Assembly: GCF_000016665.1 (NCBI RefSeq)
Contig: NC_009523.1
Coordinates: forward strand, 4,091,501 to 4,155,500
DNA length: 64,000 nucleotides
Origin: Roseiflexus sp. RS-1
GTDB taxonomy: Bacteria; Chloroflexota; Chloroflexia; Chloroflexales; Roseiflexaceae
Direction of reading: 5' to 3'
A program made the translations under genes and the position numbers. This document shows, one piece after another, positions 1-64,000 of this stretch; the stretch's first letter is position 1; the number at the start of each line of letters is the position of its first letter. The notes beneath the pieces were generated by a model. The model did not search any database. It had not been told where the DNA came from and saw only the letters and a program-made list of their open reading frames with translations.

Positions 1-2
1 AG

Positions 3-1538
3 GAGATTTCGGCGATGGTGTTGCAGAAACTCAAAACCGACGCCGAAGCGTACCTTGGCGAGCCGGTGACCAAAGCGGTGATTACCGTTCCGGCATACTT
101 CAACGACAGTCAGCGTCAGGCGACCAAGGACGCCGGCAAGATCGCCGGGCTTGAGGTGCTGCGCATCATCAATGAGCCGACTGCGGCTGCGCTGGCGTAT
201 GGTCTCGATAAGAAGAAGGACGAGACGATTCTGGTGTTCGACCTGGGCGGCGGGACGTTCGACGTGTCGGTGCTCGAAGTCGGCGATGGCGTGGTCGAGG
301 TGAAAGCCACCAACGGCGATACGCACCTCGGCGGCGATGACTATGACCAGCGGATCGTCAACTGGCTGATCGACGAGTTCCGCAAGGATCAGGGCATCGA
401 TCTGAGCAAGGACCGCCAGGCGTTGCAGCGCCTGAAAGAAGCAGCGGAGAAGGCGAAGATCGAACTCTCCAGCATGTCGGAGACCGAGATCAACCTGCCG
501 TTCATCACCGCCGACGCCAGCGGTCCGAAGCATTTGCAAATGCGCCTCAGCCGTGCGAAGTTCGAGCAGTTGACCGCCGACCTGACTGAACGCCTGAAGG
601 GTCCGTTCTTCCAGGCGTTGAAGGACGCTGGTCTGAAGCCAGGCGATCTTGACGAGGTCGTGCTGGTTGGCGGCTCGACGCGCATGCCGGTGGTCATCGA
701 CCTGGTGCGCAAACTGACGGGCAAAGAGCCGAACCGCAGCGTTAACCCAGACGAGGTCGTGGCGATTGGCGCGGCGATCCAGGCAGGCGTGCTCGGCGGC
801 GATGTGAAGGATGTGGTGTTGCTCGACGTCACGCCGCTCTCACTCGGTGTCGAGACGCTTGGCGGTGTGATGACCAAACTGATCGAGCGCAACACGACCA
901 TTCCGACCCGCAAGAGCGAAATCTTCTCGACGGCTGCCGACGGGCAGACGGCGGTGGACATCCACGTGTTGCAGGGCGAGCGCGAACTGGCAGCCGACAA
1001 TATGACGCTGGGTCGCTTCCGGCTCGAAGGTATTCCGCCGGCGCCGCGCGGCGTGCCGCAGATCGAAGTGACGTTCGATATCGACGCCAACGGCATCCTG
1101 AACGTGTCCGCCCGCGATAAGGCAACCGGGAAGGAGCAGCGGATCACGATCACCGCCAGCACCAACCTGTCGAAGGAAGAGATCGAGCGGATGATCCGCG
1201 ACGCCGAACTGCATGCAGCCGAGGACAAGCGGCGACGCGAACTGATCGAACTGAAGAACCAGTCGGACAGCCTGGCGTACCAGAGCGAGAAGTCGCTGAA
1301 CGAACTCGGCGACAAGGTTGATCCGGCGCTCAAGAGCCGCGTCGAGGGTCTGATCAAAGACCTGCGCGAGGCGATCAGCCAGGAGAACGAGAGCCGTATG
1401 CGCTCGATTTCGTCGGAGTTGCAACAGGCGATGTACCAGGTGTCGCAGAGCGCCTACACCAGCGCAGGCGGCGACGGCGCCGGCGCGAAGAAGGGCAAAG
1501 ACGAAGGCGTCGTCGAGGGAGAGTACACCGTCGAGTAG
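3..1538 (+). CDS. dnaK: Molecular chaperone DnaK (Hsp70), 5' end outside window
   Basis: Cytosolic ATP-dependent chaperone that holds and refolds unfolded proteins with DnaJ and GrpE. The reading frame is open from the first base, so the gene starts upstream; about the first 110 residues of the nucleotide-binding domain are missing. What remains shows [28 protein letters not shown], the phosphate-binding [12 protein letters not shown] and the adenosine motif [10 protein letters not shown]. The interdomain linker [12 protein letters not shown], the beta-sandwich substrate domain and the helical lid follow. The C-terminus is GEYTVE, like other bacterial DnaK tails. Family assignment is certain. 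No dnaJ or grpE follows downstream in this window. Confidence 0.98.
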
Positions 1539-1559
1539 TAGGGACGCAGCGGTGCTGCG

Positions 1560-1685
1560 TCCCCGCAGCGCTGCTGGAAATAGAACACGGATCGGCACGG
1601 GTTTGAAATAGAACACGGATCGGCACGGATCTTTTGATTGACATCCGCGGTCATCCGTCTCACCCGTGCTGATCCGTGGTTAATT
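1560..1685. repeat. Dispersed ATCCGTG-type degenerate repeat
   Basis: Short degenerate words such as GATCGGCACGG, GATCCGTG and CATCCGT recur here, including a 30-bp stretch around GAAATAGAACACGGATCGG that is repeated almost exactly in tandem. The same word family recurs at about 3800-3890, 13355-13440 and 14938-15045. It is non-coding and lies directly after dnaK. Confidence 0.7.
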
Positions 1686-1765
1686 TTATAGCGGTTCTCA
1701 CAGGGGTTGAACCAGGTGGACGAGGTTGAACACTCCCGGAATCGCGACGACCGAAATGATGAAGA

Positions 1766-2053
1766 TTGAGAAATAAATCCGCTATCCCGCGCTAGCCGTG
1801 GGGCTGATGGAGATTGAAAATTAAATCCGCTATACTGCGCTAGCCGTGGGGCTGAAGCCCTCGGCTAACCAGGGCAAAGCCCGCCTGCGCGGGCTATGGC
1901 GGATTATTTCTTCAAAGACCATAAGCCCTCGGCTATCCAGGGCAAAGCCCGCCTGCGCGGGCTATGGCGGATTATTTCTTCAAAGACCATAAGCCCTCGG
2001 CTATCTAAGGCAAAGCCCGCCTGCGCGGGCTATACCGGATTATTTATTCAAAG
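1766..2053. repeat. Tandem array of MITE-like palindromic element
   Basis: Three copies of a hairpin core AGCCCGC-CTGC-GCGGGCT lie at 1878, 1946 and 2014, an exact 68-bp period. Each is followed by GGATTATTTCTTCAAAGACC or a close variant. Upstream are two left-end copies carrying AATCCGCTAT and GCTAGCCGTGGGGCTG. A complete single copy with both terminal inverted repeats is at 49817-49932. The rest of the spacer after dnaK holds only other repeat fragments. Confidence 0.8.
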
Positions 2054-2065
2054 ACCATAATTTCG

Positions 2066-2148
2066 GTCTACATTCCGCTGGCAGCGCGCGCCTCACGCGA
2101 CACGGCGGATAGGAAAATGGTCAATGTAGCCGAGAACTGCTATAAGTT
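2066..2148. repeat. Second dispersed repeat family (CGACACGGCGGATAGGA type)
   Basis: The segment runs from about TCGGTCTACATTCCGC through GCGACACGGCGGATAGGA to GAGAACTGCTATAA. Recognisable relatives lie at 11690-11810 and 14695-14770. It ends just before the CvpA-like gene and may carry that gene's promoter, but I cannot define one. Confidence 0.6.
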
Positions 2149-2157
2149 TCATCGACG

Positions 2158-2634
2158 ATGAACCTTCTCGACATCCTGATCGGCATCATCCTGGCGCTGG
2201 CAGGCATCGCTGGCTACTACTGGGGTCTCGTGCGGCAAATCCTGGCGCTCGCCGGTCTCGCGGCGGGTCTGGCGGTCGCCGGCCGGTACGGTTCAGATGC
2301 AGCCGACGCGCTGATGTCGTTCACCGCCAGTCGCGCCGTGGCTGAGGTGGGCGGCGCACTCACGCTGCTGGCGCTGGTGAGCGGCAGCGCCAGTCTGCTC
2401 GCCTCGCTGCTCCAGCTGTACGTGGGACTGATCGTTTTCGGCAACCTCGACCATGGGCTGGGTGCGGCGCTGGGAATCGTGCATGCCGCGCTGCTGATCA
2501 CGGCGCTGGGGCAGGTCATCCGGGCGTATCCGCTGGAGCCGTGGACGACGATGGTGCGCGACTCAACGCTGGCATCGCTGTTGATGCAGACTGCGGGGGT
2601 CGTGACCGGATCGCTGTTGCGTCTTGCGTCATAG
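2158..2634 (+). CDS. CvpA family membrane protein
   Basis: A 158-residue integral membrane protein of the CvpA (colicin V production) family, whose molecular role is not well defined. The N-terminus MNLLDILIGIILALAGIAG followed by a GLVRQ-type loop is typical of the family. Four hydrophobic segments are visible at roughly residues 3-22, 26-42, 65-90 and 98-120. The start is the first ATG of the frame and has only a weak ribosome site. The gene stands alone between repeat blocks and is followed by a hairpin repeat that could act as a terminator. Confidence 0.75.
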   Translation: MNLLDILIGIILALAGIAGYYWGLVRQILALAGLAAGLAVAGRYGSDAADALMSFTASRAVAEVGGALTLLALVSGSASLLASLLQLYVGLIVFGNLDHGLGAALGIVHAALLITALGQVIRAYPLEPWTTMVRDSTLASLLMQTAGVVTGSLLRLAS

Positions 2635-2649
2635 GGAGCGGAGGAAGAC

Positions 2650-2815
2650 CTTTGCCCCCTCATCCCCCAACCCCCTTCTCCCACAAGGGGAGAAGGGGGA
2701 GGTTGGGCATTCTGATGGCTGAAACGGTAGATGGCGCGCAGGGGCTTGCCAAAAATCCCTGTGGGCATCCCCCCTGATCCTGCTCCCACGAAGGGAAGAA
2801 GGGGGAGAGAGGAGC
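2650..2815. repeat. Hairpin repeat, CCCCCTTCTCCC family, two adjacent copies
   Basis: A perfect 12-bp stem, CCCCCTTCTCCC paired with GGGAGAAGGGGG, spans 2671-2699 with a 5-nt loop. It is followed by GTTGGGCATTCTGATGGCTGAAAC and then a decayed second copy near 2780-2812. Further copies lie at 3590-3770 and 48073-48104. It lacks a T-run, so terminator function after the CvpA-like gene is possible but unproven. Confidence 0.7.
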
Positions 2816-2907
2816 GCTCGATGCCCCATGTGAGCAACGACTCAACGTCATCACGTTGCAGGCGTGCCGCGATTCTGGTAGAATCAGACGAGAAGATATA
2901 TCGGGAG

Positions 2908-3303
2908 ATGTCGCACAACTCTGAAATGAAGGAGGGCGCTCTGATCCAGGAACAGGCTGTACAGGCGACAGAAATCGCGCGACGGGCAGTGACGCTCGCC
3001 GAAGACAAACAGGCCAGCAATATCGTCCTGCTCGATTTGCGACGGTTGAACAGCGTTGCGGATTACTTCGTCATCTGCACCGGCGGGAGCGAACGCCAGC
3101 TCAAGGCGATCACCGAAGCCATCGATGAGGGACTCGCCCGCGAGTACGATATCCAGCCGCGCATCGAGGGAACAGCCGACACTGGCTGGGTGCTGCTCGA
3201 CTATGGCGATGTGGTCGTTCACATTTTTTCTGTCGAACTGCGCGACCGTTACCGGCTTGAACGGCTGTGGAGCAAAGCGACCCCGGTCGTCGTCATGCAA
3301 TAG
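2908..3303 (+). CDS. rsfS: Ribosomal silencing factor RsfS (Iojap/YbeB family)
   Basis: RsfS binds ribosomal protein L14 and blocks subunit joining when nutrients are scarce. The core is clear: KQASNIVLLDLRRLNSVADYFVICTG, then DTGWVLLDYGDVVVHIF and RLERLW. Length is about 131 residues, normal for the family. Start choice is uncertain. ATGs lie at 2908 and 2926 in frame, and the strongest ribosome site (GGAGG at 2931) lies after both, 5 nt before an in-frame CTG at 2941. The frame stays open upstream through repeat sequence that should not be counted as coding. A short membrane-protein gene follows 2 bp after the stop. Confidence 0.9.
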   Translation: MSHNSEMKEGALIQEQAVQATEIARRAVTLAEDKQASNIVLLDLRRLNSVADYFVICTGGSERQLKAITEAIDEGLAREYDIQPRIEGTADTGWVLLDYGDVVVHIFSVELRDRYRLERLWSKATPVVVMQ

Positions 3304-3305
3304 GA

Positions 3306-3506
3306 ATGACATATACTATGAATGCCAGTAAGCGCACGCACTATGTCATCTTTGGTCTCGGCGCAGCCGTTGGCAGCGCGGTTGGCCTTGTGCTTGGCTC
3401 GATCCTGACCTACTGGCTCGGTGAGGGGACGGTGCGCCTTGTTCAGCGCGTCTTCCGTCGCTTTACGGGCGGTGACCAGCCTAACTTTGAGATGTTGTTG
3501 CAGTAG
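3306..3506 (+). CDS. Small single-span membrane protein of unknown function
   Basis: A 66-residue protein whose central region GLGAAVGSAVGLVLGSILTY is one glycine-rich membrane span, with basic residues (RVFRRF) after it. It begins 2 bp after the rsfS stop, so the two are probably co-transcribed. An in-frame ATG at 3318 is an alternative start giving 62 residues. The glycine-alanine span resembles YtxH-like small proteins, but the match is too weak to name it. Confidence 0.55.
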   Translation: MTYTMNASKRTHYVIFGLGAAVGSAVGLVLGSILTYWLGEGTVRLVQRVFRRFTGGDQPNFEMLLQ

Positions 3507-3589
3507 CGAGGGCGCCTTCAATCCCCACTGGGCTTGCACTGCATAGATTCAGATTTTGCCGCAAAAACGTACTGCATTCTGGTATTCTT

Positions 3590-3890
3590 TTGCCCCTCAT
3601 CCCCCCGACCCCCTTCTCCCACAAGAGGAGAAGGGGGAGTTTGGGCGTCCTGATGGCTGAAACCCCCGACCCCGCGCTGGATCGGCGCACCAACGTTGAG
3701 GGAGAAGGGGAAGTTTGGGCGTTCTGATGGCTAAAAGGGGAGATGACACACAGAGGCTTGCCAGAAAACCCACCCCTGTGAGGATCACCATTCCCCTGCT
3801 TTGAAACTAACCACGGATTAGCACGGATGATGGTTAAGAAATCCGTGCCGATCCGTTATGTCTGTGCCGATCCGTGTTCTATTCGATTCG
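3590..3890. repeat. Hairpin repeats and ATCCGTG repeats between two convergent genes
   Basis: The non-coding region holds a second copy of the CCCCCTTCTCCC hairpin (arms at 3609-3619 and 3627-3637), a partial third copy near 3690-3770, and an ATCCGTG-type block at about 3805-3885. It separates the rsfS pair from the convergent sucD gene. No reading frame here looks like a gene. Confidence 0.65.
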
Positions 3891-4010
3891 CCGTGGGGCT
3901 GAACCCCTCGGCTATGCAGGGCGAGGCCCGCCTGTGCGTCACGCGAACTCCAACGGTGACCCTCTCGCCTATCGGCTATCGCCTATCGGCTATCAGCTAT
4001 CGCCTCTCGC

Positions 4011-4883
4011 TTACAGGACCTCTCGGACCAGTTGAGCAATATCGGTCGGCAGGCGCGCCACGCGCACACCCACTGCTTCGAGCGCTGCGATCTTCTCCTG
4101 GGCGGTGCCTTCGCCGCCGGTAATGATCGCGCCTGCGTGCCCCATCCGTTTGCCCGGCGGCGCCGTTTGCCCGGCGATGAAACTGACGACCGGCTTCGTG
4201 ACGTGCGCCGCGATATACTTCGCGGCATCGATCTCCGCCGCCCCGCCGATTTCGCCGATCAGCACAATTGCAGCCGTCTCAGGATCAGCCTGGAACATCT
4301 CCAGCACATCGACAAAGGAGGTGCCGATGATCGGGTCGCCGCCGATCCCGACAATCGTCGTCTGCCCCAGACCGATCCGCGTCAACGCATCGACCGCCTC
4401 GTAGGTGAGTGTGCCGCTCTTCGACACCACCCCGACCGGACCGGGAGTGGCGATGTTGCCCGGAATGATCCCCACCTTCGCCTGACCAGGGGTCAGCAAC
4501 CCGGGGCAGTTCGGTCCGATCAGGCGCGCGCCATGTTCACGAATGAAGGCGTAGGTCGCCACCATGTCGTTCGCCGGAATGCCTTCGGTAATGCAGACGA
4601 TCAACGGGATGCCAGCCGCCGCCGCCTCACGCATCGCATCCGGCGCAAAGGCTGCCGGGACGTAAATGACCGAAACATTCGCACCGGTTTGTTTGACGGC
4701 TTCCGCCACCGTGTTGAACACCGGCACCCTGCCGTCGATCGCGGTCTGCCCACCGCGACCCGGCGTGACACCTGCAACCACGTTCGTGCCATAAGCAATC
4801 ATCTGGCGCGTATGGAACTCACCCTCGCGCCCGGTGATCCCCTGCACGAGCAAACGGGTGTTTTTATCGACCAGAATGCTCAC
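4011..4883 (-). CDS. sucD: Succinate-CoA ligase (ADP-forming) subunit alpha
   Basis: Catalyses the phosphohistidine half of succinyl-CoA/succinate interconversion in the TCA cycle; Roseiflexus also needs succinyl-CoA handling in its 3-hydroxypropionate pathway. The 290-residue length is typical. The N-terminus [21 protein letters not shown] is the CoA-binding Rossmann part. The active histidine is His249 in GHAGAI, followed by the expected GGEGTAQEK loop. The start is a GTG 6 nt after a perfect AAGGAGG. The beta subunit gene sucC is not adjacent, which is unusual because most bacteria keep sucCD together. Confidence 0.96.
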
Positions 4884-4959
4884 CTGCCGCCTCCTTACCC
4901 TCTATTGATCCCGCGCTGTGCGTGCGATGGTAGCACATTCTCGCCCGAATGACAAATCC

Positions 4960-5694
4960 TTACCGCTCGCCGAAGATCGCCCGCCCGATCCGCACGATAG
5001 TCGCCCCTTCTTCAATGGCGACTTCAAAGTCGTCAGTCATACCCATCGACAGATCACGCCATGGTGCGATTGGAAATCGCTGCGCCAGCGCGTCACGCAG
5101 GCGCCGCGTCGCGCGGAACACGGGGCGCGCTGCTTCCGGGTCGGGCGCCCATGGCGCAATCGTCATCAACCCGCGCACGTCCAGGTGCGGCAGCGCCAGT
5201 ATCTGCTCGACATCGGCGCAAAAACGCTCATACACATCGGGCTGCGTTTCCCAACCATACAGATCGAAACCGGACTTCGTCGCCTCACCAGAGACATTCA
5301 CCTGCAAGAGGATGGGCAAACGTCTCCCCGGATCACGACGCACCTCAGCAGCGTAGCGGTTGATAGCCTGCGCCAACCGCAGACTATCGACCGAATGGAC
5401 CATATCGAACAACGTGGCGGCTTTTTTTGCCTTGTTCGTTTGCAGATGCCCGATCAGGTGCCAGGTCAAACGATAGCGTTCCGCCTCCAGCGCAGTCATT
5501 TTGGCTTCCGCCTCCTGCACCCGGTTTTCGCCAATCTCGCACAGACCCGCATCCAGCGCCGTGCGGATCGCCTCCACCGGCTGCGCCTTCGTCACCCCCA
5601 CCAGGCGAATCGTCGCAGGATCGCGGTGTGCGCGCTGCGCTGCGGCGGCGATTCGCTCGCGCACGATCCTCAGTCGGTCAATGAACGTCTCCAT
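4960..5694 (-). CDS. YggS/PLPBP family pyridoxal phosphate homeostasis protein
   Basis: A cytosolic PLP-binding protein with an alanine-racemase-like barrel and no known enzyme activity; family members buffer PLP and affect amino-acid pools. The PLP lysine is Lys36 in [35 protein letters not shown] and [15 protein letters not shown] are all family signatures. The length of 244 residues is a little above the norm. It is divergent from the phosphatase gene, with a TATACT box in the 60-bp gap. Confidence 0.93.
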
Positions 5695-5754
5695 GAATTA
5701 TGGTATACTCTCGGTTCAAGAGCACGATGTTCTGGACGCCATGATACACCAGGA

Positions 5755-6261
5755 ATGCAGGTGAGCAGCGCCAACAACAGGATCATTGCTGTGCTCTTCG
5801 TCTGCACGGGGAATATCTGTCGTTCCCCCATGGCGGAGGGCATCTTCCGGCATTATGTCGAGCAGGCCGGGTTGAGCGGGCGGATCAAAACCGACTCTGC
5901 CGGAATCGGCGCGTGGAACATTGGCGACCCGCCGCATCCGGGGGTCACCGCGCTGCTTGCCGAACGCGGCATCCGCTGCAACCATCGCGCGCGCATGATC
6001 CAGGCGGACGATTTCGCGCGTTTCGACTACATCGTTGCGGCCGAGCGCGCCCATCTCGACGCACTGCGCCGCATGGTCGGCAGTTCGCTGGTGCGCCTCA
6101 GCCTGCTGCTCGATTATGCGCCCGATCTCGGTCTCCGCGATATTCCCGACCCGTACTATAACGGGCGCTTCCGCGACGTCCACGATATGATCGACCGCGC
6201 CTGCCGCGGCCTGCTCACCCACATCATCACCGCCGAGCGCCTGGAGATCACCCGCCCATAG
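5755..6261 (+). CDS. Low-molecular-weight protein tyrosine phosphatase
   Basis: A 168-residue phosphatase of the LMW-PTP/arsenate reductase fold. The active-site loop is CTGNICRS, with nucleophile Cys17 and Arg23, and the general-acid region is IPDPYYNG near residue 131. The ATG chosen follows AGGA; an in-frame GTG two codons later is possible. The long open frame upstream is only the shadow of the YggS gene. No polysaccharide or tyrosine-kinase genes lie beside it, so its substrate is unknown. Confidence 0.92.
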   Translation: MQVSSANNRIIAVLFVCTGNICRSPMAEGIFRHYVEQAGLSGRIKTDSAGIGAWNIGDPPHPGVTALLAERGIRCNHRARMIQADDFARFDYIVAAERAHLDALRRMVGSSLVRLSLLLDYAPDLGLRDIPDPYYNGRFRDVHDMIDRACRGLLTHIITAERLEITRP

Positions 6262-6278
6262 CGCGCCCGCACCCCTGA

Positions 6279-9200
6279 TCACGGCCAGCACCGCCCAGTC
6301 TCGCTGATCGCCGTCGCCAGCGCCGCTAACATTGTGGATTGCCGTCGCCGCTCAGCCAGCGCCGCCAGCCACGGCTGTAGCGCTCGCAGATCACCGAGCA
6401 ACGCCGGGCGCCCCCGTTGCGCAAGGGTGCGCAGCGTTGGCACAAACTGTTCATCGAGCGCAGGGGTTGCTGCCAGGTGGGGGGCGAGCGCGGCCAGCGC
6501 TCTGGGGCGAGAAAAATCCCACTCAATCGCCCGTGCGGCGGCGAGGGCGTCGGCGAACAGGTGCGTGGGCAGGTGGGGGGCGAGCGCGGCCAGCGCCTCA
6601 GATCGCCAGTACTTGTCGGCAATTGTCCGAGCGGCGGCGAGGGCCTCGGCGAACAGGTGCGTGGGCAGGTGGGGGGCGAGCGCGGCCAGCGCCTCAGATC
6701 GCCAGTACTCGTCGGCAATTGTCCGAGCGGCGGCGAGGGCCTCGGCGTAGACGGCGGGCTGCTGCCCGGCGGGCAGGTGGGGGGCGAGCGCGGCCAGCGC
6801 CTCAGATCGCCGGTACTCGCTGTCAATTGTCCGAGCGGCGGCGAGGGCCTCGGCGTAGACGGCGGGCTGCTGCCCGGCGGGCAGGTGGGGGGCGAGCGCG
6901 GCCAGCGCTGCGACCTGGTCATCGGCATCGCGGATTGTCCGAGCGGCGGCGAGGGCCTCGGCGAGCAGGTGCGGGGGCAGGTGGGGGGCGAGCGCGGCCA
7001 GCGCCCGAGATCGCCAGTGCTCGTCGGCAATTGTCCGAGCGGCGGCGAGGGCCTCGGCGTAGACGGCGGGCTGCTGCCCGGCGGGCAGGTGGGGGGCGAG
7101 CGCGGCCAGCGCTGCGACCTGGTCATCGGCATCGCGGATTGTCCGAGCGGCGGCGAGGGCCTCGGCGAGCAGGTGCGGGGGCAGGTGGGGGGCGAGCGCG
7201 GCCAGCGCCTCAGATCGCCGGTACTCGCTGTCAATTGTCCGAGCGGCGGCGAGGGCCTCGGCGAACAGGTGCGGGGGCAGGTGGGGGGCGAGCGCGGCCA
7301 GCGCCTCAGATCGCCAGTACTCGTCGGCAATTGTCCGAGCGGCGGCGAGGGCCTCGGCGAACAGGTGCGGGGGCAGGTGGGGGGCGAGCGCGGCCAGCGC
7401 CTCAGATCGCCAGTACTCGTCGGCAATTGTCCGAGCGGCGGCGAGGGCGTCGGCGTAGACGGCGGGCTGCTGCTCGGCGGGCAGGTGGGGGGCGAGCGCG
7501 GCCAGCGCCTCAGATCGCCAGTTCTTGTCGGCAATTGTCCGAGCGGCGGCGAGGGCCTCGGCGAACAGGTGCGGGGGCAGGTGGGGGGCGAGCGCGGCCA
7601 GCGCTGCGACCTGGTCATCGGCATCGCGGATTGTCCAAGCGGCGGCGAGGGCCTCGGCGAACAGGTGCGGGGGCAGGTGGGGGGCGAGCGCGGCCAGCGC
7701 CCGAGATCGCCGGTACTCGCTGTCAATTGTCCGAGCGGCGGCGAGGGCCTCGGCGAACAGGTGCGGGGGCAGGTGGGGGGCGAGCGCGGCCAGCGCTGCG
7801 ACCTGGTCATCGGCATCGCGGATTGTCCAAGCGGCGGCGAGGGCCTCGGCGTAGACGGCGGGCTGCTGCCCGGCGGGCAGGTGGGAGGCGAGCGCGGCCA
7901 GCGCTCTGGCGCGGTTACTATCCGACCTAATCGCCCGAGCGGCGGCGAGGGCCTCGGCGAACAGGTGCGTGGGCAGGTGGGGGGCGAGCGCGGCCAGCGC
8001 CCGAGATCGCCGGTCCTCGTCGGCAATTGTCCGAGCGGCGGCGAGGGCGTCGGCGTAGACGGCGGGCTGCTGCTCGGCGGGCAAGTGGGGGGCGAGCGCG
8101 GCCAGCGCTCTGGCGCGGTTCCTATCCCACCTAATCGCCCGTGCGGCGGCGAGGGCCTCGGCGTAGACGGCGGGCTGCTGCTCGGCGGGCAGGTGGGGGG
8201 CGAGCGCGGCCAGCGCCCGAGATCGCCAGTCCTCGTTGGCAATTGTCCGAGCGGCGGCGAGGGCCTCGGCGAACAGGTGCGTGGGCAGGTGGGGGGCGAG
8301 CGCGGCCAGCGCCTCAGATCGCCGGTACTCTCTGTCAATTGTGTCAATTGTCCGAGCGGCGGCGAGGGCCTCGGCGAACAGGTGCGGGGGCAGGTGGGGG
8401 GCGAGCGCGGCCAGCGCTGCGACCTGGTCATCGGCATCGCGGATTGTCCAAGCGGCGGCGAGGGCCTCGGCGAGCAGGTGCGGGGGCAGGTGGGGGGCGA
8501 GCGCGGCCAGCGCCCGAGATAGCCAGTCCTCTAGCCATTCCTCGTTGTCAATTGTCAGAGCGGCGTCGAGGGCCGCGGCGTAGACGGCGGGCTGCTGCTC
8601 GGCGGGCAGGTGGGGGGCGAGCGCGGTCAGCGCCTCAGATCGCCAGTACTCGCTGTCAATTGTCCAAGCGGCGGCGAGGGCCTCGGCGTAGACGGCGGGC
8701 TGCTGCTCGGCGGGCAGGTGGGGGGCGAGCGCGGCCAGCGCCTCATATCGCCGGTACTCGCTGTCAATTGTCCGAGCGGCGGCGAGGGCCTCGGCGAGCA
8801 GGTGCGGGGGCAGGTGGGGGGCGAGCGCGGCCAGCGCCCGAGATCGCCAGTCCTCGTTGTCAATTGTCCGAGCGGCGGCGAGGGCCTCGGCGAGCAGGTG
8901 CGGGGGCAGGTGGGGGGCGAGCGCGGCCAGCGCCCGAGATCGCCAGTCCTCGTTGTCAATTGTCCGAGCGGCGGCGAGGGCCTCGGCGAGCAGGTGCGGG
9001 GGCAGGTGGGGGGCGAGCGCCGCCAGCGCTGTGGCCCGCGCCTCCTTATCCGCAATCGCCAGCGCCACCTCAAGCGCCCGCGCCCAGGGCAAAGCGATAC
9101 CCGCCACCAGCAGCGCCTGTAGACTATTAGCCTGGCGCTCGCTGTCAGGCATCAGCGCAATATGCTCCAGCGCCGCGGCTGCGCTCCATGTGCCCGCCGG

Positions 9201-10757
9201 CGTGCCGACCTGCACCAGCCCGACCAGTAATGTCGGACTCAGGTTCCCGCTCTGGCCGCGCAGGCTGGCTGCAATCAGCGCGCAGCGCAGCGCCAGCCCC
9301 AGATCGCCCTGCTGCTCGGCCCGCGTCCAGAGCCGCTCCAGGTCGCCCAGATAGCCGCTGTTGCTGCCCTCGGCGGCATAGCGCGCCGTCTGCCAGGGTT
9401 GTTCAACGCCACTCCCGTCCCTCGTCGGCACGATCGCACTGACCACCTCACGGATCCGCTCCCATTCGCCCACCTCGGCGCAGTGCAGCAGCCAGAAGCG
9501 GCGCAGGTATTCGGAAAGCGGCTGATGACGGTCGGCCCACCAGGCTTTGCCGTAGTCTACCAGCCGTCGGTGCAACCGTTCACGCTCTGTGGGCGGGTAA
9601 ATCTGTTCAAGGAAGACTTCGCGCAGGCGCTGGTGGCTGAAGACGTAGCTGTGCTCGCCGACGGTGATGATGAAGCGGGCAACCTCATCGCTATGCACGG
9701 CATCAACTATCACACTCTGGTCGCTAAACACCGTCGGCGCCAGTGCTGATAGATCGTCGCTGGTCAGCGGTCCATACGCGACGGCGCAGAGCGCCAGTAG
9801 CTCGCGGATTGCGGCACTCTCCTGGCGTTTTTTGCGCAGGGTTTCGACCCAGTCGCGGAGAAAGGCTTCCAGACCGGGCGGGCGTCGGCTCAGGTCGATC
9901 GGAGACAGAGTATTCCCAAGCAGGGCTTTGATCAGCAGGTTGCAGGTCAGTGGGTCGCCCTCACTGACGCGCTCGAACTGAGCAACGAATGCGGGATCGT
10001 CAGCCAGGGCGGCCAGGCGCTCGTCCTGCGCTTTGAGCAGCGCAATCAGCGCGGCGCGATCAAGACCCGTGAGATGGAAGTGCGCCACCTGTCCGGCGTC
10101 CCAGTTGAGGTGCGCTGTCCATTCGGTATGCCCCATATCGGCCCGCTGCCGGGCGGCAACGACGATCTTCAAGCCGACCTGGGGCGGGACGGCGCAGAGG
10201 GGACCGACCTGCCAGCCGACCGCTTCATCAATCCCGTCGAGCACCAGCAGCAATCGAGAACCGTCCGGCAGGGGGCGGCGCAGGTAATCGATCACCAGCG
10301 CCCGCAGGCCCGCCGGTGATTGCTCATACTGTCGGAACTGTTCGAGATCGTGGTGGAACTCGGCCAGACTGTGCGCCAGCATGCGCAACGCCACCTGTTC
10401 ACCGGCTGTCTGGTAGCGGATACTGACCGGCACGAAGATGATCTGCCAGCGATTGTCGGTGCGCTGCTGGACCCGTCTGATCCAGTGGACAAGCAGCGCC
10501 GTTTTGCCCAGGCCCGTCGGAGCAACGAGCAGCCCGAAGGGATGGCGCTCATCGGCGAGGAAGGCGTCGAGCCGGTTCAGTTCCGCATCGCGCCCGCCAA
10601 AAATTGCAGTGTAGGCTTCGATGAGCGGCTGCACCAGCGCCCGCAGATCGACCGGCAGCGGGCGGAGAATGGCCTGGTAGACGGCCCTCGCTCCGTGGCC
10701 AATGGCAATCGCCTGCCCCGTCACATCGCCGGTAGAGATCGAATCTCCCACCTCCAT
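6279..10757 (-). CDS. STAND-like P-loop NTPase with a 25-unit helical repeat array
   Basis: A 1492-residue protein with four visible parts. Residues 4-25 carry a glycine-rich motif (TGDVTGQAIAIGHGARA). An NTPase domain follows with Walker A APTGLGKT (79-86) and Walker B LLVLDGIDEA (170-179), preceded by FGGRDAELNRLDAFL as in NACHT/AAA proteins of the STAND class. A helical region runs to about residue 550. Then come about 25 repeats of 32 or 36 residues of the form AEALAAARTI-x7-RALAALAPHLP. STAND proteins are usually ligand-triggered switches whose repeats sense and whose N-terminus recruits an effector. The neighbouring caspase-fold gene shares the N-terminal motif, so it is the likely partner. 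The ATG follows AGGGAGG. The ligand and the biological role are unknown. Confidence 0.85.
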   Translation of the reverse strand: MEVGDSISTGDVTGQAIAIGHGARAVYQAILRPLPVDLRALVQPLIEAYTAIFGGRDAELNRLDAFLADERHPFGLLVAPTGLGKTALLVHWIRRVQQRTDNRWQIIFVPVSIRYQTAGEQVALRMLAHSLAEFHHDLEQFRQYEQSPAGLRALVIDYLRRPLPDGSRLLLVLDGIDEAVGWQVGPLCAVPPQVGLKIVVAARQRADMGHTEWTAHLNWDAGQVAHFHLTGLDRAALIALLKAQDERLAALADDPAFVAQFERVSEGDPLTCNLLIKALLGNTLSPIDLSRRPPGLEAFLRDWVETLRKKRQESAAIRELLALCAVAYGPLTSDDLSALAPTVFSDQSVIVDAVHSDEVARFIITVGEHSYVFSHQRLREVFLEQIYPPTERERLHRRLVDYGKAWWADRHQPLSEYLRRFWLLHCAEVGEWERIREVVSAIVPTRDGSGVEQPWQTARYAAEGSNSGYLGDLERLWTRAEQQGDLGLALRCALIAASLRGQSGNLSPTLLVGLVQVGTPAGTWSAAAALEHIALMPDSERQANSLQALLVAGIALPWARALEVALAIADKEARATALAALAPHLPPHLLAEALAAARTIDNEDWRSRALAALAPHLPPHLLAEALAAARTIDNEDWRSRALAALAPHLPPHLLAEALAAARTIDSEYRRYEALAALAPHLPAEQQPAVYAEALAAAWTIDSEYWRSEALTALAPHLPAEQQPAVYAAALDAALTIDNEEWLEDWLSRALAALAPHLPPHLLAEALAAAWTIRDADDQVAALAALAPHLPPHLFAEALAAARTIDTIDREYRRSEALAALAPHLPTHLFAEALAAARTIANEDWRSRALAALAPHLPAEQQPAVYAEALAAARAIRWDRNRARALAALAPHLPAEQQPAVYADALAAARTIADEDRRSRALAALAPHLPTHLFAEALAAARAIRSDSNRARALAALASHLPAGQQPAVYAEALAAAWTIRDADDQVAALAALAPHLPPHLFAEALAAARTIDSEYRRSRALAALAPHLPPHLFAEALAAAWTIRDADDQVAALAALAPHLPPHLFAEALAAARTIADKNWRSEALAALAPHLPAEQQPAVYADALAAARTIADEYWRSEALAALAPHLPPHLFAEALAAARTIADEYWRSEALAALAPHLPPHLFAEALAAARTIDSEYRRSEALAALAPHLPPHLLAEALAAARTIRDADDQVAALAALAPHLPAGQQPAVYAEALAAARTIADEHWRSRALAALAPHLPPHLLAEALAAARTIRDADDQVAALAALAPHLPAGQQPAVYAEALAAARTIDSEYRRSEALAALAPHLPAGQQPAVYAEALAAARTIADEYWRSEALAALAPHLPTHLFAEALAAARTIADKYWRSEALAALAPHLPTHLFADALAAARAIEWDFSRPRALAALAPHLAATPALDEQFVPTLRTLAQRGRPALLGDLRALQPWLAALAERRRQSTMLAALATAISETGRCWP
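6480..9080 (-). repeat. 96/108-bp coding minisatellite inside the NTPase gene
   Basis: About 25 direct repeats, in frame, differing mainly at one short variable block and at the linker. The variable block takes a few discrete forms (for example RDADDQV, DSEYRRS, ADEYWRS, DNEDWRS). The linker is either PPHLF, PPHLL or PTHLF (96-bp unit), or PAEQQPAVY or PAGQQPAVY (108-bp unit). DNA identity between units is very high, which points to recent homogenisation or expansion by recombination. Confidence 0.92.
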
Positions 10758-10796
10758 CGCCCTCCCTCTGCTCGCGTTATGGTCTTTGAAGAAATA

Positions 10797-11625
10797 TAGC
10801 AGTTCTCATAGAGGTTGAACCTCCTCGGACGACCGCAGCACGTGCGGGCTCAAGCCCTCCCTGAGAGCATGGAAGCCCCTGCGGGGCTGGCGTTTCAGGT
10901 ATCCTTGCCATATGCGGGAGAACCTGGGTTGATCCAGCCCGCAGGGCGTGCCCGACCTTAGCCAGGGATTATGGTCTTTAAGTAATGACTCCGCTCTAGC
11001 CCGCGCAGGCGGGCTTTGCATTCCATAGCCGAGGGCTTCAGCCCCACGGCAAGGGCGCATACCGGATTTATTTCTCAATCTCCATAAGCCCTCCCTGAGA
11101 GCATGGAAGCCCCTGCGGGGCTGGCGTTTCAGGTATCCTTGCCATATGCGGGAGAACCTGGGTTGATCCAGCCCGCAGGGCTTGCCCGACCTTAGCCGGG
11201 GATTATGGTCTTTAAGTAATGACTCCGCTCTAGCCCGCGCAGGCGGGCTTTGCATTCCATAGCCGAGGGCTTCAGCCCCACGGCAAGGGCGCATACCGGA
11301 TTTATTTCTCAATCTCCATAAGCCCTCCCTGAGCGCATGGAAGCCCCTGCGGGGCTGGCGTTTCAGGTATCCTTGCCATACGCGAGAGGACTGGGGGAGG
11401 TTGGCGCAGCGCGTCAATCGCAGCCTGCGATCCTTGCCATACGCGAGAGGACTGGGGTTGATCCAGCCCGCAGGGCTTGCCCGACCTCAGCCAGGGATTA
11501 TGGTCTTTGAGTAATGACTCCGCTCTAGCCCGCGCAGGCGGGCTTTGCCCTGACTAGCCGAGGGCTTCAGCCCCACGGCTAGCGCGGCAGAGTGGAAGTA
11601 TTTCTCAATCTCCATCAGCCCGCCG
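10797..11625. repeat. 234-bp tandem repeat, three copies, each containing an inverted MITE-like element
   Basis: Units begin at CCCTCCCTGAG at 10855, 11089 and 11323, an exact 234-bp period. Units 1 and 2 are nearly identical; unit 3 has an internal insertion around CGCGAGAGGACTGGGG. Each unit contains a full MITE-like element in reverse orientation (10971-11085, 11205-11319, 11500-11615), starting ATGGTCTTT and ending AATCTCCAT. Open frames crossing this block are repeat artefacts. Confidence 0.85.
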
Positions 11626-11629
11626 CAGG

Positions 11630-11890
11630 CGTCCGACGATGGATCGCTCCAGAAATCCAGGCAAGGGGTCAACGTATCTGAGAACTGCCATAATTCCGCT
11701 CTCGCTCACGGCGATGACCGAAATGAATTTAGATCTACACTCCGCCGGAAGCGGGCGTCTCGCGCGACAGGGCAGACCCGGACGATCAATGTATCCGAGA
11801 ACTGCTGTAGATTCTCAATCTTCACAACCCGCAGTCTCCTCATGCGGGCGGGGACGCCCGCGCACCCAGGATGTCAATCATTCTGCACAT
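11630..11890. repeat. Mixed dispersed repeat fragments downstream of the caspase gene
   Basis: Contains fragments of the second dispersed family (TCAACGTATCTGAGAACTGC and TCAATGTATCCGAGAACTGC) and one copy of the GCGGGCGGGGACGCCCGCGC unit that is tandemly repeated at 14805-14905. I see no gene in it. Confidence 0.55.
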
Positions 11891-11894
11891 CTGC

Positions 11895-13268
11895 TCAATT
11901 TCCATCACGCTGCACCTGGAGCGCTGCCCGTACTGCCGCTGCACAAATAGACTGTGTTTGCAGGATCGTCACCACCGGCGCAAAGATGTCGGGCGCTGTG
12001 GTAGCCAGCGCACGCAGCAACCGGATCAGGCGCTGCTCGTTGGCCTGAGCGCCCTGAGCCACCTCATCGGCGATCCATCTGACCGTCGCCAGCAATTCAT
12101 CCTTCGTCACTATCGGATCGTCAGGTCGCTGCCGAATTGCAGCCTCAACCGGTGCGAAGAGCGCGGCTACCGACCGGGCCGCAGGCGGCGCCCCCTGCAC
12201 ATGTGCCTGCGCCCCGCGCCCAATCGCAATCCCGCTGCCGCTGATGTCGCCGGTGCGGATGATGTCACCCTGCGCGACGGTGTTGCCGTCGCCGGTGATG
12301 ATCGTGCTGTTGCTGACCGAACCGGCAACGTTCACCGCCCGCTCGCCGGTGATCTGCTGGAATGCCCAACGGCTGCGCGATGGCTCAACCGTGCGCATCG
12401 CCGTCTCCGGCGGCGGCGCGTGGTCGGTGGGGAAATCGCCGGGCTGCGTTGCGCCGCGGAAGAGGGCCACGGCAAACGGACCCACCCCCTTCAGTACCGT
12501 CAACTCCGGCTCCTGGGGACCGTGTTGCTGCCGCAAGGCTGGCGGCACCCGCTGCTCCACCGCCTCGCGCACCGCGAAATAGAGGTGGGTGTAGAGGTCG
12601 AAGGCGCTGATGAACCCGGCGCGCCCGCTCACCCCCTGCCCGCGCAGCCCATCGGTGAGCGCCTGGGCGAAGATCGTCAGGGGACCGGGACCGATATACG
12701 CGACCTGCTGCTCGCGGCAGGCGGTGATGATGATCCGCCCGCTGCCGGTGGCAAGCAGGGCGTCGGTCGTTTGCTGCGGGAAGGGCTGCCCGACAACTGC
12801 CGGTTGACCGGCGCCGAGGGTCGGCGAGAGTTCACCGGCGTGACAGGCGTTGATCAGCACCAGCACCCGTTGAGCCGGAATTGCCCGCAGCGCGGTGATC
12901 AGGTCAGTCTGACTGACGGCGGCGCCGGTGACAACCTTACCGCCGGTATCGAAGCGGGTGTCGTGGGTGGTGAGCGCATAGACGCCATCGGCGCTGTACT
13001 CACCGTGACCGCTGTAGAAGAGCAGAATCGTATCGGCGGGCGTGGTGCGCTGCGCGAGGGTGCGCAGCGCTGCCAGCACCCCGTCGCGGGTTGCGCCCTC
13101 ATTGGCGAGGAGGGTCACATTGGCGTCGGGGTAGCCGCACAAACGCGGGTCGCGTAGCGCCGTCGCCACCGCCTCAGCATCGGCGGCAGTGATCGGAACG
13201 TTGAGGTGCGGCGCGAAGCGGTAGCTGCCAACCCCGATGATGAGAGCATATCCACGTGTAAACGCCAT
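11895..13268 (-). CDS. Caspase-fold (C14) protease with glycine-rich motif and helical C-terminal domain
   Basis: A 457-residue protein. The N-terminal caspase/metacaspase domain begins ALIIGVGSYRF and carries the catalytic dyad His88 (FYSGHGE) and Cys142 (LINACHAGEL), so it should be an active cysteine protease. Residues about 313-355 form a glycine-rich, beta-prone stretch ending TGDISGSGIAIGRGAQA, which matches the N-terminus of the NTPase encoded downstream on the same strand. The C-terminal 90 residues are helical, with DELLATVRWIADEVAQG and APDIFAPVV; I recall similar tails in other Chloroflexota conflict proteins. It is probably an effector or executioner activated by an NTPase switch. 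No strong ribosome site precedes the ATG. Confidence 0.88.
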   Translation of the reverse strand: MAFTRGYALIIGVGSYRFAPHLNVPITAADAEAVATALRDPRLCGYPDANVTLLANEGATRDGVLAALRTLAQRTTPADTILLFYSGHGEYSADGVYALTTHDTRFDTGGKVVTGAAVSQTDLITALRAIPAQRVLVLINACHAGELSPTLGAGQPAVVGQPFPQQTTDALLATGSGRIIITACREQQVAYIGPGPLTIFAQALTDGLRGQGVSGRAGFISAFDLYTHLYFAVREAVEQRVPPALRQQHGPQEPELTVLKGVGPFAVALFRGATQPGDFPTDHAPPPETAMRTVEPSRSRWAFQQITGERAVNVAGSVSNSTIITGDGNTVAQGDIIRTGDISGSGIAIGRGAQAHVQGAPPAARSVAALFAPVEAAIRQRPDDPIVTKDELLATVRWIADEVAQGAQANEQRLIRLLRALATTAPDIFAPVVTILQTQSICAAAVRAALQVQRDGN

Positions 13269-13354
13269 AGGTTGGAGCAGAGTGACGTATCAGTATTGTG
13301 GAAAGTATAGCATATGCGAGGTGGTCAGGGGGGCGTCTCGCTTAAGAAACTCAA

Positions 13355-13445
13355 CCACGGATTGACACGGATGGGACGGATGCACACGGATTTCAAATTA
13401 AAAAATCCGTTCTATCCGTGCTCATCCGTATTCTAATCTCCGCGT
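13355..13445. repeat. ATCCGTG-type dispersed repeat
   Basis: Words such as GGATTGACACGG, CATCCGTATTC and CGTGCTCATCCG recur, as at 1560-1685 and 14938-15045. The copy lies between the caspase gene and the IS110 element and could mark the element's outer flank. Confidence 0.55.
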
Positions 13446-13500
13446 ACTCCGCGTCTCCGCGTGCATCAAACCGGCTCACGCGGAGTAACTGTGTTGCTTG

Positions 13501-14463
13501 TCAAGGGGCGCTCGTATGCACAGCCGGATCCCAGGGCTTTTGCTGACGCAATATTGCGCCGAGAATAGTCAGCAGCTTGCGCATCGCAGCGACGATGGCG
13601 ACCTTGCGCGGCTTGCCAGCTTGACACAGGCGCTGATAGAAGGCGCGCCTGACCAGACGGCGCCGCGTGGCCGCCAGGGTCGCCATGTACAACACGCTGC
13701 GCACATCCCTCCTGCCGCCGGAGATATGCCGGGGTTTGTGCTGTGCGCCGCTCTGATTGGCATACGGCGCAACGCCCACAACGGCCGCCGCTTCCGTGCG
13801 CTTGATGGTCCCCAGTTCGGGCAGGCGGAGCAGCAGGTTCAGTGCGGTGATCGCGCCGATGCCGGGCACGCTGTCGCGCAGCTCCCGTTTCCGGCGCACC
13901 TCGTCGGTGCGCTCCGCCTCGTTGTCGCGTTCCTGCTCAAGCGCACGGATCTCCTGATCCAGCCAATCAATATGCTTCTGGATGCCCGGGCGGAGGTTCG
14001 GCGCGGCAGCCGTCAACCGATTGATCTCAGCCGTCCGCATCTGAATCAACTGCTCCCGCCGGACCAGCAGGTCGCGCAAGGATGCGCGCTGCTCGTCCGT
14101 CGCTTGGTGGTGCGGCGGGCGCACCCGTTCGGCAAAGCGGGCGAGCAACCGGGCATCCAGGCGGTCGGTCTTCGCCTGGCGTCCTTCCGCGTGCGCCAGG
14201 GCGCGCACGCGGCGTGGCTGCACCCGCGCCGTCGGCAAGCCAGCCTGGAGCAGTTGGGCGAACACCATGCGCTCCAGCCCGCCGGTCGCCTCCAGCACAA
14301 TCAGGGTCGGCTGCAGGCGCTGGAGTCGCGTGACCAGGAGCTGGACACCTTCGTCGGTAGACGGTATCGTCTCGCGTGGCGCGTGCGGGTCGGCGCCAAA
14401 CGCCACATCCAGCGTCTGTTTGGAGACATCAATGCCGATAAAGAGCGACTCACGGGAAGCCAT
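13501..14463 (-). CDS. IS110 family DEDD transposase
   Basis: A 320-residue transposase with the RuvC-like N-terminal domain: Asp12 in FIGIDVSK, LEATGG near residue 57 and KTDRLDARLLA near 100. The C-terminal transposase_20 domain has the helix-hairpin-helix VPGIGAITA and ISGGRRDVRS, which supplies the catalytic serine region. The reading frame is intact and of full length. The ribosome site AGGAGG lies 7 nt before the ATG. Family members are guided by a bridge RNA transcribed from the non-coding end of the element. Confidence 0.95.
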   Translation of the reverse strand: MASRESLFIGIDVSKQTLDVAFGADPHAPRETIPSTDEGVQLLVTRLQRLQPTLIVLEATGGLERMVFAQLLQAGLPTARVQPRRVRALAHAEGRQAKTDRLDARLLARFAERVRPPHHQATDEQRASLRDLLVRREQLIQMRTAEINRLTAAAPNLRPGIQKHIDWLDQEIRALEQERDNEAERTDEVRRKRELRDSVPGIGAITALNLLLRLPELGTIKRTEAAAVVGVAPYANQSGAQHKPRHISGGRRDVRSVLYMATLAATRRRLVRRAFYQRLCQAGKPRKVAIVAAMRKLLTILGAILRQQKPWDPAVHTSAP

Positions 14464-14469
14464 ACACAG

Positions 14470-14632
14470 AACCTCCTGAGGAAAACGGCGCCAGCCTTGC
14501 TAGCATATGCGGGTTTGAGGGCCCAGATAACTGTTCGGCTTGGTCGCGTTGAAGGACACGGCTACCCAACACTCCGCGGCGATCTCGTGAACCTGGCGCA
14601 GAACGGTATACCGTGTCCCGTTAGATTATACT
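14470..14632 (-). ncRNA. Candidate IS110 bridge RNA region
   Basis: The non-coding strip upstream of the transposase contains a perfect 8-bp long-range stem, GGACACGG (14554-14561) with CCGTGTCC (14611-14618), enclosing 49 nt. Bridge RNAs with structured loops are established for this family, and in IS110-group elements they lie on the 5' side of the gene. The RNA itself is an inference; if this element belongs to the IS1111 group, the RNA would instead lie 3' of the gene. Confidence 0.4.
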
Positions 14633-14689
14633 AGGCGCGAAGGCGCGGAGAGCGGGAGCGCAGTGCTTATAAGGTCTGTTGGACAGGGC

Positions 14690-15044
14690 TGCACCCGTCG
14701 CCGGAAGCAGGCGCCTCGCGCGACACGGCGGATAGGAACAATGGTCAATGTATCAGAGAAATGCTATAAACGCTCAATCTTCATCAGCCTGCAGTCTCTG
14801 CATGCGGGCGTGGACGCCCGCGCACCCAGGACGGCATGCGGGCATAGACGCCCGCGCACCCAGGACGGCATGCGGGCGTGGACGCCTGCGCACCCAGGAC
14901 GCACGTGGTTCAATTATTCTGCACATCGCTATAAAAAATCCGTGTCGATCCGTTATATCCGTGCCCATCCGTGTTCTATTCCGATCCGTGCCGATCCGTT
15001 ACATCCGTGTTCATCCGTGTTCTATTCCGATCCATGTGCTATCC
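14690..15044. repeat. Dispersed and tandem repeats upstream of the IS110 element
   Basis: A copy of the GCGACACGGCGGATAGGA family is followed by three tandem units of about 34 bp containing GCATGCGGGCGTGGACGCC (about 14805-14905), then an ATCCGTG-type block (14938-15044) running up to the bchZ stop codon. A single copy of the 34-bp unit is at about 11838-11870. Confidence 0.7.
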
Positions 15045-16526
15045 CTACATCCCGGCGTTCGCCAGCGCCTCGCGCACCAGGTCGGGCGTGATCTCCTTGA
15101 GCGCACGTTCGCGCGCCAGCGTCTCGACCTGCATCTGCATCTGGCGGCTGGCGGAGATGCGCGGAATATAGGGGAGTTTCTCCAGCGCTTCGTCAAGCAC
15201 TGCTTTCGCTTCGAGCGACCAGGGCAGGTTCCCCGGCGCCGACTCGATCTTCGGCGGGCCGCCGCGCATCATGCTGTACGCCTGATCAACCGGCAGGAAG
15301 TTGAACAACGTGTCGTACAACCCGTTGACAATTTCCTGCACCACATACACTGCCCCACGGTACCCCATGAACGGCGTCCCGACCGCGCGCCGCACGGTTG
15401 GACCGGGAAACGACGCCATGAAGAAGCGCGCAAATTTCGCTCCCGCTTCGGAGAGGTAGATCTTTTCGTTGATTGAGCCGAAGACAAACGCTGGCGCGCG
15501 CCGGTGCAACATCTGCCGGATCTGATCGTTGTCCGGGTCGTCGGGTCGGCGTGGACGGGCAGACACAAATGCAATCTTCATGCCCAACTCATCCCCCAGG
15601 TAGCGCGCCAGACCTTCGGCATACGACCGTCCTGCAACGATGCCGACATCGGTAGTGCCGAACCAGTCCCCCTGCGGTCCGCGCCACAGGTCCCACACGG
15701 CGCGCAGGGTGGTTCGTTTCTCGGCGGCGATGAACGCCTCCGCCTGGTCCGTCGTGCCGAGCAACCGCCCCAGTTCGCGCACAAATCCGGTCGTTTCACG
15801 CAAGCCGAAGGGCGCGTAGAGCGTCGGTTGACCGAGCATGCCCGCCAGACCGGCGCCGAACTCGCGGTACATAACCACATTCACCTGCGCCGCCGCCAGG
15901 CGCGGCGTGTCTGCCAGCGTCGCTTCCATCGGGTAGACCAGATTGATCCGCCCGCCGGCGCCGGTGATCAGACGTTTGACTTCTTCCAGGTCTGATGGTG
16001 AGTTGAAGCAACCGTAGGTGGGACCGATGATATTGACCGTTCCCGGCGCCGGTTGCACATTGGCGGCGTGTGGCGCGCCAAACTGCTCCCACAACCAGCG
16101 GAGCACCCGGTCGCGCCCGGACCATTCATCTTCCGAGAGCGAATTGCTCCAGTAAAAGCGCGTTCCCTCGCCAAGCGTCGTCACCACCGACGATAGATCA
16201 GCGCCGATCATCTCGCTCTCGGCGGTCGAGATCACGATCAGTTGTTTGCCGTCGAGCGCACCGCTGGCGCGCAGGTTTTCATACGTCCAGCGAACCTTGT
16301 CGCTGGTACCCTTTCCGCCGACTTCCTGCTCGGTGATCGTCGCCGGAGTCATGTTCTCGATATGCGGAACCGCATCGGTGTAATCGGGCACGGCGGTCGC
16401 CACCAGGTTGAAGCACCCGACCGGCGCATCGGCGATCACGTGGACATCCGGCATGGTGCACATCGTCCACACTGCTGCCCAATACCCTGACGTATCGGAA
16501 AGATCGCGAATCAGTGAAGGAGGCAT
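15045..16526 (-). CDS. bchZ: Chlorophyllide a reductase subunit Z
   Basis: With BchY it forms the NifDK-like catalytic component that reduces ring B of (3-hydroxyethyl-)chlorophyllide using electrons from BchX. The N-terminal region SGYWAAVWTMC, DAPVGCFNL and YTDAVPH is the BchZ form rather than BchB. The C-terminal 45 residues, from LPYIPRISASRQMQMQVE, are the proto-chlorophyllide-reductase C-terminal domain. The length of 493 residues is normal. The ATG chosen has GCGGAG 8 nt upstream; a GTG three codons earlier overlaps the bchY stop and is an alternative (end 16535). It is the last gene of the bchF-C-X-Y-Z cluster. Confidence 0.93.
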   Translation of the reverse strand: MPPSLIRDLSDTSGYWAAVWTMCTMPDVHVIADAPVGCFNLVATAVPDYTDAVPHIENMTPATITEQEVGGKGTSDKVRWTYENLRASGALDGKQLIVISTAESEMIGADLSSVVTTLGEGTRFYWSNSLSEDEWSGRDRVLRWLWEQFGAPHAANVQPAPGTVNIIGPTYGCFNSPSDLEEVKRLITGAGGRINLVYPMEATLADTPRLAAAQVNVVMYREFGAGLAGMLGQPTLYAPFGLRETTGFVRELGRLLGTTDQAEAFIAAEKRTTLRAVWDLWRGPQGDWFGTTDVGIVAGRSYAEGLARYLGDELGMKIAFVSARPRRPDDPDNDQIRQMLHRRAPAFVFGSINEKIYLSEAGAKFARFFMASFPGPTVRRAVGTPFMGYRGAVYVVQEIVNGLYDTLFNFLPVDQAYSMMRGGPPKIESAPGNLPWSLEAKAVLDEALEKLPYIPRISASRQMQMQVETLARERALKEITPDLVREALANAGM

Positions 16527-16531
16527 CTGGG

Positions 16532-17800
16532 TCACTCCGCAAAAAAGGCAAGCATCTCACGATAGCGACTGCTGCGCTCCAGCGTTTCCGCCACGAAACC
16601 GATAGTCGCCGCCATGCCGCCGCTCAGGAAGAAGGGGCGCGACGCAAGTTGGTTGGTGAAATACATCGCCGGAATGCCTCGCTCCTTCGCTGCTGCTGCA
16701 AACGGCGTCGTGCCGAGCACAAAGTCGGGCGCGTAGCGATCAAGCGCCGCCATATCCTCTTCCAGCGCCTTCCGATAGACAACCTCCTGCGTTCCGCGCG
16801 CTTTCAGCCACAACTCATCGGGCAGCGCCAGCGGGTCGGCGCCGATCGAAGTCGAGACATACGGCACTTCGGCGCCTGCCTCGACCAGCAGACGCGCATA
16901 CGCCAGTTCGGTACCCTCATAGCCGGTCACCAGCACCCGCGCTCCCTTGAGCGACTTCGCCGCCAGCACTGCTTCGGCTTTAGCGCGCTCCTCCTGCGCA
17001 ACCTGATCGACCAGCGTCGGATCAAGGTCCAGGAGCGCACCAATTGACTTGATCCAGGCATACGTGCCGCTGATGCCCACCGGCGCGCCGCCTGCCACCG
17101 ATGCGCCCCATTCACGGTAGAGGCGTGTCACTCCTTTGTAGAACGGGTGCAGCGGCGCCAGCGCCGCAGCGCGACCGGCGCGCCGCAGATCGTCTATCGA
17201 GCGCCCCGGCAGCGCAACCGTCGTCTCAACCCCCATCCGCCGCAGGATGGCGTCAATCGCCAGTTGATCGGCGGGGAACACCTCACCGACCACCACAACC
17301 GTGCGATCCTCGCGCGGTCCTTCGCGGTCGCCCAGTCGGCGCAGCAGCGCTTCCAGCGCCACATCTTTTGCTTCTGGATGCGAATGAATGGCATAGGCGG
17401 GCACCCGCACCAGCACCACGTCCGCCTCGCCAACCCTGCGCGGCAGCAATTCCTCCGGCATACCCGCCGTTTCCGCAACGCACAGCGACACAACCGGCAC
17501 AAGACGGCACCCCGGCTCACGCGCCGCCGCCTCGATTGCCGCGCGCGTTCCTTCGACAATCTCGCCGGAGTACAACTCGGCGCTTCCCAGCGTCGGCGCC
17601 AGGATCGACTTGCGCGCACCGTAGAAATGGGTGACGAATGTCAAACCGTACAGGCATCCGGTATCGGTCGCCATCACCGGGTGCGACCCCTCGATCCGAC
17701 TCAGGATGCGCAACGATCCAAACGCCGGGCACATCGACTGCGGGTGCAGTTTGCACGTGTGCCCCTGCGGTTGCTCAGCGCTCAGCGCGATTGGCTCCAT
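16532..17800 (-). CDS. bchY: Chlorophyllide a reductase subunit Y
   Basis: Partner of BchZ in the nitrogenase-like chlorophyllide reductase. The 422-residue protein shows CKLHPQSMCPAFGSLRIL with cluster-ligand-type cysteines, HPVMATDTGCLYGLTFVTHFYGARKS and GYEGTELAYARLL. The ATG chosen follows AAGGTG by 6 nt; an in-frame GTG three codons earlier is possible. Its end is translationally coupled to bchZ. A 457-bp spacer rich in heptamer repeats separates it from the upstream small membrane-protein gene. Confidence 0.93.
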   Translation of the reverse strand: MEPIALSAEQPQGHTCKLHPQSMCPAFGSLRILSRIEGSHPVMATDTGCLYGLTFVTHFYGARKSILAPTLGSAELYSGEIVEGTRAAIEAAAREPGCRLVPVVSLCVAETAGMPEELLPRRVGEADVVLVRVPAYAIHSHPEAKDVALEALLRRLGDREGPREDRTVVVVGEVFPADQLAIDAILRRMGVETTVALPGRSIDDLRRAGRAAALAPLHPFYKGVTRLYREWGASVAGGAPVGISGTYAWIKSIGALLDLDPTLVDQVAQEERAKAEAVLAAKSLKGARVLVTGYEGTELAYARLLVEAGAEVPYVSTSIGADPLALPDELWLKARGTQEVVYRKALEEDMAALDRYAPDFVLGTTPFAAAAKERGIPAMYFTNQLASRPFFLSGGMAATIGFVAETLERSSRYREMLAFFAE

Positions 17801-18059
17801 GGAACGCACCTTTCAGATAGCAGATGGGAGAACAGGAGAGGTGATAACATTCACAAATATGACGACATACTCTTTACTACAATGGCAACGGAAAGGTGCA
17901 CGCTGAGGCATGCCTTTCCGTGAGAACCACAGAACTACGCCACCTGAACGTTTTTATAAACTCCGCTCGCGTCCCGGAAGAGCAGACGCTTCCGGGTTCT
18001 TCGTGTCCTGATTCCCGGTTTCGGGCGCTCAGGTTCCGCTTTCCGACACCGAACATCCA

Positions 18060-18255
18060 GCGCCCGATGACTGCTTTCCGGTCCCTGGTTCTCAGTTCTC
18101 AGTTCCCGGTTCTCAGTTTCCGGTTCCTGATTCTCAGTTCTCAGTCCCCGGTTCCCAATCCCCGGTTCTGGGTTCTTAGTTCTCAGTTCTTAGTTCTTAG
18201 TTCTCAGTTCCTGGTTCTCAGTTCCTGGTTCTCGGTTCTTGGTTCCTGGTTCTCA
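18060..18255. repeat. Heptamer tandem repeats (GGTTCTCAG/AGTTCTC type)
   Basis: About 200 bp of degenerate 7- to 8-bp units such as GTTCTCA, GTTCCCG and GTTCTTA. Arrays of the same style but different word lie at 20582-20700, 25447-25500, 33108-33213 and 39236-39440. It fills most of the gap between bchY and the small membrane-protein gene; the remainder has no visible gene. Confidence 0.8.
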
Positions 18256-18257
18256 GC

Positions 18258-18449
18258 TCACTGCTGCTCCGGCTCATTCGCTTTTGCCGGATCGAGCCGC
18301 AGGTAGGCTGATGTCGCCTGCTTGTCGGTGAAGCGCGCCGCAATGATGAAACCGAGAATCACCGCCGCCAGCGGACCGAAGCAGATCAGATACCCCGTCC
18401 ATTCGGGCCAGGGCGACGGGGCTGCTTGAAGAAGAATCAGGAAATCCAT
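18258..18449 (-). CDS. Small membrane protein within the bch cluster
   Basis: A 63-residue protein with one strong membrane span (YLICFGPLAAVILGFIIAA, residues 20-38) and a polar tail. A perfect ribosome site, AAGGAG, lies 8 nt before the ATG, which is good evidence that it is translated. It sits between the DUF169 gene and bchY on the same strand. I do not recognise the family. Its location suggests a membrane anchor or assembly factor for bacteriochlorophyllide reduction, but that is inference. Confidence 0.7.
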   Translation of the reverse strand: MDFLILLQAAPSPWPEWTGYLICFGPLAAVILGFIIAARFTDKQATSAYLRLDPAKANEPEQQ

Positions 18450-18521
18450 AGCACCTCTCCTTGCCTGTCAGATGATGACCTGGACACAACGAACGACTGT
18501 CGCGCCAGCACCACGCTGGCA

Positions 18522-19268
18522 TCACGACCCATCGTTTCCTTTCCGTGCGTGCGACGGCATGATCAACCGTCGCATCTCCTCCGGATCGATCCTGAAGTTC
18601 TCGATCAACTCGACGATGTACCGGAAATGTTCTCGCGGCACCGCAATAAACATCTCACCCGGCGCCACCCGATTGTGCATCCGTCCGCCGCCGTCGCCGG
18701 TTGCGAAGACACTGTTGCGCTTGAGGCGCGGCGTCGCAAAGATCGACGCACATGCAGACGGTCCCAACTCACCGATGGGGAACGTTCCCTCCCGCACCGA
18801 TGCCGCGCCTGCAATCTGCATGGCATGCATCGGGTCGGTAATGCAGACCAGCAGATCGACCGGCACGCCATCCGGCACATCGTCAAGCGGCGCGGCGGCC
18901 AGCGCGGCAATCGAACCGGTGGGCAGCACGGAACTCTGCGCTTTGTTGCGCCGTGCGCCTTCTTCGGTAAAAAACCCCTGCGCCATCGTCAGATACTGCC
19001 CTTCGGTGATCAGACGCCCGGCGTCCGGCAGCCAGCCAAGGTGATACTGCCCGACCCAGCAGTCGTGGTGGTGCGCATCGACATACACCCGTCGTCCTGC
19101 TTCCGCCTCACGGATAATCGCGCACGCCACAACATTCGCTGGCTCATAGCCTGGAGGCGGTCGATCTTCGCAGTACGTCACCGCCACCGGTCGCCGCTTG
19201 ACTTTCATCCGCTCGACCAGCAGCGTATGCAGGTATTTGAGATCGACAGCGGTTTGTTCCGCCAGCAT
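18522..19268 (-). CDS. DUF169 family protein in the bch cluster
   Basis: A 248-residue protein matching the DUF169 pattern: AVTYCEDRPP near the N-terminus, ACAIIREAEAGRRVYVD, then GAASVREGTFPIGELGPSACASIF and an internal RPLIKE-like segment near ATPRLKRNSVFATGDGGGR. Cysteines and histidines occur in VDAHHHDCWVGQYHLGW. The biochemical role of DUF169 is unknown. Position between bchX and the bchY/bchZ pair, on the same strand, suggests a part in bacteriochlorophyllide synthesis or in handling its reductant. The ATG chosen has a purine-rich site upstream; a TTG seven codons earlier is an alternative. Confidence 0.7.
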   Translation of the reverse strand: MLAEQTAVDLKYLHTLLVERMKVKRRPVAVTYCEDRPPPGYEPANVVACAIIREAEAGRRVYVDAHHHDCWVGQYHLGWLPDAGRLITEGQYLTMAQGFFTEEGARRNKAQSSVLPTGSIAALAAAPLDDVPDGVPVDLLVCITDPMHAMQIAGAASVREGTFPIGELGPSACASIFATPRLKRNSVFATGDGGGRMHNRVAPGEMFIAVPREHFRYIVELIENFRIDPEEMRRLIMPSHARKGNDGS

Positions 19269-19379
19269 ACACTCTTCTCGCTTTTCCAACGCTCGCTGTC
19301 GGCGAATGATAACAATCAGCGTGTACCTGACAGATGAGAACGCATCAACATCCGGATTCCGTGCAACCTTCCCACCTGG

Positions 19380-20558
19380 CTACCGATATGTCGGCGCATC
19401 GGCGTAGCGCAGATCGACGAAACTGAACGCCTGACCCGACCGGCGCAGCGCCGACAGGAACGCAACTTTGTGTTCGAGATCGTTCGGCTCACCCAATCGA
19501 ATCTCGATCGAGCCGGAGGTGACGGTGATGCCATCACGATCACTGCGCACCATGTCGGTCACATACATGCCGATCGCCTCGATCATCTGCTGCACCTTGC
19601 GCTGCACCGGATCGGTCGCCTGCACCTGCGGAATGACCGGTTTGAGCGACAGGATCGGCACCGTAAAGGTCGGCGCCTTGTCGCCAAACAGGTCCTGCTC
19701 ACGCGCTGCAGCCGGTCGACCAGGCGGCTCTTCGGCGCCAAACACGCGCAGGAACTCCTCATAACCCAGCGGCGTGTAGTTTTCGACCGGTTGCAACTCC
19801 TGGCGCGCGATACGCCCTGCCAGGTCGCCAAAAATCTCGTTGAACTGCGCATCTTCGAGTGCCAGGCGGCACGCATCAGCAAGCTCACGCACTTTCCGGC
19901 TCAACGGCACTCGCGTCAGGATCGGCAACCCAACCGCTCTGGCATACTGGTCGGCGGTATCGCTGCCATCATCACGGTTCACCACCAACCCGAGAATCTG
20001 AGTCGTGCCGCCCATCGAGCGAAAGTACTGCGCCGCGCGCGCGATATTGTTCGCCGCATAGAGCGATTGCCGGTCGTGCCCGACAAGAATGATCACCTGC
20101 TCCGCCAGTGAGCGCGCAAGCGGCGTGGCGAACCCGCCACACACCACATCGCCAAGGAAATCCATGACGATGAAGTCGAGGTTCCAGCGGCTCATGCCCA
20201 GATGTTCCAGCACCTTGAAGCCGGTCGAAATCCCCTGCCCGCCGCATCCGCGCCCGACTTCGGGACCGCCGAGTTCACACCCGAAGATGACGACGCCGGG
20301 GCGCAGTTCATTGCGAAAGATCACGTCGCCAATCGACAATTGATCCTCTTTTCCCGCCTCCTTGAACAGACGCCACTGATCGCCGAGCGTCGGCAACGAA
20401 TGCCCGCCAAAGATCGTATTGCACGAGTCGTGCTTCGGGTCGCAGCCGAGTTGCAGCACGCGATAGCCATCGAACGCCAGGCGTGCCGTCAGGTTGGAGG
20501 TGAAGAAACTCTTCCCCATCCCGCCTTTACCGTAGATTGCGATCATGCGTGGCGCCAT
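19380..20558 (-). CDS. bchX: Chlorophyllide a reductase iron protein
   Basis: NifH-like ATPase that passes electrons from its [4Fe-4S] cluster to BchYZ. The P-loop is IYGKGGMGKS (residues 8-17) and switch II is MDFLGDVVCGGFA. The cluster-ligand region GPEVGRGCGGQGI gives one cysteine and DVVCGGF the other. The length of 392 residues is on the long side, with about 100 residues after the core ending RYADAPTYR. The ribosome site GGGAGG lies 5 nt before the ATG. It is preceded by a short array of heptamer repeats and then bchC. Confidence 0.95.
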   Translation of the reverse strand: MAPRMIAIYGKGGMGKSFFTSNLTARLAFDGYRVLQLGCDPKHDSCNTIFGGHSLPTLGDQWRLFKEAGKEDQLSIGDVIFRNELRPGVVIFGCELGGPEVGRGCGGQGISTGFKVLEHLGMSRWNLDFIVMDFLGDVVCGGFATPLARSLAEQVIILVGHDRQSLYAANNIARAAQYFRSMGGTTQILGLVVNRDDGSDTADQYARAVGLPILTRVPLSRKVRELADACRLALEDAQFNEIFGDLAGRIARQELQPVENYTPLGYEEFLRVFGAEEPPGRPAAAREQDLFGDKAPTFTVPILSLKPVIPQVQATDPVQRKVQQMIEAIGMYVTDMVRSDRDGITVTSGSIEIRLGEPNDLEHKVAFLSALRRSGQAFSFVDLRYADAPTYR

Positions 20559-20581
20559 CGCGTCCTCCCGAATTCAGATAC

Positions 20582-20700
20582 GCCCAACGTTGAACGTTCA
20601 ACGTTGAACGTATAACGCCCAACCTTCAACCTTCAACGCCCAACCTTCAACCTTCCAACCTTCAACGCCCAACCTTCAACCTTCAACCTTCAACCTTCAC
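20582..20700. repeat. Heptamer repeats (CAACCTT/AACGTT type)
   Basis: Starts with palindromic AACGTTGAACGTT words and continues as CAACCTTCAAC units until the bchC stop codon. The mirror-image word GAAGGTTG is repeated at 39236-39380 and CAACCTT at 25447-25500. Confidence 0.85.
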
Positions 20701-21680
20701 CCCCCAACATCCCACTCAATCACCAGTTTCAGGCACTCCGGGTCATTCAAGGCGGTCGCATACGCTTCCTCGAACCGGGCAACCGGCGCGCGATGCGTGA
20801 TCAGCGCTGCAGCGTCGAGCATTCCGCTCGCCAGCAGATCACGACTCCGCTGCAAGTCGCCGGTCACCCACTCCTTCGCCGTGAGCAACCGCGCCTGTTT
20901 GAGGAACAGCGGCATGTACGGCAGGCGCAATTCGTCATAGTACCCAAGCAGGATGATCGTGCCATCGTTCGCGAGCAGCGGCAGCGCATCGCTCAATGCC
21001 GCCATCGACCCGGTCGCCTCGATGATCGTATCAACCGGTTGCTGCACCGCCGCAACGAGCGAGTCGGTCGTCACATCAACGCGCAGGTCCGCCACGCTGC
21101 GTTCCAGGCGGCTCGCAACCCGATCACTGACCGCAACCCAGGCGCCCTGCGCCCGCGCAATCCGCGCCGCAAACTGCCCGACCGGACCCTGCCCCAGCAC
21201 CAGCACCCGCCGACCGGTCAGATTCTGACCCGTCCCGGCTATCAGATCGACGCCGTGCAATGCGGTCGCCGCCAGCGCCAGCAGGACGCCGTGCTCCGGT
21301 TGCATCCCGTCGAGCGGAACGATGCGACGGTAATCGACCAGCAGGGTCGCCGCCTGCCCGCCCCACGCCGGGTTGACATCGCGGAAGCAGCGCGCACCGC
21401 CGACATACACCCAGCGCCCGTCGTACTCCGCCGGAACCGCTGTGCCACGCGCGACAATTCGACCGACCGTTTCGTATCCCGGCACGACCGGGAACTGTAA
21501 CATCGGGTGCGGCATTCGTCCTGCCAGCAACATCCGTTCCGTTCCGGCGCTGATCGACGTGAACGCTGTCCGCACCACGACATCATCGGGTCCCGCGTCC
21601 GTCAGCGCCACATCGCGCAACTCAAGACGATGCGGTTCAGAAATAACAATTGCGCGTGTCGTGCTCATAGACCGTCTCAT
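20697..21680 (-). CDS. bchC: 3-hydroxyethyl bacteriochlorophyllide a dehydrogenase
   Basis: Oxidises the 3-hydroxyethyl group to the 3-acetyl group of bacteriochlorophyllide a, using NAD. It is a 327-residue medium-chain dehydrogenase-like protein with a GroES-like N-terminal half (TSISAGTERMLLAGRMP, VVPGYETVGRI) and a Rossmann motif VLGQGPVGQFAARIA. The ATG overlaps the bchF stop by one base (TGATG), so the two are translationally coupled; a second ATG four codons on is possible. The longer open frame upstream is bchF in another frame. Confidence 0.93.
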   Translation of the reverse strand: MRRSMSTTRAIVISEPHRLELRDVALTDAGPDDVVVRTAFTSISAGTERMLLAGRMPHPMLQFPVVPGYETVGRIVARGTAVPAEYDGRWVYVGGARCFRDVNPAWGGQAATLLVDYRRIVPLDGMQPEHGVLLALAATALHGVDLIAGTGQNLTGRRVLVLGQGPVGQFAARIARAQGAWVAVSDRVASRLERSVADLRVDVTTDSLVAAVQQPVDTIIEATGSMAALSDALPLLANDGTIILLGYYDELRLPYMPLFLKQARLLTAKEWVTGDLQRSRDLLASGMLDAAALITHRAPVARFEEAYATALNDPECLKLVIEWDVGG

Positions 21681-22165
21681 CAATGCGCAACCACGCCGGT
21701 TTGCCCGCTGCCGCTCCGCATCATCCGCCGCTGCCGACCAGCCTGAATGCCGCGATAGACGAACTGCGCGCAATTGATCAGATAGGTGCAGTACGCCACC
21801 AGCATCAGCGTCATGATCGCATCGGGTGACCAGTGCAGCCAGACCGCGAGAAAATAGAGGTTGTGCATCACCATCGCCAGCGCATTGCCAGCATCTTCCC
21901 AGAAGAACTCCGGCGCCATGAACCAGCGCCCGAAGATCTCCTTCTCCCAGATCATGCCGGTGATCGTGATCGCCCACAACAGCGCGATCTTGATCCACAC
22001 GCTGACGGTGGCGATCATGTACCCTTCACCCGTCACCAGGTAACGGATCACCAACCCAAAACTGATCAGAAACGCGAGGAACTGGATCGGCGCGAGCACT
22101 GCCTGCACTTTCGTCCAGACGCTTGCATCGCGGCGGGCCAGCTGTTCCGGCGTGTACATCGACAT
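21680..22165 (-). CDS. bchF: 3-vinyl bacteriochlorophyllide hydratase
   Basis: Hydrates the 3-vinyl group of (bacterio)chlorophyllide before BchC acts. The 161-residue integral membrane protein has YTPEQLARRDASVWTKVQ, IWEKEIFGRWFMAPEFFWED and hydrophobic spans near residues 25-42, 52-70, 90-107 and 112-130, all as in BchF. The ATG chosen has GGGGGA 5 nt upstream. It is the first gene of the bchF-C-X-Y-Z cluster, and a TATAAT box on this strand lies about 55 nt upstream, without a convincing -35 box. Confidence 0.92.
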   Translation of the reverse strand: MSMYTPEQLARRDASVWTKVQAVLAPIQFLAFLISFGLVIRYLVTGEGYMIATVSVWIKIALLWAITITGMIWEKEIFGRWFMAPEFFWEDAGNALAMVMHNLYFLAVWLHWSPDAIMTLMLVAYCTYLINCAQFVYRGIQAGRQRRMMRSGSGQTGVVAH

Positions 22166-22461
22166 CGCGGTCCCCCAATAGGTCAATACATTTTGACTTG
22201 TGAGAAGCGTGCGCTTAGATTATAATACATTCACCTCTCAAGAAAACGTCTACAACCACTACACAATTGCTCTCAGTTTGACGCACACCGGTTCGACTTC
22301 TCTGTTGAATGCGTCGAACCCGTCGAGCGGTGTGATACGTGCGGTACAATTGCACGTCGAACACATCGTAACATCCAAAAGTGGACAATTGTGCGTACCT
22401 ATCATACTACCGGGATTGACCAGAGCCAGCATAACCTCACATAACCAGCAGGAGTGACGCT

Positions 22462-23307
22462 ATGCGCATTAATAATGTTCCCCTCGTGTTCACAACGACC
22501 GCCATCGACCGGAGTTTTGCGCTGCTGCCCAACGTTGCTGCGTTCGCCTCCGCCATCGGCAGACCTCTGCGCATCGTGCACGTGCTTGGGCAACGCTACC
22601 GCAGCTACGCCGAGCGACAGATGGCAGCGGCAATTGAAGCGTTGCCATCAGGCAATGGGTTGGTCTTTGAACTGCTCAAAATCGAAAGCAAACAGCGCCG
22701 CGCCTTTCTCGACGAGATCGCCAGCACCACTGGCGGCATTCTGGCAATGTTGCCCACCCGCCACAATTTCATCAATCGGTTGCTGGCAATGATGAGCGAC
22801 TACGAAAAGTTCATGATCGAAGGTCCGCTGCCGATCCTCGCTCTTCCGCGCAACGGCGCACTCCCGACCTCGATTGAACGCATTCTCTTCCCGCTCGACC
22901 TTTCGCCGCGCTCCGACGACCCGCTCGATCAGGCTGCCGATTTTGCGAAGTCGGTTGGCGCCGAACTGCACCTGATCTATGCCTTTGGCGACGACCGGTT
23001 GCTTCCTTCTGAAATGGACATGGCTGCGCGCCTGGCAGCACGTTCACCACGCGAACTGTATCAGATCGATAAAGATCGCATCAACGCGCTTGCCGAACGC
23101 GCCCGATCGCATGGCGTCCCGGTGGTTGTCTCCACAACTGAAGGGCGTGCGCATACCGCCATCCTGAACTACTGCAACGCCGAAAAGATCGATCTGGCGA
23201 TTATGGCGACTCACGGACCGCGCAGCAGTGAAGATATCTGGCACGGCACCACCACGGCGCGGGTTATCAAGCACGCCAGTATTCCCGTCATTGCGATGCG
23301 CTGCTGA
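22462..23307 (+). CDS. Universal stress protein, two-domain
   Basis: A 281-residue cytosolic protein with two UspA-like halves. The C-terminal half is the clearer: IERILFPLDLSPRSDDPLDQA begins it and DLAIMATHGPRSSEDIWHGTTTARVIKHASIPVIAM ends it (G-x2-SSEDIWHG in place of the canonical ATP-loop GRGGLRRLLLGS), so nucleotide binding is uncertain. The N-terminal half lacks the loop. It sits between the bchF and puf clusters on the opposite strand, the usual position for a light- or oxygen-stress gene, but nothing ties it directly to pigment synthesis. Confidence 0.85.
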   Translation: MRINNVPLVFTTTAIDRSFALLPNVAAFASAIGRPLRIVHVLGQRYRSYAERQMAAAIEALPSGNGLVFELLKIESKQRRAFLDEIASTTGGILAMLPTRHNFINRLLAMMSDYEKFMIEGPLPILALPRNGALPTSIERILFPLDLSPRSDDPLDQAADFAKSVGAELHLIYAFGDDRLLPSEMDMAARLAARSPRELYQIDKDRINALAERARSHGVPVVVSTTEGRAHTAILNYCNAEKIDLAIMATHGPRSSEDIWHGTTTARVIKHASIPVIAMRC

Positions 23308-23359
23308 GCAGACGCCGCCCATCCTCCCGCAGGTTTGTTTGCGAGCCTGCGGGAGAAAC

Positions 23360-24130
23360 TCAGACATCGTGCACCGGTTGTGGTATTGGCGAGATGGACG
23401 CACCGCGCCACCGCTGTGCCAACCGCCAGACCCACACGTTCACCGGCAGAACATCGAGCCAGAGTGCGACACACGCCACTGCCGATTGAGCGGCGAGCAA
23501 TGTTGCGCCAACTCCTGCGCTTGTGTCCAGACCATACGCCAGGGCATCCGTAGCGAACCACACGCACGCCGCCGTCAGAGCAGTGACGCTGAGCGGAAAG
23601 ATCGCGCTCAACACCTGCGCCGGCGGCAAGCCGACCGCAAACCAGGGGGGCCACAGCAGAGGACCGCCATCACGCGCATGAGCGGCGGCATACGCCGTCA
23701 GGCGCATGCTGAGATGTCCCCACCAGGCGAGGAAGAATGCCCAAACCCCCCACTGATTGGCGCCATTCCACGTCAGTGCAACGATCCCGGCGGCGGGGAA
23801 GACCCACATGATTTCCTGCCACAGCGCACTCCGGCGCGCGAACCCCAGGCGACGCATCCCTGGTCCGGCATACATGCGACACCCGATCTCCTGCCACACC
23901 CACACGATTATGGCGCAGAGATGAGCCACATACACCCCACGGAGCGACCGGTCATTATAGATCAGCGCCAGAACGACGAGCGCGCCGACCACCGCAACCG
24001 TCGCCAACCCGTACAACCACGAAAATGCCTCAGACGACAGACGATCGGCAATCGCAGGCAGAACTATTGCCGCGCTCAGAACCAGAACCGCATACAGCAA
24101 TGGCGCAAGGGAGAGTAGCATATGCCTCAT
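23360..24130 (-). CDS. puhE: Photosynthetic complex assembly protein 2 (PuhE, DUF3623)
   Basis: A 256-residue polytopic membrane protein with seven or more spans and family motifs CAIIVWVWQEIGCRM, FARRSALWQEIMWVFPAAG, WGVWAFFLAWWGHLSMRL and DVLPVNVWVWRL. PuhE helps reaction-centre assembly in purple bacteria, where it is encoded near puhA (the H subunit). No puhA is present here, as expected for filamentous phototrophs that lack H. The start is the ATG 26 bp after the bchP stop; a second ATG three codons on is possible. Confidence 0.85.
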   Translation of the reverse strand: MRHMLLSLAPLLYAVLVLSAAIVLPAIADRLSSEAFSWLYGLATVAVVGALVVLALIYNDRSLRGVYVAHLCAIIVWVWQEIGCRMYAGPGMRRLGFARRSALWQEIMWVFPAAGIVALTWNGANQWGVWAFFLAWWGHLSMRLTAYAAAHARDGGPLLWPPWFAVGLPPAQVLSAIFPLSVTALTAACVWFATDALAYGLDTSAGVGATLLAAQSAVACVALWLDVLPVNVWVWRLAQRWRGASISPIPQPVHDV

Positions 24131-24156
24131 CTCTGCCGACTGTGAAGAACGAAACC

Positions 24157-25377
24157 TCAGGCGACAGCCGGTTGATCGGTTCGACGGCGCGGCAGATAGT
24201 GACGCACCTGGGCAGCGATAATATCCGCCGTCATCCGCAACTGCGCCAGCCACGGCACCGGCGCCATCGTCTTGTGCATATACGACTCGAATGTCAGTCG
24301 TTGCACATCCAGATTGCGGCACATGTCGGTGAACACTTCCATCTGCCGCGCGCTGCCGTACCCCCACTTCTGCAAGAAGACCAGGAAACGATACATCGTG
24401 CCATAGGTCTTCCACCAGCGACGCTCATAGCGCCGTAGCGCAGTGAGCGATGCGTCCGGCAGACTCTCGATCAGCGTTTCAGCCGCCATTTTGCCGCTCT
24501 TCATCGCCCAGTAGATACCTTCGCCAGAGGTGTGCACCACCAGACCCGCCGCGTCACCGATGAGCATTGCACGCTCAAACGCCATATGTTCACGCGGTTC
24601 CATCGGCAGCGCATGCGCCTCTTCGAGAATGATCTCGCCGCCCTCCAGGTCTCTGCGGATACGATGCTTCAAATTCGCAAGCAATTCACGAGCGCGTTTG
24701 CTATGGGCAGGTCCCGTTCCGATGCCAACGGCGACATGATCGCTCTTGGGAAACGCCCAGGCATACAGGTCGGGGCTGACCTCAGGACCCAGGTACAGAT
24801 CGGCGGTATCCTCCCAGCGCGCCATCTTGCCTGCCGGAAGGCGAATGCGCTGCTGAATGGCGATACAGCGCGGCAGATTGGGCAAACCCAGCAGTTTCGC
24901 CGTTGTCGAATACGCCCCATCCGCGCCGATCACCGCCGTGACGCGCAACTGTTGACGGGCGCCGCCGAACCGTTCGCGATACGTTGCAGTCACACCCTCC
25001 TTATCGAACGCCAGATCGACCAGTTGACCTTCGATCAACATCGCACCCCGCTGAACGGCGCGCTGACGGATGTAGCGGTCGAACTCCTCGCGGCAGCACA
25101 TGGCGATATAATCCTGATCGCTGTGATTGACGCCGGCAACCTCGATTTCGACGACCCGTTCGCTCGGAGAATGCACCAGGGCGTGGTGCACCTTGCGCGA
25201 GATCAGCGTTTCCGGCAGGTCAAACTCGGTGAACGCCACCGGCGGCACCGCACCGCCGCACGGCTTCACATACGACGTATCACGCTCAAGCATCACAACC
25301 GGCACACCTGCACGCGCCAGCGTATCGGCAGCCGTCGAGCCGCCAACCGACGCGCCTACCACGAGGACTGGATCCAT
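24157..25377 (-). CDS. bchP: Geranylgeranyl diphosphate / geranylgeranyl-bacteriochlorophyll reductase
   Basis: A flavoprotein that reduces the geranylgeranyl tail of bacteriochlorophyll to phytyl. The 406-residue protein begins with an FAD Rossmann motif VVGASVGGSTAADTLARAG, has KPCGGAVP, GADGAYS and the second FAD motif MLIGDAAGLVVHTSGEGI. It lies between bchG and puhE in the puf-bch operon, and the tail it reduces is attached by the BchG enzyme encoded just upstream. Confidence 0.93.
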   Translation of the reverse strand: MDPVLVVGASVGGSTAADTLARAGVPVVMLERDTSYVKPCGGAVPPVAFTEFDLPETLISRKVHHALVHSPSERVVEIEVAGVNHSDQDYIAMCCREEFDRYIRQRAVQRGAMLIEGQLVDLAFDKEGVTATYRERFGGARQQLRVTAVIGADGAYSTTAKLLGLPNLPRCIAIQQRIRLPAGKMARWEDTADLYLGPEVSPDLYAWAFPKSDHVAVGIGTGPAHSKRARELLANLKHRIRRDLEGGEIILEEAHALPMEPREHMAFERAMLIGDAAGLVVHTSGEGIYWAMKSGKMAAETLIESLPDASLTALRRYERRWWKTYGTMYRFLVFLQKWGYGSARQMEVFTDMCRNLDVQRLTFESYMHKTMAPVPWLAQLRMTADIIAAQVRHYLPRRRTDQPAVA

Positions 25378-25446
25378 CGTCGTTCCTCTTTCTAGCCCCG
25401 GATGAGGGGTCAGAGGTTAGGGATCAGGGTTCGACTTTGTGTCATC

Positions 25447-25503
25447 AGAAACCCTCAACCTTCAACCCTCAACCTTCAACCTTCAACCTTCAACCTTCCC
25501 ACC
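25447..25503. repeat. Short CAACCTT repeat array between bchG and bchP
   Basis: About eight CAACCYT/CAACCTT units in direct orientation, of the same family as 20582-20700. Confidence 0.8.
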
Positions 25504-25513
25504 ACCGGTTCTA

Positions 25514-26428
25514 TCACCGCAACCCGATCGCCGCCGCCATCATCCCCCACACGAACATCGCAATACCGCTGGCATTATAGAAAATGGCGCGTTTGCGCGG
25601 ATCGGCGATGGTAAAGAACTTCCACTGCGTCGGAATCTGCATCAGCACCAGCGCCCCGATAATGCTGGCAATGATCCAGTTGCGGGTGTGAAGGAAATAC
25701 ATCACCACCAGAATCTGGGCGACATTGATCGTCACGAATGCAGTCCAGGCTGCCGCGATCTCGCCATACAGCACCGGAATGGAGCGAATGCCGCTGATAC
25801 GGTCGCCTTCGATGCTCTTGAAATCATTGATCGTCATAATGCCGTGAGCGCCAAGTGAGAAGAGCGCCGCCATCAACACGCTGCCGAACGTCAACGGCGC
25901 AAACGCCAGATGACCGGCGATCCACGGCAATCCTTCGTAGGAAACGGCGACAATCGTATTCCCGATCCAGCCGTTGCGCTTTGCACGGATCGGACCCGCA
26001 CTGTAGATCACCGCAAGCACCATGCCGATTGCCGTCATCAGGGCGACGTACTGTCCGAGAAACAGTGCAATACCCAGACCAAGCACAACCAGCACGCCAA
26101 CGGTAATAAACACCTGCCGCGTCGATACCAGACCCGACGGAATCAGGCGCTGCGGCTCGTTGATCGCATCCACGTCGCGATCGCAGTAATCATTGACGAC
26201 CTGCGCCATCCCGCAGAGGATCGGACCGGCAAGCAGTGTTCCCAGTGCGATACGTCCTACATCGGTGACCGTCCACTGACTGGCGCCGCTGGCGATAGAA
26301 CCGCACAGAAACGCCCATGACGGCGCAAACCATGTCACCGGTTTCATTAGCTCAACAGAGCGCCGCAGAATCAACATCGGGCTGGGCGAAGCCCGAGATG
26401 ACGCGGTCGAAGCGGTTGATTCCGGCAT
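25514..26428 (-). CDS. bchG: Bacteriochlorophyll a synthase (UbiA-type prenyltransferase)
   Basis: Attaches geranylgeranyl or phytyl diphosphate to bacteriochlorophyllide in the membrane. The 304-residue protein has MKPVTWFAPSWAFLCG and the first Asp-rich motif VVNDYCDRDVDAINEP, the second motif NDFKSIEGDRISGIRSIPV, and about eight membrane spans. The start is the ATG preceded by GAGAGGAAG; the longer frame upstream is not supported. It follows pufC in the operon. Confidence 0.93.
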   Translation of the reverse strand: MPESTASTASSRASPSPMLILRRSVELMKPVTWFAPSWAFLCGSIASGASQWTVTDVGRIALGTLLAGPILCGMAQVVNDYCDRDVDAINEPQRLIPSGLVSTRQVFITVGVLVVLGLGIALFLGQYVALMTAIGMVLAVIYSAGPIRAKRNGWIGNTIVAVSYEGLPWIAGHLAFAPLTFGSVLMAALFSLGAHGIMTINDFKSIEGDRISGIRSIPVLYGEIAAAWTAFVTINVAQILVVMYFLHTRNWIIASIIGALVLMQIPTQWKFFTIADPRKRAIFYNASGIAMFVWGMMAAAIGLR

Positions 26429-26565
26429 TGGCTTCCTCTCCTGCGAGTCAAAGAAGAAAGTCGCCACGGCAGGCATACGACGCCACAACAAACAAGAAAT
26501 GCTGTGTGATGCGCAATGACGCTCACACATCACACAGCACGCATCACACCCCCGTGGCGCCAGGG

Positions 26566-27528
26566 CTACGGTGTGCTTGAAAGCACTGCCGGCACCTGGC
26601 CCGGCTTTGCTGCACCCGGCGGGATGCGGGCGCCCTGATGGCACAGCCAGCACGAAGGACTCTTTCCGGCCATGATGCCATCGGCAATCCGCCCGCCCGG
26701 CGCAACATATGTTTCCTGAATATGCTTCGACATCTGGAGCATGATGATGGAATGGTTCTTCTGCTCAACCTCATAGCTTGGGAAGTAGCGCGAATTGTGG
26801 CAGAAGGTGCATCCCTGCCCCATACTGACGTTCATATGATACATGGCGAACTGATTCTGCTCCACCTCCGCGTTCGACACATCCTTCCGACCGGTGACGA
26901 CCAGACCGCCAGGGTAGTCCAGATCAAGCGGCAGGCGCCAGTCGTTCGGCAGCGTGTTCATAATCTCGATCGGATACGGCTCCAGACCTGCCGCCTTCCC
27001 GTTGTGGCAGGTTGCGCACGTAATCTGATAGCCGCCGACAGATGCTGGCAGTTTGGCGGTATAGTTCTGGTTCAGGTCGGCGGACATCAGCATCATCTTG
27101 CGTGCCGTCACCTTCTTTGCCGCATTCGGATAGCCGTCCGTCTGGGCGAAGTTGGCGATATTGTGGCAGTAGCTGCAATCGACCTTCAGACCGCCGGAAA
27201 CATGCGCCACCATGTATGCCGAGATCTGCGCCGTGGTCATTCCTTTCAGCACCTGCACCGCCTGCGGTTGCGGATTCGCCTGAATATAGGCATTCATTGC
27301 CGCGAGCGACTCGGCGCTGATATAATTCGTCGGCTCCTGGGTGTAATTGACGTAGATCGGGTTCTGCAACGGCGGTGGAGGCGCCGGAATGACCGTATAA
27401 AAGATCCACCAGAAAATCACGATACTTGCCACGGCCATAACGGCCGAGATGAGTCCGGCCACGATGTAGAACCTGCCGCGGACGGTATTCGTGATTTCCG
27501 GAAAGAGCGTTGGAGGCTGCTGGATCAT
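26566..27528 (-). CDS. pufC: Reaction-centre tetraheme cytochrome c subunit
   Basis: Re-reduces the photo-oxidised special pair on the periplasmic side. The 320-residue protein has four CxxCH heme sites: CSYCH (118-122), CATCH (171-175), CTFCH (240-244) and CWLCH (293-297). It is anchored by one N-terminal span (about residues 20-47, VAGLISAVMAVASIVIFWW) with no lipobox. A proline-rich linker follows. It is located directly after pufLM, as in Roseiflexus. Met axial ligands are likely (MVAHV, MMLMS), but I did not verify which. Confidence 0.95.
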   Translation of the reverse strand: MIQQPPTLFPEITNTVRGRFYIVAGLISAVMAVASIVIFWWIFYTVIPAPPPPLQNPIYVNYTQEPTNYISAESLAAMNAYIQANPQPQAVQVLKGMTTAQISAYMVAHVSGGLKVDCSYCHNIANFAQTDGYPNAAKKVTARKMMLMSADLNQNYTAKLPASVGGYQITCATCHNGKAAGLEPYPIEIMNTLPNDWRLPLDLDYPGGLVVTGRKDVSNAEVEQNQFAMYHMNVSMGQGCTFCHNSRYFPSYEVEQKNHSIIMLQMSKHIQETYVAPGGRIADGIMAGKSPSCWLCHQGARIPPGAAKPGQVPAVLSSTP

Positions 27529-27626
27529 CGCTTCTATTCCTCTCTAGCAGTGCTGCGGACGAGGCATAACACTGGCCCCGCCACGTGGGCGGGCGAATGG
27601 CGCTCATCCGCCCGCGCCACACGCGC

Positions 27627-29558
27627 TTACCGGAAGATAAACTGCTGCCACCAGTACTCAAGTGGCGGCATAGGCGCCACAATCTTGATCGACTCACCCC
27701 ATGTATACCAGTCGGGTATGACCGTACCGCTCAGGAACAGGCCTATCGCGCCGGTAATTGCGGTCAACGCCGCGAACCACCACGCCCAGATGTGGATGTT
27801 GTACGAGTTGGCGTTCCAGCCCATCACCCAGCGCCAGAAGAGTTGGGCGCGCTGCGTGCCGGGACCTTCCGCCATCATCTCGGTAAACTCCATCTCCGAC
27901 TTCCACTTCGAGGTCGCCACAATCGTCGCCCCGTGCATCGCCAGCAACAGCGTCGATCCGAGCAGGAAGAAGATCGAGAGCATGTGGAAGGGGTTGTAGT
28001 AGAAGTTGCCCCAGTGGATGCTCACATAGTTCGTCCAGTCCAGGATCGCGCGGAAGCCGTGGCCCGGTGCGGCGCTCCAGTTGCCGAGCGCGAGCGGATG
28101 GAACAGATAGATGACGAAGTAGAGCGACAGTGCTGAAGCGAACCCCCAGGCAAGGTGTGTGCCGATGCGCGTGGCTTTTGCGCGTGTATACAGACGCGCC
28201 CACCATGTCAGCACCGAGAGATGCAGGAAGAACGTCGCCGCCAGCCATGCACCGCCCTTGTCCCAGGGCACATTCCAGCTCAGGCCATACTCGGTCGGCG
28301 GGGGATAGACCGCCAGGTTCCAGAACTCACGCAGGTAGATGACTGCATTCCACTCGACCTGACGACCGTAATCCACCAGGATGATAAACGCGCTGGCGAA
28401 GAAGGTGATGAACGAAATCACGCCCCACAGACCGACATAGATCGGACCAACCTGCCCTTCGCCGAGCAGGCGCTGCATCCAGCCAACATGCCCTGGCGGT
28501 TTGGCAATCGTGCCTTCCAGCCCGTCACGGTACTCCTCGTCGCGTAGATCGACCGGCTCCGGCGTCTCGCGGGCACGCCCCAGCACCAACCCGACACCCA
28601 TCAACGCCAGACCCGCCGCCAGTGCCCCCTGACCGATGCCGTTCCAGATCGGCATCCTGTCCCAGAAGCCCCAGAAAGCGTTCCAGTCCTTCACAAACGT
28701 GCCGGACAGGAAGATGCACAGGTTCGAGAACAGCACCGATGCAGCGCCTGTCCAGAACGCGACACGGTGAATACCGATTTCGCCGATGCTATAGCCCAGG
28801 ATATTGCGCCAGAAAACGTGGATGTTCTGGTCGCTGATATTCCGTCGCGCCTCGCTCAGCACTGCCGAACCGTGCATGTGCAGGAACAGCGTCGAGGCGA
28901 AGAGCAGCGTAATACCGATGGCATGGAATGGGTTGTAGAAGAAGTTGTAGTACTGATACCCGATGTTCGACACCCAATCGAGGTGGTGCGTAATGCCGAG
29001 CGGGAAGCCGTGCCCCCAGCCGCCCATCGCAATCGGGCGCAGCCATTGGAGGGTGATCCACGACGACACGACCGCGCCGAATGCAATCGGCACCTCCATG
29101 CCCATATCCAGCTTCAGGCTGATGTCAATCTGGCGCAGCAACCAGCCAATGAAAGCAATGGTCGCTGAAACCATCGTCAGGAACCAGAAGAAGCCGGGCT
29201 TGCCAGGGCTGATATTGAAACCTTCCGAAACCGGCGGCGGCTCGATGCGCATCGCCAGGATGTTGAACGTTCCCTCGTTGACCACACCCTCGTACAGATA
29301 GAACGCGACCCCCAGAACAATACCGACAATCGAGATCGCGCCGAACAGACCGACATAGAAGCGACCGATCCAGAAGTCGAACGGATCGACTCCAAAGAAG
29401 CGCGCCGCAAGGGTCTTACCGGGGCGCTTATAGAACTCCTCGATGATCGAGAACGGAATGACTTCTGCGGATGCTGCCTGCGAGCCTGTGGAGGAAATCG
29501 CCTCAGCGGGGAGAGTCTCTCCACTCGGCAGCGGCAGCGCGCGTGGCACAGCGGACAT
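27627..29558 (-). CDS. pufLM: Fused photosynthetic reaction-centre L and M subunits
   Basis: One 643-residue frame encodes both core subunits of the type II reaction centre. The L part runs to about residue 335 and the M part from about GPIYVGLWGVISF to the C-terminus IFR. A polar linker rich in Glu, Asp and Arg joins them. Each half has the special-pair His (NPFH) and an iron-ligand His (LHMHG in L; LAMHG in M). Twenty residues before the special-pair His the L half has His (HHLDW) but the M half has Ile (RAILDW). That site normally binds an accessory chlorophyll, and its loss fits the three-pheophytin pigment set known for filamentous phototrophs. Fusion of L and M is known in Roseiflexus. 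Confidence 0.97.
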   Translation of the reverse strand: MSAVPRALPLPSGETLPAEAISSTGSQAASAEVIPFSIIEEFYKRPGKTLAARFFGVDPFDFWIGRFYVGLFGAISIVGIVLGVAFYLYEGVVNEGTFNILAMRIEPPPVSEGFNISPGKPGFFWFLTMVSATIAFIGWLLRQIDISLKLDMGMEVPIAFGAVVSSWITLQWLRPIAMGGWGHGFPLGITHHLDWVSNIGYQYYNFFYNPFHAIGITLLFASTLFLHMHGSAVLSEARRNISDQNIHVFWRNILGYSIGEIGIHRVAFWTGAASVLFSNLCIFLSGTFVKDWNAFWGFWDRMPIWNGIGQGALAAGLALMGVGLVLGRARETPEPVDLRDEEYRDGLEGTIAKPPGHVGWMQRLLGEGQVGPIYVGLWGVISFITFFASAFIILVDYGRQVEWNAVIYLREFWNLAVYPPPTEYGLSWNVPWDKGGAWLAATFFLHLSVLTWWARLYTRAKATRIGTHLAWGFASALSLYFVIYLFHPLALGNWSAAPGHGFRAILDWTNYVSIHWGNFYYNPFHMLSIFFLLGSTLLLAMHGATIVATSKWKSEMEFTEMMAEGPGTQRAQLFWRWVMGWNANSYNIHIWAWWFAALTAITGAIGLFLSGTVIPDWYTWGESIKIVAPMPPLEYWWQQFIFR

Positions 29559-29657
29559 ATCGTGTGCTCTCGCTTTCTAGCATATGGATTGGCTTACGCG
29601 AAGATGGTACATCTCCACAGGCAAAGCCAGCACCTGGATACCTACAGCGTAAAGACA

Positions 29658-29698
29658 GGACAGGGGCTGATGCGCTGCCACGTGCCAGCCCACTGTCC
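29658..29698 (-). promoter_or_regulatory. Intercistronic hairpin between pufA and pufLM
   Basis: Two 6-bp stems in series, GGACAG/CTGTCC and GGGCTG/CAGCCC, with a single bulged base and a 16-nt loop, read on the minus strand. It lies about 40 nt after the pufA stop. In purple bacteria a similar hairpin protects pufBA mRNA from 3' decay and so raises antenna over reaction-centre protein; a like role is inferred here. Confidence 0.6.
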
Positions 29699-29737
29699 TC
29701 CTCTCCTTACGATCGCCAGGCAGAATGAGCGACGTTC

Positions 29738-29860
29738 CTACTTCAGCCAGGGAATGATTGGCGAGCTGAGCACCACAAAGTGGATGAGCAGCGCCATCAC
29801 GAGGCCGATCAGGGTGGAGACCACCACCACTGTCCGGAACTCGAACGGTCGATCTTTCAT
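29738..29860 (-). CDS. pufA: Light-harvesting complex alpha polypeptide
   Basis: A 40-residue single-span antenna polypeptide: [10 protein letters not shown] start, hydrophobic span from about residue 11 to 33, and the bacteriochlorophyll-binding His27 in LLIHFVVL. The sequence is nearly that of the R. castenholzii alpha polypeptide as I know it, with a different C-terminal tail (PIIPWLK). A ribosome site GGAGG lies 7 nt upstream. It lies 21 bp after pufB and 180 bp before pufLM. Confidence 0.95.
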
Positions 29861-29881
29861 ACAAGCGCCTCCAAATCTTAA

Positions 29882-30070
<189 letters not shown>

Positions 30071-30209
30071 TCATCTGCCTGACTCGATGACGCAGTGCTT
30101 CATGAACTGCGTGACAACGTTTCCCCCGCGCCAGTTGCTGCCTGTCGCTTCTCACATCTGAGCGTGTCAGAGCTCCACGTTGTCAAGAGTATGCGCGGGT
30201 TTCACCGGG

Positions 30210-30239
30210 ATTATACTCCTGTGAAAGCCAGCGCGTCAA
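30210..30239 (-). promoter_or_regulatory. Candidate puf operon promoter
   Basis: Reading on the minus strand, TTGACG is separated by 18 bp from TATAAT, a good sigma-70-type pair about 160 bp upstream of pufB. Direct TGACA words lie just downstream (30168-30186), in the position expected for a regulator site. Confidence 0.55.
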
Positions 30240-30341
30240 TCAAAATCCCTCACACATCTACTATGCAAGGGTTATGCAGACTGTGTGCAAAAGCCTGAGT
30301 TATGAAGTTGCAACCCTGCGTCAGAGTATGCACTACAGCGT

Positions 30342-30369
30342 TTGACAATCCCTGTGCGTATACTATAAT
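30342..30369 (+). promoter_or_regulatory. Promoter of the MerR/B12 regulator
   Basis: TTGACA and TATAAT separated by 16 bp, both perfect consensus hexamers. Transcription should start near 30376, leaving a leader of about 187 nt before the regulator gene. It diverges from the puf promoter, so both lie within 160 bp. Confidence 0.75.
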
Positions 30370-30375
30370 AAAGCC

Positions 30376-30562
30376 CTACAATCCTAGCCAAAAGGAGGGG
30401 AAGAAGCGAGCAACCTTGCTTCACCCTGCTGCCGGAACTGCCACGTTGCAGGGTGAATACGCGGCGCCGACCGTGTGCGTGGCATTCCTCCCGGGTTTGC
30501 CGCCGGGCAAACCACGTGGTGCGTATGCCGACGCTTGACCGTTCTAGAGATGGAGAACCCCG
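30376..30562 (+). promoter_or_regulatory. Structured 5' leader of the MerR/B12 regulator gene
   Basis: Two strong hairpins are visible: CACCCTGC with GCAGGGTG (8 bp, around 30421-30454), and GGTTTGCC with GGCAAACC (8 bp, around 30494-30513), the latter enclosed by GCGTGGCAT pairing with ATGCCGACGC with one bulge. An SD-like AAGGAGG occurs early in the leader. I do not recognise a known riboswitch class and see no clear B12-box. Confidence 0.45.
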
Positions 30563-31570
30563 ATGTTGGAGCAGGTCCATCACCTGCTGACGCTGTCAGA
30601 CGTGCCACGCTACAATATCAAGGCAGTCGTTCAGCAGACCCAGGTCAATGTTTCGACACTACGCGCATGGGAGCAACGCTACGGCGTTCCGCGCCCGACT
30701 CGCTCCGATCACGGTCATCGGCTCTATTCGCAGCGCGATATCGAGATCATTAAGTGGCTGAAGCAGTGTACCGAGGAGGGACTGGCGATCAGTCAGGCGG
30801 TCGCACTGTTGCGCGACATCAGCGACTCAGGTAATGCTACTCCTCGCGCGCCGCAATCGCAGCCGCCTCCGCCAACACTGGCGGACGCCGGATGGCCCGA
30901 TCTGCGCACACAATTGACCGAGGCGCTCCTCAGCACGAACCTGCGCCAGGCGCATTTGCTTGTCAATACCGCCGTGGCCCTCTTCCCTATCGAGACGCTG
31001 GTGCTCGATCTTTTTTATCCCATGCTGGTCGATATTGGCGAGCGCTGGGCGCAGGGGGATGTGTGCGTGGCAGAGGAGCGGGTGGTGACCAACTTCGTGC
31101 GCCAGCGCCTGCTCGGGTTGTTGCAGATCCACGCGCCGTTCGCCATCGGTCCGCGTCTGATCGCCGGGTGCGCGCCTGAAGAACAGCACGAGATCGGGTT
31201 GATTATGTTCTCGCTGCTGATGGAACAACGCGGCTGGGAACTGATCTACCTGGGGCAAACCGTGTCGGCGGAAGGACTTGATGGCTTCCTGATGCGCATG
31301 GCGCCGGCGCTTGTGTGTATGTCGGTGTCGATGGCGGAGCATGTGCCCGGTCTGCTCGAAATTGCCCGGATTGTCGAAGGTCGCCGTCGCCATCGCCTGG
31401 TGTTCGCCTATAGCGGTCAGGTGTTTGATCGCCATCCTGAGCTTCGCGGTCGCATTCCCGGTATCTTTCTCGGCAATGACCTGCGCGAAGCGGTTATCCG
31501 GGCGGATGATCTCGGTGAAGAGATCGATCCAGAACGCTGGATGCGACAGTCGCACTTCTTTCGCCATTGA
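30563..31570 (+). CDS. MerR-type regulator with cobalamin-binding domain
   Basis: A 335-residue protein. The N-terminal MerR helix-turn-helix is YNIKAVVQQTQVNVSTLRAWEQRYGVPRP and continues to about residue 85. After a proline-rich linker comes a B12-binding helical domain and a Rossmann-like B12 domain containing Glu207-x-His209-x-x-Gly212, the base-off cobalamin motif. In the CarH photoreceptor motif W-x9-EH, Trp162 and Glu172 are kept, but Arg173 replaces His and Ala163 follows Trp where CarH has His132. The protein should bind cobalamin but with an altered upper face. It is divergent from puf, so it is likely to control photosynthesis genes. Ribosome site GGAG, 7 nt upstream. Confidence 0.85.
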   Translation: MLEQVHHLLTLSDVPRYNIKAVVQQTQVNVSTLRAWEQRYGVPRPTRSDHGHRLYSQRDIEIIKWLKQCTEEGLAISQAVALLRDISDSGNATPRAPQSQPPPPTLADAGWPDLRTQLTEALLSTNLRQAHLLVNTAVALFPIETLVLDLFYPMLVDIGERWAQGDVCVAEERVVTNFVRQRLLGLLQIHAPFAIGPRLIAGCAPEEQHEIGLIMFSLLMEQRGWELIYLGQTVSAEGLDGFLMRMAPALVCMSVSMAEHVPGLLEIARIVEGRRRHRLVFAYSGQVFDRHPELRGRIPGIFLGNDLREAVIRADDLGEEIDPERWMRQSHFFRH

Positions 31571-31676
31571 TCTGGAATGTCGGTTTGGCGGCTTCAGGCA
31601 GAAGTAAGACCAGCATGCCGATGCGCCGGCAATTCTTCCCGGCACACACGCAAGAACGGCGCTAGAAAGTGCAAAT

Positions 31677-32120
31677 ATGCGCTCATTGACGACGTGGCTG
31701 AGCAGTCGTGGACCGGAGATCGCCCAGGCGCTCGATCAACGCCGCGAGGCGATCTGTTCTGCGGTCAATCATCGCCTCATGTCAACGTTCGCAGGATTGC
31801 TGGCGGATATCGAATCGCGCCACGGCAGTCAGTATCATCAGGTGACATTCAGTCGCACACCCCGACGGCTCCATCAACTGGTGCTGGTGGCGCTCGCGCT
31901 GCAGGCGCCGTCGGTGCTGCAACGTGAGATTGAGTGGAGCGTTCGCCTGTTGCTGCGGTACGGCGTGACGCAGCATCACATTCAGTCGATGGTGCGCTGG
32001 TACTTCGAAGCGGTGCGACGCGAAGTGGCGCTCGATGATCACGACCGCGATAACCTGGCGGCGCTCGAAGAGGCGATCCTGGCGACCATCTACGCGATTG
32101 GGGAAGAAACTGAGCCGTAA
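31677..32120 (+). CDS. Unrecognised all-helical protein downstream of the MerR/B12 regulator
   Basis: A 147-residue protein, predicted helical throughout and without membrane spans or cysteines in motifs. Features include SRTPRRLHQLVLVALALQAP and RYGVTQHHIQSMVRWYFEAV. The His-rich centre and overall helical layout are faintly like a globin-type or RsbR N-terminal sensor domain, but I would not assign it. It lies 106 bp downstream of the regulator on the same strand. Codon use matches neighbours, so it is probably real. Confidence 0.6.
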   Translation: MRSLTTWLSSRGPEIAQALDQRREAICSAVNHRLMSTFAGLLADIESRHGSQYHQVTFSRTPRRLHQLVLVALALQAPSVLQREIEWSVRLLLRYGVTQHHIQSMVRWYFEAVRREVALDDHDRDNLAALEEAILATIYAIGEETEP

Positions 32121-32154
32121 TATCAAACCTGATCGATAGAACGAATTCTGGCGT

Positions 32155-33105
32155 CTATTGCTGCGCCTGCATCTGCTGCGCCTCCGCTTCAGCGATGAAC
32201 GAACGCTCGACCGCGCGCCATTCAGGCGTTGTGTCGTCGGCTGTCTCCGCAGGCGTTGCAACCAGGGTGACACGCACCGCCACATCGAGTTCGCTCGTTG
32301 CCTGACCTTTGTACACTCCGCGCGACGGCGGAACATCGGCATAGTCGCGCCCGATAGCCACGCGAATGTGGCGTGCACCGGCTATCAGGTTGTTCGTCGG
32401 ATCGAACCCCACCCATCCCACACCGGGCAGCAGGGCTTCCACCCAGGCATGGGTCGCGTCCGCCTCGGAGCGATCATGGTCTTCAGCACGGTGAAAAAGA
32501 TAGCCGCTGACGTAGCGACACGGAATGCCCAACATGCGCGCCAGTGCGATCATAATATGCGCGAAATCCTGACAGACGCCGCGTCGGGTGCGCAGGGCGT
32601 CGTCGACCGGCGAGTGCACATGGGTGCTGCCGGGTGCGTATTCGAAGGCGTGGTAGATGCGCCCGGTGAGCCAGCAGAGGGTTGTCAGCGGATCACTGCC
32701 GCGCTGCATCTTCAATTCATCCGCAAATGAGCGCAGCAGGTCACTTGCATATGCAAAACGGCTGGGCTGGAGCATCTCCCACTGTTCGCCGCTGGCAGCA
32801 AGTGCATCGAGGGCGAGCCAGGCATCGCTGTCGAGCGGGGGCAGCGGCGGCGGTTCAAGCGCTTCCACCAGCGCTTCAGCGATGATTGTCAGCAATTTGT
32901 GGCGACCGGGCACATCGAAGTGATGTACCACATTCCCAAGAACGTCGCGGTAACTGAACAGCGTTGCGCGCGGTATCGTCGTCATTTGAAACGTATGGAG
33001 ACGCTGGGAACCATCGCTGCGCGGTTGCATACGCACTTCCATCACGCTTTCGCTGACGGGCGCGCTGTAACGGAACCGGGTCAGATGGCGAATGTGATAG
33101 TACAT
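32155..33105 (-). CDS. Transglutaminase-like cysteine protease
   Basis: A 316-residue protein with the bacterial transglutaminase N-terminal beta domain (MYYHIRHLTRFRYSAPVSES) and a transglutaminase core carrying the Cys-His-Asp triad: Cys in RRGVCQDF, His in ATHAWVE, Asp in GFDPTNN. Such proteins usually travel with a circularly permuted ATP-grasp and an alpha-E protein in a peptide-forming or peptide-cutting system. Both partners lie further upstream on the same strand, beyond the IS element. Confidence 0.9.
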   Translation of the reverse strand: MYYHIRHLTRFRYSAPVSESVMEVRMQPRSDGSQRLHTFQMTTIPRATLFSYRDVLGNVVHHFDVPGRHKLLTIIAEALVEALEPPPLPPLDSDAWLALDALAASGEQWEMLQPSRFAYASDLLRSFADELKMQRGSDPLTTLCWLTGRIYHAFEYAPGSTHVHSPVDDALRTRRGVCQDFAHIMIALARMLGIPCRYVSGYLFHRAEDHDRSEADATHAWVEALLPGVGWVGFDPTNNLIAGARHIRVAIGRDYADVPPSRGVYKGQATSELDVAVRVTLVATPAETADDTTPEWRAVERSFIAEAEAQQMQAQQ

Positions 33106-33107
33106 GG

Positions 33108-33213
33108 GAGAACTGAGAACTGAGAACTAAGAACTAAGAACTGAGAATTGAGAACTGAGAACTGAGAATTGAGAACTGAGAACTGAGAATTGAGAACTGA
33201 GAATTGAGAACTA
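33108..33213. repeat. GAGAACTGAGAA heptamer array, left half
   Basis: About 106 bp of degenerate GAGAACTGA/GAGAATTGA units. The same array resumes after the IS element at 34338-34365, so the IS split one array. Confidence 0.85.
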
Positions 33214-33220
33214 GACTTCA

Positions 33221-33685
33221 TCAAGATTCGTTTTGATTTTTGGACTGCTTTTTGCGTTTCAGCCAAATTCGGAAGTTATGCAGCCCGCAACATGTTTCCA
33301 TGACCATATCCCGAAATTCGGAACAACTGAAGCGGATAATGTCGTGAATGATTCGATACCGCTTGATATCGCCGATAACATGTTCAATACGAACGCGAAC
33401 GGATGAGATACGCCGGTTTTCCTCCTTTTCCTGCGGCGTGAGGGTTCCATTGCGCGGCTTCTTCTTTGGCTGCATAATCTGGACGCCAGGCAGGGTAAAT
33501 CCTTGAAATCCGGCGTCTTGATAGAGAATGCTCGCGTTTGGAAGGGTGTATCCCGCTTCATCCGCAATACATTTATCGTGGACCCTTCCTTCGTAGGTGT
33601 CACTCAAAAAGTGAATAGAGCCAAACTCATCAATGATGAGAACGTTCTTAAGCGTATGTCGTTTCTTCTTACCGCTGTAATACAA
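33221..33685 (-). CDS. IS5-family transposase, C-terminal (catalytic) part
   Basis: The downstream half of a DDE transposase: YYSGKKKRHTLKN, then LIIDEF with an Asp, DAGFQGF near the second acidic residue, and RIEHVIGDIKRYR containing the final Glu. In sequence the frame actually continues upstream to about 33750 (LFIHDGVERPIRRPSDKVDREL), beyond the only ATG shown. The N-terminal part is in another frame; joining them needs one -1 shift at the CCCCCCTTTTT run near 33746-33756. Confidence 0.8.
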   Translation of the reverse strand: MYYSGKKKRHTLKNVLIIDEFGSIHFLSDTYEGRVHDKCIADEAGYTLPNASILYQDAGFQGFTLPGVQIMQPKKKPRNGTLTPQEKEENRRISSVRVRIEHVIGDIKRYRIIHDIIRFSCSEFRDMVMETCCGLHNFRIWLKRKKQSKNQNES

Positions 33686-33726
33686 CTCCCGGTCGACTTT
33701 GTCGCTTGGACGGCGAATGGGACGTT

Positions 33727-34278
33727 CTACGCCGTCATGGATAAAAAGGGGGGCGCTTTTGTCGCATGCGACGGTTCTTCACACGACGGTTCTTCACACG
33801 ACGGTTCTTCACACGACGGTTCTTCACACGACGGTTCTTCACACGACGGTTCTTCACACGACGGTTCTTCACACGACGGTTCTTCCTGCAATCGCCTCGC
33901 CAGGTCGTCGGCAGTGCGCGCAGGCAGGAGATTTTGCTGTGAAAGCGCATAGTTCAGCGCTCCGTGCAAAAGATGCACCCATTTGCTTACGTTTGATTGG
34001 CTCATTTGAAAGAGGTGTCCGTGCATCACTTGCGTTGGGTTTTGTTTTAAGTAGGTCAAAATAAAGAGCAATTTATCTTCTGTTGTCGGAAGCGGCGAGT
34101 TTGCATACGAGACGTAGCGACGACAATATCGGACGCGGCCATCAATCGTGCGACGTTTCATATACGCTTCAAATGCGGCGTGGAAGATCGGAACCAGCGC
34201 GTGGAACTCTTCAACGGTCAGTCCGGTCATAGAGCGTAATTTCTCCGGATTTTCGATAATGGATCGATACTTACACAT
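33727..34278 (-). CDS. IS5-family transposase, N-terminal part with repeat insertion
   Basis: The upstream half: MTGLTVEEFHALVPIFHAAFEAY and a helix-turn-helix MSQSNVSKWVHLL. It is joined to eight EEPS(C/H) units encoded by the 15-bp tandem repeat, then ends MTA-stop shortly after the CCCCCCTTTTT run. Transposases of this family do not normally carry such repeats; this copy is presumably altered and may be inactive unless frameshifting rescues it. Confidence 0.8.
   Translation of the reverse strand: MCKYRSIIENPEKLRSMTGLTVEEFHALVPIFHAAFEAYMKRRTIDGRVRYCRRYVSYANSPLPTTEDKLLFILTYLKQNPTQVMHGHLFQMSQSNVSKWVHLLHGALNYALSQQNLLPARTADDLARRLQEEPSCEEPSCEEPSCEEPSCEEPSCEEPSCEEPSCEEPSHATKAPPFLSMTA
33770..33885. 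repeat. 15-bp tandem repeat inside the transposase
   Basis: Eight units of GACGGTTCTTCACAC, perfectly conserved apart from the outer edges; reading on the minus strand it encodes EEPSC repeats. It has no spacer variation. Confidence 0.95.
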
Positions 34279-34337
34279 CGTTTTTCTCCATTTTCAGATT
34301 GTACAAAAATAGTATATCACTAAATCTTGATGATGTC

Positions 34338-34912
34338 TACTGAGAACTAAGAACTGAGAATTGAGAGCAAGGAACTTTTCGCTTACAGCATTTTCAGATA
34401 TGTTGACCATCGTTCGCGTCTACAATGTCGCACGAGGCGCATGCTTCCGGCGGAGTGTAGACCGAAATTATAGAGATTGAGAATTTAATCCGGTATGCGC
34501 TCTTGCCGTCGGGCTAAAGCCCTCGGCTATCCAGGGCGAAGCCCGCCTGCGCGGGCTATACCGGATTATTTCTTCAAAGACCATAAGCCCTCGGCTATCC
34601 AGGGCGAAGCCCGCCTGCGCGGGCTATACCGGATTATTTCTTCAAAGACCATCATTTCGGTCGTCTCTCGCAGGTCGCCACTTGTAGACCGAAATCCACT
34701 GCGGCCGCCGCTCGTAGACCGAAATCCATTTCGGGCGCCGCGTAGGAAGCGCACTATTGATCGCGGGTCGTCCGAGGAGGTTCAACAAGCCCTCGGCTAC
34801 GTGGCGCAACGCTCGCCTGCGCGAGCCAGACCGGGTTTAATTCTTTGAGACTCATAATTTGTACTTCTATCGCAGACCGCAGCGGCAGGCGCTTCGCTCC
34901 GGGAGCATACGC
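34338..34912. repeat. Right half of heptamer array and MITE-like elements
   Basis: After the IS, the GAGAACTGAGAA array continues to about 34365. Then comes a MITE-like pair (hairpin cores at 34540 and 34608, 68-bp period) and a decayed third unit near 34790-34860. No gene is visible. The block ends just before the alpha-E gene's stop codon. Confidence 0.75.
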
Positions 34913-35887
34913 TCAGGGAACGCCTTCGCCCTTCAACGCTTCATCCGCCGGATAACTGATGCACGCCCGATAGATCTCATCGTGCACCTGGACGCACATA
35001 CGACGAATGGACATCAGAAATGTGTGCATATCGGTCATAATCTCATCCACCTGACCATAATCAAGTACTGCGCGCAGACGACCGGCAAGGCGTTCGACGC
35101 GTGCAGTAGCGCGGTGGGCGCTGGAGCGACCGATGGACTGCGCCGCTTCCTGGATCATATCGGCGGCAAAGCGGATCGAACGCGGGAACTCGGCATTCAG
35201 CAACAGGAACTCGGCAACATCCTCAGGACGAATGCTGGCAGTGTACACTTTACAGTACGCCTCGAACGCCGTGCAACTCTTCAACAGAGCGACCCACTCG
35301 AAGTAATCGAGCATCTCAGCGTCCGATCCTTCGAGCGAACAGAAATGAACATCGAGCAACGCTGCGGTCGCCATGGCGCGCTCAAGATACCGCCCGATCT
35401 GAATGAACCACCATCCCTCATCATGGCTCAGGGTTGCATCGGTGATGCCCTGAAACAGGTGAACGCCTTCTTTGACCGATCGAAAAAAGAGGTGCGGTTC
35501 ACCCGACCACATCTCTTCCATTGAGGTATGACGAATCTGGAGATAGAGGCGGTTGACCTGCTCCCACATTTCGGAACTGATGCGCTCACGCACCTGACGG
35601 GCATTGTCGCGCGCCGTCGTAATACATGCCGCGATCGAGTCGCTGTTGGACATATCGAAGGTCAATGCCTGGGTGATCGCATAGGGAGTGACGCCAGCAG
35701 CGGGCGGCTGGCTGTGCAACGCCAGCAGCAGGCGACGCCAGCGCCGCTCGGCGGCGGTTGGCGTCAGATCGAGCGCGCTATGCAAATGCACATCAAGCAG
35801 GCGCGCCGTGTGTTCGGCACGCTCCAGATAGCGCGCCATCCAGAAGAGACTGTCGGCGACCCGGCTGAGCATTGGCGTTTTAGTCAT
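34913..35887 (-). CDS. Alpha-E domain protein
   Basis: A 324-residue helical protein with two alpha-E units: [28 protein letters not shown] at the start and [22 protein letters not shown] in the middle. Alpha-E proteins are found with circularly permuted ATP-grasp enzymes and transglutaminases in putative peptide-modification clusters. The start chosen overlaps the preceding ATP-grasp stop by 8 bp; the extra N-terminal frame is ATP-grasp shadow. Confidence 0.88.
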
Positions 35888-37310
35888 TGAGCACCCAGGT
35901 ATCTTTGCTTCCGCCACCCTGCGATGAATTGACGACCAGCGACCCGCGCCGCAATGCCACCCGCGTCAGCCCCCCCGGCACAATGACGATCTTCTCGCCA
36001 TACAGGATGTAGGGGCGCAGATCAACATGGCGCGGCTCCACCCGCCCGTCAACAAAACAGGCGGCACGGGAAAGCATGATGGTCGGTTGCGCGATGTAGT
36101 TGCGTGGCGCTGCAAGGATCCGACGCCGAAACTCCTCGTGCTGCTCACGGGTGCTGTGCGGACCTATCAGCATCCCATAGCCGCCCGACTCACCGACCGC
36201 CTTGATAACAAGTTTGTCCAGGTTGTCGAGGATATAGCGCCGATCAGTTTCATTGCACGCCAGATACGTCTCGACATTCGGCAGGATTGGATCTTCACCC
36301 AGGTAATAACGAATGATGCGCGGCACATACGCATAGATCGCCTTGTCATCGGCAATGCCGGTGCCGATGGCATTTGCCAGACCCACATTCCCGGCACGAT
36401 AGGCATTGAACAGCCCCGCCACGCCAAGCGCCGAGTCGGGTCGAAATGCCAGCGGATCGAGAAAATCATCGTCGAGACGACGGTAAATGACATCGACACG
36501 TTGCAATCCTGCTGTGGTGCGCATATACACCCGGTTATCGTGGACGAGCAGGTCGCGCCCTTCGACCAGTTGCACCCCCATCTGACGCGCCAGGAACGTG
36601 TGCTCGAAATATGCTGAATTGTAGACGCCGGGTGTAAGCAGCACAATCGTGGGGTCCGGTCGTTGCAGCGGATCGAGAGCACGCAGTGTTTCCAGCAACG
36701 CCTGACCGTAATGGTCGGTTGGACGGACATTGTAGCGCTCGAACAGCGTCGGGAAGGTGCGCTTCATCACCTGACGATTGACCAGCATATACGACACGCC
36801 GCTGGGCACGCGCAGATTGTCTTCGAGCACCAGAAAACGCCCATCGGCATCGCGCACGAGATCGGTTCCGACAATCGCAATATAGACATCGCGCGGAACC
36901 CGCACGCCCCGCATTTCACGCCGGTAGTAGGCGCAACTGTAGACCAGTTCGCGCGGAACGACGTTATCTGCGAGGATGCGCCCTTCGTGGTACACATCAC
37001 GCAGAAACATGTTCAGCGCGGTGATACGCTGCGTCAGACCACGCTCGATCACCGACCATTCCGCCGCAGGAATGATGCGCGGGATCAGATCGTAGGGAAA
37101 AATTTTCTCTGTGCCATCGCCATGACCGTATACTGCAAACGTGATGCCCTGGTTGAGGAATGCGGCATCAGCCGCCTGCTGCCGTCGATAGAGCTCCTCG
37201 GCGGAGAGCGTTGTCAGTCGCTCGTACAGGGGGAGGTAATGCGGGCGCGGGCGCCCATCGGCAGTGAACATTTCGTCCCAGGCAATGTCAATATCGTATG
37301 AGGTAAACAT
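35880..37310 (-). CDS. Circularly permuted ATP-grasp protein (DUF404/DUF407 type)
   Basis: A 476-residue protein. Family signs: [30 protein letters not shown], then [16 protein letters not shown]-grasp loop [16 protein letters not shown] and the C-terminal [13 protein letters not shown]. It probably ligates an amino acid or peptide to a carboxylate, together with the alpha-E protein. The ATG follows a long upstream frame that is probably not translated. Confidence 0.88.
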
Positions 37311-37574
37311 TTTGTGCAATATAAACAAAAGGCGCCCTGCAAGGAACGTGCGAGGGGCCACACTGCCGGTTAGTACATGCCAGAATTGAGCAGGTATATA
37401 GTACGTCTTTGTGCACATTTCGTCAAGCCCCGTCAACCTGCATGTTGTTCCATATTTCACGCAGCGTGCTATACTGTTAGGAACAGCAGATCCAACCGGC
37501 ATAAACGGTCTGCCGCCCTTCAGTGGCGCGCGCCGGATTCGCACCATCGAGTTCGAAAGGCGTGGAACAGCGGC

Positions 37575-38594
37575 ATGGACACGACGCTTGCGCTGGCAGA
37601 TGCCTATCAGCGCCTGCTGGGTGAACTGAGCCGTCGTCTGGGTGCTGCCCGGGCGGAACTTTTGCTGCGGATCGATCCGCGCCTGCCAGCTCAGGTTGTT
37701 GCGCGGTGCGAGAATGCCAGCATCCCCGCCGGTGCCGCTCAAACGCTGGAAATACCGATCAGCGAAGGCGCCATCGAAGTCGGGCGTCTGCGGATCGAGT
37801 TCGCTCCCACGTCGCCGCTGCCGCAACCATCAGAACTGAGTATGGCGCAGGCGCTGGTTGAACTGGCCACTCTGCTGGTCGAGGATCGCCATCAGCACAC
37901 GTGGGGTCTGCAATTGCAAGCCGGACGGCGGATGCTTGCAGTGACCGAGGAAGAACTCCAGCGTATTATTCTCGACATCCACGACGGTCCGGTTCAAAAA
38001 CTCTTCGCCGTTTCATCCCATCTGGCGCTGGTTCAGGCGCGTCTGGAAGAGCACGGCGACACAGCGCTGCGCCGGGAGATCGAACCGATCATCGAGCGTA
38101 TGAACGGGTTGATGGAGAGCGCACTGCAGGAGATCCGGGCGACGTTGAGCGGTTTTCGCCTGGCTGAGTTTGAGATGCGACCGCTGCCATCCGTCCTGCG
38201 CGGGCTTGCGATGCAACACGAGGCGTTGACCGGTAACCAGGTGGCGCTGGAGATCGAAAATGAACTGCCGCCGGTGGAACTGCCGGTCAAGATTGCGCTG
38301 TACCGTGTGCTGCAGGAGGCGCTGTCGAACAGTTACCGGCATGCTGGCGTTGATCGCCATGAGGTGCGCGTTCGAGCGCACGAGGGCTGGATCGAACTCA
38401 TTGTTGTTGATGAAGGTCGCGGATTCGATCCGCCGCCGCTGGAAGGACCTGGCGCAACCGAACGGCAGGAACACATTGGACTGCGAGGTATGCGCGAGCG
38501 CGTCCATCTGGTTGGCGGGCAATTGCAGGTCCTGAGTCGGCCAGGGCACGGGACGCGCGTGATTGTGCGGGTGCCGGCGAAGGAGGCAGTATGA
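37575..38594 (+). CDS. NarL-type sensor histidine kinase, cytosolic
   Basis: A 339-residue kinase without membrane spans. The phospho-acceptor is His136 in [10 protein letters not shown] (HisKA_3). An ATPase domain follows with [10 protein letters not shown] (N-box), [10 protein letters not shown] (G1) and [11 protein letters not shown] (G2). The first 110 residues are a small sensor region without a recognised signal motif, perhaps GAF-like. The stop overlaps the regulator start (ATGA). Confidence 0.92.
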
Positions 38595-39235
38595 CCGATC
38601 TCAATCGTCCGATTCGAGTCGTCCTTGCTGACGACCACGAACTGGTGCTCGAAGGATTGCGCGGTCTGCTGGAACGTGAAAATGATATGACGGTGGTCGC
38701 CACTGCAACCGATGGCGAGTCGCTCCTCGCACTCATCGAGAGCGAACGACCGGATGTGGTGGTGATGGATCTGGCGATGCCCACCCGTGATGGACTGTCA
38801 TGCCTGCGCGAGATCCGTCGGCGCGGCATGCCGGTCAAGATTGTGATTCTGACCGCCTTTGGCGATGGAGGAGCATTGCAGTCGGCGTGGGAGTTGCAGG
38901 CGGATGGGTTTGCGCTGAAGACCGATCCGCCTCGCCAGACGATTGCGACGATCCGCAACGTGGCGCATGGGCAGATTGTGTTTCCGCGCGTGGTGCGCCA
39001 GGCTGCCGATCCATCGCAGACGCAGCATACCAGTCTGCTCGCGCGTCTCACTCAGCGCGAGCGCGATGTGTTGCGCCTGCTCGCAGAAGGCATGCCAAAC
39101 GCCCAGATCGCCGAACGACTGGTGGTGCAGGAGAGCACGGTGAAATATCATTTGCAGAATATCTTCCAGAAACTGGGGGTTACCAATCGCACGGAGGCGG
39201 CGCAGGTGTACTACCGCGAAGGCGGGGAACGTTGA
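38591..39235 (+). CDS. NarL/LuxR-family response regulator
   Basis: Receiver with phospho-acceptor Asp60 (VVVMDLAMP), Thr in ILTAFG, Lys in ALKTDPP. The C-terminal LuxR helix-turn-helix is LTQRERDVLRLLAEGMPNAQIAERL followed by VKYHLQNIFQKLG. The pair is co-translated; no target is evident near it. Note that a repeat array follows immediately after the stop. Confidence 0.95.
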   Translation: MTDLNRPIRVVLADDHELVLEGLRGLLERENDMTVVATATDGESLLALIESERPDVVVMDLAMPTRDGLSCLREIRRRGMPVKIVILTAFGDGGALQSAWELQADGFALKTDPPRQTIATIRNVAHGQIVFPRVVRQAADPSQTQHTSLLARLTQRERDVLRLLAEGMPNAQIAERLVVQESTVKYHLQNIFQKLGVTNRTEAAQVYYREGGER

Positions 39236-39443
39236 AGGTCGAAGGTTGAAGGTTGGAAGGTTGAAGGTTGGAAGTCGAAGGTTGAAGGTTGAAGGTTGGA
39301 AGGTTGAAGGTTGGAAGTCGAAGGTTGAAGGTTGAAGGTCGAAGGTTGAAGGTTGGAAGGTTGAAGGTTGAAAGTCGAAGGTTGGGCCTTGAACGTTGAA
39401 TGTGGAACGTTCAACGTTCAACGTTATAACGTTCAACGTTAAG
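39236..39443. repeat. GAAGGTTG heptamer array and AACGTT palindromes
   Basis: Units GAAGGTTGGAAG, GGTTGAA and GGTCGAA are repeated for about 150 bp, followed by AACGTTCAACGTT palindromes up to the ABC permease start. This is the reverse complement of the family at 20582-20700. Confidence 0.85.
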
Positions 39444-40271
39444 ATGAATGCAGTTCTGACCATCACGTGGTTAACCTTTCACGAAGCGCGGCGGCGACGT
39501 ATGGTGCTGGCGGCGCTGATCATTGGCGCTCTGTTTGTGGCGTTGTTTGGCATCGGCGTGTGGCTGATTGCCCGCGAAATGGAACGGAACGCGCCACTGG
39601 CGATCCAGCGTCAGGCGCAGAGTTTCCTGCTGATCGCCGGTCTCTATGTGGTCCACTTCCTGACGATTATGCTGGCAATTTTCGCCTCAGTCGATACAGT
39701 TGCTGGCGAAATCTCGACGCATACCATCCAGGCGCTGGTGACACGCCCGATCCGCCGCTGGCAGACGCTGCTTGGCAAATGGATCGGCTTTGCCCTTATG
39801 CTGACGGGGTACCTGGGGCTGCTGAGCCTTGGCGTCGTTGCTGCGATGTGGCTGATCGTCGGATACTGGCCCCCCAATGTTGCAGTCGGGCTGCCGTTGC
39901 TGGCGCTTGAAGCCCTGACTCTCCTCTCTCTCTCGCTCCTTGGCGGCACGCGCCTCTCGACGCTGACGAATGGCGTGGCGCTCTTTTTGCTCTATGGGCT
40001 GGCGTTCATTGGCTCGTGGGTCGAACAGATCGGCGCGCTGCTGCAATCGAGCGATGCGGTGCGGATCGGCATTATTACCAGTCTGCTGTTGCCGGTTGAG
40101 GCGCTGTGGCGACGCGTTGCCTATCTGATGCAACCGCCGCTGGCGAATAATCTCCCCGGACCGTTTTCAACCGCTTCCGTCCCCAGTGAGGCGATGGTTA
40201 TCTACGCTGTGGTGTACGCTGCCGTTGCGCTGCTACTGGCGATGCGTTCGTTTGGACAACGCGACCTCTGA
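39444..40271 (+). CDS. ABC-2 type transporter permease
   Basis: A 275-residue membrane protein with six spans; the first is LAALIIGALFVALFGIGVWL after a basic N-terminal segment, and the loop DTVAGEISTHTIQALVTRPIRRW is the usual ABC-2 feature. No ATPase gene lies beside it, so its partner and substrate are unknown. The ATG closely follows the AACGTT repeat. Confidence 0.85.
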   Translation: MNAVLTITWLTFHEARRRRMVLAALIIGALFVALFGIGVWLIAREMERNAPLAIQRQAQSFLLIAGLYVVHFLTIMLAIFASVDTVAGEISTHTIQALVTRPIRRWQTLLGKWIGFALMLTGYLGLLSLGVVAAMWLIVGYWPPNVAVGLPLLALEALTLLSLSLLGGTRLSTLTNGVALFLLYGLAFIGSWVEQIGALLQSSDAVRIGIITSLLLPVEALWRRVAYLMQPPLANNLPGPFSTASVPSEAMVIYAVVYAAVALLLAMRSFGQRDL

Positions 40272-40363
40272 CGGCGAACGATTCTGTCTGACCGCCTGAC
40301 CACGACGCACAATCGCCTTCACGCATACCGCGTATAATAGGCGCTGGAGACTCTGCCGTTTGT

Positions 40364-41296
40364 ATGAGGAGATCGCGTGTGGCGGTTGTTGTCTTCGGCA
40401 GCATCAACATGGATCTGGTGGTACGCACACCGCGCCTGCCGACGCCCGGTGAAACGCTGACCGGTCATACGTTCTTCACCGCGCCTGGCGGCAAAGGCGC
40501 AAACCAGGCGGTCGCCTGCGCCCGGCTCGGCGTGCCAACCCGCATGGTCGGTCGCGTCGGCGATGATCTGTTCGGCGAACAATTGCGCGCCAGCCTTCGC
40601 TCCTTTGGGGTGCAGGATGATGGCGTTCTGACAACGCCTGGTCCGTCAGGAGTGGCGCTGATCGCTGTCGATGACACAGCAGAGAACACAATTGTGATCG
40701 TTCCAGGCGCCAATGGCGCTGTCAGCATCGCAGATATTCCACGGCTGGAACGGGCGCTTGATGGCGCCCGCGCGCTCCTGCTGCAACTCGAAGTGCCGAT
40801 TGAAACGGTCGTTGCGGCGGCACGCGCTGCGCACACGCGCGGAGTGACGGTCATTCTCGATCCGGCGCCGGCATTGCCGCTGCCTGACGAACTGTATGCG
40901 CTGGCGGACATCATAACCCCCAATGAACACGAAGCGACGACCCTCACCGGTATCGCCGTTCATGATGACCAGGGAGCAATCGCAGCAGCGCGCGCCTTGA
41001 TCGCACGTGGCGCCCGCAGAGTGGCGCTCAAACTCGGCGCCTGCGGTGCGCTGACTGCCGATGCCGAAGGTGAGCAGTTCTGGTCTCCCTTCACCGTCAC
41101 ACCGGTCGATACGGTCGCTGCCGGTGATGCATTCAACGGCGGGCTGGCGGTTGCCTTGAGCGAGGGGCGTTCCTTCGATGAAGCCATACGCTGGGGACTG
41201 GCAGCAGGAGCGCTGTCGGTTACCAGACATGGCGCACAACCATCGATGCCGGAACGGAACGAAGTGCTGACCCTGCTTGCACAGGAGCATCTGTGA
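40364..41296 (+). CDS. rbsK: Ribokinase (PfkB family)
   Basis: A 310-residue sugar kinase that phosphorylates ribose or a related sugar in the cytosol. Typical motifs are FGSINMDLVVRTPRLPTPGETL, APGGKGANQAVACARLG and the catalytic DTVAAGDAFNGGLAVAL near residue 248. The specific substrate cannot be read from the sequence. A TATAAT box lies about 26 bp before the ATG, without a clear -35. It is translationally coupled (GTGA) to the HAD gene. Confidence 0.9.
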   Translation: MRRSRVAVVVFGSINMDLVVRTPRLPTPGETLTGHTFFTAPGGKGANQAVACARLGVPTRMVGRVGDDLFGEQLRASLRSFGVQDDGVLTTPGPSGVALIAVDDTAENTIVIVPGANGAVSIADIPRLERALDGARALLLQLEVPIETVVAAARAAHTRGVTVILDPAPALPLPDELYALADIITPNEHEATTLTGIAVHDDQGAIAAARALIARGARRVALKLGACGALTADAEGEQFWSPFTVTPVDTVAAGDAFNGGLAVALSEGRSFDEAIRWGLAAGALSVTRHGAQPSMPERNEVLTLLAQEHL

Positions 41297-41958
41297 CACT
41301 CAAAGCGTTGATTTTCGACTTCGATGGACTGATCCTTGATACTGAAACGCCGGATTTCATCGTCCTGAGTGAACAGTACCGCCGGTATGGCGCGGATCTT
41401 CGTCCTGAACGATGGATGCACGGGCTTGGCACAACCGATGGCTACGATCCCTACGGCGAACTTGAGTCATTGACGGGCGTCATCCTTGATCGTGAAGCAT
41501 TGCGACGCGAACATCGTGAACGTTATGTCGCACTATGCGCACAGCAACCGCTTCAACCTGGCGTGCGCGAGTTGATCGTCGCAGCCCGTAAACGCGGTAT
41601 CCGCCTGGCAGTCGCATCAAGCGCGTCGCGCGAGTGGGTCGAGGGATGGCTCGAACATCACCGAATACGAGACAGTTTCCATTGCGTGCGCACCCGGAGC
41701 GATGGGTTGCGGGTCAAACCCGCTCCTGATCTGTTCCTGAGCGCTGCCGCCTGCCTCGATGTGGCGCCAGAATCCTGCGTCGTGCTGGAAGACTCTCCGA
41801 ACGGCATGCGCGCTGCGGAAGCGGCAGGTATGCGCTGTATCGCAGTTCCGGTCGCGCTGCTCGACGCGCTGCCATTGCCGCCCCATACCCTGCGCCTGCG
41901 TTCACTGGCAGACCTGCCGCCTGAACAATTGCTCGACCTGCTGGCGCGTGAGAACTGA
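41293..41958 (+). CDS. HAD-superfamily phosphatase or phosphomutase
   Basis: A 221-residue haloacid dehalogenase-like hydrolase. Motif I is IFDFDGLILDTE (Asp nucleophile), motif II VASSAS, and motif III KPAPDLF with LEDSPNGMRAA. The cap domain between residues 15 and 80 resembles beta-phosphoglucomutase-like enzymes. The start is a GTG overlapping the rbsK stop. It may dephosphorylate a sugar phosphate. Confidence 0.9.
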   Translation: MTLKALIFDFDGLILDTETPDFIVLSEQYRRYGADLRPERWMHGLGTTDGYDPYGELESLTGVILDREALRREHRERYVALCAQQPLQPGVRELIVAARKRGIRLAVASSASREWVEGWLEHHRIRDSFHCVRTRSDGLRVKPAPDLFLSAAACLDVAPESCVVLEDSPNGMRAAEAAGMRCIAVPVALLDALPLPPHTLRLRSLADLPPEQLLDLLAREN

Positions 41959-42166
41959 GAACCGAACTGTTTCGTTTTTGGAGTTCTCTGTGCCCTCAGC
42001 GTCTCAGCGGTGCATTTTTGCAGTAAAGTCATTATAAGCCACACGCTGCTGGTACGAAGCCCGCCTGCGCGGGCTATGCCGGATCTCAAGACTCATACGT
42101 CGCAACTCGCGGATCGGTCCGCCGAACCGCAACAACGAACCGTTATCTGCACACACTTGGGAGCAA

Positions 42167-42547
42167 ATGACCATGGTACGAGGAATGACCGTTCTTCTCG
42201 TCTGTCAACTCGCAGGCGAGGTTACCGCGCGGGCGCTCAACCTGCCAGCGCCTGGACCGGTACTCGGAATGCTGCTTCTGTTCGGTATGCTGCTGTGGCG
42301 CGGCGCGCCAGACTGGCTCGATCAGGTCGGGCAGGGGCTGCTGCGTCTGCTGCCACTCTTCTTCGTACCGGCCGGGGTCGGCATCATGAACCATGTCCAA
42401 CTGATGCAGTCCGAATGGCTGGCACTCGTGGCAATCCTGTTGATCAGCACCGTCGTCACCATGATAACGACTGCCGGCGCACTGCTGATCCTCGTGCGGT
42501 TGACCGGACGCAGAAAGGAACACAAAGGTGCAGCCGAACGTTACTGA
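42167..42547 (+). CDS. lrgA: CidA/LrgA family holin-like protein
   Basis: A 126-residue membrane protein with four spans and the family motif LPAPGPVLGMLLLFGMLL, followed by LLPLFFVPAGVGIM. LrgAB/CidAB proteins act in transport of small acids and control of cell lysis. It overlaps lrgB by 20 bp. A partial MITE-like hairpin (42058-42075) precedes it. Confidence 0.9.
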   Translation: MTMVRGMTVLLVCQLAGEVTARALNLPAPGPVLGMLLLFGMLLWRGAPDWLDQVGQGLLRLLPLFFVPAGVGIMNHVQLMQSEWLALVAILLISTVVTMITTAGALLILVRLTGRRKEHKGAAERY

Positions 42548-43250
42548 CATCTGGGTCTACCTGGCGCAGACCCCGCTCCTCTGGCTGACCGCCACACTCC
42601 TGGTCTATTATCTGACAGATCTGGCGTATCAGCGGGTTGGGCAATGGCCTCTGGCAAATCCGGTTCTTCTCTCGGTTGTTCTCCTGGTTGTCTTCCTGAC
42701 CGTGACCGGCACACCCTATCAGCGCTACTTTGATGGCGCTCAGTTCGTCCATTTCCTGCTCGGCCCGACGACCGTAGCGCTGGCGTTGCCGCTCTGGCGC
42801 TACGCCGGTCGATTGCGCCGCATGCTGCTGCCGCTCAGCGGTGCGCTTCTGATCGGTTCGCTCACATCTATCCTATCGGTGGTCGCCATCGGTCGTCCCA
42901 TGGGTGTATCGGAAGTCACGCTGCGTTCCCTGGCGCCCAAGTCGGTCACAACACCGATTGCAATGGGCATCTCCGAACAGATCGGCGGGCTGCCATCGCT
43001 GACGGCGGTGCTGGTGATCGTCACCGGCATCATTGGCGCGGTCATCGCACAAGAGTTGTTCGACCGCCTGCGAGTAGACGATCAGGCGGCGCGTGGTCTG
43101 GCGATCGGGGTTGCGTCGCACGGGATCGGTACGGCGCGCGCATTGCAGATGCACGCCGAGGCTGGTGCGTTTGCAGGGCTGGCAATGGGGTTGAATGGCG
43201 CATTGACCACGTTGCTGGCGCCGCTGCTGGCGAGACTGCTGGGTTTGTAA
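42528..43250 (+). CDS. lrgB: LrgB family protein
   Basis: A 240-residue membrane protein with motifs LLGPTTVALALPLW, LAPKSVTTPIAMGIS and ASHGIGTARALQMHAEAGAFAGLAMGLNG, all typical of LrgB/YohK. The start is a GTG in frame inside the lrgA tail, so the two are co-translated. The pair suggests a membrane acid transporter, but the specific role in Roseiflexus is not known. Confidence 0.9.
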   Translation: MQPNVTDIWVYLAQTPLLWLTATLLVYYLTDLAYQRVGQWPLANPVLLSVVLLVVFLTVTGTPYQRYFDGAQFVHFLLGPTTVALALPLWRYAGRLRRMLLPLSGALLIGSLTSILSVVAIGRPMGVSEVTLRSLAPKSVTTPIAMGISEQIGGLPSLTAVLVIVTGIIGAVIAQELFDRLRVDDQAARGLAIGVASHGIGTARALQMHAEAGAFAGLAMGLNGALTTLLAPLLARLLGL

Positions 43251-43347
43251 CGACCGAATTGATCTTCATCCCACCGTGGTATCATGCACTGTCGCCTGTG
43301 CCAGGCTGATCTTGAACATCGTGTTGCAACGTCTCAGGACATCGATC

Positions 43348-44094
43348 ATGTTCAATGAAAGCGTCGTGGTCATCACTGGTGGAGGTTCAGGAATTGGACG
43401 CGCGACAGCGTTAGCGTTCGGACGTCATGGCGCGCGGGTGGTGATCGGCAATCGCAACGCCAGCACTGGCGAAGAGACGGTCGCTGCAATCCGGGCGACG
43501 GGGGGAACGGCGCTGTTCGTTCCCACCGATGTAACCCAACCCGTGGCGGTGCGCGCCCTGATCGACACAACCGTTGCGACGTTTGGCCGTCTCGACATTG
43601 CGTTCAATAATGCCGGATGGTTCGGACCGGTCGCCCCGCTGGCGGATCAGGACGAGCGCGAGTTTGATCCTGTTTTCGACACAAATGTACGCGGAACCTT
43701 TTTGTGCATGAAGTATGAACTGGCGCAGATGCTGAAGCAGGGTCAGGGTATCATCATCAACAATGCATCGACGACGGGCGCGCGCAACTCGACGGTCGGC
43801 GTGGCGCTGTATGCCGCAGCAAAAGCAGCGGTTATCTCCCTGACCCGTTCTGCTGCCATGGAATACGCCGCTCAGGGCGTGCGCATCAATGCTGTGGCGC
43901 CGGGACGGATTGCAACCGGGATGCTGGCGAAGGCTGGCGGCGGCAACCCGGAACGTTTCGCTGCGGTTATTCCGATGCGACGTCTCGGCACGCCGGAGGA
44001 AGTCGCCGAAGCAGTCCTCTGGCTGGCGTCGCCAGCTGCATCATTCGTGACCGGTCAGGTGCTGGGGGTTGATGGCGGATACCTGGCATCATAA
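43348..44094 (+). CDS. Short-chain dehydrogenase/reductase
   Basis: A 248-residue classical SDR: TGGGSGIGRATALAFGRHGA cofactor motif, NNAG, Ser/Tyr/Lys triad in NASTTGARNS and YAAAKAAV, and a C-terminal VLGVDGGY. The NAD(P)-dependent substrate is unknown. The ATG is internal to a longer frame whose upstream part is not conserved-looking. It precedes the LOG gene by 21 bp. Confidence 0.92.
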   Translation: MFNESVVVITGGGSGIGRATALAFGRHGARVVIGNRNASTGEETVAAIRATGGTALFVPTDVTQPVAVRALIDTTVATFGRLDIAFNNAGWFGPVAPLADQDEREFDPVFDTNVRGTFLCMKYELAQMLKQGQGIIINNASTTGARNSTVGVALYAAAKAAVISLTRSAAMEYAAQGVRINAVAPGRIATGMLAKAGGGNPERFAAVIPMRRLGTPEEVAEAVLWLASPAASFVTGQVLGVDGGYLAS

Positions 44095-44115
44095 TACACC
44101 AAAGGAGACAAAACA

Positions 44116-44676
44116 ATGCACGTATGCGTCTATTGCGCCTCAAGCGACCATGTACCGGCACTCTACCTGGACGCGGCTCACACCTTTGGCGAGGGGATGG
44201 CGCGGCGTGGATGGACGCTGGTCTACGGCGGCGGCAGCATCGGATTGATGGGAGCGGTTGCGCGCGCCGTGCACGGCGCAGGCGGTCGGGTCATTGGCGT
44301 CATTCCGCAGACGCTGCTCGAACGCGAAGTTGGATACCGTGAGGCGGACGAGTTGATCGTGACCGCCACCCTGCGCGAACGCAAGCAGATCATGGACGAC
44401 CGCGCCAATGCGTTCGTCGCTCTGCCAGGGGGCTTTGGCACCCTCGAAGAGTTGCTGGAAATCATGACCCTGCGCATGCTTGGCTATCACAACAAACCGA
44501 TTGTTATTGTCAATATCGGCGGGTATTTCGATCCATTGCTGACCCAATTCGAGTACATCTTTGCTCAGAATTTCGCGCACGAGCGCTATCGCCGGTTGTA
44601 CACCGTAAAAGCCGATAGTGAGGCGGCGCTGACCTATCTGGAACACATGGTCCCTGGCTCGAATTCCGGGCGGTGA
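44116..44676 (+). CDS. LOG family protein (TIGR00730 type)
   Basis: A 186-residue Rossmann-like protein with the family motif LPGGFGTLEE (residues 103-112), and VYGGGSIGLMGAVARA. Many LOG family members are cytokinin-type phosphoribohydrolases, others are nucleotide hydrolases; the exact function is not evident. The GTG of the DUF58 gene follows after 3 bp. Confidence 0.9.
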   Translation: MHVCVYCASSDHVPALYLDAAHTFGEGMARRGWTLVYGGGSIGLMGAVARAVHGAGGRVIGVIPQTLLEREVGYREADELIVTATLRERKQIMDDRANAFVALPGGFGTLEELLEIMTLRMLGYHNKPIVIVNIGGYFDPLLTQFEYIFAQNFAHERYRRLYTVKADSEAALTYLEHMVPGSNSGR

Positions 44677-44679
44677 TAT

Positions 44680-46047
44680 GTGACGCGAATCATGCTTGAC
44701 GGTGGGCGTCGGGGATGGCGCTGGTTGACATCCGGCGGAAATATTCGGGTGCGGCGACCGCCAGCGCTTTTTGTCGGTCCGTTGCTGCTGCTGCTTGCGC
44801 TTGCCGCCCCGTACCGCTGGTTGTTTTTCCTGGCGTACAGTTGCCTGATCCTCACGCTGGCATCATACGGCTGGGTACGATACGTCGGACCCCGGCTCCA
44901 CCTTGATCGTCGCCTGAGCCAGAAGTGGGCGCAGGTGGGCGATACGCTGGAAGAAACGTGGTGTCTTCACAATTGCGCACACTTACCGGTGCTCTGGCTG
45001 GAGATCGATGACGTCTCAACCATCCCCGGCTATAGCGCCCGGCGCGTTGTTTCGGTTGATCGCAACGATCATCGCACCTGGACAACCGGAGCGATGTGTG
45101 TACAGCGCGGCATCTACACGCTTGGTCCGTTACGGGCGCGCACCGCCGATCCCTTTGGCATCTTCGAGTACGAATGGCGCGAAGAACGCACGCGGCAGAT
45201 CGTCATCTATCCGCCGCTGGCGCACGTGAGAGGGCTGACATTGCCGCTGGGACGATCCGGCAGTGTCGCCCGCGCCGACATCCTTCGCCGCCACACGACG
45301 CCAGACGCCAGTAGCGTGCGCGAGTACGCACCAAGTGACATGCTCAACCACATTCACTGGCCCACCGTTGCGCGCACCAACCGGTTGATGGTCAAAGAGT
45401 TCGACCAGGAGCGCGCTGGCACGCTCTGGATCGCACTCGATCTCTGTGCGGAAGCATACCAGGAATCTGCGATCACAAGCGGCACGGTCGCTGCACCGGT
45501 TTCGCTCCAATCATCGGCGCTGCCCGAAGCGCCGCACTTCTGGGAGACGCCGCTCGAACTGGCAGTCGTCATTGCGGCTTCGCTTGCAGCAAAGGCGCTG
45601 GATGAAGAACGGCTTGTCGGTTTCCTGGCAGACGATGGACGTCCGCGCCTGGTGCAGGCGGGACGCGGACCTCGCCAGCTATGGCGCATCCTGGAAGAAC
45701 TGGCAGACGTCCGTGCCACAGGGACGCTGCCCATCGGCGACGTCGTGCGGCGCGAACGCGGGTCGGGCACAGCGCTGGCGGTGATCACACCTGCGCTCGA
45801 CGGGGCGTGGCTGCCTGCACTCGCCGAATGGCAGCGAGGACGACCCGGCGCAGCGCTGGCGATGCTGATTGTCCCGGCGCCATTGCGTGCATCTGCTCTC
45901 GAAGAGCGGCTGGCGGCCCTCGGCGCGCGCTCGTATGTTTGCGTGGTTGGACAACCATTGCCGCTGGTGAACCCGCCACGACCGCGAGCAACGCTGCGAA
46001 TCTCGCCGTTGGGGAAGGTTATCGGCGACGTGCGCAGAGAACGATAG
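44680..46047 (+). CDS. DUF58 domain protein
   Basis: A 455-residue membrane protein with two spans near residues 28-65 and a DUF58 region containing PFGIFEYEWR, VREYAPSDMLNHIHWPTVARTNRLMVKEFDQE. DUF58 proteins often partner with MoxR ATPases; none is in the window. The GTG start lies 3 bp after the LOG stop; an ATG four codons later is an alternative. Confidence 0.85.
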   Translation: MTRIMLDGGRRGWRWLTSGGNIRVRRPPALFVGPLLLLLALAAPYRWLFFLAYSCLILTLASYGWVRYVGPRLHLDRRLSQKWAQVGDTLEETWCLHNCAHLPVLWLEIDDVSTIPGYSARRVVSVDRNDHRTWTTGAMCVQRGIYTLGPLRARTADPFGIFEYEWREERTRQIVIYPPLAHVRGLTLPLGRSGSVARADILRRHTTPDASSVREYAPSDMLNHIHWPTVARTNRLMVKEFDQERAGTLWIALDLCAEAYQESAITSGTVAAPVSLQSSALPEAPHFWETPLELAVVIAASLAAKALDEERLVGFLADDGRPRLVQAGRGPRQLWRILEELADVRATGTLPIGDVVRRERGSGTALAVITPALDGAWLPALAEWQRGRPGAALAMLIVPAPLRASALEERLAALGARSYVCVVGQPLPLVNPPRPRATLRISPLGKVIGDVRRER

Positions 46048-46050
46048 GCG

Positions 46051-46404
46051 TTACTCATGATCCGGTTTGCGCGGCAGACGACGGTCGGGCAGGAGACGGC
46101 TCGAACCGTCTGTCAGGCGTCGGGCGCGGCGACGCATCAAATCCCCCGTGGAACGTTCCCGGCGTGTCGCACGACGCCCACGCTCCACCATCATGCGCCA
46201 GGCATCTTCTTCGGTGACCGGCATCGCCAGTTCTTCATCGCTGTACCGGTGCGCCTGACGTTCATTCAGCGCAGCGATACGCTCCTCGAAACGTTCCTCA
46301 TCAGGAGAGAGCGACGTAAGCGTCGCCCAATAGCGCCACAACAGGTATGCAGCAAGAAGCAGGAGAGCCGCGAAGAGAACAAACAATAAAAAGAAATCAC
46401 CCAT
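46051..46404 (-). CDS. Small membrane protein with basic tail, unknown
   Basis: A 117-residue protein with one N-terminal span (FFLLFVLFAALLLLAAYLLW) and a polar, arginine-rich remainder (RRATRRERSTGDLMRRRARRL). It is convergent with the DUF58 gene and lies 18 bp after the STAS gene, so it may be the last gene of that cluster. The ATG was chosen over a GTG two codons earlier. Confidence 0.6.
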   Translation of the reverse strand: MGDFFLLFVLFAALLLLAAYLLWRYWATLTSLSPDEERFEERIAALNERQAHRYSDEELAMPVTEEDAWRMMVERGRRATRRERSTGDLMRRRARRLTDGSSRLLPDRRLPRKPDHE

Positions 46405-46422
46405 CGCCACCCACCCGGCGCA

Positions 46423-46785
46423 TCACGCCATTGCGGCGGTAAAGCCCCGGATCGCCTCGTCTTCGTCCTGATAGATATCGACATACTGCGCCAGACCGAC
46501 CATGCGAAAAATCTTCTGGAAGTGCTGCGAGAGACCACTCATCGCCAGGCGCTGATTATTGCGGTTGACCTCGGTCACAATCCCGATCAGGATCGCAATG
46601 CCAGCGCTATTGATATAGTCGTTCTGGCGAAAGTTCAGCAGGATATTGCGCGCGCCTTTGCGTGAAACTTCATTGTAGGCGTTCGTGATCTTTTCCTCGG
46701 CGAAGGTTGTCACATCACCGATCAGATCGATGATCGCCACACCTTCTCGCTCACGAATGTGCACATTCAGGTCGTCGTCCAGCAT
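46423..46785 (-). CDS. STAS-domain anti-sigma factor antagonist
   Basis: A 120-residue STAS protein like SpoIIAA/RsbV: EREGVAIIDLIGDVTTFAEEK, then the phosphorylatable Ser in INSAGIAILIG, and FRMVGLAQYVDIY. In partner switching the STAS protein is phosphorylated by the kinase-type anti-sigma factors encoded upstream. The ATG is preceded by GGAG at 8 nt. Confidence 0.9.
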   Translation of the reverse strand: MLDDDLNVHIREREGVAIIDLIGDVTTFAEEKITNAYNEVSRKGARNILLNFRQNDYINSAGIAILIGIVTEVNRNNQRLAMSGLSQHFQKIFRMVGLAQYVDIYQDEDEAIRGFTAAMA

Positions 46786-46864
46786 ACTGATCACTCCTGC
46801 CACCTGCGCCTGCTGTTGCCGCGTCGTCAAAATCAAAGCAGGACAGGAAATTCCGCATTATGAA

Positions 46865-47308
46865 TCACGCCCTTGGACAACGGCGCATACACATATACAA
46901 CACATTGCCGCCGCCGGGCGAAGGCTCAAAGCCACACGCATCGACCAGTTGCGTGATCAGGTACAGACCGAGACCGCGTGGCGGCGCATCACCGCGCAAC
47001 CGCTGCTCGATACACGATGTTACGTGACCGGAATACGGTTTCAATCCCTGATCCTGCACGCAGACCGTCAACCCGGAACCATCCCAGACACACGTCACAT
47101 CGACGCGCAGCCCTGGCGTCTGTGCATTACCATGCTCGATGGCATTGAGGCATGCCTCACTGACTGCGGTCTTCAAATCCTCAACACGTTCGGTTGCGAA
47201 ACCAAGGCGATGCGCAAATGAAGCGACTGCTTCGCGCACAACCCGCTCATAGCCCAGTTCACTCGGTATCGAAAGGTCGATCGAGGACGAGATGGATGGA
47301 TCGTACAT
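46865..47308 (-). CDS. Anti-sigma regulatory factor (HATPase_c), copy 1
   Basis: A 147-residue GHKL kinase of the RsbW/SpoIIAB type. N-box SEACLNAIEHGN, G1 box VQDQGLKP and G2 box PRGLGLYLITQLVDA are visible. It would bind a sigma factor and phosphorylate the STAS protein. It starts 2 bp after the second kinase gene, with which it shares a long N-terminal segment. Confidence 0.88.
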   Translation of the reverse strand: MYDPSISSSIDLSIPSELGYERVVREAVASFAHRLGFATERVEDLKTAVSEACLNAIEHGNAQTPGLRVDVTCVWDGSGLTVCVQDQGLKPYSGHVTSCIEQRLRGDAPPRGLGLYLITQLVDACGFEPSPGGGNVLYMCMRRCPRA

Positions 47309-47310
47309 GC

Positions 47311-47775
47311 TTATGACTGTTTCTCCAGATGAATGACCATACGTACCTGATTGCCGCCGGACGGAGCCGTGGTAAACTCCACCTCGTCCATCAACTCACG
47401 GATCAGCCAGATACCCCAACCCCCCTTGTCTCCCCGTGTAAACGATTCTTCAATCGTAGGGGGCGGTGAAAGGTGTGCCAGCTCAAGCGGTTTGCATCCC
47501 TGATCGGCAACGCTGACAACCAGTTCAGACGGACGAACCGTCAGCATCACCAGCACGCGCATCCGCGCATCGTGAGCATTCCCGTGCTCAATCGCGTTCG
47601 TAATCGCCTCAGCCAGCGCAGTACGCAATGCATCGACCCGATCGGCGCTGAATCCCATGCGCCGGGCAAGTGACGCTGCTGCGTCCATTGCAACTTTTTC
47701 ATAGCCAAGTCGGCTGGGCAAATGTAACTCAACGACACGCTCGACCGGCCCGGCGTTGTGACTCACATCCGCCAT
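47311..47775 (-). CDS. Anti-sigma regulatory factor (HATPase_c), copy 2
   Basis: A paralog of the adjacent kinase: ELHLPSRLGYEKVAMDAAASLARRMGFSADRV, N-box AEAITNAIEHGN, G1 VADQGCKPLE and G2 GGWGIWLIRELMDEV. It is the first gene of the partner-switching set. Starts at 47793 or 47820 are also in frame; I chose the ATG with a purine-rich site upstream and the better-conserved N-terminus. No sigma factor gene is adjacent. Confidence 0.85.
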   Translation of the reverse strand: MADVSHNAGPVERVVELHLPSRLGYEKVAMDAAASLARRMGFSADRVDALRTALAEAITNAIEHGNAHDARMRVLVMLTVRPSELVVSVADQGCKPLELAHLSPPPTIEESFTRGDKGGWGIWLIRELMDEVEFTTAPSGGNQVRMVIHLEKQS

Positions 47776-48161
47776 AGCACTTCGCCCACTCATGGCATGC
47801 ACCGAACACAGATCGTGCATAATGCATCAGGCACGGCTCTCATCTTAGCACGACTCCCTGTCGGGAAGCAATAGGGAATTTGGGTCGATGCCTCCAATGG
47901 TTCATGTTCCATCGGCGCAACTGCGAGTCTGCACCGGTACACCATGCTACGCCGCTCATAGTATAGAACGCTGGCATAACCAATGTGTTGCTGTATCGAT
48001 TGGATCAAGAGGCTGGACGCGATGTGGAGGCGAAAGCAACGATCACGCGGAGTGAGGGGGAGAGATTCTTGCGCTCCCTTCTCCCGCCAGCGGGAGAAGG
48101 GAGCGGGGGAAATGAGGAGAACCAGGGCATCAGAACAACGGATATGCAGCATCAACCCTGT
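47776..48161. other. Intergenic region with one palindromic hairpin
   Basis: Contains a perfect 14-bp inverted repeat, CTCCCTTCTCCCG/CGGGAGAAGGGAG (48073-48104, 4-nt loop), of the CCCCCTTCTCCC hairpin family. The rest shows no gene. It lies beyond the carboxylase stop, so the hairpin could end that transcript. Confidence 0.6.
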
Positions 48162-49712
48162 TCACAGCGGAATGTTGCCGTGTTTGCGCGGCGGCAGGGT
48201 TTGTCGTTTCCCGCGCGCCAGACGCAACGCGCGGATCAGCGCGGGGCGCGTTTCGCGCGGCTCGATGACATCGTCGAGGTACCCGCGCTCGGCAGCGATA
48301 TACGGGTTGGCGAAGCGGTTCTGGTAGTCTTCGACCAGTTCCGCCAGGCGCGCCGCCGGATCGGCAGCCTGCGCCAGTTCACGGCGGAAGATGATCTTGA
48401 CGGCTGCATCGGCGCCCATCACCGCGATCTCGGCGGTGGGCCAGGCAACGTTGAAATCGGCGCGGATATGCTTGCTCGCCATCACATCGTATGCGCCGCC
48501 ATACGCTTTGCGTGTGATCACAGTCAGTTTCGGCACCGTCGCCTCGCAGTATGCATACAACAACTTTGCGCCATGACGGATAATGCCGCCATACTCCTGC
48601 TGTGTTCCGGGCAGGAATCCGGGCACATCGACAAAGGTGATCAGTGGAATGTTGAACGCATCGCAGAAGCGCACAAAACGCGCCGCCTTGACCGATGAGT
48701 CGATATCGAGCGTCCCCGCCAGGTGCGCAGGTTGATTGGCGACAACGCCAACCGCGTGCCCGTCGAGACGCGCAAAGCCGATAATGATATTGCGCGCCCA
48801 GAAGGGTTGCACTTCGAGAAAACTGCCCTCATCGACAACCGCTTCGATCACCTGGAGCATATCGTATGGCTTGCGCGGATTGTCGGGAATGATCGTTTGC
48901 AGGTTTTCGTCCATGCGATCAGGATCGTCGTCGGGCGGGACATAGGGCGGATCTTCCAGGTTATTCGATGGCAGGAAGGAGAGGAGCGCCCGCACCTGAT
49001 CGAACGCTTCTTCTTCGCTGTCGGCGGCGAAATGCGCCACGCCGCTGCGCGAGTTGTGCGTCATAGCGCCGCCCAGTTCCTCAAAGCCGACATCCTCGCC
49101 GGTGACAGTCTTGATGACGTCGGGACCGGTGATGAACATTTGCGAACTGCCCTTGACCATGAGGATGAAGTCGGTCATTGCCGGGGAATAGACCGCGCCG
49201 CCAGCGCAGGGTCCGGCGATCACCGACAGTTGCGGCACCACGCCAGACGCCATCACATTGCGGTAGAAGATCTCCGCATAGCCACCCAGACTGACGACCC
49301 CTTCCTGGATGCGTGCGCCGCCGGAGTCGTTCAAGCCGATACATGGCACGCCCATACGCAGGGAGAGGTCCATCACCTTGCAGATCTTCTCGGCGAACAC
49401 TTCGCCGAGGGATCCGCCAAACACGGTAAAATCCTGCGAAAAGAGGCAGACGTGCCGACCATCGATCGTACCATAACCGGTAATCACCCCATCACCCAGC
49501 GGCTTGTGGCGATCCATGCCGAACGCGGTGGTGCGATGGACGGCAAAAGCGTCGAGCTCGACGAATGAACCGGGATCGAGCAATTTGTCGATCCGTTCAC
49601 GAGCCGTCATTTTGCCACGTGCGTGCTGCTTCGCCGCAGCCTCCGGATCGGTCGTGCGTGCGCGCTCACGCCGCCGACGCAGATCCTCGATGCGCTCGCG
49701 AGTTGTCTTCAT
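48162..49712 (-). CDS. Acyl-CoA carboxylase, carboxyltransferase subunit
   Basis: A 516-residue biotin-dependent carboxyltransferase of the PccB/AccD5 type. It carries [47 protein letters not shown] and [19 protein letters not shown] (acyl-CoA binding). In Roseiflexus such an enzyme supplies malonyl-CoA or methylmalonyl-CoA for the 3-hydroxypropionate bicycle or for propionate metabolism. No biotin carboxylase subunit is beside it. The ATG was preferred over a TTG eight codons earlier. Confidence 0.93.
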
Positions 49713-49816
49713 TGGCACACCTGTCCTTATAGGCAATGCATCAGCGTGATTATACGAGACGGAGATACACCGGCAGGGTAGCGCCAGTTACGAATCCATA
49801 GACTGAGGGTTATGAA

Positions 49817-49932
49817 ATGGAGATTGAGAAATAAATCCGCTATCCCGCGCTAGCCGTGGGGCTGAAGCCCTCGGCTAGGCAAGGCGAAGCCCGCCTGCGC
49901 GGGCTATAGCGGAATAATTACTCAAAGACCAT
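49817..49932. repeat. Complete MITE-like element
   Basis: The best single copy of the window's most common repeat: 116 bp, ends ATGGAGATTGAG...CTCAAAGACCAT, about 27-bp imperfect terminal inverted repeats, and an internal 7-bp stem AGCCCGC/GCGGGCT. It has no coding capacity. Confidence 0.85.
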
Positions 49933-50010
49933 ATCATTCCTCGCGCAACACCCTATCCCTCCACGCTCGTCTGATATGATGAAATATCGTGATCGAGAAC
50001 GAGGTGCACA

Positions 50011-50352
50011 ATGATCGATCATCAACCAGCGGAGCGCACATGGTTGCGCAGCGTTGCAGTGTGGGGACTGTGGCTGGCGGTGCTGGCGCTTGCGGCTGTC
50101 GTCTGTTACGTTATCTGGCTGCGCGCCTTCTTTGAGATCTACTATGTGTGGCTCAATCTGGGAGACGCCGCCCGATTAGCCTACGAACTCACGATGGTCG
50201 CACTGACGGTGGGCATGGTCACATGGATCGCCGTGGGTGAGCCGTACCTGGCAGCTGGCGCTCGTGCACAGCGGCTTCTACGCCGGTTTGCATACGTTGT
50301 CGTGCCGCTGCTCATCGCTGGCACCGTCGGGCTGGTCATTCCACTGCTGTGA
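50011..50352 (+). CDS. Three-span membrane protein of unknown function
   Basis: A 113-residue protein with three hydrophobic spans: residues 15-35, 57-75 and 91-112. GAGGTG lies 5 nt before the ATG. I do not recognise a family. It is convergent with the GNAT gene and preceded by a MITE-like element. Confidence 0.6.
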   Translation: MIDHQPAERTWLRSVAVWGLWLAVLALAAVVCYVIWLRAFFEIYYVWLNLGDAARLAYELTMVALTVGMVTWIAVGEPYLAAGARAQRLLRRFAYVVVPLLIAGTVGLVIPLL

Positions 50353-50358
50353 CGACGA

Positions 50359-50871
50359 TCAGAGCAACCGATAATAGATGACCGCCGTGTGCAACGATCC
50401 ATCAGCGCTGCAGGCATATTTCGGGATGCGCCCGGCGAAGGTGTACCCGCACGCCTGGTACAGCAGTTCCGCCGGATCGCCCTCGCGCGTATCGAGGATC
50501 AGCAGCGAGCGACCTTCACGCCGCGCTTCTTCTTCCACTGCCGCCAGCAATGCCCGCGCAACGCCCCGGCGCCGCGCCGAACGCAGTACCATCAGTTTTT
50601 TCATTTGCGCACGATGCTGCTCACCCGGTTTCTGCGCCAGCTCCAGTTGAACGGCGCCGATGATCGTGTCGCCTTCACGTGCAACCAGCAATACACGCAG
50701 ACGTTCGATAACATCATCGCAAATGGCATCCCAGTAACGTTGCGCCGTCGCAGTATCGAGCGGCATCAGAAAGCCAAGCGAAGCGCCGCTCTCCACCGCG
50801 TCTTTCAACAGTGCCACCAATCCAGGGCGTGCAGCACGAAATGTGGCTGCATTGATGCGCTCGATCACCAT
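50359..50871 (-). CDS. GNAT family N-acetyltransferase
   Basis: A 170-residue acetyltransferase. Acetyl-CoA binding is indicated by MKKLMVLRSARRRGVARALL (the R-x-x-G-x-A loop) and YQACGYTFAGRIPKYA at the C-terminus. The substrate is unknown. It is divergent from the thioredoxin operon. Confidence 0.88.
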   Translation of the reverse strand: MVIERINAATFRAARPGLVALLKDAVESGASLGFLMPLDTATAQRYWDAICDDVIERLRVLLVAREGDTIIGAVQLELAQKPGEQHRAQMKKLMVLRSARRRGVARALLAAVEEEARREGRSLLILDTREGDPAELLYQACGYTFAGRIPKYACSADGSLHTAVIYYRLL

Positions 50872-50881
50872 TCCGCACTCC

Positions 50882-50910
50882 TTGACTTCATGATACAGTC
50901 AGATTATACT
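50882..50910 (+). promoter_or_regulatory. Promoter of the trxA-csoR operon
   Basis: TTGACT and TATACT separated by 17 bp. The TATACT box is overlapped by an 8-bp inverted repeat, GATACAGT/ACTGTATC (50892-50899 and 50908-50915). Confidence 0.75.
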
Positions 50911-50917
50911 GTATCGG

Positions 50918-50936
50918 CATACCCCTGGGAGGTATG
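50918..50936 (+). promoter_or_regulatory. Candidate CsoR-family operator
   Basis: A perfect 6-bp palindrome CATACC-N7-GGTATG with C and G runs inside. CsoR-family operators share this layout of TACCC-type arms and G/C centre. It lies at the expected start of transcription of the operon that encodes a CsoR-family repressor. Confidence 0.6.
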
Positions 50937-50972
50937 TATAGACCACGAATGCAAAGGGAGTATCAAACCGTT

Positions 50973-51302
50973 ATGGCAAAGCCTGTCACTGTCACCGACG
51001 ATGATTTCGAGCAGCAGGTGCTGAAGTCCGACATTCCGGTTGTTGTCGACTTCTGGGCGCCGTGGTGCGGTCCATGCCGGGTCATTGCGCCGATCCTCGA
51101 AGAACTGGCAAACGAGTACGATGGCAAAGTCAAGGTTGCCAAAGTCAACACCGACGACCATCAGCTCTGGATGAGCAAGTTTGGCATCATGGCAATCCCG
51201 ACCATGATCTTTTTCAAGAACGGCAAGGAGATCAATCGGATTGTCGGCGCCGGTCCCAAGCGCATGCTGAAAGAGGCATTTGATGCAGCCGTTGCTGCAT
51301 AA
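50973..51302 (+). CDS. trxA: Thioredoxin
   Basis: A 109-residue protein-disulfide reductase with the active site WCGPC (Trp31, Cys32, Cys35) and the cis-Pro AIPTMIFF. AAAGGGAG lies about 12 nt before the ATG; an ATG further up (50934) would add 13 unconvincing residues. It is followed after 17 bp by a CsoR-family repressor, with which it should be co-transcribed. Confidence 0.95.
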   Translation: MAKPVTVTDDDFEQQVLKSDIPVVVDFWAPWCGPCRVIAPILEELANEYDGKVKVAKVNTDDHQLWMSKFGIMAIPTMIFFKNGKEINRIVGAGPKRMLKEAFDAAVAA

Positions 51303-51319
51303 GCGCAGGGGAGAAAGCG

Positions 51320-51604
51320 ATGTCCGCACCGCGACCTGTGCGCCCGATAAGCGATGAGTTGCGTCACGATGTCCTGGTGCGACTGCGCCGGATTGAAGGT
51401 CAGGTGCGCGGCATTCAACGGATGATTGAAGAGTGTCGTGATTGCAAGGAGATCGTGACCCAACTCGCTGCCGTTAAGGCCGCAGTTGGAAGTCTGAGCG
51501 CGCTGCTGGCGGAAACCTATGCGCGCGATTGCCTTTGCTCTGGCGCAACCATCGACTCGGAAGAGATTGCGCGCCTGCTCGACGTGCTCAAGTCGGCGCG
51601 ATAA
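51320..51604 (+). CDS. CsoR/CstR-family repressor
   Basis: A 94-residue helical repressor with RLRRIEGQVRGIQRMIEE, typical of CsoR/FrmR. Cys42 and Cys71 hold the two conserved cysteine positions (29 apart). The Cu(I) ligand position 25 residues after the first Cys, His in CsoR, is Tyr67. That pattern fits persulfide-sensing CstR rather than a copper sensor. A third Cys (73) and Cys39 are extra. It follows trxA, and its candidate operator overlaps the operon's start. Confidence 0.85.
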   Translation: MSAPRPVRPISDELRHDVLVRLRRIEGQVRGIQRMIEECRDCKEIVTQLAAVKAAVGSLSALLAETYARDCLCSGATIDSEEIARLLDVLKSAR

Positions 51605-51859
51605 TTACGGTCCCACCAGTCCATTCGCACCAAACTCTGATGTATAGGCGCCGGTTGATGTTGCACTCACAACATCGCCGGCGTTCACTCCGCTCACGGC
51701 GAATGTCCCGCTGAATGCGCCATCGGCGGCAGCAGTGAGGACACCCAGCAACTGTCTGCCCTCGCCCATGCTTCCCACCGTACCGTGCGAAAGGAAAATC
51801 TCGACCTGCGCGCCACTGAATGCCGTCTGCACGCTTTGTGACATTCTCCGTCGCCTCAC
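51605..51859 (-). pseudogene. Fragment of a secreted repeat-type protein
   Basis: An 84-residue frame, VEIFLSHGTVGSMGEGRQLLGVLTAAADGAFSGT..., resembling the C-terminal portion of secreted right-handed-helix or Calx-beta-like proteins (ATSTGAYTSEFGAN, similar to ATATD-x-GNTSEF). No start, signal or remainder is in the window. I read it as a leftover fragment of a larger cell-surface gene. Confidence 0.45.
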
Positions 51860-52171
51860 GACGACGGCTTCTCAGCCAGTGCACGGCGCAACCGCCCGCG
51901 TTATCGCCTGACTGCGCCGTCCGGGCGGAGACGGAACAAATGCACCATTCATGCGACGCCCGTCACATCCAGACGGGGAGCGCATTCCTTATCAGATCGC
52001 GCGCTCACATCCCAATTCCCTGCAAACCGCCTTCTTGCAGGGATATGCCGATCATCGGCTTCTGGTATAATAACGCGCGTACATTGCTCATCAACAACCA
52101 GCGCAGTAGTGCGATCCAGCGCGCAACAATGACAGTGTGGTCACATAGTGATACGCCAGGAGGGCGCACGA
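51860..52171. other. Intergenic region with promoter-like and palindromic elements
   Basis: Most of the segment has no clear feature. Near its end a TATAAT box (52066-52071) is preceded by a perfect 13-bp palindrome GCCGATCATCGGC (52047-52059), about 100 bp upstream of dhaK, and it may form an operator for the dha-glp operon. Confidence 0.5.
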
Positions 52172-53164
52172 GTGAAGATGCTCATCAATACACCCGATAC
52201 GCTTGTGTCCGACGCGCTTGATGGTCTGGCGTGCGCCCATCCAGAACTGATCCGTGTGCGACGTAACCCGGATTATGTCATTCGCGCCGATGCGCCGCTC
52301 CGCGACCGGGTTGCGGTCGTGAGCGGCGGCGGCAGCGGACACGAACCGATGCATATCGGGTATGTCGGGCGAGGGATGCTGACTGCTGCCTGTCCTGGCG
52401 CCATTTTCACATCGCCGACGCCGGATCAGATTCTGGCGGCCACGCACGAAGCCGCCAGCGACGCAGGCGTTCTGTACATTATCAAAAACTATGCCGGCGA
52501 TCGGATGAATTTCGAGATCGCTATCGAGATGATCACTGCCGAGGGCATCCCGGTTGCGACGGTCATCGTGGCCGATGATATTGCAGGTCCGGCAGCAGAA
52601 CTGCGCCGCGGCACCGGCGCCACTGTGATCGTAGAGAAAATCGCTGGCGCGGCTGCGGAGATGGGCGCCTCGCTCGACGAGTGCGCCCGGATCGCGCACC
52701 ATGCTGCCAATCAGAGTCGCTCGATCGGCGTTGCGCTCTCCGCCTGTACCGTGCCATCGCTTGCCCGCCCGTCCTTTCATCTGGACGATCACGAGATCGA
52801 GATCGGCATCGGTATCCATGGCGAGGCAGGCTGGCAACGCAGCACGCTTGCGCCGGTGTCTCAGATTATTGATCGCTTGTGCGACAATCTTCGCGATGAC
52901 CTGAACCTGCGCGCCGGGGATCGGACGCTGGCGTTCGTCAATGGGTTGGGTGCAACCACGTACCTTGAGTTGTATGTCGCATTCAATGAAGTTGCACGCT
53001 GGTGTACGACCCACAATATCACGATCGAGCGGAGTCTGGTGGGTCATTATATGACGTCGCTCAACATGGCAGGATGTACGGTAACATTGACGCGTCTCGA
53101 CGATGAATTGCTGCGGTTATGGGATGCTCCGGCATGGACACCGGCGCTGCGTTGGGGAATATAG
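52172..53164 (+). CDS. dhaK: Dihydroxyacetone kinase subunit DhaK
   Basis: Binds dihydroxyacetone covalently through His216 (GIGIHGEAGWQR) for phosphorylation by the ADP carried on DhaL. The 330-residue protein has VVSGGGSGHEPMHIGYVG and the later conserved LGATTYLELYV. The start is a GTG 8 nt after AGGAGG; an ATG two codons later is also possible. First gene of an operon containing all parts of a PTS-dependent Dha kinase. Confidence 0.95.
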   Translation: MKMLINTPDTLVSDALDGLACAHPELIRVRRNPDYVIRADAPLRDRVAVVSGGGSGHEPMHIGYVGRGMLTAACPGAIFTSPTPDQILAATHEAASDAGVLYIIKNYAGDRMNFEIAIEMITAEGIPVATVIVADDIAGPAAELRRGTGATVIVEKIAGAAAEMGASLDECARIAHHAANQSRSIGVALSACTVPSLARPSFHLDDHEIEIGIGIHGEAGWQRSTLAPVSQIIDRLCDNLRDDLNLRAGDRTLAFVNGLGATTYLELYVAFNEVARWCTTHNITIERSLVGHYMTSLNMAGCTVTLTRLDDELLRLWDAPAWTPALRWGI

Positions 53165-53250
53165 TTCAGCATAAAGCCCTGATACCATCGACTGATTGCT
53201 ATCCATGCAACACGCACCTGTGAGGAGATGTTTATTTGGAGGCTTCCCGG

Positions 53251-53916
53251 ATGCAGATCACCGTTGACCATGTCATCCGCTTCATTGAGCGCGCTGCCGC
53301 GCTGATCCGTGACCACGCAGCCGAATTGACGGAACTCGATACGGTGATTGGCGATGCAGATCACGGCGCCAATCTGAATCGCGGTTTCTCTGCGGTGGTC
53401 GTCAAACTCGATACATTTCAGGAGAGCGATATTGGCGCTATCCTTGATATGACCGGGAAGACTCTCCTGGCAACCGTCGGCGGTGCAGCCGGTCCGCTGT
53501 ACGGAACGGCATTTCGGCGCGCTGGCGCGCTGCTGGCTGGACGATCGGTTATTGACGGAAGGGATATTGCTGCGGCGCTCGAAGTGGCGCTCGAAGGCAT
53601 TGTGGAACGTGGTCGGGTGCAGCGCGGCGAGAAAACGATGCTCGATGCGATTGCACCGGGAGTTGAAACGTTCCGCGATGCCATCATGAACGGAAGTTCG
53701 CTCGAAGAGGCGGCGCGCTGCGCGCTTGCCGCCGTCGAAGAAGGCATGCGCGCAACAATCCCGATGCAGGCGACCAAGGGCCGCGCAGCGTTCCTTGGTC
53801 CGCGCAGTATCGGGCATCAGGACCCTGGCGCAACCTCTGCATACTATATCGCCCGTGCAATGGTTGGTCTCGATGACGATCCGCCAACCGGGACGCCGGA
53901 GATGCAGAACCTGTAG
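53251..53916 (+). CDS. dhaL: Dihydroxyacetone kinase subunit DhaL
   Basis: A 221-residue protein that carries the ADP/ATP used by DhaK. The Asp cluster LDTVIGDADHGANLNRG (Asp30, Asp35, Asp37) binds Mg and nucleotide. TVGGAAGPLYG and SIGHQDPGA are typical. The ATG has GGAGG 8 nt upstream; a TTG further up is an alternative. DhaL is re-phosphorylated by DhaM, encoded later in the operon. Confidence 0.95.
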   Translation: MQITVDHVIRFIERAAALIRDHAAELTELDTVIGDADHGANLNRGFSAVVVKLDTFQESDIGAILDMTGKTLLATVGGAAGPLYGTAFRRAGALLAGRSVIDGRDIAAALEVALEGIVERGRVQRGEKTMLDAIAPGVETFRDAIMNGSSLEEAARCALAAVEEGMRATIPMQATKGRAAFLGPRSIGHQDPGATSAYYIARAMVGLDDDPPTGTPEMQNL

Positions 53917-53937
53917 ATACCAGCGAGGAATGACACG

Positions 53938-55617
53938 ATGCGTACACTGACGACGGATGTTCTGGTGATTGGCGGCGGCGCAACCGGGACGGGCGTTCTG
54001 CGCGATCTGGCGCTGCGCGGCATTCGCTGCGCCCTGGTCGAGAAGGGCGACCTGACGCATGGCACGACGGGGCGCTATCACGGGTTGCTGCATTCCGGCG
54101 GGCGTTATGTGGTGAAGGATCCGCAATCGGCGGAGGAATGCGCGCGCGAGAATGAGATTCTGCGCCGGATCATGTCGCACTGCATCGAAGAAACCGGCGG
54201 GTTGTTCGTCGTGACCCCGGCGGACGATGAAGCCTTCGCCGATCAGTTTGTCGCCGCCTGCCGGCGCACCGGTGTTTGGGTCGAAGAGATACCGGTACGC
54301 GAGGCGCTTCAACGTGAACCGCTGCTCAACCCGCGCATCAGGCGGGCATTCGCGGTACGCGATGGCGCCGCCGACTCATTTCTCGCCACCCACGCCAATG
54401 CGGATGATGCACGGCGCTACGGCGCGCAGGTGCTGACCTATCACCGCGTCGTTGAACTGGAACGCACGGCAGACCGGATTATTGGCGCGGTGTGTGAGGA
54501 CCTGCGCAGTGGCGAAACGGTGCGCATCCATGCCAGTTTCATCATCAATGCGACCGGGGCGTGGGCAGGGAAGATTGCGGCGCTTGCCGGTCTGCGCATC
54601 AGCGTCGTTCCCGGCAAGGGGACGATGATCGCCATGAATCATCGGATCGTCAATACGGTGGTGAACCGCTGCAAGATGCCAGCGGATGGCGACATTATCG
54701 TGCCGATCCACACGGTTGCGGTGCTTGGAACGACCGATATACCGGTTCCCGACCCGGATGTGTACGATATAACCCCGGAAGAGGTCGATCTGATCCTGGA
54801 AGAGGGCGAGTGGCTTGTCCCCGGCGTGAGTCACATGCGCACGCTGCGGGCATGGGCAGGGGTGCGCCCGTTGTATAAGGAAAACGACGCTGGCAGCGAC
54901 CGTGATATTCCCCGCACCTACAAACTGCTCGACCATGAAACGCGCGATGGGGTCGCCGGGATGGTCAGCGTGGTCGGTGGAAAGTGGACCACGTATCGCC
55001 TGATGGCGGAGAAAACGGTTGATCTGGTTGCCGCCAGGCTTGGGGTGACTGTGCCGTGTCGGACGGCGGATCTGCCTATCGAAGCGTTGCACCACGGCGC
55101 AGCGCCCGATCAGGATCGCCGCGCACGCGCGCGGTTCGCCATTCTGACCTCGCCGTTCTATCTGCTGGGACATCGACTGGCGGAAGTCGAGGCGGACGAT
55201 AGTTATGGCGATCTGATCTGCGAATGCGAACTTGTCACCCGCGCCCAACTCGAGGCGGCAATCCAGAGCGAGGGCACTGCCAATCTCGACGATCTGCGCC
55301 GCGATACGCGCCTCGGCATGGGTCCGTGCCAGGGTGGGTTCTGCACCTATCGCGCTGCGGCGATCTGGTACGAACTCCGCAACCAGCATTCGCCCGCGCA
55401 GCAGGCTGCCGGTGTACCACCCGCGTCGGCATTGCTCACACACTTTCTGCAGGAACGCTGGAAAGGCGTCACGCCAACGCTGTGGGGCGATCAACTCCGC
55501 CAGGAGCGCCTCGACGAGTTGAACTACCTGGAAACGCTGGCAGTTGATCGTTTGCCGGAGACTACGGATACGGCGATTGAGGCGTCGCGCGATGTTGTGA
55601 TTGCAGCGATCGTGTGA
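53938..55617 (+). CDS. glpA: Anaerobic glycerol-3-phosphate dehydrogenase subunit A
   Basis: A 559-residue FAD enzyme that oxidises glycerol 3-phosphate to dihydroxyacetone phosphate. FAD motif VIGGGATGTGVLRDLALRG, then HSGGRYVVKDPQSAEEC. The C-terminal domain has cysteines in ICECELVT and GPCQGGFC, likely a [2Fe-2S] site as in BFD-like domains. With glpB and glpC downstream it makes the membrane-linked complex. Confidence 0.93.
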   Translation: MRTLTTDVLVIGGGATGTGVLRDLALRGIRCALVEKGDLTHGTTGRYHGLLHSGGRYVVKDPQSAEECARENEILRRIMSHCIEETGGLFVVTPADDEAFADQFVAACRRTGVWVEEIPVREALQREPLLNPRIRRAFAVRDGAADSFLATHANADDARRYGAQVLTYHRVVELERTADRIIGAVCEDLRSGETVRIHASFIINATGAWAGKIAALAGLRISVVPGKGTMIAMNHRIVNTVVNRCKMPADGDIIVPIHTVAVLGTTDIPVPDPDVYDITPEEVDLILEEGEWLVPGVSHMRTLRAWAGVRPLYKENDAGSDRDIPRTYKLLDHETRDGVAGMVSVVGGKWTTYRLMAEKTVDLVAARLGVTVPCRTADLPIEALHHGAAPDQDRRARARFAILTSPFYLLGHRLAEVEADDSYGDLICECELVTRAQLEAAIQSEGTANLDDLRRDTRLGMGPCQGGFCTYRAAAIWYELRNQHSPAQQAAGVPPASALLTHFLQERWKGVTPTLWGDQLRQERLDELNYLETLAVDRLPETTDTAIEASRDVVIAAIV

Positions 55618-55632
55618 CGATAGGGGAGCGAT

Positions 55633-56877
55633 ATGCGCACCACACTCGTGATCGGCGCCGGCTTGAGCGGCTTAATGGGCGCTCTGGCGCTGGCAGAGGC
55701 AGGATTGCAACCGCTGGTGCTGGCGAAGGGGCAGGGGGCGACCCACTGGACTGCCGGAACTGTCGATGTCTGGGGCGCCGATGAACGCACGCCACGAGAG
55801 GCGATCCACGAGATCGGCGCGACACACCCACAGCACCCATATGCGCTGATCGGTGCGCACGCCGTTGAAGAGGCAATCGCTCGCTTCCGCGCGCTGACAG
55901 AAGCAGCCCGTTACCCCTACGTTGGCGGATTGGAGCGCAATGTGCTGCTTCCCACGGCGGCAGGCGCGTTGCGCCCGGTTGCACTGATGCCGGTGACGAT
56001 GGCCGCCGGTGATGTCCGCCTGGGCGGAGAGATGCTGATCGCCGGGTTCCGCGAATTGCGCGATTTCTATCCACCGTTCATCGCCGCCAATCTTGCGGCT
56101 CAGGGAGTGGCGGCGCGCGGCGTGTACCTGACCATCCCCGCTGCATTCCGCCGACGTGAATATACCACGGTCATCCTTGCGCGCATGTTCGATGACCCGG
56201 CATTTCGGGCGGAGATCGGCAGACAACTCCACACGCAGCGCGGATCGGCGACGCGGATTGGGCTGCCAGCCATCCTTGGTTTGCGCGATCCGCTCAGCGT
56301 GGTTGCCGATCTTCAGCGCGCCAGCGGTGCGCAGGTGTTTGAGATACCAACGTTGCCGCCGTCAGTTCCCGGCATGCGGCTGTTCACCATCCTGCGCGAT
56401 GCAATTGAACGTTCCGGTGGACGGCTTCAGATCGGCTCAGAGGTTCTTCGCGGTCACGGCGAAGAACGCTGGCTTACTGCCGTCTGGAGCGAAGCGGCGG
56501 CGCGTCAGCAGGAGCACCGGGTCGAGCGCCTGCTGCTGGCGACCGGCGGGATCGCAGGCGGCGGAATCCGCACCGACCACATGGGCATTATTCGCGAAAC
56601 CGCTCTCGATCTGCCGGTGTGCGCACCGGCAAACCGCGCTGACTGGTTTTCACCGCGTTTCCTCGATCCGGCAGGGCATGCGATCTACACCGCTGGCGTT
56701 CCGGTCGATCCATGCCTCCGACCCATCGACATGCACGGTGCACCGGTCTACACCAATGTCGCCGTTGCCGGCGCAACGCTTGGAGCAACCGATACCGTCC
56801 GCGAACGCAGTCGCAGCGGCGTTTCAATCGCTACCGGCTGGGCAGCAGGACGCATACTGGCAGGAACCGCATCATGA
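55633..56877 (+). CDS. glpB: Anaerobic glycerol-3-phosphate dehydrogenase subunit B
   Basis: A 414-residue flavoprotein subunit with an N-terminal dinucleotide motif VIGAGLSGLMGALALAEAG. The LLLATGGIAGGGI region near the C-terminal third is typical. Its stop overlaps the glpC start (ATGA). It carries electrons between GlpA and GlpC. Confidence 0.9.
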   Translation: MRTTLVIGAGLSGLMGALALAEAGLQPLVLAKGQGATHWTAGTVDVWGADERTPREAIHEIGATHPQHPYALIGAHAVEEAIARFRALTEAARYPYVGGLERNVLLPTAAGALRPVALMPVTMAAGDVRLGGEMLIAGFRELRDFYPPFIAANLAAQGVAARGVYLTIPAAFRRREYTTVILARMFDDPAFRAEIGRQLHTQRGSATRIGLPAILGLRDPLSVVADLQRASGAQVFEIPTLPPSVPGMRLFTILRDAIERSGGRLQIGSEVLRGHGEERWLTAVWSEAAARQQEHRVERLLLATGGIAGGGIRTDHMGIIRETALDLPVCAPANRADWFSPRFLDPAGHAIYTAGVPVDPCLRPIDMHGAPVYTNVAVAGATLGATDTVRERSRSGVSIATGWAAGRILAGTAS

Positions 56878-58121
56878 CGATCATACCGGTGGATCATATT
56901 GAGCATTCCCTTGAACAATCGCTCGACCATTGCATCAAGTGCAACATCTGCACTGCGGCATGCCCGGTCAGCGCAGTAACCGACCTTTTCCCCGGACCCA
57001 AGTATGTCGGTCCGCAGGCGCAACGCTTCCGGCACGACCGTCAACCGTCTCCCGACGAGTCGGTAGACTACTGCTCAGGATGTCGCGTGTGCAACGAGGT
57101 GTGCCCGACCGGCGTCCGGATCGCGGAACTGAACGCGCGCGCGCGGGCGCGTCTGGTGGCGGAGCGTGGCATACCGCTGCGTAACCGGTTGATCAGTCGC
57201 TCGGGGTTGATCGGGCGTCTGGGAGCAGGACCGCAGGCGCCGCTGGCGAATGCGGCGCTCAGTTTCAAGCCGTTGCGGGTCATTATCGAACGGACGTTGG
57301 GGATCGCGCGGGAAGCGCCGCTCCCGCCATTCAGCCGCTCGACGTTTCGATCCTGGTTCCGGCGTCGGCGCACTGCTCAGCTGGTTGCCACAAAAGGGCA
57401 GGTCGTCTATTTCCATGGGTGCGCAGCCAACTACTACGAACCATGGATCGGCAGAGCAGTGGTTGCCGTACTCGAACACAACGGGTTTGAGGTGCTGCTG
57501 CCGGATCAGCGCTGCTGTGGTCTGCCGCTGCTCTCGAACGGCGACTTCGCCGCTGCGCGCCGCGCACACGAGGCAAACATCGCGCTCCTGGCGCCCTACG
57601 CATTGCGCAACATTCCCATCGTCGGCGCCAGCACCAGTTGCACCCTGACACTCAAAGAAGAAGCGCCAGAACTGCTCGGTATGCAGAGCGACACTGTGCG
57701 CGCCGTCGCCCGGCAGACGTATGACATCTTCGAGTTTTTGCGCATGCTGCACGAACGAGGCGAGTTGCGGACCGACTTTCGTCCCATCGAGCGCACCCTG
57801 CCGTATCATCCGCCGTGCCAGTTGCGCGCCCACCGCATCGGGCGCCCGGCGCTCGATGTGCTGGAACTCGTTCCAGGGTTGCAACTGATCGAAACCCATG
57901 CCAGTTGTTGCGGCATCGCCGGGACGTATGGGCTGAAAGTCGAGAAGTATCAGATCAGTATGGACGTTGGCGCGCCGCTGTTCGACATGGTGCGCCGTTC
58001 AGGTTCCACGATGGCGCTGTGCGACTCGGAGACGTGCCGCTGGCAGATCAGCCACGGCGCCGGCGTCACGGCGCGCCATCCCATCGAAATCCTCGCTGAA
58101 GCGTATGGTCTCGTGACGTAA
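56874..58121 (+). CDS. glpC: Anaerobic glycerol-3-phosphate dehydrogenase subunit C
   Basis: A 415-residue iron-sulfur protein with two [4Fe-4S] sites, CIKCNICTAACPVS and CSGCRVCNEVCPTG, and two CCG-type motifs (RCCGLPLLS and SCCGIAGTYG) for a further cluster or quinone site. It would pass electrons to the membrane quinone pool. The gene is part of the same operon and is followed 3 bp later by dhaM. Confidence 0.93.
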   Translation: MTIIPVDHIEHSLEQSLDHCIKCNICTAACPVSAVTDLFPGPKYVGPQAQRFRHDRQPSPDESVDYCSGCRVCNEVCPTGVRIAELNARARARLVAERGIPLRNRLISRSGLIGRLGAGPQAPLANAALSFKPLRVIIERTLGIAREAPLPPFSRSTFRSWFRRRRTAQLVATKGQVVYFHGCAANYYEPWIGRAVVAVLEHNGFEVLLPDQRCCGLPLLSNGDFAAARRAHEANIALLAPYALRNIPIVGASTSCTLTLKEEAPELLGMQSDTVRAVARQTYDIFEFLRMLHERGELRTDFRPIERTLPYHPPCQLRAHRIGRPALDVLELVPGLQLIETHASCCGIAGTYGLKVEKYQISMDVGAPLFDMVRRSGSTMALCDSETCRWQISHGAGVTARHPIEILAEAYGLVT

Positions 58122-58124
58122 GTT

Positions 58125-58532
58125 ATGGTTGGTCTGTTGATCGTTGCTCACAGCGAACGTCTCGCCAGCGGCGTGAAAGAGTTTACCGAACAGGTAACCC
58201 GCGGGCAGGTGCCGATCGTCGCAGTCGGCGGCGCGGTAGACGGATCGCTGGGAATCAGCACCGATGCCATTCGTCAGGGTCTGCGGCAGATCGCCAGCAG
58301 CGACGGCATCCTGGTTCTGGTCGATTTCGTGAGCGCCGCGCTGAGCGTCGAAGCTGTACTCGAAGATGAGCCGCACATGCGTGTCGTTATCAGCAACGCA
58401 CCGCTGGTGGAAGGCGCCTACTTCGCCGCCGTCGAGGCATCGGTTGGCGCCACCCTGGAAGAAACCGCCGCAGCCGCACTGCGCGGGCGTGATCTGGTGA
58501 AAGTCCAGGAACATGGGACGAGTCATCCGTAG
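58125..58532 (+). CDS. dhaM: DhaM-type PTS EIIA phosphoryl donor
   Basis: A 135-residue protein that takes phosphate from HPr and re-phosphorylates DhaL-bound ADP. The active-site His9 is in VAHSERLA, and GTDAIRQGL-like and VLVDFVSA motifs fit the family. Only the EIIA domain is present; the HPr and EI parts are separate genes downstream, unlike E. coli DhaM. Confidence 0.9.
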   Translation: MVGLLIVAHSERLASGVKEFTEQVTRGQVPIVAVGGAVDGSLGISTDAIRQGLRQIASSDGILVLVDFVSAALSVEAVLEDEPHMRVVISNAPLVEGAYFAAVEASVGATLEETAAAALRGRDLVKVQEHGTSHP

Positions 58533-58580
58533 TCTGGTATGTATTCTGAGGTAGACGGTGGAAGTGCGCTATCAAGGTGT

Positions 58581-58856
58581 ATGGAAGAGCGACTGGTCAG
58601 GATACGACATCCGTTAGGACTGCATGCCCGCCCGGCAGCCGACTTCTATCGCAAAACACGCGAATTTCGCAGTCGCATCACGGTGCGTAACGTTACCCGG
58701 CGATCTTCGGCTGAACTTCCGGTCAGCCTGTTGAACCTGCTGCAACTCGGCGCTGCTCAGGGGCATCAGATCTTGATCCGCGCCGAGGGTGAGGATGAAC
58801 GTGAGGCGGTAGCAGCGCTGGCTGCATTACTGGATCAACTCGCAACCGAGGAATAA
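58581..58856 (+). CDS. ptsH: HPr-type phosphocarrier protein
   Basis: A 91-residue PTS carrier. The phospho-His is His16 in HPLGLHARPAADF. A Ser in the region corresponding to the HPr regulatory Ser46 is present in PVSLLNLLQLG, so regulation by a kinase is possible but unproven. The ATG is preceded by AAGGTG; an ATG at 58539 is an alternative. Stop and ptsI start are adjacent. Confidence 0.92.
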   Translation: MEERLVRIRHPLGLHARPAADFYRKTREFRSRITVRNVTRRSSAELPVSLLNLLQLGAAQGHQILIRAEGEDEREAVAALAALLDQLATEE

Positions 58857-60527
58857 ATGGCGATTTACCTGCGTGGCGCTGGCGGTTCGCCGGGAGTGGC
58901 GCTCGGACGGGCGGTGCGTTACCTGCCTGACCATCACGCCTGGCACGTGATCGATGCCGACGTCGATGCGGCGATCAGACGACTCGTTGCTGCTCAGGCA
59001 ACGGCTGCCGGTCAACTTCGGGCGCTGGCAGCGATCCTGCGCGAAGAGGGACGCCTGGAGGAAGCACGCATCTTCGATGCCCATGCGCTGCTCGTCGAAG
59101 ATGAGACCCTGACACAGGATGTGGCGCGGCGTATGCGCGAAGGGCACGTCAGCCTGGAACAGGCGCTGACGGTTGCCATCAGCGCGCTGCGCGAAACCAT
59201 CGAAGCGATTGATGACCCCTACCTGCGCGAACGCTCCAGCGACATCGACAGCGTGCGCCGCGCGATCCTGACCGCACTGCGTGGCGAGGCGCGCCACATG
59301 CACGATCTCCCGATTGGCGCGATCCTGGTCGCCAGCGACCTGACCCCCGCCGAGGCGGTCAGCCTGCGCGATGGGCGTGTCGCCGGGTTTGTCACTGCCG
59401 AAGGCGGACCGAACAGTCACACGACAATCCTGGCGCGCGCCTTCGGCATCCCGGCAGTCGTCGGTTTGGGCGCCGCAACCCTGGCGATCCCCGATCATGC
59501 GCCGCTGGTGCTCGACGGACACGCTGCCCTGGTGATCGTCGATCCTGATACGTTTGAGTGGTCGGCGTATGAACGCCGGGCTTCGGGAACGGTCGCGGCG
59601 CGGGTGCAGCGCCATCCCCTGCACGATCAGCCGGGACGCATGGCGAGCGGCGAACTGGTGACGATCTGGGCGAATATCAGCCATCCGCTGGAAGCGCGCA
59701 TCGCGCTTGAACGGGGCGCGGAGGGGATCGGATTGTTTCGCACCGAGTTTCTGTTCATGGGACGAAACACGCCGCCTGATGAGCAGGAGCAGTACGAAGC
59801 GTATCGGACAGTGGTGGAAACCATGAAAGGGCAGGCGGTCATTATTCGCACGCTGGACATCGGCGGCGATAAGCGGGTGGAGTATCTCGAACTGCCGCGT
59901 GAACTCAACCCTTCGCTCGGCATTCGCGGGTTGCGCCTCTCCATGCTGCATCCCGATCTGTTCCAGACGCAGATCCGCGCCATGCTCCGGGCGGCGGTTC
60001 ACGGCGACCTGCGCATCCTGCTCCCTATGGTCACAACCCCCGACGAAGTGACGTGGGCGCGGGCGCAGGTCCGCGCCGCCGCCGAGTCGCTGGCGCGCGA
60101 TCAGATCCCGCACCGCGCCGATGTGCCGGTCGGCGTTATGATCGAAACGCCGGCTGCGGCGGTGACCGCCGACCTGATCGCGCGTGAGGCGGCATTCTTC
60201 AGCATTGGCAGCAACGATCTGGCGCAGTATACGCTCGCTGCCGATCGTACCAGCGCCGATGTTTCGACCCGCTATCCGCAGCACTCCGCTGCGGTGCTGC
60301 GACTGATCGCGCAGACTGTCGGCGCTGCGGCGCGCGCCCATCTGCCGGTATGCGTCTGCGGCGAGATTGCCGGCGTCCCGGAACTGGCGTCGCTTCTGGT
60401 TGGACTTGGCGTGTTTCAGTTGAGCATGAATCCGGCAAGCATCCCTGGGGTCAAGGAGCGTCTCAGCGAAACCGCTCTGGCGGAAGCGCGCGCCGCAGCA
60501 CGCTCCGTATTGAATATCTACGTATGA
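58857..60527 (+). CDS. ptsI: PTS enzyme I (phosphoenolpyruvate-protein phosphotransferase)
   Basis: A 556-residue enzyme that moves phosphate from PEP to HPr. The active His188 is in GGPNSHTTILARAFGIP, the PEP region has IGLFRTEFLFMGR and DIGGDKRVEYL, and the C-terminal site is FFSIGSNDLAQY. No PTS sugar permease lies in the window; within this operon its evident role is to power DhaM and DhaKL. Confidence 0.95.
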   Translation: MAIYLRGAGGSPGVALGRAVRYLPDHHAWHVIDADVDAAIRRLVAAQATAAGQLRALAAILREEGRLEEARIFDAHALLVEDETLTQDVARRMREGHVSLEQALTVAISALRETIEAIDDPYLRERSSDIDSVRRAILTALRGEARHMHDLPIGAILVASDLTPAEAVSLRDGRVAGFVTAEGGPNSHTTILARAFGIPAVVGLGAATLAIPDHAPLVLDGHAALVIVDPDTFEWSAYERRASGTVAARVQRHPLHDQPGRMASGELVTIWANISHPLEARIALERGAEGIGLFRTEFLFMGRNTPPDEQEQYEAYRTVVETMKGQAVIIRTLDIGGDKRVEYLELPRELNPSLGIRGLRLSMLHPDLFQTQIRAMLRAAVHGDLRILLPMVTTPDEVTWARAQVRAAAESLARDQIPHRADVPVGVMIETPAAAVTADLIAREAAFFSIGSNDLAQYTLAADRTSADVSTRYPQHSAAVLRLIAQTVGAAARAHLPVCVCGEIAGVPELASLLVGLGVFQLSMNPASIPGVKERLSETALAEARAAARSVLNIYV

Positions 60528-62596
60528 GCACCTTTCCTGAATGGATCGGCAATTACCGCCTGGAACGACAGATCGGCAAAGGCGGGATGAGCCAGGTCTG
60601 GCTGGCGCGTCATCGCACCCTGCGCGAACGGCGGGTGGCGATCAAAATCCTGCTGTCGCAGGACGCCGAATGGATCGACCGCTTCACCCGCGAGGCGGAG
60701 ATCACCAGTCAACTGCGTCACGAACATATCGTGCCGATCTATGACCACGGGTATCAGGCGCCCTTTCACTATACGGTCATGGAGTATGTCGCGGGCGGAT
60801 CGCTGCGCGACCTGCTCAACCAGTGTGGGCGTTTGCCGCTCGACCAGGCGGCGCATATCTTTCGCTGTGCTGCTGCTGCGCTCGATTATGCCCACGCGCA
60901 CGGCGTCGTTCACCGCGACATATCGACCGGCAACATTCTTGTCGAAAGCGCCGGTCAACGAGTGCTCCTCTCCGATTTCGGCATCGCCCGCGAATCGGGC
61001 AAGGCAGGGATGACGACCATCAACAAAGTGATGGGCACGCCAGGGTTCCTTTCCCCCGAACACGCTGCGTCGGCCACCGCAGTGACCCATCTCTCCGACA
61101 TCTATAGCCTGGGTGTCGTGTTGTTCATGATGCTCGCTGGCGCCTTGCCGTGGACGTACACGCCTGGTTTGGGCGAAGGTGGCGGACCGTTCGCGCCGCC
61201 GATGTCGCTGCGTGATCGCGGGGTTACCGGCGTGCCCGCCGAGGTTGACGATATTATTCGCACCATGCTGGCGCTCGAACCGGCAAAACGGTACCCCGGC
61301 GCCCGCGCAGCCGCCGATGCGCTCGACCAGGTGCTGCGGCGTCACTCCAGCACAACCCAGGTTAGCGCTGGCACACCGCCTGCTGCCGCTCCGGTTTCGC
61401 CAGCGCCGCCAGAAGCGCCGCACGCTGTTGAAAAGGTGCTGGCGGCTGACCTGATCAAAGCGCCGATGCAGGAAGCGCTCGAGCGGGCGAAAGAACTCAA
61501 CGATCCCCGCACGATTGCCGGTTTGCTGAATGCGTGGAGCCGGGCGCGACCGCTGGGTCTGCGTCGTCCATCACTGGGGCGCCTGGCGGAGATCCGGCAG
61601 ACGACGCACCGCAACATCTACTGGTACACCCTGCGCGTCCTGTACGAAACGCGCGAGCCAGCGCAAACCGCAGAAGAACCAGATTATACCTACCACAAGG
61701 ATCCCAAACTGGAACGTGAACTCGACCGGTGGGAGGTGAAGCTCCCCGCTCCCAGGGGGTTTGAGAATGAAGCGGGGGGCGTGGAGCGCCTCCCCGGTTC
61801 GACACGGGTCATTCAGTGCGATACGTGTAAAGGGATCGGACGGACGATCTGCGCGCGGTGCAACGGTCGCCGGCGCATCCCTGCCCCATCCACCTCACCG
61901 GCATTGAATGAAGCGCCGGGTGTCGCACAGGCTGCCGTCGCAGCAGACGGACGCAGGCGCCATAACTCCCTGGCTGTATCGACCGAAACGCCAGACGCGG
62001 CACAGGCTGCCGTCGCACCCCAACCAGAGGTCGCCGCCGCGCCGACGCTCATTCCGTGCCCCGACTGTCAGGGCACGGGCGGTATTCACTGCACACGCTG
62101 CGATGGCGTCAGTCGCCTGATCGTTCACAAAACTTTCCACTGGCTACGCCGGGCGACTCTCCTGACCGCGCACGACGATCTGCCCGGCATCGATGAACAG
62201 TGGCTGCAACGCAACTGCCGCAAGCGCGAGGTCTATCGTGAGCAGGCGAGCGAAGGATTTCGCCCCGAATGGCGACTGGTCGCAGAAGTGGATCGTCTGA
62301 TCAAACAGGCGGAAGAACGCCTGAATTCCGACACGCGCATTATTCTGAGCGAACTGGCGATCAGTTTTATTCCCGTCACCGAAATCGTCTTCGACCTTGA
62401 CGAATGGACGAAGCCAAAACAGCGCGGGCGCACTGCACAAAAGTGCGAACCGGTACTCTACCGCTGGTATATCTACGGCTTCGAGCGTCTCCTCCCCGAT
62501 GATCGGCGCTTCCTGAACTGGGATCGGATCGCCGCGCTGACGGCGACCGGACTGACCATCGTACTGGCAGTCGCACTGGCGCTGCTTATGATGTGA
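60524..62596 (+). CDS. Serine/threonine protein kinase with zinc-ribbon region
   Basis: A 690-residue protein. The N-terminal kinase has IGKGGMSQVWLA, VAIKIL, HRDISTGN and DFGIARE, and SPEH in the activation segment. A Pro/Ala linker leads to two DnaJ-like zinc sites: CDTCKGIGRTICARCNG and CPDCQGTGGIHCTRCDG. A hydrophobic C-terminal span (LTIVLAVALALLM) probably anchors it to the membrane. The start overlaps the ptsI stop (ATGA), so it is translationally coupled, which is odd for a kinase. Confidence 0.85.
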   Translation: MSTFPEWIGNYRLERQIGKGGMSQVWLARHRTLRERRVAIKILLSQDAEWIDRFTREAEITSQLRHEHIVPIYDHGYQAPFHYTVMEYVAGGSLRDLLNQCGRLPLDQAAHIFRCAAAALDYAHAHGVVHRDISTGNILVESAGQRVLLSDFGIARESGKAGMTTINKVMGTPGFLSPEHAASATAVTHLSDIYSLGVVLFMMLAGALPWTYTPGLGEGGGPFAPPMSLRDRGVTGVPAEVDDIIRTMLALEPAKRYPGARAAADALDQVLRRHSSTTQVSAGTPPAAAPVSPAPPEAPHAVEKVLAADLIKAPMQEALERAKELNDPRTIAGLLNAWSRARPLGLRRPSLGRLAEIRQTTHRNIYWYTLRVLYETREPAQTAEEPDYTYHKDPKLERELDRWEVKLPAPRGFENEAGGVERLPGSTRVIQCDTCKGIGRTICARCNGRRRIPAPSTSPALNEAPGVAQAAVAADGRRRHNSLAVSTETPDAAQAAVAPQPEVAAAPTLIPCPDCQGTGGIHCTRCDGVSRLIVHKTFHWLRRATLLTAHDDLPGIDEQWLQRNCRKREVYREQASEGFRPEWRLVAEVDRLIKQAEERLNSDTRIILSELAISFIPVTEIVFDLDEWTKPKQRGRTAQKCEPVLYRWYIYGFERLLPDDRRFLNWDRIAALTATGLTIVLAVALALLMM

Positions 62597-62683
62597 TAGT
62601 GACAGCCAACGCATTTGCTGCTATACTCACCCTGGCGCGATGCCTCGCGCCGAGGCGCCAATGTTCCGGAAAGCGAGAAAACC

Positions 62684-64000
62684 ATGTCCGATCTCCCCAT
62701 TCGCCGGATGCTGGTCTACCGGCACGGTGTCGGCTATTTTGAACGACGCGGTTCGGTCACCGGCGCCGAACTGCGCCTGACCTTCCCGCGCGCCGCGATG
62801 GACGATATTCTCAAAAGCCTGATTGTGCTCGATCTCGGCGCGGGGTATGTGCGCGGCATCGATTTCGAGACGCCGGAAGACCGCGAAGCGCAGATCAAAC
62901 GCGGTTCGATCCACCTTTCCGACACGCGCAGCCTGCTCGATCTGTTGCGCGACCTGCGCGGGCGACAGGTGCGTTTCTGGATCGACCCTGAGCGCCGCCA
63001 CGAAGCGCAGGGCGAGGAAACCGTCGAAGGGGCGGTGATCGGCATCGACGTCGATGAGGACGAACCGCTCGACCGCCCGCTGGTCTCGCTGTACATGGCG
63101 GAGCAGCGCGAAGTGCGCAGTATACCGGTGAAGCGCATCGCGCGCATGGTGATCCTGGATGATCGCGCTGCGTCGGATATGACCTACTTTCTGCGCGCGG
63201 CGCAGAGCGAGGAAGACCGCCGGGCAGCGATTGTGCGCCTCTCTGAGGGTGAGCACGACCTCCTGATCGGATACATCGCGCCTGCACCCGCCTGGCGCGT
63301 CAGTTACCGCCTGCTGGCGGAGCCGAAGACTGCTGATGGCGATCCGTCGAACGGGGACGGGCAGAGTGCGGGCGGGCGGGTAACGGTGCTATTGCAGGGG
63401 TGGGGAATGTTCGACAATCAACTCGATGAAGACCTGGAGGATGTTGAACTGACCCTGGTGGCAGGCATGCCGGTCTCGTTCCGCTATCGTTTGTACGAAC
63501 CGCGCACCCCTGAACGCCCACTGGTGCAGGACGATGAGCGCACCGTCGCCGCGCCAATCGAGTTTGCGGCGCAGAGCGCACCGCCCGCCCCCGGCGCCAT
63601 CAGGGAAAGATTGCGCAGCACGGCATTTCCCGGCGCAGCGGAAAGCAATGTCAGGTCACACTATTCCCTGGACGATCTCGGTCTCAGTCTTGATGAAGTC
63701 GAACATTCGGCGCCGTCGGTCGGCATTGGCGAAGAGCGCGGCGCGTTGTTCCAGTACCGCGTGGCGCATCCGATCAGCGTGGCACGCGGACGTTCGGCAA
63801 TGGCGCCGATTGTCAACCGACGCCTGGACGGGCGCAAGGAACTGCTCTACAACGGTCGCAAACAGCCGCATCACCCCGTCGCCAGTCTGCGGATGTTGAA
63901 CGAAACCGGACTGACCCTGGAACGCGGTCCAGTGACGGTCGTCGAGCGGGGGGACTACGCTGGCGAAGCGGTACTGCCGTTCACGCGCGCAGGCGCCGAA
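62684..64000 (+). CDS. DUF4139-like protein, cut by window edge
   Basis: The first 439 residues of a larger protein. Signs of the family are the N-terminal VYRHGVGYFERRG, then AAMDDILKSLIVLD, and later WRVSYRLL and LEDVELTLVAGMPVSFRY, which resemble DUF4139/DUF4140 (mucoidy-inhibitor A-like) proteins. The role is unknown, and the C-terminus lies outside the window. It lies 87 bp after the kinase gene on the same strand. Confidence 0.65.
   Translation, partial: MSDLPIRRMLVYRHGVGYFERRGSVTGAELRLTFPRAAMDDILKSLIVLDLGAGYVRGIDFETPEDREAQIKRGSIHLSDTRSLLDLLRDLRGRQVRFWIDPERRHEAQGEETVEGAVIGIDVDEDEPLDRPLVSLYMAEQREVRSIPVKRIARMVILDDRAASDMTYFLRAAQSEEDRRAAIVRLSEGEHDLLIGYIAPAPAWRVSYRLLAEPKTADGDPSNGDGQSAGGRVTVLLQGWGMFDNQLDEDLEDVELTLVAGMPVSFRYRLYEPRTPERPLVQDDERTVAAPIEFAAQSAPPAPGAIRERLRSTAFPGAAESNVRSHYSLDDLGLSLDEVEHSAPSVGIGEERGALFQYRVAHPISVARGRSAMAPIVNRRLDGRKELLYNGRKQPHHPVASLRMLNETGLTLERGPVTVVERGDYAGEAVLPFTRAGAE

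Follow-up and report, generated by a model that had tools for sequence, protein, structure and literature searches.

The puf genes of Roseiflexus sp. RS-1 lie divergent to a gene encoding a B12-type regulator, which raises the question of whether this protein controls them and, if so, by what mechanism. To our knowledge, no regulator of photosynthesis genes has been described in Chloroflexota, and a literature search for a Roseiflexus puf regulator or a Roseiflexus CarH, with most subscription papers outside its coverage, found none. The analysis centers on a stretch of 64,000 nucleotides (the window) of this genome, which is a single contig of 5,801,598 bp. We refer to the puf-linked protein as regulator A and to its canonical paralogue in the same genome as B; the features of the locus are collected in Table 1.

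Table 1. Features of the regulator A–puf locus and of two related loci (window positions unless indicated otherwise)
Feature	Position	Strand	Remarks
pufLM, fused reaction-centre subunits	27627-29558	-	two PF00124 domains in one open frame
pufA, light-harvesting alpha subunit (candidate)	29738-29860	-	40-aa frame; conserved between pufB and pufLM
pufB, light-harvesting beta subunit	29882-30052	-	PF00556 match; start at 30052
puf promoter	30210-30239	-	TTGACG-18-TATAAT; 11/12 consensus match; nearest repeat starts 17 bp upstream of -35
CarH-type operator (putative)	30251-30289	+	CACACA, TATGCA, TATGCA, TGTGCA; 11-bp period (N5 between units); first unit degenerate
Regulator A promoter	30342-30369	+	TTGACA-16-TATAAT; 12/12 consensus match; conserved in six Roseiflexus-type loci
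Regulator A gene	30563-31570	+	ATG start, 335 aa; MerR HTH, four-helix B12-binding_2, Rossmann B12-binding
Trp162 and Ala163 codons (CarH Trp131, His132)	31046-31051	+	alignment
Glu172 and Arg173 codons (CarH Glu141, His142)	31076-31081	+	alignment
His209 codon (CarH His177)	31187-31189	+	expected lower axial cobalt ligand; invariant in clade A
Ser235 codon	31265-31267	+	at place of GxxxP light-signature Pro; never Pro in clade A
orf147	31677-32120	+	147 aa; downstream of A; predicted phycobiliprotein/globin-like fold
Paralogue B	genome 2608473-2609357		canonical CarH residues
MFS transporter and CbiX locus	L101 1633-3982 (G000:C1:5614432-5616781)		

Regulator A and its canonical paralogue

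Regulator A has the domain order of CarH-type photoreceptors, with Pfam matches to MerR HTH (5.9e-15), B12-binding_2 (2.3e-8) and B12-binding (1.7e-8), and it ends after the Rossmann domain without a fused globin domain. The best match of its predicted structure is TtCarH, and the alignment to that protein runs from the HTH into the B12 domain. It equates Trp131, His132, Glu141 and His142 of TtCarH with Trp162, Ala163, Glu172 and Arg173, and His177 and Gly180 with His209 and Gly212. The original prediction, that the Trp and Glu of the upper face are kept while both histidines are replaced, is therefore exact. Since the lower-ligand motif E/DxHxxG is also present, as the prediction had stated (E207-x-H209-x-x-G212), regulator A likely binds cobalamin in the base-off form. 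The W-x9-EH motif is not matched, W-x9-ER standing in its place. Because His132 is needed for the CarH-type bis-His photoproduct, its absence supports the earlier statement that this product cannot form in the usual way. Of the published light signature (GxxW, EH, GxxH and GxxxP; PMC11796333), only GxxW is present. The G of GxxH is replaced by E206, a residue position at which many B sequences also lack the glycine, and the proline of GxxxP is replaced by Ser235, a change that the original prediction overlooked and that is the loss common to all orthologues. The interval of that prediction begins at 30376, close to the transcription start expected after the perfect promoter of the regulator A gene, and includes a leader of ∼185 nt before the open reading frame. 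A riboswitch in this leader was considered and dropped, as Rfam gave no match at E ≤ 5.

To place these changes, 158 genomes of the class were searched, and homologues were found in 120 of them. Most Roseiflexaceae genomes encode both paralogues. In a maximum likelihood tree, the orthologues of regulator A form a clade with 100% support that is separate from B and includes one Herpetosiphonaceae MAG (clade A). All 18 B sequences examined retain W, H132, E, H142, H177 and the GxxxP proline, and in Chloroflexus B adjoins phytoene synthase, as expected for a true CarH. Among 20 aligned clade A orthologues, the equivalents of Trp162, His209 and Gly212 are invariant. The site of the GxxxP proline is occupied by S, T, E, A, G or L and never by Pro. 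Position 163 is A, I, V, M or L, with His in none of the 20, so that the case named in the prediction as speaking against it, homologues that all keep the histidine, is not what we find. Of the two replacements whose conservation it proposed to check, position 163 is non-His throughout the clade, whereas Arg173 is confined: the EH histidine site is Arg in Roseiflexus, one sister genus and the L067 copy, and His or Gln elsewhere. EH reads ER, EQ or VQ in many members, while the Glu is retained in most.

Loss of His132 as the hallmark of clade A was rejected, because it is widespread in homologues that show no linkage to puf. Other Chloroflexia homologues carry A, V, M or E at this position and those from Anaerolineae mostly Y, in both cases with EH and the proline retained. 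Published CarH-type photoreceptors function with Arg, Gln or Tyr in place of His132. One of them, CtMerR of Chloracidobacterium thermophilum, has Arg there, yet its tetramers still dissociate into monomers in light (PMC11796333), so the absence of His132 alone does not equal a loss of light sensing. The engineered H132A variant of TtCarH binds AdoCbl in the dark and remains mostly tetrameric after light, although the same study mentions an earlier report of its disassembly (PMC10442372). Position 163 is thus the least informative of the residue changes in regulator A. Judged from the alignment, clade A is instead marked by the loss of the GxxxP proline together with drift of the EH histidine. 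Of the altered light-sensing face proposed originally, the changed residues stand, whereas Ala163 is no peculiarity of this protein.

Linkage to puf and the operator array

Regulator A is present in 20 genomes of Roseiflexaceae, 19 of which have a reaction-centre match above the cut-off; in the twentieth, G066, the gene lies at a contig end. The divergence from puf noted in the original prediction proved to be conserved: in 17 genomes (16 Roseiflexaceae and one Herpetosiphonaceae), regulator A and pufB share a contig and are transcribed divergently, with a matching operator between them. Exceptions are found in genus g3 (G058 and G059), where regulator A is located away from puf; G075, with the two on separate contigs, was left out of this judgement. 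Three puf-bearing genomes, the complete G057 and the incomplete G062 and G080, gave no detectable regulator A, and three Roseiflexaceae genomes have neither puf nor regulator A. Chloroflexaceae have puf and B and lack regulator A. Additional A-type genes remote from puf are present at L067 (G060) and L078 (G058), and the copy at L078 retains an orf147 neighbor of its own.

CarH operators consist of tandem 11-bp repeats (nnnnTnnACAn), and a published search also admitted an RCR-type repeat (PMC9304148). Tandem 11-bp direct repeats of this kind are present between regulator A and puf in the relaxed form TnnRCA, where the R position is the relaxation. Within the window, the pattern of three perfect units occurs only here, against 0.07 expected matches; the motif was derived from this window before it was tested elsewhere. 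At all 17 A-linked puf promoters, in Roseiflexaceae as well as the one other family, the nearest repeat begins 16 or 17 bp upstream of the –35 region, and 12-16 of the 16 defining bases are found at that distance. In contrast, the 11 Chloroflexaceae puf promoters examined show only 2-10 of 16 at those distances and have no array. Shuffling gave p ≤ 0.005 for each A-linked promoter and 2e-4, the limit of the test, for most of them, values that are not independent since the promoters are related. Together with the expectation for the window, this led us to reject a chance origin of the array at puf. Divergence of the surrounding DNA has not removed the array from A-linked puf promoters, and it stays at puf where the intergenic region measures 1.2 kb as well as in G059, where regulator A has moved. 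For this reason, an array serving only the promoter of regulator A itself is unlikely. In G057, where no regulator A was detected, the puf locus (L079) shows part of an 11-bp array in the corresponding position upstream of the puf –35 region.

The promoters themselves also differ between the two families. All 11 Chloroflexaceae puf promoters read TTGACA-17-TATAAT, while those bearing the array are mostly of the form TTGAC(G/T/C)-18-TATAAT: the last base of the –35 region is off consensus in 14/17, and the spacer is 18 bp in 15/17. B genes are preceded by TGTGCA-N5-TTGACA-N5-TGTGC(A/G), or a sequence close to it, in 15 of 18 cases, so that the –35 region forms one of the repeats. Such a repressor layout, with the operator over the –35 or –10 region, is not seen at puf, although the B genes do show this overlap. 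By their sequences, two CarH-type layouts thus exist in one genome, with repeats that cover the promoter in one case and precede it in the other. An upstream array beside a weaker promoter points to activation; an upstream site can, however, also repress.

Further candidate targets were sought among arrays elsewhere in the genome. A genome-wide count of strict arrays shows no enrichment against a reversed-pattern control (7 vs 4), and we therefore do not claim the isolated sites at 260452, 786103 and 4493185 as targets. Methylmalonyl-CoA mutase is a B12 enzyme, and the first of these sites, a perfect three-unit array in promoter-like sequence (L096 3953-3980; G000:C1:260452-260479), lies beside its divergent gene; in the other five Roseiflexus genomes the strict pattern was not found there. 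A strict array precedes the alternative-complex-III operon, identified by a pentaheme-type cytochrome followed by a large iron-sulfur subunit, in five of six Roseiflexus genomes. Upstream of pucC, two of the six have a strict array and three more a partial one at the same place (10-11/12). These two sites are photosynthesis-related. Not so classed is an array that precedes an MFS transporter gene and a CbiX-type chelatase gene in all six genomes; because its –35 region lies inside the array, it resembles the B layout and is likely, on this geometry, a target of B.

Other repeated sequences of the window include Rfam CRISPR-DR28 matches in ones to threes (1873-2032, 10997-11549, 34535-34626 and 49883-49906), and similar peptide stretches (KPSASQGEARLRGL) occur in spurious ORFs; this suggests a dispersed short repeat rather than CRISPR arrays. 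A transposase-like gene at 33221-34278 is broken into two ORFs, and an in-frame series of about eight EEPSC repeats lies close to the break; a similar ORF pair is present at L097 4949-6006.

The downstream gene orf147

Apart from L077 and L039, all loci whose sequence extends far enough have the gene orf147 after regulator A in the same orientation, with gaps of 36-172 nt in the eight loci measured. Its AlphaFold2 model is helical and confident (pLDDT 84), and the top PDB matches by Foldseek are smURFP and allophycocyanins, with TM scores of about 0.7-0.8 and an E value of only 5e-3. A profile search of PDB sequences returned no match. In Chloroflexaceae-type genomes, the gene for a B12-domain protein of different build (GAF and CBD, with a weak DICT match) in several cases precedes that for a helical repeat protein of ∼360 aa, which no Pfam family covers. 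The first repeat of the latter is collinear with orf147 in a weak profile match (P 0.0025-0.0036), and this protein may be globin-like. The B12-domain protein itself belongs to a third CBD family, which combines GAF with a canonical WH/EH B12 domain in about 700-780 aa (L176-L185, e.g. L185 43-3552 and L184 903-4097).

B12 domains are known to be linked with bilin-binding globins in photocobilins and BBAG-2 globins (PMC10979010, PMC10151467). A bilin role of orf147 is nevertheless doubtful, because searches for PF01126 heme oxygenase and the phytochrome PHY domain found neither in this genome, and PF01126 occurs in no more than 3 of the 26 family genomes, with regulator A present in two of these three. 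What is observed is the pairing of the two genes. Given the lack of a PDB sequence match, the weak profile match and the missing PF01126, we do not claim orf147 as a proven photoglobin.

How regulator A could act on puf

Based on these observations, we consider regulator A a strong candidate for a switch of photosynthesis genes in phototrophic Roseiflexaceae. The reading we favor, at about an even chance of being right, is that of a puf-dedicated CarH paralogue with an upstream array, a probable activator whose coupling to B12 or light has changed. The MerR domain would bind the array, and regulator A would thereby control the puf(-bchG-bchP) operon. Canonical CarH promoters have the operator over the –35 region, whereas here the array is placed shortly before it; judged by this geometry, the most likely effect would be activation, in which the protein would aid RNA polymerase at a promoter with an 18-bp spacer and an off-consensus –35 region. 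We expect base-off cobalamin to be bound by regulator A via His209. Since the adenosyl-side and dimer contacts have changed (no His132, the proline lost, the EH histidine drifting), light or the form of cobalamin would act by other means than a bis-His switch, and orf147 would probably modulate the protein. As originally suggested, light, oxygen or B12 supply may in this way reach the photosynthesis genes. The divergence in 17 genomes and the array at 17 promoters but none in the 11 Chloroflexaceae speak for the favored reading, as do the persistence of the array at puf, the different layout at B genes and the arrays before alternative complex III and pucC; the partial array of G057 without a detected regulator A, the lack of genome-wide enrichment, the displaced gene in genus g3 and a possible binding of B to similar half-sites speak against it.

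Comparison with known systems bears on how far the mechanism may have departed from that of CarH. Regulator A shares with CarH/LitR proteins (TtCarH, PDB 5C8D-F, 3WHP) the domain order, the lower-ligand His, the stacking Trp and an operator of 11-bp direct repeats. It differs in lacking a His132 equivalent, in reading ER for EH, in the lost GxxxP proline, in an array upstream of rather than over the –35 region, and in its location beside puf instead of carotenoid genes. It might still be an AdoCbl photoreceptor that differs from CarH in the photoproduct only, with a dark form that binds the array and is released when light breaks the Co–C bond. This would be compatible with activation as well as repression of puf, and it agrees with the invariant Trp and lower His and with the Glu of EH kept in most of the clade. 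Its model would be CtMerR (PDB 8JBS/8JBT), likewise a MerR-B12 regulator of a phototroph without His at 132 and responsive to light. However, CtMerR keeps the full set of GxxW, EH, GxxH and GxxxP, of which regulator A keeps GxxW only; no clade A member has kept the proline, an adenosyl-side contact across the dimer, EH has become ER, EQ or VQ in many members, and H132A TtCarH stays mostly tetrameric after light. We regard this photoreceptor as possible but rather unlikely. The diverged upper face and the conserved partner gene would also fit a cobalamin-independent regulator set by orf147, with a mainly structural B12 domain. A precedent is CarA of Myxococcus xanthus, a B12-independent CarH paralogue governed by its partner CarS (PMC9304148) and encoded, like regulator A, by a genome that has a canonical CarH as well. 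CarA represses carotenoid genes from an operator that includes the –35 region, whereas the array at puf lies upstream, and the invariance of His209 and Gly212 would be unexpected if cobalamin were not used, which makes this explanation unlikely.

Two further proposals, both of which we consider improbable, give a larger part to another protein. The half-sites of regulator A and B both fit TnnRCA, CarH proteins tolerate varied operators (PMC9304148), and G057 combines a partial array with B only; B could thus bind half-sites similar to those at puf and be the main protein on the array, with regulator A as a mere neighbor or modulator. Yet Chloroflexaceae have B and no array at puf, most genomes show physical linkage between regulator A and the array, and the B operators differ in geometry. 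Alternatively, regulator A and orf147 could be a split relative of photocobilins, with which they share the pairing of a B12 domain and a (predicted) phycobiliprotein/globin-like protein and the non-His residue at 132; a tetrapyrrole on orf147, bilin or other, and cobalamin on regulator A would then set puf expression. The resemblance of the orf147 model to smURFP and allophycocyanin and the known B12–bilin pairing in fused photocobilins and BBAG-2 neighborhoods favor this idea. Photocobilins are, however, fusions of the two domains, while here the genes are separate, and the modest Foldseek E value, the empty PDB profile search, the weak comparison with the Chloroflexaceae globin-like proteins and the absence of PF01126 and PHY from the genome argue against it. 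Its most extended version, in which the pair is a light- or tetrapyrrole-responsive activator of puf and, via the further arrays, of alternative complex III and pucC, is very improbable; if it were true, a CarH fold would have been turned from a repressor into an activator.

Returning to the favored puf-dedicated paralogue, its way of working may, by analogy, resemble that of AerR/PpaA of purple bacteria, a B12-domain regulator of photosystem genes that is also encoded in a photosynthesis gene region. AerR acts via a separate DNA-binding protein, CrtJ/PpsR. It has no DNA-binding domain of its own, unlike regulator A with its MerR HTH, which is thus not a member of that family.

What is new here is the conserved divergence of regulator A and pufB, the CarH-family operator upstream of the puf –35 region and the conserved orf147 with its predicted globin-like fold. 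For the switching of puf in filamentous anoxygenic phototrophs of the Chloroflexota, regulator A supplies a named candidate, a precise operator and a promoter geometry. The canonical paralogue B, which the same genome encodes together with an operator that overlaps its promoter, provides an internal control that makes the question directly testable. If the proposed role is true, regulator A would be a natural CarH-type protein that has lost the light-responsive contacts yet kept the cobalamin ligand.
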